Shown here: positions 1 through 30,521 of the stretch, one piece after another
Numbering within the stretch: position 1 is the first letter of the stretch
Layout of the letters: each line of letters opens with the position of its first letter
Virus record (IMG/VR): IMGVR_UViG_3300047551_000523
Coordinates: 1 to 30,521 of that record
Length of the DNA stretch: 30,521 bases
Origin: a virus
Reading direction: 5' to 3' (one strand)
Made by a program: the position numbers and the translations under genes
Notes under the pieces: model-generated
Database searches by the model: none
What the model was told of the DNA's origin: nothing
Seen by the model: only the letters and a program-made list of their open reading frames with translations

Positions 1-1
1 G

Positions 2-100
2 TACTATCCTTCACATCGCTTAGCAGTAAATGGAACTGGGTTTCACGGTATTGAATATCTTGATGATTTAATTGACCAAGCAATGGAGGTTTATCCATGA
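2..100 (+). CDS. 3' end of an unknown gene, truncated by the window edge
   Basis: Reading frame 2 is open from the window edge to the TGA at 98-100 and encodes 32 residues ending in ...DDLIDQAMEVYP. There is no start codon in the window, so the gene begins upstream. The stop overlaps the ATG at 97 of the next gene (ATGA), the translational-coupling arrangement used repeatedly in this genome, which supports it as a real C-terminus. The fragment is acidic and probably helical at the end. I do not recognise the family and no function can be given from so short a piece. Confidence 0.6.
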   Translation, partial: YYPSHRLAVNGTGFHGIEYLDDLIDQAMEVYP

Positions 101-315
101 CTGAGTTATCCCCCGCCGCTCAGACGGTGCTGCACGCTTACGGAAATTGCATTGGTGGCGTAGACGCGATGATGGGTTCAGAGCGTCGTGGATTGGTCGC
201 CGCCCTGCGAGCTGCTGCTGCGCATTGCCTCCCTCAGACAATCCGCGACAGACGCTGGATTCGCGTTGAAGACATCCTCGCCATCGCCGCCGAGCTAGAA
301 AATTATGCCTCTTAA
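97..315 (+). CDS. Small GC-rich hypothetical protein, cyanobacterial type
   Basis: A 72-residue protein starting at ATG 97, overlapping the preceding stop by 4 nt. It has an N-terminal segment MTELSPAAQTVLHAYGN, an Ala/Arg-rich middle (SERRGLVAALRAAAAHC) and a C-terminal VEDILAIAAELENYAS. From memory, short proteins with the pattern 'LSPAAQ...ERR.(I/L)AALRAAA...ILAIAAELE' are common in cyanobacteria and their phages; no function is known to me. Composition stands out: line 181-240 is 67% GC against 45% at 361-420, so it may be a recent import from a GC-richer host. Its end overlaps the next ORF by 11 nt. Confidence 0.75.
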   Translation: MTELSPAAQTVLHAYGNCIGGVDAMMGSERRGLVAALRAAAAHCLPQTIRDRRWIRVEDILAIAAELENYAS

Positions 316-514
316 TCCTTGGTCGTATCAGTTTCCAGATGGTACGAAGGGTTGTGTACTTGCACACAGCAAAGCACACGCCATTCTTAGTATCTTGGAA
401 CTCAATCCAACACAGAATCCACTAACACTGTCTCTCTTTTTGGAGCCCGAATGGACCAACAACCCTACGTGTGTGGAACTCTCTTTGACCCAGAACAACT
501 CAGCGAACACCTAG
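305..514 (+). CDS. Small hypothetical protein
   Basis: A 69-residue ORF that begins inside the end of the previous gene (ATG 305) and ends 64 nt inside the next one. The N-terminal part (NPWSYQFPDGTKGCVLAHSK) and the middle (AILSILELNPTQNPLTLSL) look like a small folded domain rather than random translation, and without it the stretch 316-450 would be noncoding, which is unusual in this compact genome. The C-terminal tail overlapping the next ORF is low complexity. I do not recognise a family, and the gene call is moderate because of the long overlap. Confidence 0.55.
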   Translation: MPLNPWSYQFPDGTKGCVLAHSKAHAILSILELNPTQNPLTLSLFLEPEWTNNPTCVELSLTQNNSANT

Positions 515-651
515 CTGATCTATTGACGTGGAGGCAGCTGCGAAAGCTAGCCAAGAAAAACAACCTATGTCAATACAGTTATCTATCAAAGCATGGCCTA
601 GCAAAGGTCTTAGCTTATCACGCATTCAATCGAGCCGCCCGTAAACAATGA
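451..651 (+). CDS. Small protein with a SAP/Rho-N-like helical motif
   Basis: A 66-residue basic protein. The segment LTWRQLRKLAKKNNLCQYSY followed by LSKHGLAKVLAYHA has the helix-turn-helix spacing of SAP or Rho N-terminal-like motifs ('T..eLrklAkk..i..ysklsK.eLi..L'), which usually bind nucleic acid; this is pattern recognition, not a database result. It starts 64 nt inside the previous ORF and its stop TGA (649-651) overlaps the next ATG at 648. A small basic DNA- or RNA-binding early protein is the best guess. Confidence 0.65.
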   Translation: MDQQPYVCGTLFDPEQLSEHLADLLTWRQLRKLAKKNNLCQYSYLSKHGLAKVLAYHAFNRAARKQ

Positions 652-974
652 GTTATCAGCCACCCGATCCACTGATCTATGATGAGCACTTGTATGGATT
701 GATTCATCTTTGTATGGATAGGTTGATTGACCTTGGCTCTAAGCTTGAGGCTCACTCAGATGTCCTTGCCACTCATACCGAAGACACAGAAACAGGTGAA
801 CTTGAAAAGATGCCTGATGTTCATCCCGTCACCCTATTGAAGGCCCAGCTTGGTATTGATGGAGCAGAAGATGAAGTAGAAGCCACCCAACAGATGCTTC
901 AAGTCTTGTCTCGAATCCTTATTGTAAGGCGAGCAAGATCTATCATACATCAAACACACTCCATTCACGATTGA
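648..974 (+). CDS. Hypothetical early protein upstream of the RNA polymerase
   Basis: A 108-residue protein beginning MSYQPPDPLIYDEHLYGLIH, with predicted helices (GLIHLCMDRLIDLGSKLEAH), an acidic middle (HTEDTETGELEKMPDVHP) and a second helical part (DEVEATQQMLQVLSRILIVR). It overlaps the previous stop by 4 nt (ATGA) and ends one base before the RNA polymerase ATG at 976, so the two are likely translated from the same message. I do not recognise the family. The position matches the early region of T7-like phages, where small host-takeover proteins are common, but nothing in the sequence identifies such a role. Confidence 0.75.
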   Translation: MSYQPPDPLIYDEHLYGLIHLCMDRLIDLGSKLEAHSDVLATHTEDTETGELEKMPDVHPVTLLKAQLGIDGAEDEVEATQQMLQVLSRILIVRRARSIIHQTHSIHD

Positions 975-975
975 A

Positions 976-3333
976 ATGGCAACACAGGAACAACTCGCTC
1001 GTCAGTTTCAGCGAGAACTTGAAGCCCATAGTGAAGGCATTCGACGCCTAAGAGAACGGACAAAGGTTGCAGAGGAACGCACCTATGCCAGTGCTACTGT
1101 GTATGGATCAGCGTTTATTAACAATGGATTAGAAAAGATAACAACAGAAATAGCAAACAAGATAACCAAGATCTCTGCTGGTTGGGTCAGTGATAAGGCT
1201 GCTGCAGTTGTTTGTGTTAAGGGATGTGATCCAGCAATCCTTGCATTGATTACTGCAAAGGGCACACTTGACATACTGGGACAGAGAAAACTTGAGGTAC
1301 CAACGTATGCTGGGGTGACAACTCACATTGGTAACTTGGTCTACCATCAGATCATGTTGGATGACTTTGCCAAGAAAAACAGTGACTTGTTTGAAAAGGT
1401 TACTGGGTACATGCACCAAAGCAAGGGATATTCGTATCGAGTTCAGAACTATCGAGCTGCGATGCGGAAGCATAATGTAGAACCATTGAATTGGTCAGTC
1501 TCAGTCAGACACCTTGTTGGGGCGTGGCTGCTGGATCGACTGGCAACAGCCACCGGATGGATCACGATCAGGGCCGTGTCCCAGGGGGGATACAAGCGGA
1601 AGCAGGTCAAGAACGTCATTGCCTACCACCCTGAGTTCCTGCGTGCCAAGGAGGCCCTTATGCAGCAGGCTGAGGCGTTTGCTGCGTGCCTGTGGCCCAT
1701 GCTGTGTGAGCCCAACGACTGGACCGACACCCACAAAGGGGGGTACCTGAGCAATGAGTTGAGGCGCCTGACGACGATGGTTCGCTCCAAAATCCCAACG
1801 GCCACAAGGGAAGGGTGCTTGGTGGTACGGGACAGCCCAGCCCTCCTGATGCTGAACCGACTCCAAAAGGTACCTTATGTCATAAACAAAAACATCCTCG
1901 ATATAGCAAACTTCTGTCAGGAACGCCGCATCAGTGTGGGGAAGTTTCGAGCAGAGGAGCCTATGCCACCTCCGCCAAAGCCAGACCCTTGGGAGACTGC
2001 CTCCGAGGAAGACAAGCTTGCCTATCGGCGAGCAAGGACTGAGATCGAAGACAGAAACTCAAGCCTGGCACAGAAGAACTACCGGACAACGGAAGCTGTC
2101 TTTGTAGCGAACAAGTATCGAGATGAAACCTTTTGGATCCCCTGGTCGTTTGACTTTAGGGGAAGAGTGTATCCAATTCCCACAAGCCTCAGCCCTCAAG
2201 GGACTGACTTTGACAAGAGCCTGATCTACTTCTATGAAGAGGGTCCAGTCAATGATTGGTGGTTAGCCTTTCAGGTTGCTACTACTTATGGACTGGATAA
2301 GGCAACGATGGAGGATAGGATCAATTGGTCTCAATCCAACCATGAGTTGATCAGTAGGATTGCCACAGACCCTGAAAGTACTATTCCTGAGTGGTCTAAG
2401 GCTGAGGAGCCTTGGTGTTTCTTGGCTGCTGCCATTGAGTATCACCTCTGTGTGATCACAAAGGAAAAGCAAACCTCTGGTCTTCCTGTGTCGGTTGATG
2501 CCACCTGCTCTGGTCTTCAACACCTCAGTGCCCTTGCTCTTGATCGGAGGGCTGCCGAGATGGTCAATGTGGTCCCAACCCCCAAACCATCGGATGGATA
2601 TGCTATCGTGGCTCAGGTGGCTAAGACACAGCTGCCTGAACACCTCCACCATTTGATGACCCGGAAGCTCACCAAGAGGACAGTGATGACCACTCCGTAT
2701 GGGGTGACAGAAAGCTCAGCCCGTGACTACATACGTCAAGAGCTGAAAGGGGTTATCCTTGAAAAGGGAGAACTTCAAGCCATCGTCAAAGCTGTCTATC
2801 GGTATGCTGTTAGGGAAGTCTTTGCTGGTCCCTGTGCTTCGATGCTCTTTATCCAACAAGTAGCAGCGGAGTATCTAAAGAGAGGTTATCCACAGATTCG
2901 TTGGATCACTCCTAGTGGCTTTCAAGTCGTTCAGGAGTATCGTAAAAACGAATCACAGCCAGTGAATACAAAGCTGCTTGGCAGTCGCGTACAGACCTGG
3001 CTGAACAAAGAATGGACAGACCGAGAGATTGACCTCAACAAGGCCAAGACTGCTTGTTCTCCCAATCTGATCCACAGCCTTGATGCGGCCCTCTTACATC
3101 TTGTCTTTGCAAACTGGGACAAACCATTTACAGTCATTCATGATTGTATCCTTGGTCGTTCCTGTGATATGGACAGCATGGCTCATGAGATTCGCAACAA
3201 GTTTGTGGAGATCTATTCACAGCCGGTACTCAAAGACTGGGCAACTAGTTTAGGAGTTCCGTTTGATGAGTCGGTCATGCAAAACACCTTGGACGTCGTT
3301 GACGTTCAAGACTCTTCTTATTTCTTTTGCTAA
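976..3333 (+). CDS. DNA-directed RNA polymerase, T7-type single subunit (gp1-like)
   Basis: A 785-residue phage RNA polymerase, the enzyme that transcribes middle and late phage genes from phage promoters. The palm motifs are clear: motif A VDATCSGLQHLSAL with catalytic Asp508, the fingers motif B RKLTKRTVMTTPYG with Arg563 and Lys567 in the R...K...M...YG pattern of T7 (Arg627/Lys631), and motif C VIHDCILG with catalytic Asp723. T7 has HDS at motif C; here the third residue is Cys. FDFRGRVYPIPT and CSPNLIHSLDAALLHL are further signature segments. It is about 100 residues shorter than T7 gp1 (883), with the N-terminal promoter/product-binding domain reduced. A block around 1501-1860 is much GC-richer than the rest of the gene (57-65% in sampled lines against 42-45%), suggesting mosaic origin. 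Confidence 0.98.
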   Translation: MATQEQLARQFQRELEAHSEGIRRLRERTKVAEERTYASATVYGSAFINNGLEKITTEIANKITKISAGWVSDKAAAVVCVKGCDPAILALITAKGTLDILGQRKLEVPTYAGVTTHIGNLVYHQIMLDDFAKKNSDLFEKVTGYMHQSKGYSYRVQNYRAAMRKHNVEPLNWSVSVRHLVGAWLLDRLATATGWITIRAVSQGGYKRKQVKNVIAYHPEFLRAKEALMQQAEAFAACLWPMLCEPNDWTDTHKGGYLSNELRRLTTMVRSKIPTATREGCLVVRDSPALLMLNRLQKVPYVINKNILDIANFCQERRISVGKFRAEEPMPPPPKPDPWETASEEDKLAYRRARTEIEDRNSSLAQKNYRTTEAVFVANKYRDETFWIPWSFDFRGRVYPIPTSLSPQGTDFDKSLIYFYEEGPVNDWWLAFQVATTYGLDKATMEDRINWSQSNHELISRIATDPESTIPEWSKAEEPWCFLAAAIEYHLCVITKEKQTSGLPVSVDATCSGLQHLSALALDRRAAEMVNVVPTPKPSDGYAIVAQVAKTQLPEHLHHLMTRKLTKRTVMTTPYGVTESSARDYIRQELKGVILEKGELQAIVKAVYRYAVREVFAGPCASMLFIQQVAAEYLKRGYPQIRWITPSGFQVVQEYRKNESQPVNTKLLGSRVQTWLNKEWTDREIDLNKAKTACSPNLIHSLDAALLHLVFANWDKPFTVIHDCILGRSCDMDSMAHEIRNKFVEIYSQPVLKDWATSLGVPFDESVMQNTLDVVDVQDSSYFFC

Positions 3334-3339
3334 TCGCAA

Positions 3340-3600
3340 ATGGCGAACGCTCTTTCTACCACTGCAATCTCAGAAGCACTTCAGATTCACATCAGTGTTA
3401 TTGATGACCTTGAAGACCAGTTCAATGGTGAGCAAGAAGACAATCCGGATGGTGATGAAACCTTTGTAGACTTTCTGGCCCGTGTCTTTGCAGATGGTGC
3501 GTACTGTGTCGCAGCTTTGAACGGTAATCCAGTTCAGGACTGCTTGGAAGCCTACGACGCCATCTACGACGAAATCATTACCGTTCTGTCGGAGATCTGA
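3340..3600 (+). CDS. Acidic hypothetical protein
   Basis: An 86-residue, strongly acidic protein starting six bases after the RNA polymerase stop. Segments such as ISVIDDLEDQFNGEQEDNPD and FVDFLARVFADGAYCVAALN suggest a small helical fold. The position between RNA polymerase and SSB corresponds to the T7 interval that encodes small inhibitors of host enzymes. A DNA mimic or inhibitor would fit the charge, but that is speculation. I do not recognise the family. A 4-nt gap separates it from the next gene, as expected for co-transcription. Confidence 0.8.
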   Translation: MANALSTTAISEALQIHISVIDDLEDQFNGEQEDNPDGDETFVDFLARVFADGAYCVAALNGNPVQDCLEAYDAIYDEIITVLSEI

Positions 3601-3604
3601 TTCT

Positions 3605-3805
3605 ATGTCTGAGTTCATTCCCTTTATTCCTAGTGACGATGTTGCTACGGATTTAGCTGAACAGATCAACATTGAATACGGTACATCTTGGTGTCCCGAA
3701 TACGTTCAATACATCTGCTCAAAGGCTGATCCAGAACTAGATCGCTTTGATCTTGATATTCTGGATGTCTACGCTCAACACGAACTTATTACCCGCAATG
3801 TCTGA
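3605..3805 (+). CDS. Small acidic hypothetical protein
   Basis: A 66-residue protein beginning MSEFIPFIPSDDVATDLAEQ and ending DLDILDVYAQHELITRNV. It is acidic and rich in aromatic residues (YGTSWCPEYVQYICSKAD). It starts 4 nt after the previous stop and overlaps the start of the ssDNA-binding protein by 8 nt, so it is well embedded in the operon. No family recognised. Confidence 0.75.
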   Translation: MSEFIPFIPSDDVATDLAEQINIEYGTSWCPEYVQYICSKADPELDRFDLDILDVYAQHELITRNV

Positions 3806-4379
3806 CGGCCGCTTCATCTTCACGACCACTCTCGAAGGCTACATCAACGCCCTTCGTCCAAGTGGTAAGTTCAATAACTGCACCATTGGCTTTAAGATTC
3901 CCGAAGAACTTCTTCCTGAGTTTGAAGCTGTCTATGATAAAGCTATTGCTTGGGGCAAGAACAAACTTGCTGGCAAGCGTCACTCCATTGAACTCCAAAA
4001 GTGGGACGAGGAGGGCTTTGTCAAGGTGAGTTATGGTGGTGAGCAGAGCGGACCCATGTTCCCTTGGGTCGATACAGATGGTGTGCCGATTGATCTTGAC
4101 ACCCAGATCTGGAAAGGTACGGTTGTTAAACTGATCGTTGATCTGAAGCCATATGTCTTCGCATCAAAGATTGGCTGTTCTGTTAAGGTTCGTGGAGCAC
4201 AGGTCATCAAGCTCGTGAGTGGTGGCGGTTCTGACAGCGGTGGGCTGGATGAATCAGAGGTCGCTTCCCTGTTTGGTAAGGCAGATGGATTCAAGGCAGG
4301 CAGCCCCTCCTTTGAGCCCAACCCTACCGAACATGGCGATGATGCTACTGTTTGGGACGATAACGACATTCCCTTCTGA
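3798..4379 (+). CDS. Single-stranded DNA-binding protein (gp2.5-like)
   Basis: A 193-residue protein from ATG 3798. The upstream ATG at 3747 in the same frame would overlap the previous gene by 59 nt and is less likely. It begins MSDGRFIFTTTLEGYINALR and continues into a beta-rich OB-fold-like body. It ends in a Gly/Ser linker and an acidic tail, DDATVWDDNDIPF, with a C-terminal phenylalanine, which is the hallmark of T7 gp2.5 and of SSBs in general. In T7 this tail contacts the polymerase and primase-helicase. T7 gp2.5 is 232 residues, so this is a shorter member. Its placement directly before endonuclease I (TGATG overlap) matches T7 order 2.5-3-4-5. It coats ssDNA during replication and recombination. 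Confidence 0.88.
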   Translation: MSDGRFIFTTTLEGYINALRPSGKFNNCTIGFKIPEELLPEFEAVYDKAIAWGKNKLAGKRHSIELQKWDEEGFVKVSYGGEQSGPMFPWVDTDGVPIDLDTQIWKGTVVKLIVDLKPYVFASKIGCSVKVRGAQVIKLVSGGGSDSGGLDESEVASLFGKADGFKAGSPSFEPNPTEHGDDATVWDDNDIPF

Positions 4380-4735
4380 TGCGTAAGTACCGGTCCCGCC
4401 TTGAAGAAAGATTGGCCCGGTGGTTTGAACTGAATGGAAAGACGTTTGAATATGAAACAGTACGTCTACCATACACGTTGTCAGCTGTCTATACACCTGA
4501 TTTTGTCTTGCCTAATGGAGTGATATTGGAAGCCAAGGGGTATTTCAAACCAGAGGATCGTCGTAAGATGCTAGCCATCAAGCAACAACATCCTGACGTT
4601 GATATACGCCTTGTCTTCCAGGCTCCTAAAAACACCCTTACAAAAGACAGTAAAACCACCTACGCAGATTGGGCTGAGAAAAATGGGTTCCTTTGGGCCC
4701 CGTCCTATGACATTCCTCTTGAATGGTTCGATTAG
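4379..4735 (+). CDS. Endonuclease I, Holliday junction resolvase (gp3-like)
   Basis: A 118-residue nuclease clearly related to T7 endonuclease I, which resolves branched DNA and helps degrade host DNA. The PD-(D/E)XK-type active site is complete: Glu9 in YRSRLEERLARWFE, Asp41 in YTPDFVLPNG, then Glu51 and Lys53 in VILEAKGYF, corresponding to T7 Glu20, Asp55, Glu65 and Lys67. The following HPDVDIRLVFQAPKNTL and the final IPLEWFD also match T7. It lacks about 30 N-terminal residues of the T7 protein (149). Its ATG overlaps the SSB stop by one base, and its end overlaps the primase-helicase start by 13 nt. Confidence 0.96.
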   Translation: MRKYRSRLEERLARWFELNGKTFEYETVRLPYTLSAVYTPDFVLPNGVILEAKGYFKPEDRRKMLAIKQQHPDVDIRLVFQAPKNTLTKDSKTTYADWAEKNGFLWAPSYDIPLEWFD

Positions 4736-6324
4736 ATCAAGAGTCTGAGTTTATCAGGCATGAACCATGTCCACATTGTGGTAGCAGTGATGCCCTTGCT
4801 CGTTATTCTGACGGTCATGGGCATTGCTTTTCCTGTGGGGCCTATCAGCCCAGTGACGACTCCACCCCTATTCACAAGCCTCTTTCAATTCGCATGGACT
4901 TTTCTGGGGACATCGTTCCCCTTCGATCTAGGAACATTCATGAAGACACGTGTAAAAAGTTCAACGTTAGATACGACCACGACTCAAAGACCCTCCGCTT
5001 TCCCTATTACTCTCAATCAGGCCAACTGATTGCCTTTAAGAGTAGGGATGCAGACAAGGACTTTCGATGGAGCGGCAAGAACGAGGATCATACCTTGTTT
5101 GGACAGCAACTTTGGGGGCAAGGAAAAGCACTTGTCATCACCGAAGGGGAGTTGGATTGCCTTAGTGTTTATCAGGTGAGGCAGAGTTGGCCTGTTGTGT
5201 CTCTTCCTAATGGGGCACAGGCAGCAAAGAAAGCCCTTCAACATCAACTCAAGTGGGTTATGGGTTTCGAGGAGATAATTCTTCTCTTCGACAACGATGA
5301 TGCAGGAGCCCAGGCAGCACAAGACTGTGCAAGTTTGTTTCCGCATGATCGGCTCTTCATAGCCACAACCAGTCCCTACAAGGACGCAAACGAAGCCCTT
5401 ATTGCAAAAGATTATGACGCCATACGTCAAGCCATCTGGAACAAAAAACAGTATTCTCCAAAGACTGTCATCGACGGTCGCGACTTGTTCCAACTCGCAA
5501 TTAGCCCGCTTCATGGTCGTGACGCTCTTTGGCCCTTTGACGCTCTTAATGGTCTCACTGGTGGTCTACGCAAAGGTGAGCTAGTTACAGTTACTGCTGG
5601 TTCTGGAGTTGGTAAGTCTACCTTTTGTGGAGAGGTAGCACAAGCACTTGTTGATCAAGATCAGAGCGTTGGTTACATTGCCCTTGAGGAAAGTCTTCAA
5701 CGGACTGCTCTTAGGTTGATGTCAGTCAAGGCCAACAAACCACTTCACCTCAACAATGAACTTTCCCAGGACATATTAAAGGAAGCTTTTGATGTGTCTC
5801 TTGGAACTGGTAGGGTTTACCTGAGGGATGGGTTTGGTTCCGTGGATCCAGATGCAATCCTTTCTGACTGTCGATTCATGGCATTAGCAAAGGAAGTAAA
5901 CTGGATCATCTTGGATCACCTTTCTATTCTGATGTCTGGCAATGAGTCCTATGATGAACGAAAGCTGATTGATGTGACCATGACCAAGCTCCGTTCCTTT
6001 GTGGAGGAGACTGGCGTTGGTATGCTTCTGATCAGCCACTTAAAGCGGCCTCAGGGCGACAAGGGTCACGAGGATGGTCAACAGGTCAGCCTGGGACACC
6101 TTCGTGGCTCACACAGCATCGTGCAGCTTTCTGACAGTGTGATCGCCCTTGAAAGGAACCTCAGCGCTGGAGAAAGCATGGCCACCATCCGGGTTCTTAA
6201 GAATCGCTTCAATGGTCAGACGGGACCAGCTGGTTCCATCTGCTATGATGGTGAAACAGGAAGGATGACCGAAACTCTCTTTCCTGTTGACGGTGACTCG
6301 TCGGATGAGTATGTACCCTTTTGA
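4723..6324 (+). CDS. DNA primase-helicase (gp4-like)
   Basis: A 533-residue bifunctional replication protein. The zinc-binding domain is intact, with Cys16/Cys19 (CPHC) and Cys35/Cys38 (CFSC), spaced as in T7 gp4 (17/20/36/39). The Toprim primase core follows, with Glu141 in LVITEGELDCLSVYQ and Asp190-Asp192 in LLFDNDDAGAQAA. The helicase part has the Walker A box AGSGVGKST (Lys298), an H1a-like IALEES, the Walker B-like WIILDHLSIL, then LLISHLKRP and RVLKNRFNGQTGPAG. It makes primers and unwinds the fork ahead of the polymerase. Start ATG 4723 preserves all zinc cysteines; it overlaps endonuclease I by 13 nt. The acidic C-terminus (GDSSDEYVPF, ending in Phe) resembles the T7 gp4 tail that docks on the polymerase. 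Confidence 0.98.
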   Translation: MVRLDQESEFIRHEPCPHCGSSDALARYSDGHGHCFSCGAYQPSDDSTPIHKPLSIRMDFSGDIVPLRSRNIHEDTCKKFNVRYDHDSKTLRFPYYSQSGQLIAFKSRDADKDFRWSGKNEDHTLFGQQLWGQGKALVITEGELDCLSVYQVRQSWPVVSLPNGAQAAKKALQHQLKWVMGFEEIILLFDNDDAGAQAAQDCASLFPHDRLFIATTSPYKDANEALIAKDYDAIRQAIWNKKQYSPKTVIDGRDLFQLAISPLHGRDALWPFDALNGLTGGLRKGELVTVTAGSGVGKSTFCGEVAQALVDQDQSVGYIALEESLQRTALRLMSVKANKPLHLNNELSQDILKEAFDVSLGTGRVYLRDGFGSVDPDAILSDCRFMALAKEVNWIILDHLSILMSGNESYDERKLIDVTMTKLRSFVEETGVGMLLISHLKRPQGDKGHEDGQQVSLGHLRGSHSIVQLSDSVIALERNLSAGESMATIRVLKNRFNGQTGPAGSICYDGETGRMTETLFPVDGDSSDEYVPF

Positions 6325-6333
6325 GGATTGCTA

Positions 6334-8115
6334 ATGCGTCTTTTGTTTGACATTGAAACCAACGGTCTACCACGCAAAGGACTCACCCATATCCATTGCG
6401 TTGTTATCAAAGATCTGGACACGGGACAGGTGTTTCGATACAACGACACTGGATCGGCTGAGTCAGTAACCACGGGAATCACTGTTCTTGAGTGTGCCAC
6501 AGAGTTGATTGGTCACAACATTGTTGGGTTTGACATTCCAGTTATTCAAGATCTCTATCCATTCTTTCAGCCAAGGGGAAAGATTTATGATACGTTGATA
6601 CTGAGTCGGATGTTCTTTCCAGACATCCTTTCCCGTGATTTTCGCAAGAAGCCCATTGGAATGCCAAGTAAGCTGTTTGGTAGGCATTCTTTGGAATCTT
6701 GGGGTTACCGACTTGGCAATTACAAAGGAGAGTTCAGCAAGACAACTGATTGGTCGGAGTGGTCCAAAGAAATGGAAGACTACTGCGAACAGGATGTACA
6801 TGTTTGCATGGATTTGTTTCAGCTGTTCTCGGATAAGCTGAACACTTGCAAAGATTCCATTCAATTGGAGCATGATCTTGCTGCTATCATGGCAAAGCAA
6901 GAAACATCTGGATGGCCCTTTGATGTTAAAAAGGCACAACAGTTGGAGTCCGTTCTCCGAACAGAAATGGACCAGCTGGCTGATCAGATGAGAGCCACCT
7001 TCCCTTATGTCGATGGTGGACTGATGACACCAAAGCGTCCCAACTCCACACGTGGATACATCAAGGACGCACCGTTTACCAAGCTCAAGGAATTCAATCC
7101 AACTTCTCGTGATCACATTGGCTGGGCCTTCATGACCTGGCGCAATTGGAAACCAGAAGTATTCACCGACACCGGACGACCAAAGATTGATGAAGGAATC
7201 CTACAATCCATCGGCACATCAGAAGCAGAAACTTTTGGACGAATCCTTGAACTTCAAAAGGCTCTTGGTCAGCTCAGTGACGGAGCCAATGCGTGGCTTA
7301 AGATGGTTACCAAGGACGGTCGTATTCATCATACGTGCCAACTTGCCACAAACACAGGCAGGAACGCTCACAGTCATCCAAACCTTGGTCAAACTTCCTC
7401 TGATCCTAGGTGTCGTGAGTTGTTTGGCCCTGGCAAAGGTATGCGTCAGGTTGGTGCGGATGCTTCTGGACTTGAGTTGCGTATGCTTGGGCATTACCTT
7501 GCTTATTACGATGGAGGTGCTTTTGCGGATGTTGTCGTCAACGGAGACATTCATCAACAGAACGCTGATCGGGTTGGGTGCTCACGCAAGGACGTCAAGA
7601 CCCTGACCTATGCCTTTATCTACGGCGCATCGGATAGGAAGATTGGGGTATCGCTTGATAAATCATTGGATGATCGGAAAGCATCCGACCTTGGTAAGAA
7701 AATCAGGCAAAAGTTTCTTGAGGCTATTCCGGGTCTGGATCAATTACTTGCTGCTGTGGCTAAGCGTAGTGATTCCGATGTTCTGCGTGCTCTTGATGGA
7801 AGGCCTATTCGTCTTCAAGGTAAAAAGCACGCTGCCCTCAACTACCTGCTCCAGTCCGCAGGAGCCATAGTTTGTAAGAGATGGAACGTCATTGCTTATG
7901 AACAGATGGAAAACTTAGGATACAATTGGGGCATTGATTATCAATGGCTTGGTTGGATCCACGATGAAATACAACTAGCAGTTCAACCACACCTTGTCAA
8001 TGACGCAAAGTTTCAACTCGAATGGTCCATTGTCCAAGCAGGAGAGTATTATAACCTCAGGGTTCCCCTCGCCTCGGAAGCAAAAGAAGGTGCCAACTGG
8101 TCGGAGTGTCACTGA
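6334..8115 (+). CDS. DNA polymerase, family A with 3'-5' exonuclease (gp5-like)
   Basis: A 593-residue replicative polymerase. I start it at ATG 6334, preceded by GAGG at about 7-nt spacing, rather than the in-frame TTG at 6328. The exonuclease domain carries Asp6/Glu8 (FDIETNG), Asp67 (GFDIPVI) and a YCEQD Exo III motif (Asp154). The polymerase has motif A GADASGLELRML (Asp376), the O-helix motif RKDVKTLTYAFIYG with Arg418, Lys422, Tyr426 and Tyr430, exactly 100 below T7 numbering (518/522/526/530), and motif C WIHDEIQLAV (Asp544, Glu545). Tyr426 occupies the E. coli Pol I Phe762 position. It is shorter than T7 gp5 (704); whether it uses host thioredoxin cannot be judged by eye. The 3' end overlaps the exonuclease gene. 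Confidence 0.98.
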   Translation: MRLLFDIETNGLPRKGLTHIHCVVIKDLDTGQVFRYNDTGSAESVTTGITVLECATELIGHNIVGFDIPVIQDLYPFFQPRGKIYDTLILSRMFFPDILSRDFRKKPIGMPSKLFGRHSLESWGYRLGNYKGEFSKTTDWSEWSKEMEDYCEQDVHVCMDLFQLFSDKLNTCKDSIQLEHDLAAIMAKQETSGWPFDVKKAQQLESVLRTEMDQLADQMRATFPYVDGGLMTPKRPNSTRGYIKDAPFTKLKEFNPTSRDHIGWAFMTWRNWKPEVFTDTGRPKIDEGILQSIGTSEAETFGRILELQKALGQLSDGANAWLKMVTKDGRIHHTCQLATNTGRNAHSHPNLGQTSSDPRCRELFGPGKGMRQVGADASGLELRMLGHYLAYYDGGAFADVVVNGDIHQQNADRVGCSRKDVKTLTYAFIYGASDRKIGVSLDKSLDDRKASDLGKKIRQKFLEAIPGLDQLLAAVAKRSDSDVLRALDGRPIRLQGKKHAALNYLLQSAGAIVCKRWNVIAYEQMENLGYNWGIDYQWLGWIHDEIQLAVQPHLVNDAKFQLEWSIVQAGEYYNLRVPLASEAKEGANWSECH

Positions 8116-8848
8116 TACCCATCTTCGAGTTGATGCTGACTTCTATGCCTATCGGGCGTGTCAATCAGCAGAAACAGAATTAGATTGGGGAGAGGATCTG
8201 ATCACGATTGCTAGCAACTTTAAGGTTGTATTGGAGATCTTTGAAGGGGAGTTAAATCTCCTCAGAACACGGTTTGATACCAACAATATTACTCTATATT
8301 TCTCCGACACAAAAAACTTTCGAAAGACACTCTCTTCCGAATACAAGGGAAAGCGCACAAAGCGGAAACCCGTTGGATACAAGCGGCTTCTCGATTGGTG
8401 TACTCAGAACTATACCGTCGTCAGAATTCCAAACGTGGAGGCTGATGATGCCCTTGGAATGGACTGCCACCTAGATCCTGAAAACTTTGTGCTTGTCAGT
8501 CCAGACAAGGATATGAAGCAGATCTCCTGCCGCCTCTTTAACGGTGAGGAGGAGATCAATGTGACCCCAGAGGAAGCCGACTACTGGTTCTGGACCCAAT
8601 GCCTGACCGGTGATCCGGTTGATGGCTACAAGGGGGTTCCAGGGGTGGGTGCGGTAGGTGCCAAGAAGATCCTTGACAAGGCCCAGGATCCATGGCAATC
8701 TATCCTTGAGGCCTACGAGAAGGCTGGTCAGACCGAAGAGGAGGCAATCCTCAACGCACGCCTGGCCCGCATCCTCAGGCCCGGGGAGTACAATCAAACT
8801 ACTATGCAACCCATCTTATGGACTCCACCATCTTACTTATCAGCGTAG
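8090..8848 (+). CDS. 5'-3' exonuclease, flap-endonuclease family (gp6-like)
   Basis: About 252 residues. The frame is open further upstream (ATG 7994), but that would overlap the polymerase by 122 nt. I prefer GTG 8090, preceded by GGAAG at about 9 nt, giving a short lead before the first catalytic Asp in LRVDADFYAYR. Other FEN-family landmarks follow: the basic SEYKGKRTKRKPVGYKR, the metal-binding EADDALGM and LVSPDKDMKQI, and a helix-hairpin-helix VPGVGAVGAKKIL that grips DNA. The role is removal of RNA primers and degradation of host DNA for nucleotides. It is a little shorter than T7 gp6 (300). The part after about 8500 is GC-richer (58% in two sampled lines) than the part near 8221 (40%). 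The start is the least certain element. Confidence 0.92.
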   Translation: MPTGRSVTDTHLRVDADFYAYRACQSAETELDWGEDLITIASNFKVVLEIFEGELNLLRTRFDTNNITLYFSDTKNFRKTLSSEYKGKRTKRKPVGYKRLLDWCTQNYTVVRIPNVEADDALGMDCHLDPENFVLVSPDKDMKQISCRLFNGEEEINVTPEEADYWFWTQCLTGDPVDGYKGVPGVGAVGAKKILDKAQDPWQSILEAYEKAGQTEEEAILNARLARILRPGEYNQTTMQPILWTPPSYLSA

Positions 8849-9099
8849 ACCTATGTCTATTGCTGTTCTTTGTTTTTCTTTTAGATAGTAACTTCTATCG
8901 GTATGCCGATCTTTTACTTCAAGGGTTCCCCACGTGGCTTGAATTACAAGTCCGTAAAAGAATTCTTAGAGTCAGACTTTGGCTCGATCGACAAGCACTC
9001 ATCCATCGCGGACCCCTGGGAAGACTCTGGAACGAGTACTGTCTCTGGCGAATCCGCAACAACCCAGCCTACAAAGAGTTCTTCCAAGACCGTGAGTAA
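8818..9099 (+). CDS. Small membrane protein, partly overprinted on the DUF3310 gene
   Basis: A 93-residue ORF starting in the last 31 nt of the exonuclease gene. The N-terminus contains one strongly hydrophobic segment (residues about 4-22, ILLISVDLCLLLFFVFLL), predicted to span the membrane. A basic, Trp/Leu/Arg-rich part follows (VRKRILRVRLWLDRQALIHR) and a conventional ending NPAYKEFFQDRE. It fills the otherwise noncoding 8849-8902 and uses ordinary codons throughout, which supports it. The last 197 nt (8903-9099) are also open in the DUF3310 frame, so either this region encodes two proteins or one start is misplaced. No clear ribosome binding site precedes ATG 8818. No family is recognised; the function is unknown. 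Confidence 0.55.
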   Translation: MDSTILLISVDLCLLLFFVFLLDSNFYRYADLLLQGFPTWLELQVRKRILRVRLWLDRQALIHRGPLGRLWNEYCLWRIRNNPAYKEFFQDRE

Positions 9100-9298
9100 G
9101 TATGATCCTGCCCACTACCAGCGTGGTCGCATCCAAGTTTGGGACTTCATCGTTGATCAACAGCTTGATTTTCTTGCTGGTAATTGTATCAAGTACATTT
9201 GCCGAGCAGGTCACAAAGATCATGAATCCGAACTTGATGACTGGCTCAAGGTAAAGGCATATGTTGATCGCAAAATTAAATCACTCAGCCAACCCTAA
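8903..9298 (+). CDS. DUF3310 domain protein
   Basis: A 131-residue ORF whose C-terminal half is the recognisable domain, with KYDPAHYQRGRIQVWDFIV, then GNCIKYICRAGHKDHESELD and DWLKVKAYVDRKI. The H-Y...KYi.RaG.K...L.DL.K...Y pattern is that of DUF3310, common in phages and also found near T7 gp1.7; a nucleotide-related role is suspected. The N-terminal half (residues 1-64) has an ordered beginning (MPIFYFKGSPRGLNYKSVKE) and a Ser/Thr-rich linker. An alternative GTG at 9092 would give only the domain (68 residues) and would remove the overlap with the upstream membrane-protein ORF; neither start has a convincing Shine-Dalgarno sequence. The stop TAA shares a base with the ATG of the MazG-like gene. 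Confidence 0.85.
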   Translation: MPIFYFKGSPRGLNYKSVKEFLESDFGSIDKHSSIADPWEDSGTSTVSGESATTQPTKSSSKTVSKYDPAHYQRGRIQVWDFIVDQQLDFLAGNCIKYICRAGHKDHESELDDWLKVKAYVDRKIKSLSQP

Positions 9299-9672
9299 TG
9301 CACAACGAATCTTTACTTGATCAAGCTTATTCATTCCGTAAGGCTATGCAACAGCCTTGCTACACGGATGACGATGATGTATTAGATCTTCAGTATCGAC
9401 TGATTCGGGAAGAGTGGCATGAATTCCATCTGGCTTATACGGGTGAAGACATTAGTAATGATGTAGTTGAAACCCTAAAAGAGCTGGCTGATCTTGTCTT
9501 CGTGTGTTATCAGTTTGCTGCTGCCCGGGGCTGGGATCTTGATACAGCTTTGAGGCGAGTGTTTGAAAGTAATATGTCTAAACTTGTTGACGGTGAGCCC
9601 CTCCGTCGTATTGATGGTAAGATCTTAAAGGGGCCCAACTACATTCCTCCTACCCTTGACGACTTAGTATGA
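9298..9672 (+). CDS. MazG-like nucleotide pyrophosphohydrolase
   Basis: A 124-residue all-alpha protein with the metal-binding pattern of the MazG/PRA-PH superfamily: Glu39 and Glu42 in REEWHEFHLAY, then Glu62 and Asp65 in LKELADLVFVCYQFA (ExxE ... ExxD). The following GWDLDTALRRVFESNMSKL and the final DGKILKGPNYIPPTLDDLV are typical of phage MazG-like enzymes. Such enzymes hydrolyse (d)NTPs or related nucleotides to monophosphates. In cyanophages they have been proposed to tune nucleotide pools or (p)ppGpp levels, but the substrate cannot be read from sequence. It sits between the replication genes and ribonucleotide reductase, consistent with nucleotide metabolism, and overlaps the RNR alpha start by 4 nt (ATGA). 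Confidence 0.85.
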   Translation: MHNESLLDQAYSFRKAMQQPCYTDDDDVLDLQYRLIREEWHEFHLAYTGEDISNDVVETLKELADLVFVCYQFAAARGWDLDTALRRVFESNMSKLVDGEPLRRIDGKILKGPNYIPPTLDDLV

Positions 9673-11126
9673 CAACCTTTGCTGACCTCGGTGACACCCC
9701 CAACACCATTGCTCGCACCGGACGTGTGCAGAACTGGATCGACAATCCGGAATCACGCCTTCCAGTGTCTTGCACAGTGTTTGTTGTGGAGGACAGTATG
9801 GAAGGACCAGAAGGAATTGAAGCCTCCTGGCGCTTTGTTTCACATGCCCTTCGTAATGGAGCTGGTGTTGCTGTTCACCTTTCCAAGATCCGTCCCAGTG
9901 GTTCTGAAAATGGAAGGGGTCTGACAGCTTCCGGTCCCGTATCCTTTGCTCGCATTTACTCTGCTCTTAATGAAACACTTCGACGAGGTGGTGTCTATAA
10001 AAACGGAGCTGTTGTATGCCATCTTGATTATACTCATCCCGATGCTCTTGATTTCATTCGTGCCAGTCGTTCAGATCTGGCGTGGGTGAAGCGATGCCTT
10101 AATGTCGATCAAGCCTTTCTGTTTAATGCCTCACCGGAGCTGATTGAAGCAACCCTTGATGGGATTCGAAAGGGAGATCTTTGGCTGAACAAGATCCGGA
10201 GGGATGACAAAGGCAATCGCATCTATGGAAACGTATGTCTTGAGGTGTATCTGCCTAGCCGTGGTACCTGCCTGTTGCAACACGTGAACCTTGGTGCGTG
10301 TCGATTAGAAGATCTAGTGCCTGCCTTTATCGAAGGTATGACAAGTCTGATTGAGTTGCATGGAAAGACAGGCGTCGGAGAAACTGGTGAGTATCTTGAT
10401 CCAAGTGTTGATCGACAAGTTGGTCTGGGTATTCTTGGATTAGCTAACTTCCTTGCAAACAACAAAGTAACCTACAAAGAGTTTGGACAAGCCCTGGATG
10501 CGTACCTCTCACACCAACCTGAATACACGCCAGCATATCTACTTGTATCAGACCTCGCCAAAGCTATCGACGTTGCAGCCATCATCGCCCGTAAAGCGAA
10601 TATGGTACGTGCGTTTGCGATTGCTCCTACTGCTTCCTGTAGCTACAATAACATTGATCTCAATGGCTACACTACCACCCCCGAGCTGGCTCCTCCTATT
10701 AGCCGGTTCGTTGATCGTGACTCTGGAACTTTTGGGGTTACCTCTTACGAGTATCCTCCATCCGTTGAGATTGCTTCGGAAGTTGGTTGGAAAGATTACA
10801 AGAGGGTAGCTGATGGGATTGTAGCCCTGTTTAGGAATACCCTTTTGTTCCATGGATATTCGTTTAACAGCTGGAGCGATGTAGTTACTTATGATCGGAA
10901 GTTCCTTGAGGATTGGCTGATCTCTCCACAGACTTCCCTCTATTACGCCCTTCAGGTGATGCCTGACACCCAAGCCAAGGATGATGCTCTTGCTGCCCTT
11001 GACAATGATTTCCATGAATATTTTAACTTTGATCTGATTGATACGGCTGAAGAGGTAGACCCTGATTGTGGTTGCCCCAAAGCCAAGCCCCTTGAACCTG
11101 AACCCTGTATTCCCTGCGGAGAATGA
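9669..11126 (+). CDS. nrdA: Ribonucleotide reductase alpha (large) subunit, class I-like
   Basis: A 485-residue catalytic subunit that reduces ribonucleotides to deoxyribonucleotides. Key residues by my alignment to E. coli NrdA: Cys35 in LPVSCTVF (Cys225), the active-site trio Asn188-Cys190-Glu192 in GNVCLEV (437/439/441), and Cys201 in GTCLLQHVNLG (Cys462). Radical-transfer residues are Tyr425-Tyr426 in TSLYYAL (730/731). C-terminal relay cysteines lie in DCGCP and CIPCGE. AIAPTASCSYNN is the phosphate-binding loop. At 485 residues against 761 it lacks the N-terminal ATP-cone that gives feedback control of activity. The Tyr pair and the adjacent beta gene argue for class I; similar cyanopodovirus enzymes were long annotated as B12-dependent class II. 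ATGA overlaps with the genes on both sides imply coupled translation. Confidence 0.93.
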   Translation: MTTFADLGDTPNTIARTGRVQNWIDNPESRLPVSCTVFVVEDSMEGPEGIEASWRFVSHALRNGAGVAVHLSKIRPSGSENGRGLTASGPVSFARIYSALNETLRRGGVYKNGAVVCHLDYTHPDALDFIRASRSDLAWVKRCLNVDQAFLFNASPELIEATLDGIRKGDLWLNKIRRDDKGNRIYGNVCLEVYLPSRGTCLLQHVNLGACRLEDLVPAFIEGMTSLIELHGKTGVGETGEYLDPSVDRQVGLGILGLANFLANNKVTYKEFGQALDAYLSHQPEYTPAYLLVSDLAKAIDVAAIIARKANMVRAFAIAPTASCSYNNIDLNGYTTTPELAPPISRFVDRDSGTFGVTSYEYPPSVEIASEVGWKDYKRVADGIVALFRNTLLFHGYSFNSWSDVVTYDRKFLEDWLISPQTSLYYALQVMPDTQAKDDALAALDNDFHEYFNFDLIDTAEEVDPDCGCPKAKPLEPEPCIPCGE

Positions 11127-11857
11127 TGACTACGCCCCTCTCGCCTTACCTTCAAGTCATTGGCCGTAAACGTAAGTGGACTCCTGTTGCTGTTCAGCGT
11201 GGGAAGCTTACTGATGGGTCTGAAGAAGCTATCTATCGAGCCCTTGCTCTACGACATCTAGAACTTCCTGTTGCTGACTTCTTGCGTCAAGGACTGGAAC
11301 GAGAGCTGCCTAAGACGCCTGGCGTGTTAGAGGCATTGAAGTCCAACATCCTTGATGAAGAACGTCACGACCAAGCCTTTGAATATGTCGTTACTGCTCA
11401 CGGCTCTAATTCAAAAGCAGAGGCAGAGGGGCATCACATTCTTAAGGCCTGGCTTGATGCACCAGAACATCCTATCCTAAAAGCCGCTATCCTTGAACGC
11501 AGTGTCTTCTTCGTCCTCCTTCCTTTCTACCGATTCAACGGAGACATCGGAATCCGTACAACCGCAGCAGACATCAGTAGAGACGAGCAAACTCACGTTG
11601 CCATCCACTCAATGGTCTGTTCCGAGCTTGGCCTCAAGTCCACATCAAGCCTCAATCGACTTCGTAGAGCGACTGTGGGATGGGTAGTTGATGGACTATC
11701 TCAATCCGACAACAAGTATCTAGACAAGGATTTTTGGATCAATCAATCCGATTCCCTCTATGAACGTGGCAAAGCTCCGGGTCTAGCGGAAACACAGCGT
11801 GCTCGGATGCCTGCGTTCTTTGAAGCCTCCAACACTGACCTGCCTCAATATGGCTGA
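11123..11857 (+). CDS. nrdB: Ribonucleotide reductase beta subunit, ferritin-like, with Phe at the radical-Tyr site
   Basis: A 244-residue protein directly overlapping the alpha subunit; either ATG 11123 or ATG 11126 could start it. It has the di-metal ligand pattern of NrdB: Glu79 and His82 in LDEERHDQAF, Glu125 in LERSVFFVLLPF, and Glu155 and His158 in DISRDEQTHVAIH. Glu47 is a likely first ligand (E. coli Asp84). E. coli Tyr122 lies four residues after His118; here His82+4 is Phe86, so the stable tyrosyl radical site is missing, as in subclass Ic or other tyrosine-free types. A tyrosine is kept near the C-terminus (Tyr243), where radical transfer to alpha would occur. It is short compared with E. 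coli NrdB (376). The beta assignment rests on motifs and context and is fairly strong. Confidence 0.85.
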   Translation: MMTTPLSPYLQVIGRKRKWTPVAVQRGKLTDGSEEAIYRALALRHLELPVADFLRQGLERELPKTPGVLEALKSNILDEERHDQAFEYVVTAHGSNSKAEAEGHHILKAWLDAPEHPILKAAILERSVFFVLLPFYRFNGDIGIRTTAADISRDEQTHVAIHSMVCSELGLKSTSSLNRLRRATVGWVVDGLSQSDNKYLDKDFWINQSDSLYERGKAPGLAETQRARMPAFFEASNTDLPQYG

Positions 11858-12050
11858 TTATCAAGACGATGATCTCCTTCCCCTGACCCGTGTGGTTGGG
11901 GGCAAGGTTTCCCTTGTTACGTTGATCGACGAACTGGATCGCATGTATCCAGATGGCTACCCCGATCACGAGATGACTCCTTGGCAAGCTGGTCGTATGG
12001 CCGGATGTATAGAGGTCATTCGCTTTCTTAAATCCAAACGCGACTCCTAA
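11850..12050 (+). CDS. Small acidic hypothetical protein
   Basis: A 66-residue protein. I start at ATG 11850, overlapping the RNR beta stop by 8 nt; the frame extends upstream to ATG 11799 but that would overlap by 59 nt. It begins MADYQDDDLLPLTRVVGGK and ends with MTPWQAGRMAGCIEVIRFLK, which looks like a small alpha/beta or helical domain with an amphipathic last helix. It closes the nucleotide-metabolism block before the head genes. No family recognised. Confidence 0.78.
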   Translation: MADYQDDDLLPLTRVVGGKVSLVTLIDELDRMYPDGYPDHEMTPWQAGRMAGCIEVIRFLKSKRDS

Positions 12051-12052
12051 TC

Positions 12053-12319
12053 ATGTGCTCTGCTCCTCCCCCGCCTCCGATGCCGGAGATCAAGATGCCA
12101 GAACCGCCCGCTCCGGTGCCTCCCCCGCCGGTGCCTGTGACGGGTCCCGCTGGTGCTACTACCCCCACCACCGTGAAGCCTGCTACAAGCGCCCGGGCGG
12201 CCCGTAGGAAGGCCTCTGCTGGTCCTGCCTCTCTTCGTATTCCCGCTGCTAGTACTCCTATGGGAGGTGGTACCCCAACGGGTTCTTCTATTGGCACTAA
12301 CCTCAACATTGGTAAATAA
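12053..12319 (+). CDS. Proline-rich small virion-associated protein (gp7.3 position)
   Basis: An 88-residue protein with a proline-rich N-terminus (PPPPPMPEIKMP, then PPAPVPPPPVPV), a basic Ala-rich middle (ARAARRKASAGPASLRIP) and a Gly/Thr/Ser-rich end (STPMGGGTPTGSSIGTNLNI). It sits just upstream of the portal, where T7 encodes gp7.3, a small virion protein needed for tail assembly or adsorption. The placement suggests an analogous role, but sequence similarity to T7 gp7.3 is not evident by eye. The gene is GC-rich (72% in line 12121-12180), mostly because of Pro, Gly and Ala codons. Gaps to both neighbours are only two bases. Confidence 0.75.
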   Translation: MCSAPPPPPMPEIKMPEPPAPVPPPPVPVTGPAGATTPTTVKPATSARAARRKASAGPASLRIPAASTPMGGGTPTGSSIGTNLNIGK

Positions 12320-12321
12320 TC

Positions 12322-13956
12322 ATGGATCAGTCCGCAGCAGATCGCTATACTAAGCTATCTAGTGACCGGACGATCTTCCTCGATACTGCCAGGGATTGTG
12401 CAGCCCTGAGTCTTCCCTATTTGCTTACGCCTACTGGTGTGGTGAATGGACAGAAGCTGCCTACTCCTTGGCAATCTATCGGAGCCAAAGGCGTTAACGT
12501 CATGGCCTCGAAGCTTATGCTGAGTTTGTTTCCTGTAAACACAACATTCTTCAAGCTTCAGATCAATGATGGTAAGCTGGCCTCGGATCCAAGTTTAGAT
12601 GCTACGATCAAATCAGAGATCGACTTGAGCCTCTCCAAGATGGAGCGGGTTGTCATGCAAAACATTGCTGAATCACAGGATCGTGTGATCCTCCACCAAG
12701 CAATGAAGCATCTGATTGTAACCGGGAATGTCCTGGTCTACATGGGTTCGAAGGGTGTGAAGTTGTATCCTCTTGACCGGTTTGCGGTCGTCCGTGATGG
12801 AGAGGGTCAGCCCACCGAGATCGTTACGGTTGAATCAATCAATCGACAATTCCTTCCAGAACAATTTCAAAAGCCTCGTACCACGGTCAATCACGTTGGA
12901 GACAGCACGCCTGTTCCTTCGGTAGATGTGACTGTTGGTGAGGATGAAGTCGCTGTTTACACTTGGGCTAAACTCAAGGATGGACAGTGGCGATGGAGGC
13001 AAGAAGCAGATGGAGTGATCATTCCTGAATCAGAAGGAAAGGCTCCAAAGACAACCACTCCTTGGCTTCCACTCCGCTTCAATGTAGTTGATGGTGAAGA
13101 CTATGGCCGTGGTCGAATCGAAGAATACCTTGGTGATCTTAAGTCGCTTGAAGGACTTATGCAGGCCATGGTGGAAGGTTCCGCTGCTGCTGCTAAGGTG
13201 GTCTTTTTGGTATCTCCTTCTGCTACCGTTAAGCCTTCTACTTTGGCAAAGGCCGGTAATGGCGCAATCATTCAGGGACGTGAAGAAGATGTTAGTGTGG
13301 TTCAAGTAAGTAAGCAGGCTGACTTTGCCACGGCTTACCAGATGATCACACAGCTTGTTCAACGGCTGAGTGAGGCCTTCCTTATCCTTACTGTTCGGCA
13401 GTCTGAACGAACAACGGCTGAAGAAATCAGGGCCACCCAACAGGAACTCAATGAACAACTTGGTGGGATTTATGGCAACCTAACCTCTGAACTGCTTCGT
13501 CCCTACCTTCAACGTAAGCTCTTCCTGCTTCAACGCAGTGGTGATCTTCCGAAGCTTCCAAAGGGCATTGTATTCCCAACGGTGATTGCTGGTCTTGAAG
13601 GGATTGGTCGTGGTCAGGATCGGGAATCTCTCATGATGTTCCTATCTACCATCAGCCAGGCTCTTGGACCTGAAACCCTGATGAAGTTTATTCATCCTGA
13701 TGAAGCTGTTAAGCGTCTTGCTGCTGCTCAAGGCATCGACACCTTGAATCTAATCAAGACCAAAGACGAACAGACAACTGAACTGCAAGCGCAGCAACAA
13801 CAGGCAATGAATCAATCCATGGTTAATCAACTTGGTCAGCTGTCTAAGGCTCCTATGGTTGATCCAACCAAAAACCCTGAAGCTCTTGATGCCCTGAGAA
13901 ATGCCACAACAAACCAACAACAGCAACAACCTGCCCCAATCCCAGTCCAACCTTAA
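12322..13956 (+). CDS. Portal (head-to-tail connector) protein, gp8-like
   Basis: A 544-residue protein, close in size to T7 gp8 (536). The N-terminus, with LDTARDCAALSLPYLLTPTG followed by LPTPWQSIGAKGVNVMASKL, is highly characteristic of podovirus head-tail connectors, as are RFNVVDGEDYGRGRIEEYLG, KSLEGLMQAMVEGSAAAAKV and ERTTAEEIRATQQELNEQLG. Twelve copies form the ring through which DNA is packaged and ejected, and it nucleates capsid assembly with the scaffold. The C-terminus is Gln-rich (LQAQQQQAMNQS; NATTNQQQQQPAPIPVQP). The last 56 nt overlap the next small ORF. It starts two bases after the previous stop. Confidence 0.97.
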   Translation: MDQSAADRYTKLSSDRTIFLDTARDCAALSLPYLLTPTGVVNGQKLPTPWQSIGAKGVNVMASKLMLSLFPVNTTFFKLQINDGKLASDPSLDATIKSEIDLSLSKMERVVMQNIAESQDRVILHQAMKHLIVTGNVLVYMGSKGVKLYPLDRFAVVRDGEGQPTEIVTVESINRQFLPEQFQKPRTTVNHVGDSTPVPSVDVTVGEDEVAVYTWAKLKDGQWRWRQEADGVIIPESEGKAPKTTTPWLPLRFNVVDGEDYGRGRIEEYLGDLKSLEGLMQAMVEGSAAAAKVVFLVSPSATVKPSTLAKAGNGAIIQGREEDVSVVQVSKQADFATAYQMITQLVQRLSEAFLILTVRQSERTTAEEIRATQQELNEQLGGIYGNLTSELLRPYLQRKLFLLQRSGDLPKLPKGIVFPTVIAGLEGIGRGQDRESLMMFLSTISQALGPETLMKFIHPDEAVKRLAAAQGIDTLNLIKTKDEQTTELQAQQQQAMNQSMVNQLGQLSKAPMVDPTKNPEALDALRNATTNQQQQQPAPIPVQP

Positions 13957-14125
13957 TCCAAAAGACTTTGAAATCCAACCGGAATCAGTAGAACTTCGCA
14001 CTCGTCGTAAGTCTGCTGGTCGTCCTGCTGTTAAGGCAGATACCGCCCGCCCGGTTGAGAATGGAACTGGAACTCCTAAGGTAGTTGTTCCTGGTCTTGG
14101 CGGTGTGACTCTTGTTATCCACTGA
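13901..14125 (+). CDS. Small basic hypothetical protein between portal and scaffold
   Basis: A 74-residue ORF beginning within the Gln-rich end of the portal gene. The overlap encodes an Asn/Gln/Ser-rich start (MPQQTNNSNNLPQSQSNLNP) and the rest is basic and Val/Gly-rich (VELRTRRKSAGRPAVKADTA, then KVVVPGLGGVTLVIH). It would account for the otherwise empty 13957-14135 and ends 10 nt before the scaffold ATG. No family recognised. The low-complexity overlap makes the exact start uncertain. Confidence 0.65.
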   Translation: MPQQTNNSNNLPQSQSNLNPKDFEIQPESVELRTRRKSAGRPAVKADTARPVENGTGTPKVVVPGLGGVTLVIH

Positions 14126-14135
14126 TCACTAACAC

Positions 14136-14996
14136 ATGTCATCTTTCGAACAAACCTTTGACGCAACGGATCCGGCAGACGTAGAAGCTCGTCAACAGGA
14201 AGAAGCTCGTCTTTTGGAAACAGGGACTAAGCTGCTTGAAGAACAAGAAAAGGTTGCCCTTGATACATATAATAAGTCTCGGGAAGATGCTGAGGCTGAA
14301 CTTCGTTATGCCGGCAAGTTCAAGTCTGCAGAAGATCTTGAGAAGGCCTATCTTGAACTCCAGAAAAAGCTTGGCTCTAAGGATTCTACTGATGAATCGG
14401 AAGAGTCAGTCGAAGAACAAACTGAAGACACAGCTGAATCAGAAGACACTTCAGATACGTCTGATCCAATCGTACAGGATCTGGTTAAGGCCTCTGAGGA
14501 ATTCTATACAAACAACAATCAGCTGTCGGATGAGACTCTTCAACGACTCAAGGAGCTTCCATCAGAGCAGCTTATTGAAGCTTACATCAAGTGGCAGTCG
14601 GAAACTGGAGGGGTTGCTAAAGCAGCTCAACCACTTACCGAAGCTGATGCTCAGGACATTGTTCAATCAGTTGGAGGTGCAGATGCCTACAACGAAACAC
14701 TGGCCTGGGCTTCGGAGAACCTGAGTCCAAAAGAAGTTGCAGCGTATGACAATGTGGTGAACAGTGGCAATAAGGATGCTATCTTTTTTGCGGTTCAAGC
14801 CCTCAACCAACGATATAAAGATGCTGTTGGCTTTGAAGGCAAGACTGTATCTGGCAAGTCTGTGAAGAGTACCGTTAAGGGATTTCGTTCTCAAGCAGAA
14901 CTTGCTCGCGCTATTTCGGATCCTCGGTATTCTCAGGATCCAGCTTATCGTTATGACATTGAGCAACGGTTGGCTGCAAGCGGCGATCTGATGTAA
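14136..14996 (+). CDS. Capsid assembly scaffolding protein (gp9-like)
   Basis: A 286-residue, highly acidic, helical protein between portal and capsid genes, as T7 gp9 (307). The N-terminal third is coiled-coil-like (EARQQEEARLLETGTKLLEE), followed by KFKSAEDLEKAYLELQKKLG, a segment typical of podovirus scaffolds. Then comes a very acidic Ser/Thr/Asp/Glu stretch at about residues 84-112 and a helical C-terminal part ending in a basic region (KSVKSTVKGFRSQAELARAI). It guides assembly of the procapsid and leaves before DNA packaging. The gene is of average composition (42% GC in a sampled line), in contrast to the capsid gene that follows. Confidence 0.92.
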   Translation: MSSFEQTFDATDPADVEARQQEEARLLETGTKLLEEQEKVALDTYNKSREDAEAELRYAGKFKSAEDLEKAYLELQKKLGSKDSTDESEESVEEQTEDTAESEDTSDTSDPIVQDLVKASEEFYTNNNQLSDETLQRLKELPSEQLIEAYIKWQSETGGVAKAAQPLTEADAQDIVQSVGGADAYNETLAWASENLSPKEVAAYDNVVNSGNKDAIFFAVQALNQRYKDAVGFEGKTVSGKSVKSTVKGFRSQAELARAISDPRYSQDPAYRYDIEQRLAASGDLM

Positions 14997-15017
14997 ACAC
15001 ACATATACACAGATTGT

Positions 15018-15035
15018 GGGGACTGCAATGTCCCC
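15018..15035 (+). other. Hairpin in the capsid leader
   Basis: A perfect 6-bp stem, GGGGAC pairing with GTCCCC, around the 6-nt loop TGCAAT. It lies 22 nt after the scaffold stop. It is followed by CTGCC rather than a T run, so it is not a standard terminator. It may protect or process the capsid transcript. Confidence 0.55.
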
Positions 15036-15070
15036 CTGCCTATTGAGGGTGGGAGAACCTCGTTAAAAAC

Positions 15071-15084
15071 CCAGTTCGAACTGG
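15071..15084. repeat. Perfect 14-bp palindrome CCAGTTCGAACTGG
   Basis: The sequence equals its own reverse complement over 14 bases. In DNA it is a possible protein-binding site with dyad symmetry; as RNA it could form only a tight stem of at most five pairs on a 4-nt TCGA loop. It lies centrally in the noncoding region upstream of the capsid gene. Confidence 0.6.
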
Positions 15085-15165
15085 AGTATTGGCCTGCTGC
15101 GGCAGACACCCAATACAACGGACGTATTATCCAAAAACCGAATACACTCGGAATCCGAATAAACA

Positions 15166-15177
15166 CCAAGTACTTGG
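15166..15177. repeat. Perfect 12-bp palindrome CCAAGTACTTGG
   Basis: A second perfect dyad, 33 nt upstream of the capsid GTG. It differs in sequence from the palindrome at 15071 but shares the CCA...TGG ends. It could be an operator-like or promoter element; function unknown. Confidence 0.5.
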
Positions 15178-15209
15178 AAAGCTGATCAACCTTCTCTTTC
15201 CTTAAAACC

Positions 15210-16229
15210 GTGACTGCAACTGTAACTTATCTGGGCGAAGCTAATAAAGCTGGCGGCCAGTCTCCTACCTACGCTCAGCGTACCAATCTCTTCCTGAAGC
15301 TGTTTACTGGTGAGGTCTATGAGGCCTTCCGTAACTCTACCATTGCTAAGGGTCTGGTGATGAACCGTACCCTCCGTGGTGGTAAGGAAGCTCAATTCAT
15401 CCACACCGGTCGTATTCAGTCTGGGTATCACACCCCCGGCACCGCGATCCTTGGTTCCGGCAACCCTCCGGCTGCTGAGACCACCATCGCAATGGACGAC
15501 CTGCTCATCGCCTCTGCGTTCGTGAGCAACCTGGATGAGATCATGTCTCAGTATGACATTCGTGGTCCCATCGCTCGTCAGATCGGTCAAAGCCTGGCTG
15601 AATTCTATGATCGCCGTATCTTCCGCGTTCTGGATCGTGCCTCTGGCCTGACCGCTGCTGTGACCGGTGAGCCCGGTGGTTTCCGCATCAACCTCGGTGC
15701 CAACAAGGAGTATGATGCCCAGGCCCTGGTGGATGGTTTCTTTGAAGCCGCTGCCCGTCTGGACGAAGTGGCTGCTCCTAAGGATGGTCGTGTGGCCGTG
15801 CTGTCTCCTCGTCAGTACTATGCCCTGATCAGCCAGGTGGACACCAACATCCTGAACCGTGAATACGGCAACACTCAGGGTAACCTGAACAGCGGCGAGG
15901 GTCTCTATGAGATCGCTGGCATCCGCATCTACAAGTCGAACAACATCCCCTTCCTTGGGAAGTACGGTTCGGCTGCTGGTGCTTCGATCGACGCTGCTGC
16001 TGTGACCGGTGAGAACAACAACTACGGCATCGCTACCGACTTTACCAATGCCTGCGGCCTGATCTTCCATCGGGATGCTGCCGGTGTTGTGGAGGCGATC
16101 GGTCCCTCCGTTCAGACCACCGGTGCCGACACCAAGGTCATCTACCAGGGTGATGTGATCGTTGGCCGTCTGGCCTACGGCGCTGGCCCTGTGCGGGTGT
16201 CTGTTGCTGGTGCTTTCCGCAACGTCTGA
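15210..16229 (+). CDS. Major capsid protein (gp10A-like)
   Basis: A 339-residue HK97-fold capsid protein, close to T7 gp10A (345). Start is GTG 15210: the frame has a stop at 15183 and no ATG between. The N-terminus, with YLGEANKAGGQSPTYAQRTN followed by LFLKLFTGEVYEAFRNSTIA, and IAMDDLLIASAFVSNLDEIM, DIRGPIARQIGQSLAEFYDR and VAVLSPRQYYALISQV are typical of T7-like capsids. Codon choice is strikingly different from the neighbours: CTG, GGT/GGC, ATC, CGT and GAC predominate, and sampled lines are 58-60% GC against 42% in the scaffold gene. This is the pattern expected for the most highly expressed gene. No frameshift signal for a longer 10B-like form was seen at the end. A hairpin terminator follows. 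Confidence 0.97.
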   Translation: MTATVTYLGEANKAGGQSPTYAQRTNLFLKLFTGEVYEAFRNSTIAKGLVMNRTLRGGKEAQFIHTGRIQSGYHTPGTAILGSGNPPAAETTIAMDDLLIASAFVSNLDEIMSQYDIRGPIARQIGQSLAEFYDRRIFRVLDRASGLTAAVTGEPGGFRINLGANKEYDAQALVDGFFEAAARLDEVAAPKDGRVAVLSPRQYYALISQVDTNILNREYGNTQGNLNSGEGLYEIAGIRIYKSNNIPFLGKYGSAAGASIDAAAVTGENNNYGIATDFTNACGLIFHRDAAGVVEAIGPSVQTTGADTKVIYQGDVIVGRLAYGAGPVRVSVAGAFRNV

Positions 16230-16242
16230 TTGTTTTAATACC

Positions 16243-16277
16243 GGGGGCCGCTGTTAAAGGTTGGCCCCTTTTCCTTT
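16243..16277 (+). terminator. Intrinsic terminator after the major capsid gene
   Basis: A 6-bp all-GC stem, GGGGCC (16244-16249) pairing with GGCCCC (16263-16268), extendable by G-T pairs on both sides, with a 13-nt loop. TTTTCCTTT follows directly. It begins 13 nt after the capsid stop, the same location as the T7 T-phi terminator after gene 10, which lets part of the polymerase stop and boosts capsid mRNA over tail genes. Confidence 0.85.
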
Positions 16278-16307
16278 AATATGGCATCCTTCTTTCTGTA
16301 ACTAACT

Positions 16308-16907
16308 ATGACCACAGAGCTTCAAGCCATCAACCAAATGCTTTCAGGTATCGGGCAGGCCCCTGTGGTGTCTCTCGATACGTCTAATCCAGAAATCGCG
16401 CTTGCGGTACAGATTCTAGGGACGGTCAATCGAGAAGTTCAAGGAGAAGGATGGCACTTCAACACGGAAGTAAACTACCCATTTACCCCGGACAACAACG
16501 GAGAGATTGCCATTCCGTCTAACGTTCTTGCGCTTGCAGACAACAAGTTCTCTAATGTTCAAAAGTACCAGACCGTACTAAGGAATGGCAAGCTTTATGA
16601 TAAGATCAGTCATTCATACACCTTTCCAGTTGGGGAAACGGTCAAGTGTGATGTGACTTGGTTCTTTGATTTTGAGGATCTTCCCCAGGTCTTCAAGGAC
16701 TACATCACTCAACGAGCGGCTAGGGTTTTTGCTGGACGTGTGATTGGTTCTGAACTGATGGTTCAAGCCAACGCTGCTGATGAATCCCTGCTGCGTTCCA
16801 ACTGTATTGCCTACGACACCAGTACTTCGGATGTAAACATCTTTGGATTGGAAACTGGGCAGAACTTCTACATCAGCTACACCCCCTTCCGCGCAATCGC
16901 CCGATAA
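16308..16907 (+). CDS. Tail tubular protein A (gp11-like)
   Basis: A 199-residue tail protein, matching T7 gp11 (196) in size and position. The N-terminus TELQAINQMLSGIGQAPVVS followed by LDTSNPEIALAVQILGTVNR and EVQGEGWHFNTEVNYPFTPD is diagnostic, as is VFKDYITQRAARVFAGRVIG. It forms the adaptor ring under the portal and carries the tail fibre attachment together with gp12. It begins 30 nt after the capsid terminator and has no obvious Shine-Dalgarno sequence, so it depends on read-through of that terminator or on an unrecognised promoter. Confidence 0.95.
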   Translation: MTTELQAINQMLSGIGQAPVVSLDTSNPEIALAVQILGTVNREVQGEGWHFNTEVNYPFTPDNNGEIAIPSNVLALADNKFSNVQKYQTVLRNGKLYDKISHSYTFPVGETVKCDVTWFFDFEDLPQVFKDYITQRAARVFAGRVIGSELMVQANAADESLLRSNCIAYDTSTSDVNIFGLETGQNFYISYTPFRAIAR

Positions 16908-16912
16908 GAGTT

Positions 16913-19900
16913 ATGGCCGCAGTCTCTCAGAAAATCCCTACTCTTGTTGGTGGGGTCTCTCAGCAGCCCGATTCGCTTAAGCTGCCGGGACAGCTGCGAG
17001 AGTGCATTAACTACTATCCTGATCCTACCTTTGGTCTGGTAAAGCGTCCAGGGCTTCGGGGGATTCGGAAGCTTGACAATACCCTTGGAGATGGATCCTG
17101 GTTTGTAGCCTTTCGAGATGATGAAGAGCGTTATGTTATTCAGATCTCCAAGCTAGGACAGATCCGTATCTGGGATGCAGAGAGTGGTATTCAGCAGACA
17201 GTGAATGCTATTTCTTCCTCGTATGCAGCTCACATCAAGGAAGAAGACATTGCTCTATTTCAGATCAACGACTACATCTTTGTCTTGAATCGTGGGGTGG
17301 TTGTTCAGGCTTCTTCTGGGTCGTCAGCTGCTATCACCCCCTATGGGTTTGTTAACGTAAACTCTGTTGCATACAAGACAGAATACAAGATCACCCTCAA
17401 CACAACCGATTACACATACACAACTCCTGGGGCCACCATTGGTCACATTCAAAGCCTGAGCATTACAAATGGCGGTAATGGCTACACGACTGGTACCTAC
17501 ACCAATGTTCCTCTGATCAACAAAACCACCTCCTCTAATGGGACCGGGGCCAAGGCTACCGTTGTGGTTAATGCAACAGGAAACGTTTCTAGCGTAACCG
17601 TTACGACTACTGGTATCAATTATCTCGTTGGAGATCAACTTGAAGTCAATGCAAGTACTGTTGGTGGAACTGGTACCAATGCTAAGTTTGAGGTAACGGG
17701 AGTTCAGACAGAGATTGATCCACTGACGGTTGAACTGATTGTTACTAACCTTGTCAGTACTATCAATACTGGTGGGGTGTGGACTGCAACTGGAGTTGGA
17801 AACAGCATCCATATCCAAAAGAACAACAGTGCTGACTTCTCCATTCAAGCCATCGGTGGTACGACAGGCAACGCATTGGAGGCATTTAAGGGGTCAGTTC
17901 CTGCCGTTGGTAATCTTCCTCAACAGTTCCTTGATGGTAAGATCGTTAAGATCACCGCATCGGAAGGCTCTCAAGGGGATGACTACTATGTCGTATTTGA
18001 GACCAGCGACAACAGCTCAAAGGGTGCTGGCTCTTGGACGGAAACCCTGGCTCCAGGAACCAAGCTTGGGTTGAATGCAACAACCATGCCCCATGCTATC
18101 ATTCGTGAAGCCAATGGGACCTTCACCTTCCGAGAACTCAGTGCTGCGGCTGCAGGAGCCATCACCCCAACCAGCAATGTGACTGGGGTTCCCACTGCTG
18201 TGTCCATCACCTCAAACGGCAAGGGCAAATACGTATTGGGTCAGAGCTTCCCCGTGTATGGAGGGACTGGTCTTAACCTACGTCTTCGGGTTACCTCCAT
18301 CCAAGAGATCCAGACTCCTGTCAACTACGCCTACCCTGCTTCTTATCCAACAAACTACGTTGAGAAGAGCCTGTATCCAGACGCCACAACAAAGGTTACG
18401 TGGTATCTCAACGGTCAGCTTTATCGGGAATCTACAACCGATTCTTCCTTTACGGTCAACAATACGAACGTTGCCGTATATGGAAGTTACACGCTCGTAA
18501 CAGCCGCTGCTGGGGCAGTACAGACCTATCGAGCAGGCATCACCGTCACAACCACTTCATCTGGGGTTGTCAGTGGGGTGGAGATCAGTCGTGCTGGACG
18601 TGGCTATACTGCGAGTAATGTTGTTACAAGTGCTGATGGAGATACCTTTACGATCACGGCAGTTGCTACTGTAACTCAATCCATTGATTATTGGGCAGAC
18701 AACTGGTGGCAGGATCGTAAGGTAGGAGACAGTGAAACTAATCCTGATCCTTCCTTTGTTGGAACTACAATCACGGGAATGTCGTTCTTCAAGAACCGTC
18801 TCGTGTTGCTTAGTAATGACAACGTTGTTTGTTCACAGGCAGGAAGCTACTTTGACTTCTTTGCATCTACGGTGATTACCTTGGTTGGTAGTGATCCGAT
18901 TGATCTTTCTTGTGGATCGCTACGTCCCATCGAGCTTCGTCATGCTATTCAAGTGCCAAGAGGGTTGGCTTTGTTTGCGGACAATGCTCAATATGTCTTG
19001 GAAACCACCACTGATCCGTTCTCGTCTTCGTCTGCTGAGATCAACCTGCTCAGCAACTATGATCAAGATCCACGGGTATCACCGGTTGATACGGGTCAAA
19101 CCATAGCCTTTATGGAACATAGTGCCTTGTCTACGAGTGTCTATGAGATGCTCATTCCCGACACAGGCACAAAGCCACAGATCGTTGAGTTGACTCGGAT
19201 CATCCCAACGTACCTTCCAGCTGACATCGCTAACCTAAAGGTGTCTACCTCTGCCTTTACCTTTGCGGTGAATAGCAAGAGAGAACCAAAGAACCTTTAC
19301 CTCTTCCGATACTTTAACAGTGGTGGGGAAAGGACACTGGCGTCTTGGTTTAAGTGGACCATGCCTGGTGAGATTGTGACGCTTGAGTTTGAGCATGACA
19401 AATTATACGTCGTCACAAAGACCACAACGGGTTCATACTTGCTGAGCCACATGAACCTACTCACGGATAGCCCTGGAAGTGCGTTGTATTACGAAGGGAA
19501 GTACATTGATCTTAGATTGGATCTCTTTACTTACAATCCTACCTTGGTCTACAACTCCTTAACGGATACCACCCGGGTGTGCTTTGCAGATGGATTCAAC
19601 GATAGCAGTTTGACTCCATGTGTTGTTACCCTCAACCCACAGTATCCAGGCATCGTTGAATACCCAACCCTTCAATACGATGCAACTAGTCCTGTTGGGC
19701 AGAAGTACTATGTGACCGTGGAGGGTAATCAAACGGCTGAACGGTTTGCTCTTGGATACAAGTATTCAGGTCAAGCCACCCTACCAGCATTCTTTGTAAC
19801 AAGTTCAGAGGGAAGAAAGGATACCTTAAACATTCCTATCATCCATCGGCTCATGATTGATAGTTATGAGTCAGGACCTTATGAGGTAACTGTGACAGCC

Positions 19901-20122
19901 TTAGGCCGTAATCCTTACACGCAGGTCGTACCTCAAACTCCAGCCAACCTTTACCAAGGCAACACCCTACCCATTCTAAGGAATGCTCAAAACCGTATTC
20001 CCGTTATGGCAAAGGGTAGTGAAGTGGATGTGACAATCACTGCTCCGGATCCTCTACCGACCGCAGTCAATGCCATCACTTGGGAAGGAACCTTCAACAA
20101 CCGTGGAATCAAATCCCTGTGA
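16913..20122 (+). CDS. Tail tubular protein B, tail nozzle (gp12-like), enlarged
   Basis: A 1069-residue protein, about 275 residues longer than T7 gp12 (794). The N-terminus KIPTLVGGVSQQPDSLKLPG followed by ECINYYPDPTFGLVKRPGLR and the later GMSFFKNRLVLLSNDNVVCS and FADNAQYVLETTTDPFSSSS are characteristic of gp12. The extra length falls mainly between about residues 180 and 580, which is Gly/Thr/Val-rich. It contains a recurring motif resembling 'v.it..G.GYt.g', as in SITNGGNGYTTGTY, TVTTTGINYLVGDQ, SITSNGKGKYVLGQ and EISRAGRGYTASN. The insertion may decorate the outside of the nozzle. The protein forms the distal tube for DNA ejection. The stop overlaps the next start as GTGA. Confidence 0.95.
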   Translation: MAAVSQKIPTLVGGVSQQPDSLKLPGQLRECINYYPDPTFGLVKRPGLRGIRKLDNTLGDGSWFVAFRDDEERYVIQISKLGQIRIWDAESGIQQTVNAISSSYAAHIKEEDIALFQINDYIFVLNRGVVVQASSGSSAAITPYGFVNVNSVAYKTEYKITLNTTDYTYTTPGATIGHIQSLSITNGGNGYTTGTYTNVPLINKTTSSNGTGAKATVVVNATGNVSSVTVTTTGINYLVGDQLEVNASTVGGTGTNAKFEVTGVQTEIDPLTVELIVTNLVSTINTGGVWTATGVGNSIHIQKNNSADFSIQAIGGTTGNALEAFKGSVPAVGNLPQQFLDGKIVKITASEGSQGDDYYVVFETSDNSSKGAGSWTETLAPGTKLGLNATTMPHAIIREANGTFTFRELSAAAAGAITPTSNVTGVPTAVSITSNGKGKYVLGQSFPVYGGTGLNLRLRVTSIQEIQTPVNYAYPASYPTNYVEKSLYPDATTKVTWYLNGQLYRESTTDSSFTVNNTNVAVYGSYTLVTAAAGAVQTYRAGITVTTTSSGVVSGVEISRAGRGYTASNVVTSADGDTFTITAVATVTQSIDYWADNWWQDRKVGDSETNPDPSFVGTTITGMSFFKNRLVLLSNDNVVCSQAGSYFDFFASTVITLVGSDPIDLSCGSLRPIELRHAIQVPRGLALFADNAQYVLETTTDPFSSSSAEINLLSNYDQDPRVSPVDTGQTIAFMEHSALSTSVYEMLIPDTGTKPQIVELTRIIPTYLPADIANLKVSTSAFTFAVNSKREPKNLYLFRYFNSGGERTLASWFKWTMPGEIVTLEFEHDKLYVVTKTTTGSYLLSHMNLLTDSPGSALYYEGKYIDLRLDLFTYNPTLVYNSLTDTTRVCFADGFNDSSLTPCVVTLNPQYPGIVEYPTLQYDATSPVGQKYYVTVEGNQTAERFALGYKYSGQATLPAFFVTSSEGRKDTLNIPIIHRLMIDSYESGPYEVTVTALGRNPYTQVVPQTPANLYQGNTLPILRNAQNRIPVMAKGSEVDVTITAPDPLPTAVNAITWEGTFNNRGIKSL

Positions 20123-20589
20123 TTTACGTTCAACCCTGTGGACCGTTGGATGCTCAGTGGGTAGCAGACAATCTCCAAGAGGATGATAAGCGGGAATTGG
20201 ATGGGCTTGGTTACTTCAACCATCAGGAAGCAGTAGCCAGGTCCATTCAAGTTTCTGACAATCCTGTAACCTTTTGTAATCCAAAGCGGATGATCTGCGG
20301 AGTAGCGGGGGTATCCAGAACAGATGCCCATTGCGGAGCCATCTGGATGTTAACCACTCCTTATGTCCGCCCCTACCCAAAATTATTTCTAAGAGAGGCT
20401 CGTAACTGGGTCCTTCAACAAACTGATTACAAGATCCTTCATAACATAGCTGATCCAAGAAACCGTATGCACATGAAACTGCTTCATCTGCTTGGATTCA
20501 AAAAGCTCGGTTATGTGACGGTGGGTCCAAACAAGTTAACCTACGTTGAGTTTGCTAAACTAACATCATGTGCCTCCCCGCCGCCGTAG
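20119..20589 (+). CDS. gp13-like protein with a GNAT-like fold
   Basis: About 156 residues from GTG 20119, which overlaps the gp12 stop by 4 nt. The in-frame ATG at 20080 would overlap by 43 nt. Position and size match T7 gp13 (138), an assembly or minor virion protein of the DUF2833 type. The C-terminal ADPRNRMHMKLLHLLGFKKL resembles the last strand-helix unit of GNAT acetyltransferases ('N..a..ly.klGF'), and AIWMLTTPYVRPYPKLFLRE would be the cofactor-proximal strand and helix. No clear acetyl-CoA loop (Q/RxxGxG/A) is visible, so enzymatic activity is doubtful. The 3' end overlaps the gp14-like gene by 22 nt. Confidence 0.75.
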   Translation: MIYVQPCGPLDAQWVADNLQEDDKRELDGLGYFNHQEAVARSIQVSDNPVTFCNPKRMICGVAGVSRTDAHCGAIWMLTTPYVRPYPKLFLREARNWVLQQTDYKILHNIADPRNRMHMKLLHLLGFKKLGYVTVGPNKLTYVEFAKLTSCASPPP

Positions 20590-21215
20590 TTGGTGCGATC
20601 TCGGCAGTCACCTCGGTCGTAGGTTCGATTGCGTCGTACACCCAACAGCAGGCCCAAACTACCTATGCAAATGCTGTCGCTCAACAGCAGTATGCTGCTC
20701 AACAGGCTGCTTATGCGCAATCAGAGCGAGCATATAAAAGTCAGATTCAATTGAATGAAGCAGCAGCCAACAGGGCCTATGTTTCCGAACAACAGAAGCT
20801 ACAAGCTGAGTATCAAAAGGCTGCTCAAGATGCACAAAAACTGAGTGTTGAGTCTCTTCAAGCCCAGGGTAATATCCTTGCGAGTGGTCGTTCTGGTCGT
20901 TCCATTGGATTGTTGGTATCAGACGTGGAACGCTCCTATGGAAGGGACCTTGCGACCCTTGGTCAGAACTTGGCCTATTCTCAGCAGGACTACTTCACAT
21001 CCATTGAAAGCAGCTTTATTCAAGCTCAGTCTGCCAACAACGCTGCTGCATCTAATCGGATGCTGGCCCCTTCTGCTCCTCTTGCTGTTCCAGGACCTTC
21101 TCCTCTTGGATTGGTGACTGGACTTGGAGAAGCTGCCATTGGAGCAACATCTGCCTATAATGCTCTTAAACCACCGGGAGCAGAACAAAACCAAAAGGAT
21201 AAAAAGGATAAGTAA
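20568..21215 (+). CDS. Internal virion protein B (gp14-like)
   Basis: A 215-residue Ala/Gln-rich helical protein. It begins MCLPAAVVGAISAVTSVVGS; T7 gp14 (196 residues) also starts Met-Cys with a small hydrophobic segment. A long Gln/Ala helix follows (VAQQQYAAQQAAYAQSERAY), then the conserved GNILASGRSGRSIGLLVSDV and a Lys-rich end (NQKDKKDK). In T7, gp14 leaves the head first during infection and forms a pore in the outer membrane. Gene order and the Met-Cys start support the call. The stop overlaps the next ATG by one base (TAATG). Confidence 0.85.
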   Translation: MCLPAAVVGAISAVTSVVGSIASYTQQQAQTTYANAVAQQQYAAQQAAYAQSERAYKSQIQLNEAAANRAYVSEQQKLQAEYQKAAQDAQKLSVESLQAQGNILASGRSGRSIGLLVSDVERSYGRDLATLGQNLAYSQQDYFTSIESSFIQAQSANNAAASNRMLAPSAPLAVPGPSPLGLVTGLGEAAIGATSAYNALKPPGAEQNQKDKKDK

Positions 21216-24200
21216 TGGCACAGATCTATCAATCCCAGGGGCCGAGAGTCAATCTAAGTGGTCCTCAACAAGGAGTAGGATTTCAACCAGTTCAAGCTTT
21301 TGATCCATCTCAACAGATTGAGTCCAATGCAATGCGTAGGGCTCAACAGCTTGCTGATTTCGGAGATGCTGTTCTTCGAAACCAATCACGAGATGTTGAA
21401 ATCCTTTCTCGCTTTTCTACAACCCTAAACGAGTTCCTTTTCAAACAGGCTGAACAGCATAACGAAAACGAAATGAAGCTTGGCCTGGCTTCGGTGTTGA
21501 ATGGAGATCTACGTCCCAAAGATGACGTGATGATCAAGTTCAAACAACAGGAAACTGAACTTGCTACCCAGGCGACAACCGAGGCACAGCTGAGCGATAC
21601 GGTTGCACAGGTGTCTCCAGCAGTGGCCGAGCAACGCCGGCAAGACAGTCCTGCTTTGACGGGATGGAGAGCCTATGGGGCAGCCATTGGTCGGGCTAAG
21701 ATGGCAGCAGCATCCGCTCAGACCATCCTGCAAGACTTTATGGAGAGTGACCAGCCGGTTGTCCCCATTCCTCAGCCGGATGGAACCGTCAAGCTGATTG
21801 CTCCTAACCAAGCCAAACTTCCCGCCGAGATCAATGCGTCTATTGCTGTTGGTCAGCAGATGTTCATTGATCAATCTGGCATCTCTAATCTCAATCCTCT
21901 TGTTCTTGCTGAGCACTTAACACCAACAATGCTTGCGGTTAAGCAGGCCATTGTTTCTAATCGAGTTGCAGCAGCAAGGGAAGAGTTTAAGTCAGAAGCA
22001 ATTGAAAATGTTCAAACACGAATCGGAGCTGACGTAGCGGTCATTGACCCATCCGATGCTTCTCAAGTTCAAAAGGTATGGCAAGAATCCACCAGAGAAC
22101 TTCAGATCAACGGCAGACTTAAGCGAGGAGAAGCTAATAAGGCTGTCATTGAAGCCATCATTGATCACACCAAAGCACTTGGTCGCTCTGATATTTTGGA
22201 GGCTTTTGCTAACACTCCTTTGATTGCTGAACAGCCAAATGGTCCTACTGTTGGCGATCGGTTTCGTCCTTTGTTTGAGGAAGCTGGTCGATCCATTGAT
22301 CAGTATCAAGAGTATCTTCAGCAAAAGGCAGAAAAGGATCAAGATGATCAGGTGTCGGAAGTAATCAGTGCTCATCAACTGCTGTTAACTCAACCTGGCG
22401 TTACCCAACAGCAGATCAAAGAAAGTTACCAAGCAACAGCTCAACAACTGAGAACTCTGTCTGCTGCTGGTAATGCAAAAGCTGTCAATGCCCTTTCTGA
22501 TCTTTTGAGGACCGGAGAGAATTACAATCCTTATCTTGCAGCAGATCTTAGTCGAGACATTGCAAGTGGGATTCGTATGGATCCAGCCAGCATTGATGAG
22601 CTTGTTCGTCGTGGACGTATCAGCGCCAGTGAAGCCAATGACCTTAAAAGTCAGCTTCCAAGTAGTGCCACGTTGGACAAGATGAAAGTCCTTGATCCAG
22701 AAATCAAACGCCTTGTCAAGGGCATCTATCAGGTTCAATTGTCTGAAGCTGGCATTACCCCATTGGATGCTGGTTCAGCTGTGGCTTTGCTTGAAGGACA
22801 GATGTCAGATGAGCTATCTGAATTGGCTCAGACCTACATCGAAGCCAACCCAAAGGCGTCTCCTGCTGAGCTTAGGGACTTTCTTCGTACTCGTGCTGAA
22901 GCCATTTCAAAGCAACCCAGGTTTACGTTTTCCATTGATCAAAATGGTAGGGTCAAACCTAATGCTCCTCTATCCACCAACCCAAAGGTCAACAAGTTTT
23001 TGAATCCAGTTACTGGTAAGCAGACCTTAGACTTCACCTCTGTTACCCCAGCACAGGTTCAAACAGCACGTCCAAAGACTAGCGTTGACTTTCTTATCTC
23101 CTCTCGAGATTTAGCAACCAACACTCAAAACTATCTGAATGGTGCTGGTCCTACGCCTCGTGCTAAGGCCATGATGATCGCCACTGGTAGAAGCTTTGAA
23201 CAACTCTTGAGAGATCAATCCAAGGCCTATGGTATTCCGTTCACTAATCTCACTCAATCACAGGCGGCAAAGGCTGCCCAGATCCGTAGACAGCTCGCCC
23301 CTGCTGCTGCTGCCATTCTGGATAATCCCAATGCCACCCCTAGTCAGCGGATTAGATCTTGGAATGACATCAATGCTGCCAAACAACGTCAACTTTCCCG
23401 GGAACAGCTACAGCCTGGGGGAACATCTGGCCCCATCAATTTCCAAGCTGCCTACAATGCGTTGGTTGGTAAGGAATCTGGTGGGGATGCGTCGGTTCTT
23501 AATCGAGACGGATCTGGTGCCGTTGGTTTAGGACAGGTGATGCCAGAGAACGTTGGACCTTGGACGCAGAAATGGCTTGGACGTGCCATGACTCCTGAAG
23601 AGTTCAGACGCAATCCAGAGGCTCAAAGGCGGGTGGTTTCGGCTCAGTTCCAGATGAACATCAACGATCAACTGGCAGCGGGCAATCCACCAGACATCGC
23701 TCTTAGAAAGGCAGCATCTATCTGGTATAGTGGTAAACCTGAGCTGTATGATGATCCACGTCCTCAATATTGGAATGGTCGGAAATATCCATCCGTAAAA
23801 CAATACACCGAGGATGTATTGCGTCGGTATCAACAAAATTTTAGCTCTGCCCGATTTGGGGGGCGGGCTAACTTCACTCCTCAAAACGTTCAGTCTATTC
23901 GAATCGAGAACCCCGCTGATCGTTCGTTCCAGCCGGGAATGGATCTCTGGTTTGCCGATAAAAAGTTTGGAGCCGTCCTTCCGGGGGTGGTTAAGGAGGT
24001 TCGGCGTAATTGGGGTAACTACGGAAATATGATTATTGTTGAATCTACCGACCCCCAAACCGGTGATAAGATTGATGTACTTTATTCACACCTAGATCGG
24101 ATCGACGTGGCAGAGGGGCAACCTATTAACGTTGGATCAATCATCGGAAAACAGGGTGGAACTGGTCGAGTTGAATCCGAGGACAAGACCATTGCAAGCA

Positions 24201-24310
24201 TTGATTTTCTGTCCCCAGCTCCAAAAGGCAGCAATTCAATGACGCCTTATCGGAAGTGGAAACAGCTTGCAGAACGAATCAAGTCAAGGATTGAATTAGG
24301 TAAATTCTAA
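21215..24310 (+). CDS. Internal virion protein (gp15-like) with C-terminal lytic transglycosylase and degenerate M23-like domain
   Basis: A 1031-residue protein in the gp15 position (T7 gp15 is 747). Residues 1 to about 735 are long, helical, Gln/Ala-rich ejection-protein sequence. A soluble-lytic-transglycosylase domain follows at about 745-860: catalytic Glu754 in LVGKESGGDAS, then GSGAVGLGQVMPENV and a helical core ending before WNGRKYPSVKQYTEDVLRRY. The last part, about 900-1000, resembles an M23/LytM fold (QPGMDLWF, NWGNYGNMIIVES, VLYSHLDRI, VGSIIGKQGGTGRV), but the HxxxD His is replaced by Gln and the terminal HxH by SID, so zinc binding is unlikely. In T7 the transglycosylase is at the N-terminus of gp16. 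The enzyme would locally cut peptidoglycan during DNA ejection. Confidence 0.9.
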   Translation: MAQIYQSQGPRVNLSGPQQGVGFQPVQAFDPSQQIESNAMRRAQQLADFGDAVLRNQSRDVEILSRFSTTLNEFLFKQAEQHNENEMKLGLASVLNGDLRPKDDVMIKFKQQETELATQATTEAQLSDTVAQVSPAVAEQRRQDSPALTGWRAYGAAIGRAKMAAASAQTILQDFMESDQPVVPIPQPDGTVKLIAPNQAKLPAEINASIAVGQQMFIDQSGISNLNPLVLAEHLTPTMLAVKQAIVSNRVAAAREEFKSEAIENVQTRIGADVAVIDPSDASQVQKVWQESTRELQINGRLKRGEANKAVIEAIIDHTKALGRSDILEAFANTPLIAEQPNGPTVGDRFRPLFEEAGRSIDQYQEYLQQKAEKDQDDQVSEVISAHQLLLTQPGVTQQQIKESYQATAQQLRTLSAAGNAKAVNALSDLLRTGENYNPYLAADLSRDIASGIRMDPASIDELVRRGRISASEANDLKSQLPSSATLDKMKVLDPEIKRLVKGIYQVQLSEAGITPLDAGSAVALLEGQMSDELSELAQTYIEANPKASPAELRDFLRTRAEAISKQPRFTFSIDQNGRVKPNAPLSTNPKVNKFLNPVTGKQTLDFTSVTPAQVQTARPKTSVDFLISSRDLATNTQNYLNGAGPTPRAKAMMIATGRSFEQLLRDQSKAYGIPFTNLTQSQAAKAAQIRRQLAPAAAAILDNPNATPSQRIRSWNDINAAKQRQLSREQLQPGGTSGPINFQAAYNALVGKESGGDASVLNRDGSGAVGLGQVMPENVGPWTQKWLGRAMTPEEFRRNPEAQRRVVSAQFQMNINDQLAAGNPPDIALRKAASIWYSGKPELYDDPRPQYWNGRKYPSVKQYTEDVLRRYQQNFSSARFGGRANFTPQNVQSIRIENPADRSFQPGMDLWFADKKFGAVLPGVVKEVRRNWGNYGNMIIVESTDPQTGDKIDVLYSHLDRIDVAEGQPINVGSIIGKQGGTGRVESEDKTIASIDFLSPAPKGSNSMTPYRKWKQLAERIKSRIELGKF

Positions 24311-24312
24311 CC

Positions 24313-24375
24313 ATAAGAGAAAGAGGGCATAAGCTGCGATGATGCGTCATTGCTACTTTGATTATGTCCTCTTAT
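24313..24375 (+). terminator. Nested hairpin between the gp15-like and gp16-like genes
   Basis: A 12-bp stem pairs AAGAGGGCATAA (24321-24332) with TTATGTCCTCTT (24362-24373), with a single G-T pair. Inside it a second 7-bp stem, GCGATGA with TCATTGC (24336-24353), closes a TGCG tetraloop. An alternative outer pairing, ATAAGAG (24313-24319) with CTCTTAT (24369-24375), competes with the long stem. ATCTTTTG follows, a weak T tract, so this may be an attenuating terminator or an RNA-processing or stability element. It begins three bases after the upstream stop. Confidence 0.65.
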
Positions 24376-24405
24376 CTTTTGCAAACCATTAACTTATCTC
24401 CTTGC

Positions 24406-24412
24406 GGAGGAG
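24406..24412 (+). promoter_or_regulatory. Strong Shine-Dalgarno sequence for the gp16-like gene
   Basis: GGAGGAG lies 10 nt before ATG 24423. It decides the start: an in-frame TTG at 24402 would place the ribosome site inside the coding region. Few genes in this window have so strong a site, and it compensates for the lack of overlap with the previous gene. Confidence 0.8.
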
Positions 24413-24422
24413 AACACAACAC

Positions 24423-27400
24423 ATGACTACAAGTTGGAGAGCATTTGGTAGCAGCCAACGTCAAGGGGTGGAAGATCCTCTTGAACGTAACAAAAAAGAT
24501 CAAGCACTACGCCAACAGCAACAAGCAGAACAGCAACGTAAACAGCAAGAGGAGCTTAAGAAAAAGCAACAACAAGAACAAGCTGTTCCAACAAGGAATC
24601 CACTTCAACCAATCCAACAAGCTCTTAGCACAGATCTTGCTCCTACGATTCTTCAAGGCATTGACAATACGTTTGGAACTAATCTAAATCAGATCAGGGA
24701 ACAAAATATTCAAAACGCTGGAGGAGCTGAAGCCGTCAAAGCACAACAACAAGCTCGTCCTGTTGGTCAAGATGAAGGAGTCAACGTTGTTGGTAGTGAA
24801 ATCCTTCGTGGTGCCATCAAGGCCCCAGTCAACCTACTGGAAGGAGTCCTTAACACAGGTGAACTTGTTAAAGACACAATCGTAGCTCCATTCCAAAAGG
24901 ATCCAACTAAGAATCCGTTTGATAAGCGCTACATTCAAGCAGCATATGACTTTAAGGTTCAAGGCGCTAAGACCCCAGTTGGTAAACTTGCTGAAGGTCT
25001 GTTGACGTTTGGTCTTGCAATGAGGCAGGCGGCCATCCGTCTTCCAAAGGCAGCCACAACCTTAGGGACTGGAGGCAAGGGAATTCAAGGTGCAGTAGCA
25101 TCTGGTATTGTTCCTGGCATTGTTGCTGATCTTTTGCTTGCCAAACCGAATGATGGTAATCTGGCAAACCTTGTACAAGATATTGTACCGCCTGAGTATC
25201 GTGATTCCTTCTTCTTTGCCCTAGCCATTGATAAAGAAGATAACCCATGGCAGGCACGTATCAAGACGGTCCTAGAAGGTGCTGGAACTGGTGCTGCTGT
25301 GGATACCCTTCTGTTTGTGTTGAAGGGCCGTAGAGCGGCACAGAGAGCCCTTAAAGAGGGAAAATCAAAGGATGCAGCTCTCAAGGTAGGTATTGAGGAG
25401 GCCAACGCAGAAAAGACTGTTCTTGATAAGCAGCATCAAAAGAACGTCAATGCTGAGGCTCAACGATGGACAGTCAGCCAACAGATCGAATCTGAGCGGC
25501 TGGCTCAACGGCAAGAGCAGCTTACTCAAGAAGAAATCGAACTTCGAAGGGCAGGCATCACCGAAGAAGATCCAAACCTCCAACAAGTACAAAAGAATCT
25601 TGAGGATAATCGCATCGCTCAAGCTCAGTTGGATAGTGAGGCCATTCGTGGGTATGATCCTGATTCACCAGAACTCCTTCCCCATGAACGCTCAGCCTCC
25701 ATCTCTACAACTCCAGATGTCAACCGCATTGCAAAGCAACAGCTAGAGTTGGAGACGGGTGCTCCTATTTCATCCAAGCTAGGAGGAGCCACTTCTGCGT
25801 ATCGGGAAAATATCACCGCTCATGGTGGATCCGAGCATATGATTACGGATGCTGGATACCGAATCCTGAACTTGGAAGATGGGGTAGAAAAACTCGTTAA
25901 AGATACGTCTAAGAGAACCGATCTGCAGACCCTTGCCAAGAGCATGGGACGGTCAGTCGATAGCATTGTACGTGATGCTGCTCGGATTGTTCAAGATGTA
26001 CGAGATGCAACTGCTTCTTGGACTCAACCTGAAGACAATCTTTTGGATGTCTTGAAGAAGTCTGGAGCAGTCATGGAGGTTCGTGGTGCTACTGATGGTA
26101 CCTCTGGAGACATCGTTAATCGAGAGGGTGTCGTTGCTCTTAAGACTCTGATTACGGATACTAGCAATCAGATCTATGAATTGGCAATGAATGCCGACAA
26201 GATGCTAGAAGCACGTCTTGCAGGTGGCAACCAGTTCGACCGATTGGTTGATAGGCTTGTGACTCTTCTCGGTCTTCATAAGCAAGCGGCTGTGTTTCAC
26301 GGTGGCGGGCTTCAAGCATTCTCTATTGATCCACTTAATGCTGTCAACAGTCGCGGTCCTGATGTAACTCAAGCAACTGATGAGGCGGCTTTAACCATTG
26401 GACAGGCTAAGGCATGGGCATCGAAGATCAAAGAACTGGCTCGTCAAGGAGATCCAGACGCCCAAGAACAGATGCAACAACTTGTTCGAGCGATGGCTCT
26501 TGCGGGTGGTGATCCAACCAAAGCCATTTCGTTTGTTAATGTGGCTGCAAAGCTTGGAACGGAAGGTCTCATGCAGACCATGTATAACTCCTTACTGTCG
26601 GGACCCATCACACACCTGCGTAACATCATCGGCAACAGTTACGCTTTGATTGAACGGCCCACGTCTATCCTGTTGCGAGGAGTGTTGAATGGAGATGAAG
26701 CCTTGAGGAGATCAGCTATTGCTGGCTACCATGGCATGTTTTCATCCGTCCGAGAAGCTTGGAAGGTGGCTGGTATTTCATTGAGGACAGGCGATTCAGT
26801 TAACTTGAATGCAAAATTTGTCCTTCAAGATGCCGTGTCGTTGGCTCAAGTTGAACAGCTTAAGATGGCTGCAAAGCCTGGATCTGGCGAAGAATTGGCT
26901 GCTGGGTTTGTTGAAGCTCTTTTGAGGTTCACCCATAATCCTATCTTAAGCCTACCGAACAGGCTATTGATTGGTGAAGATGATTTCTTCAAGACACTGG
27001 TTGCTCGGGCTCGGGTTCAAACCGAAGCCATGTATAAGGCTGTCAGTGATGCTAAGAATGATAATGACGTTGAGACGTTATTCCAATCTTACATGACTGA
27101 ATTCAGCAGGAAGATTGACCCCGTGACTGGACGTATTTTAGATCCAACTCTACTTGAATATGTGGATCGAGCTACGTTCCAAAATAATCCAGGAGGCATG
27201 GTCAACTCTTTTGCTAACTTCATCAACAACACTCCTCTTGGTATTGGTCGTATCTTTACACCATTTATTCGCACCCCAGCAAACATTTTGGCTTATGCTG
27301 GTCAACATACCCCAGGCTTGGCTCGCCATCTTACCCAATACAAAGAAGCAATTCGTAGCGGAGATGAGCTGTTGATTGCTGAATACAAAGGGAGAGCAGC

Positions 27401-28421
27401 TATTGGTACTATGACTGTGAGTATGGTAGGCCTTGCTGCTCTTAATGGATACGTGACTGGTAATGGCCCTTCTGATCCTAAGGAACGTGCCATCTGGTCT
27501 CGCACACACAAACCTATGTCTGTTAAGGTTGGTGACAAGTGGGTGTCTTACCAATCTATTGAGCCACTGAGTACAATCATTTCAATAGCTGCAGACATTG
27601 CCATGCTTGCCAGGATGGGCTCTGCAAATGCTGCTGAACGTATTGCTGGTCAACTTGGCTTTGCGATTGCAGCTGCTGTGACTCAGAAAAGCTACCTTGC
27701 TGGATTGTCTGACATTGCAGAAATCATTGATCCTACCAACCTTACTCCAGAAGGATTCAGTCGAGGACTTCTCAATACCGCCAACAATTTCATTCCTGGA
27801 GCTGGTATTCGTAGGATGTTTGCCAATGCCATCGACCCTTATCTAAAGGAAGTTGACAATGAACTTCAAAGGGCACTTAATGTGGCTATTCCAGGGTACA
27901 AACTTTACGGCCCAACCAAGGTTGATTTCTTGACTGGTGAAGAGATGTCTTCCTCTGGTGGTGGGTGGTACAATGCCATCAGCCCCATCCGTATTGCTCC
28001 TGTTAATGCGGATCCAGTTAAAGACATGCTTGTTGACATTAACTACGAAATGAAAGATGTGATCAAGTATGGTCAAGACAACGTGGAGCTTACTGCTGAA
28101 ATGAGGCGTAACCTGGCTCTTGAAATGCACAATAGTGGTGTGTATCAAAAGCTAAACAATCTACGCCAGCAAGAGTGGTTCAAGCAAGACGTAAAGGAGT
28201 GGAAGGATCGTGGATTGAGCTTCTCTGCTGAAGGGAATCGTCCTCGTCATTACCAGGCGGTTGAACGCATCATCAACAATAGCCGACAGGCTGCCTTCCG
28301 TAAGATGGGTCAAACCGATCCTGGGTATGCCACGCTTGTTCGTGAAGCACGTCTTAAGAAGGTTCAATCTCGAAGAGGTGTTTACACAACCATTGATAAC
28401 CTTACTAACTATCCAAACTAA
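24423..28421 (+). CDS. Internal virion protein D (gp16-like), largest ejection protein
   Basis: A 1332-residue protein, near T7 gp16 (1318) in size and in the same position before the tail fibre. Start ATG 24423 (MTTSWRAFGSSQRQGVEDPL) is set by the GGAGGAG site. Residues about 25-60 are a Gln/Lys/Glu-rich coiled coil. The rest is mainly helical, with Gly/Ala-rich hydrophobic stretches such as AIGTMTVSMVGLAALNGYVT and AERIAGQLGFAIAAAVTQ that could insert in the inner membrane. No transglycosylase domain is visible at the N-terminus, unlike T7 gp16; that activity is on the preceding protein. Known segments of podovirus gp16 relatives include LLSGPITHLRNIIGNSYALI and NNTPLGIGRIFTPFIRTPAN. It is expected to be ejected and to form the inner part of the DNA channel. 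Confidence 0.85.
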   Translation: MTTSWRAFGSSQRQGVEDPLERNKKDQALRQQQQAEQQRKQQEELKKKQQQEQAVPTRNPLQPIQQALSTDLAPTILQGIDNTFGTNLNQIREQNIQNAGGAEAVKAQQQARPVGQDEGVNVVGSEILRGAIKAPVNLLEGVLNTGELVKDTIVAPFQKDPTKNPFDKRYIQAAYDFKVQGAKTPVGKLAEGLLTFGLAMRQAAIRLPKAATTLGTGGKGIQGAVASGIVPGIVADLLLAKPNDGNLANLVQDIVPPEYRDSFFFALAIDKEDNPWQARIKTVLEGAGTGAAVDTLLFVLKGRRAAQRALKEGKSKDAALKVGIEEANAEKTVLDKQHQKNVNAEAQRWTVSQQIESERLAQRQEQLTQEEIELRRAGITEEDPNLQQVQKNLEDNRIAQAQLDSEAIRGYDPDSPELLPHERSASISTTPDVNRIAKQQLELETGAPISSKLGGATSAYRENITAHGGSEHMITDAGYRILNLEDGVEKLVKDTSKRTDLQTLAKSMGRSVDSIVRDAARIVQDVRDATASWTQPEDNLLDVLKKSGAVMEVRGATDGTSGDIVNREGVVALKTLITDTSNQIYELAMNADKMLEARLAGGNQFDRLVDRLVTLLGLHKQAAVFHGGGLQAFSIDPLNAVNSRGPDVTQATDEAALTIGQAKAWASKIKELARQGDPDAQEQMQQLVRAMALAGGDPTKAISFVNVAAKLGTEGLMQTMYNSLLSGPITHLRNIIGNSYALIERPTSILLRGVLNGDEALRRSAIAGYHGMFSSVREAWKVAGISLRTGDSVNLNAKFVLQDAVSLAQVEQLKMAAKPGSGEELAAGFVEALLRFTHNPILSLPNRLLIGEDDFFKTLVARARVQTEAMYKAVSDAKNDNDVETLFQSYMTEFSRKIDPVTGRILDPTLLEYVDRATFQNNPGGMVNSFANFINNTPLGIGRIFTPFIRTPANILAYAGQHTPGLARHLTQYKEAIRSGDELLIAEYKGRAAIGTMTVSMVGLAALNGYVTGNGPSDPKERAIWSRTHKPMSVKVGDKWVSYQSIEPLSTIISIAADIAMLARMGSANAAERIAGQLGFAIAAAVTQKSYLAGLSDIAEIIDPTNLTPEGFSRGLLNTANNFIPGAGIRRMFANAIDPYLKEVDNELQRALNVAIPGYKLYGPTKVDFLTGEEMSSSGGGWYNAISPIRIAPVNADPVKDMLVDINYEMKDVIKYGQDNVELTAEMRRNLALEMHNSGVYQKLNNLRQQEWFKQDVKEWKDRGLSFSAEGNRPRHYQAVERIINNSRQAAFRKMGQTDPGYATLVREARLKKVQSRRGVYTTIDNLTNYPN

Positions 28422-28424
28422 GAA

Positions 28425-30467
28425 ATGGCTATCACAGAAAACGTTTATACTGGAAATGGTTCAACTCTTCTGTATGCCATTTCTTTTCCTTACCTGAATC
28501 AGTCAGACGTCAAGGTCACCGTTAATGGCACACTTGTAACCAACTACAGCTTTGCCAATACAACGACCATTCAGTTTGGATCTGCACCAGCAAGCGGAGC
28601 CATCATTCGAATCTACCGTCAAACAGATGATTCCCAGATTGAGAATAACTTCTTCGCTGGGGCATCCATCAAGGCAAACGATCTGAATGAAGACTTTAAT
28701 CAGGCTCTATATCTGATTCAAGAGAAGCTTGGCAAGTATGGAGATGTGATGAATGGGTCACTCGATATGGGTGGCAACAAGATCACAGGCCTTGCTGATC
28801 CTGAGCAATGTACGGATGCGATTGGTAAGTGCTGGGCAGAAGACAACTTCCTTGGAGTTCCGGATGATACGGCTGTTCAGGTGCCTTATCTTTGGGTGTC
28901 ATATGCTGCCCAGAACACAATTGACAGTGCAACCTTAAACGAAGAAAGCAAGATCACCCAGGATCTTGAAGGCAACAGCTATCAAGCAGCTGCTTACAAA
29001 CTGTATGGAAGTGGCAACCCACAGTCCTTGATGGTTACCAAGCGGAATGCTGTTGGACAGGTTCAATGGAGTAAGATCATTGACAAGGCAAATGCTGTCT
29101 GGCAAGGTGGATGGGAGATTGCCTTTAATCCTGTCAACAGTTGCTTGTATCTGGCTCAGAAAACAGCTGCAGCTACTCCACAACGAATCATCTGCCTTAA
29201 CACAGAAGGAACCATCGTCTGGGCCAAGGCCTACACCACTCCAGCCCACCCTACGCTTGAGCCGGGAAGTGGATTGGTTGTGGTTATTGGTGATCATCTG
29301 GCGATTAACAGTGTTACTGGCCATGTTTATGTGGGCGTGCAACGAGGTGACTTTTACAAAAAGGGTGGTGGACTTCTGACCCTACTTACAGATGGCACGG
29401 TAGCTTCCTTCAACTGGTTCCCACTAAGTCAGACTGGCACAGCACAAGGGTTTAGTCGCGTTGAGTCAATCACAAACGATTCAACCGGTAATGCCTATGT
29501 GATGGGTCAGTGGTGGAGCTATGATGATTTCTTTGGAGGTGGTCGTCGTCAAAGCAGCTTCTTGTTCCAGATGAATGCTGCTGGTACTACTTCCCAGTCG
29601 TTTAGGGTTTATGGTAATCAGCATGTAACTCAAGCAAATAACGGATATGTAGGTATTCCTTGTCTGTTTGGATATGCACAAGGATCTAACCTAGCTCGTA
29701 AGGCTGATGGATCGTTTGTGATTGCTGGAGCCGATCAATTCTTTAATATTGGTTCTAACTACACACCTATTTCTACCTTTAGTAAGTCAGTTACTTGGCA
29801 ACGTAACTTACAATTAAAAGGTGCTGATATATCACTATCTAGTTATGGTGGAGCAATCAGCTCTACTATTACTAGCCCTACTCCTTGTGCTAGTTTTACA
29901 ACTGTAAATACATCTAATCAGATTGCTTCTGGTAGGCAACTTGGGTTTAATAATATTAATTCTAATCCACAAGTCACTGATTCTTCAAGTCTGACAAATT
30001 ATGACTTGAATGTAAGCACCCATAACACAGCCGTTGTTGGATTCTCATTAGACACAACGGCAACCTATTCTGTTACTGGCCTTACATACTATCCAAACAA
30101 CACCTATCAAAGCAGTATACTGACATCTGCTCCAGCAAACAACACACCCATTACGCTGACATCTGCCACCAATCCACCGGTATCAGATTCAGCCAGCGTG
30201 ACACTTTATGTGCCCGTTACCAACAATGGGTTGTTGATCAGTGGAAACGTGTCAACCGTTGTCACCCTTACATACACGAACGAAAGCACTCCTTCAAACG
30301 TGTGGCTGTATGGGTATACAAATACTACCTACACAACCAGCATTCCACTTGTTCCTACTTCTGCTTCTTATCCTGGAAGCCCTGGTAATGTGGCGTGGGA
30401 TGCAAACTACATCTATTTCTGCACAGCTACCAACTCTTGGAAACGGGTAGCATTCACTTCTTGGTAA
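28425..30467 (+). CDS. Tail fibre protein (gp17-like), mosaic C-terminus
   Basis: A 680-residue receptor-binding fibre (T7 gp17 is 553). Residues 1 to about 140 form the conserved T7 tail-fibre N-terminal domain that attaches to the tail: VYTGNGSTLLYAISFPYLNQ, IRIYRQTDDSQIENNFFAGA and DLNEDFNQALYLIQEKL. Residues about 185-440 contain repeated strands of the type 'k.n..G.v.W.k' (VTKRNAVGQVQWSK, CLNTEGTIVWAKAY, FQMNAAGTTSQSFRVYG, RKADGSFVIAGADQ), suggesting a beta-propeller-like or repeat-strand domain. The C-terminal 240 residues are Thr/Ser/Asn-rich beta sequence. The stretch 29760-30000 is AT-rich (28-40% GC in sampled lines against 63% at 29221), a likely recombinant receptor-binding module. 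It begins three bases after the previous stop. Confidence 0.92.
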   Translation: MAITENVYTGNGSTLLYAISFPYLNQSDVKVTVNGTLVTNYSFANTTTIQFGSAPASGAIIRIYRQTDDSQIENNFFAGASIKANDLNEDFNQALYLIQEKLGKYGDVMNGSLDMGGNKITGLADPEQCTDAIGKCWAEDNFLGVPDDTAVQVPYLWVSYAAQNTIDSATLNEESKITQDLEGNSYQAAAYKLYGSGNPQSLMVTKRNAVGQVQWSKIIDKANAVWQGGWEIAFNPVNSCLYLAQKTAAATPQRIICLNTEGTIVWAKAYTTPAHPTLEPGSGLVVVIGDHLAINSVTGHVYVGVQRGDFYKKGGGLLTLLTDGTVASFNWFPLSQTGTAQGFSRVESITNDSTGNAYVMGQWWSYDDFFGGGRRQSSFLFQMNAAGTTSQSFRVYGNQHVTQANNGYVGIPCLFGYAQGSNLARKADGSFVIAGADQFFNIGSNYTPISTFSKSVTWQRNLQLKGADISLSSYGGAISSTITSPTPCASFTTVNTSNQIASGRQLGFNNINSNPQVTDSSSLTNYDLNVSTHNTAVVGFSLDTTATYSVTGLTYYPNNTYQSSILTSAPANNTPITLTSATNPPVSDSASVTLYVPVTNNGLLISGNVSTVVTLTYTNESTPSNVWLYGYTNTTYTTSIPLVPTSASYPGSPGNVAWDANYIYFCTATNSWKRVAFTSW

Positions 30468-30470
30468 TCA

Positions 30471-30521
30471 ATGGCTGTTAAGGCAAAGGTTGGTATTTCA
30501 GGTGCTCGTAAGGTCTTTCAA
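30471..30521 (+). CDS. Start of a gene after the tail fibre, cut by the window end
   Basis: ATG 30471, three bases after the tail fibre stop, opens 17 codons encoding MAVKAKVGISGARKVFQ with no stop before the edge. Spacing and frame fit the operon. It is too short to assign; a second fibre or tail-associated protein, or a lysis or packaging gene, would be expected at this position in T7-like phages. Confidence 0.6.
   Translation, partial: MAVKAKVGISGARKVFQ

Follow-up and report, generated by a model that had tools for sequence, protein, structure and literature searches.

Overlap of a small membrane-protein gene with a probable N-terminal extension of DUF3310 in cyanopodovirus-like phages

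The DNA analyzed here, IMG/VR virus record IMGVR_UViG_3300047551_000523 (30,521 nucleotides, hereafter the window), is a T7-like, cyanopodovirus-type fragment in which 197 nt could be read in two frames: as part of a gene for a small transmembrane (TM) protein, and as the first half of a longer frame ending in a DUF3310 domain. The question is whether both readings are translated, and where DUF3310 starts. An earlier note, made from the sequence alone, had placed the two ORFs (93 and 131 aa, overlapping by 197 nt) where we also find them, the second in frame +1 to the first, and had proposed that either a new gene has been overprinted on an existing one, or DUF3310 starts at GTG 9092. These alternatives turn out not to be exclusive: overprinting stands, as selection is detected in both frames, and GTG 9092 appears to be a genuine, conserved start. 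The whole model put forward here, which we regard as likely, comprises a dual-coding overlap, an upstream extension of DUF3310 over the TM gene and two nested DUF3310 isoforms.

The locus and its two products

Genes around the overlap are arranged in the order DNA polymerase, 5'-3' exonuclease, TM ORF, DUF3310, MazG-like protein and ribonucleotide reductase (Table 1). Among cultured phages, this region is most similar to Synechococcus phages such as P60, S-CBP42 and S-CBP3, with which it shares about 70% DNA identity in short stretches. The 131-aa ORF matches the PF11753 profile with 43.1 bits, against a Pfam gathering score of 24; the domain lies wholly downstream of the overlap. Its match in PHROG, family 236, bears the name "nucleotide kinase", a PDB search found no solved relative, and its location in a nucleotide-metabolism operon suggests a putative role there.

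The 93-aa TM protein has no match in Pfam or PHROG, none in bacterial and archaeal genomes, and none at E <= 1 in a tblastn search of known phages. Viral structure searches returned matches only at E >= 3, and for this reason no assignment as holin, spanin or other function was made. The single transmembrane segment and basic tail read from the sequence in the earlier note agree with the AlphaFold2 model, an ordered protein (pLDDT 83) with one N-terminal helix followed by further helical segments. Residues G68, I79, N82, P83, Y85 and F89 are invariant in an alignment of 43 members. In a six-sequence search, the TM profile matched proteins from the metagenomic relative L043 (E 5e-6) and from S-CBP2 (S-CBP2_0024, E 6e-5), weakly S-CBP42_0054, and P60 gp19 not significantly.

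Table 1. Features at and around the overlap (positions in the window)
Feature	Position	Strand	Remarks
DNA polymerase	6328-8115		
5'-3' exonuclease ORF	7994-8848	+	last 31 nt overlap the TM start, likewise in frame +1
TM gene	8818-9099	+	93-aa membrane protein; N-terminal TM helix at residues 3-22; helical Arg-rich tail; apparently the older frame
Long DUF3310 ORF	8903-9298	+	131 aa, in frame +1 relative to TM; ATG 8903 is the candidate start of the long isoform
Putative overprinted N-terminal extension of DUF3310	8903-9091	+	the 63 residues ahead of the internal GTG; rich in S/T/D/E; disorder predicted
Dual-coding overlap	8903-9099	+	197 nt; covered by selection, open-frame and codon tests
Conserved motif NYKSVKEF (relatives HYKSIKEFLESD)	8945-8968	+	extension residues 15-22; predicted short helix
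Short DUF3310 ORF	9092-9298	+	GTG 9092, ~68 aa; start overlaps the TM stop (GTGAGTAA)
DUF3310 domain (PF11753)	9104-9268	+	residues 68-122 of the long ORF
MazG-like pyrophosphohydrolase	9298-9672	+	start/stop-coupled to DUF3310 (TAATG)
Ribonucleotide reductase	9669-11126		named by gene order in related phages

Coding in the second frame

Neither product looks like noise, as had been noted from the sequence: IMG/VR holds relatives of the TM ORF in 34 contigs and of the DUF3310 ORF in 53, many of the latter matched through the N-terminal half. Out of 122 loci found in IMG/VR, 80 were kept, each with a TM alignment. With duplicates removed, 72 relatives with distinct TM genes (49 + 23) were analyzed. 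Of these 72, 67 keep the +1 frame open throughout the overlap, with stops in L021-L023 and within the extension of L152, while the other four alternative frames are open in 4, 3, 0 and 6; coding of the overlap in antisense was discarded, antisense frames being open in just 0-6 of 72. In the first set, 45 of 49 relatives have the +1 frame open, yet 3.2% of control windows reach a fraction of at least 0.9, and under synonymous resampling of codons for a given TM protein the +1 frame of single sequences stays open with probability 0.13-0.49. Open-frame statistics alone were therefore judged too weak, and codon tests were applied.

Codons in the two frames had been described as ordinary, which does not hold. 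TM-frame codon usage within the overlap correlates with that of neighboring genes at only r = 0.19, as opposed to 0.70 +/- 0.12 (minimum 0.40) in null windows; the DUF3310 frame gives r = -0.13, like an unused +1 frame. Such a distortion is itself a signature of dual coding. It has a sharp internal boundary: third positions of TM codons 13-28 are as predicted from neighboring genes, while from about codon 31 to codon 93 they are A/C-rich and T-poor, the observed/expected ratio of A+C being 1.00 at codons 13-20, 1.13 at 25-32, 1.57 at 31-38 and 1.75 at 79-86. For codons 43-93 as a whole, A+C reaches 1.58 of expectation (null maximum 1.33) and T falls to 0.46 (null minimum 0.61). TM codons 1-8, which overlap the exonuclease gene in the same frame relation, served as a positive control and give an A+C ratio of 1.71. 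Since the third position of a TM codon is the second position of a DUF3310-frame codon, A or C at these sites results in hydrophilic residues in the DUF3310 frame.

Arginine codons tell the same story. Within the overlap, CGA and AGA make up 299 of 399 arginine codons of the first set (75%) and 143 of 212 of another, independent set (67%), compared with 527 of 3050 (17%) in flanking genes; columns with a majority of these codons are 13 of 20 in the overlap and 3 of 81 among controls (Fisher 4e-9). In the TM frame, these codons yield D or E in the DUF3310 frame. The columns that are mostly CGT, namely 86, 90 and 92, are those that form GTG starts, most other arginine columns being CGA/AGA. The composition bias is present in all lineages, A to G; the arginine bias is absent from outgroups without the extension, whose TM-like genes use CGA or AGA in 1 of 17 arginine codons.

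Synonymous divergence was compared with a null made of 60-codon windows of pol, exo, mazG and nrd, using pairs with 0.2-0.3 backbone divergence. TM codons 29-88 show 0.392 synonymous codon differences against 0.513 +/- 0.036 (p = 0.003), decreasing to 0.310 in codons 59-88, while codons 11-28 are normal (0.566). The reduction is found in divergent pairs (p = 0.003-0.04) and not in close ones (<0.06 divergence, p = 0.81). The ratio of both-synonymous to single-synonymous rates (SS/SN) is not significant (p = 0.07-0.17). NS/SN and NN/SN are raised in the overlap; they were not taken as proof, because NS/SN is high in codons 11-28 too and the effect is in part attributable to relaxed evolution of a small TM protein.

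Selection is thus not confined to one frame: the TM protein is under purifying selection (NN/SN 0.3-0.9) and has a conserved tail, and the DUF3310 frame is marked by the arginine bias, the third-position switch and the synonymous reduction. By these comparative criteria, the 197-nt overlap is almost certainly dual-coding, with both frames selected.

Start sites of DUF3310 and competing readings

Of 62 relatives that could be anchored, 61 have a GTG or ATG no more than 12 codons from the DUF3310 domain, and neither codon occurs 13-29 codons upstream of it; six further sequences were mis-anchored by the search pattern, and among them L001, L002, L003 and L066 do have the GTG. The DUF3310 proteins of P60, S-CBP2, S-CBP42, Syn5 and SS120-1 begin in the region of GTG 9092. 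The short start is missing in L151, though its frame is open. From this conservation, use of GTG 9092 appears very likely.

For the long form, most lineages feature an in-frame ATG at TM codons 25-29, and the boundary of the second-frame signal, at TM codons ~29-31, coincides with ATG 8903. In L009 and L084 a GTG is found at codon 33, directly after an in-frame stop. Use of a long internal start is reasonably to quite likely; which codon serves can only be inferred, because the position of the ATG shifts among relatives and L002 has none at the expected place. No Shine-Dalgarno sequence is evident upstream of either DUF3310 start in the window. We infer that both isoforms are made.

The reading in which DUF3310 is translated from GTG 9092 alone, and the upstream half of its ORF is a chance by-product of the TM gene, accounts for the strong conservation of the short start, for its agreement with the start region of cultured relatives, for the stops in L021-L023, and for an HNH insertion that parts DUF3310 from the extension in L074 and L127. 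We nonetheless consider it improbable, given that the arginine bias, third-position switch and lower synonymous divergence are confined to a region of the length of the extension, and that 67 of 72 relatives keep this frame open, compared with 0-6 for the others. A fortuitous first half, as the earlier note had allowed, is contradicted by codon evidence for most of the clade and seems to apply to L021-L023. The converse, that only the long form is made and GTG 9092 is an ordinary internal valine, fits a long frame that is open and selected, as well as the open frame of L151. It is improbable to a similar degree: GTG and ATG interchange at this site, cultured relatives start there, arginine is mostly CGT exactly where the GTG forms and CGA/AGA elsewhere, and the 17 codons just upstream of the short start contain neither ATG nor GTG.

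Two other mechanisms could generate a second-frame signal without a long-form start codon or without a second protein. A +1 ribosomal frameshift in the TM gene, around codons 25-31, would produce a TM-DUF3310 fusion that tethers DUF3310 to the membrane, with the extension as linker; the signal does begin in the middle of the TM gene and the precise long ATG is not conserved, but inspection by eye noticed no conserved slippery site at the frame boundary, an ATG or GTG is found there in nearly every lineage, and the GTG of L009 and L084 comes immediately after an in-frame stop, making this mechanism very unlikely. Least credible of all is that the constraint on TM synonymous sites reflects an RNA or codon-usage effect, such as a structure or a ribosome-binding region. 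The strongest conservation is indeed near the DUF3310 start, at codons 82-89. However, predicted folding is not unusual (z = -1.23), no Rfam match was found, C rises while T falls, contrary to what an open structure would demand, the bias spans more than 60 codons, and arginine codons are shifted towards D/E in the second frame. Two nested DUF3310 starts, the upstream one within a dual-coding region, remain the preferred reading.

Origin, variants and comparison with known systems

The head of the long DUF3310 is predicted by AlphaFold2 to be disordered (pLDDT < 50 at residues 1-14 and 23-64), except for a conserved motif, Y-x-S-I-K-x-F-L-E-S-D, predicted as a short helix amid the disordered stretch. 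The motif would suit a binding motif, and the head probably gives the DUF3310 protein a tail for binding or regulation. A bolder idea, that the head binds the basic TM-protein tail encoded by the very same bases, the two forming a hard-wired pair that would hold DUF3310 at the membrane, or that a long form made as a TM-DUF3310 frameshift fusion does likewise, seems doubtful. The N-terminus of an S-TIP28 protein (YTAIPKYLSE) resembles the motif and was set aside, because it lies over another small ORF.

The extension is absent from P60, S-CBP2, S-CBP42, SS120-1 and Syn5, while a TM-like gene, of weak homology, is present in S-CBP2 and in L043. According to the review PMC8227390, a newer frame with distorted codon usage is a recurrent feature of such overlaps, and so is disorder in the proteins they encode. 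The extension-less DUF3310 of cultured phages, the codon usage of the extension, resembling that of an unused frame, and its disordered head as opposed to an ordered TM protein all point to the TM gene as the older of the two. Instead of a separate new gene, as first suggested, the part that appears to have been overprinted on an older TM gene is a new N-terminus of DUF3310.

In the proposed history, an ancestral operon would have had the order exo - TM - DUF3310 - mazG - nrd, with a GTG or ATG start of DUF3310 near or overlapping the TM stop. In one cyanopodovirus-like clade, the DUF3310 frame would then have been extended upstream, in frame +1, over the pre-existing TM gene, and the long form opened by an in-frame start inside it, an ATG at codons 25-29 (ATG 8903 here) or, in some relatives, a GTG. 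Three products are predicted: the TM protein, a short DUF3310 whose start at GTG 9092 is coupled to termination of TM translation, and a long DUF3310 headed by 63 mostly disordered residues.

The DUF3310 proteins of cyanopodoviruses (P60 gp21, S-CBP42_0055, S-CBP2_0025, Syn5 gp31) resemble that of the window in their domain, in their place between exonuclease and MazG/ribonucleotide reductase, and in a start region before the domain. They begin right at the domain, whereas the clade of the window has about 63 more residues, encoded over the TM gene. Similarly, S-CBP2_0024, S-CBP42_0054, P60 gp19 and the L043 protein are, like the TM protein, small, with an N-terminal TM segment, and lie between the exonuclease and DUF3310; unlike it, they lack overprinting along the gene, and their overlap with DUF3310 amounts to 20 nt in S-CBP2 and to none in S-CBP42 and for P60 gp19.

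Overprinted genes are known in phages, such as K and E of phiX174 and Rz/Rz1 of lambda, and tailed phages are believed to carry more long out-of-frame overlaps than their annotations show. What the present overlap has in common with the phiX174 and lambda cases is that an older gene also encodes a second protein in a different frame, that the spread is restricted and that the newer product is disordered; it differs in that the new frame lengthens an existing gene at the N-terminal end instead of standing alone. Nested in-frame isoforms are likewise familiar, from T7 gp4A/4B and the dual start of lambda S: there, as here, two in-frame starts would yield a long and a short form, but in the window the long head is out-of-frame coding over another gene, and its isoforms are predicted. 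The overlap thus belongs to a known class, of which it is a new, well-documented case, an existing gene having grown an N-terminus over its neighbor, and no new kind of system; no description of it was found in the literature. Its documentation includes many relatives, a sharp boundary, the exonuclease overlap as control, outgroups without the extension, one lineage of loss and lineages split by an HNH insertion. It would exemplify a gene that gains a new disordered N-terminus by reading over its neighbor while retaining the old start. The case also bears on annotation: automatic gene callers may miss the TM gene or else the genuine short start of DUF3310.

Variants of the locus provide a natural series for testing the origin and loss of such extensions. 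L021-L023, with stops in the extension frame and an intact TM gene and short ATG start, seem to be a lineage that lost the extension: L021 and L022 differ by 10.5 TM-synonymous and 3.5 nonsynonymous changes, against 142 and 209 in other sister pairs (p = 0.018, one pair). Deletions disrupt the TM gene and spare DUF3310 in L025, L026 and L028. In L074 and L127, the extension frame runs into an HNH ORF, leaving DUF3310 with the short form only.

The latter two relatives represent separate lineages, in which an HNH-like ORF (CPRCK...ANCHQIHTHESNHYA; L074:5180-5600, L127:3200-3700) sits between the TM stop and DUF3310, in frame with the extension and with no obvious start of its own. DUF3310 retains a piece of the extension, MTNNVYDRDQ, ahead of the domain in L025:3223-3570 and L028:2256-2807. 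A clearly different DUF3310 domain (KIEPWDFIESQELDFFLGN) follows the same TM gene and extension in L062:3954-4373, and also in L065 and L067, as if recombined at the junction. In L080:1193-1684, a small deletion puts TM and DUF3310 in one continuous frame, either a natural fusion or an assembly error.

Two further overlaps were observed in the window. The 31-nt one between exonuclease and TM gene (8818-8848) shows up in the codon-composition test across relatives. On the minus strand, an open antisense ORF of 294 codons (15186-16070) runs across a sense ORF of 339 codons (15210-16229), probably as an effect of codon bias.
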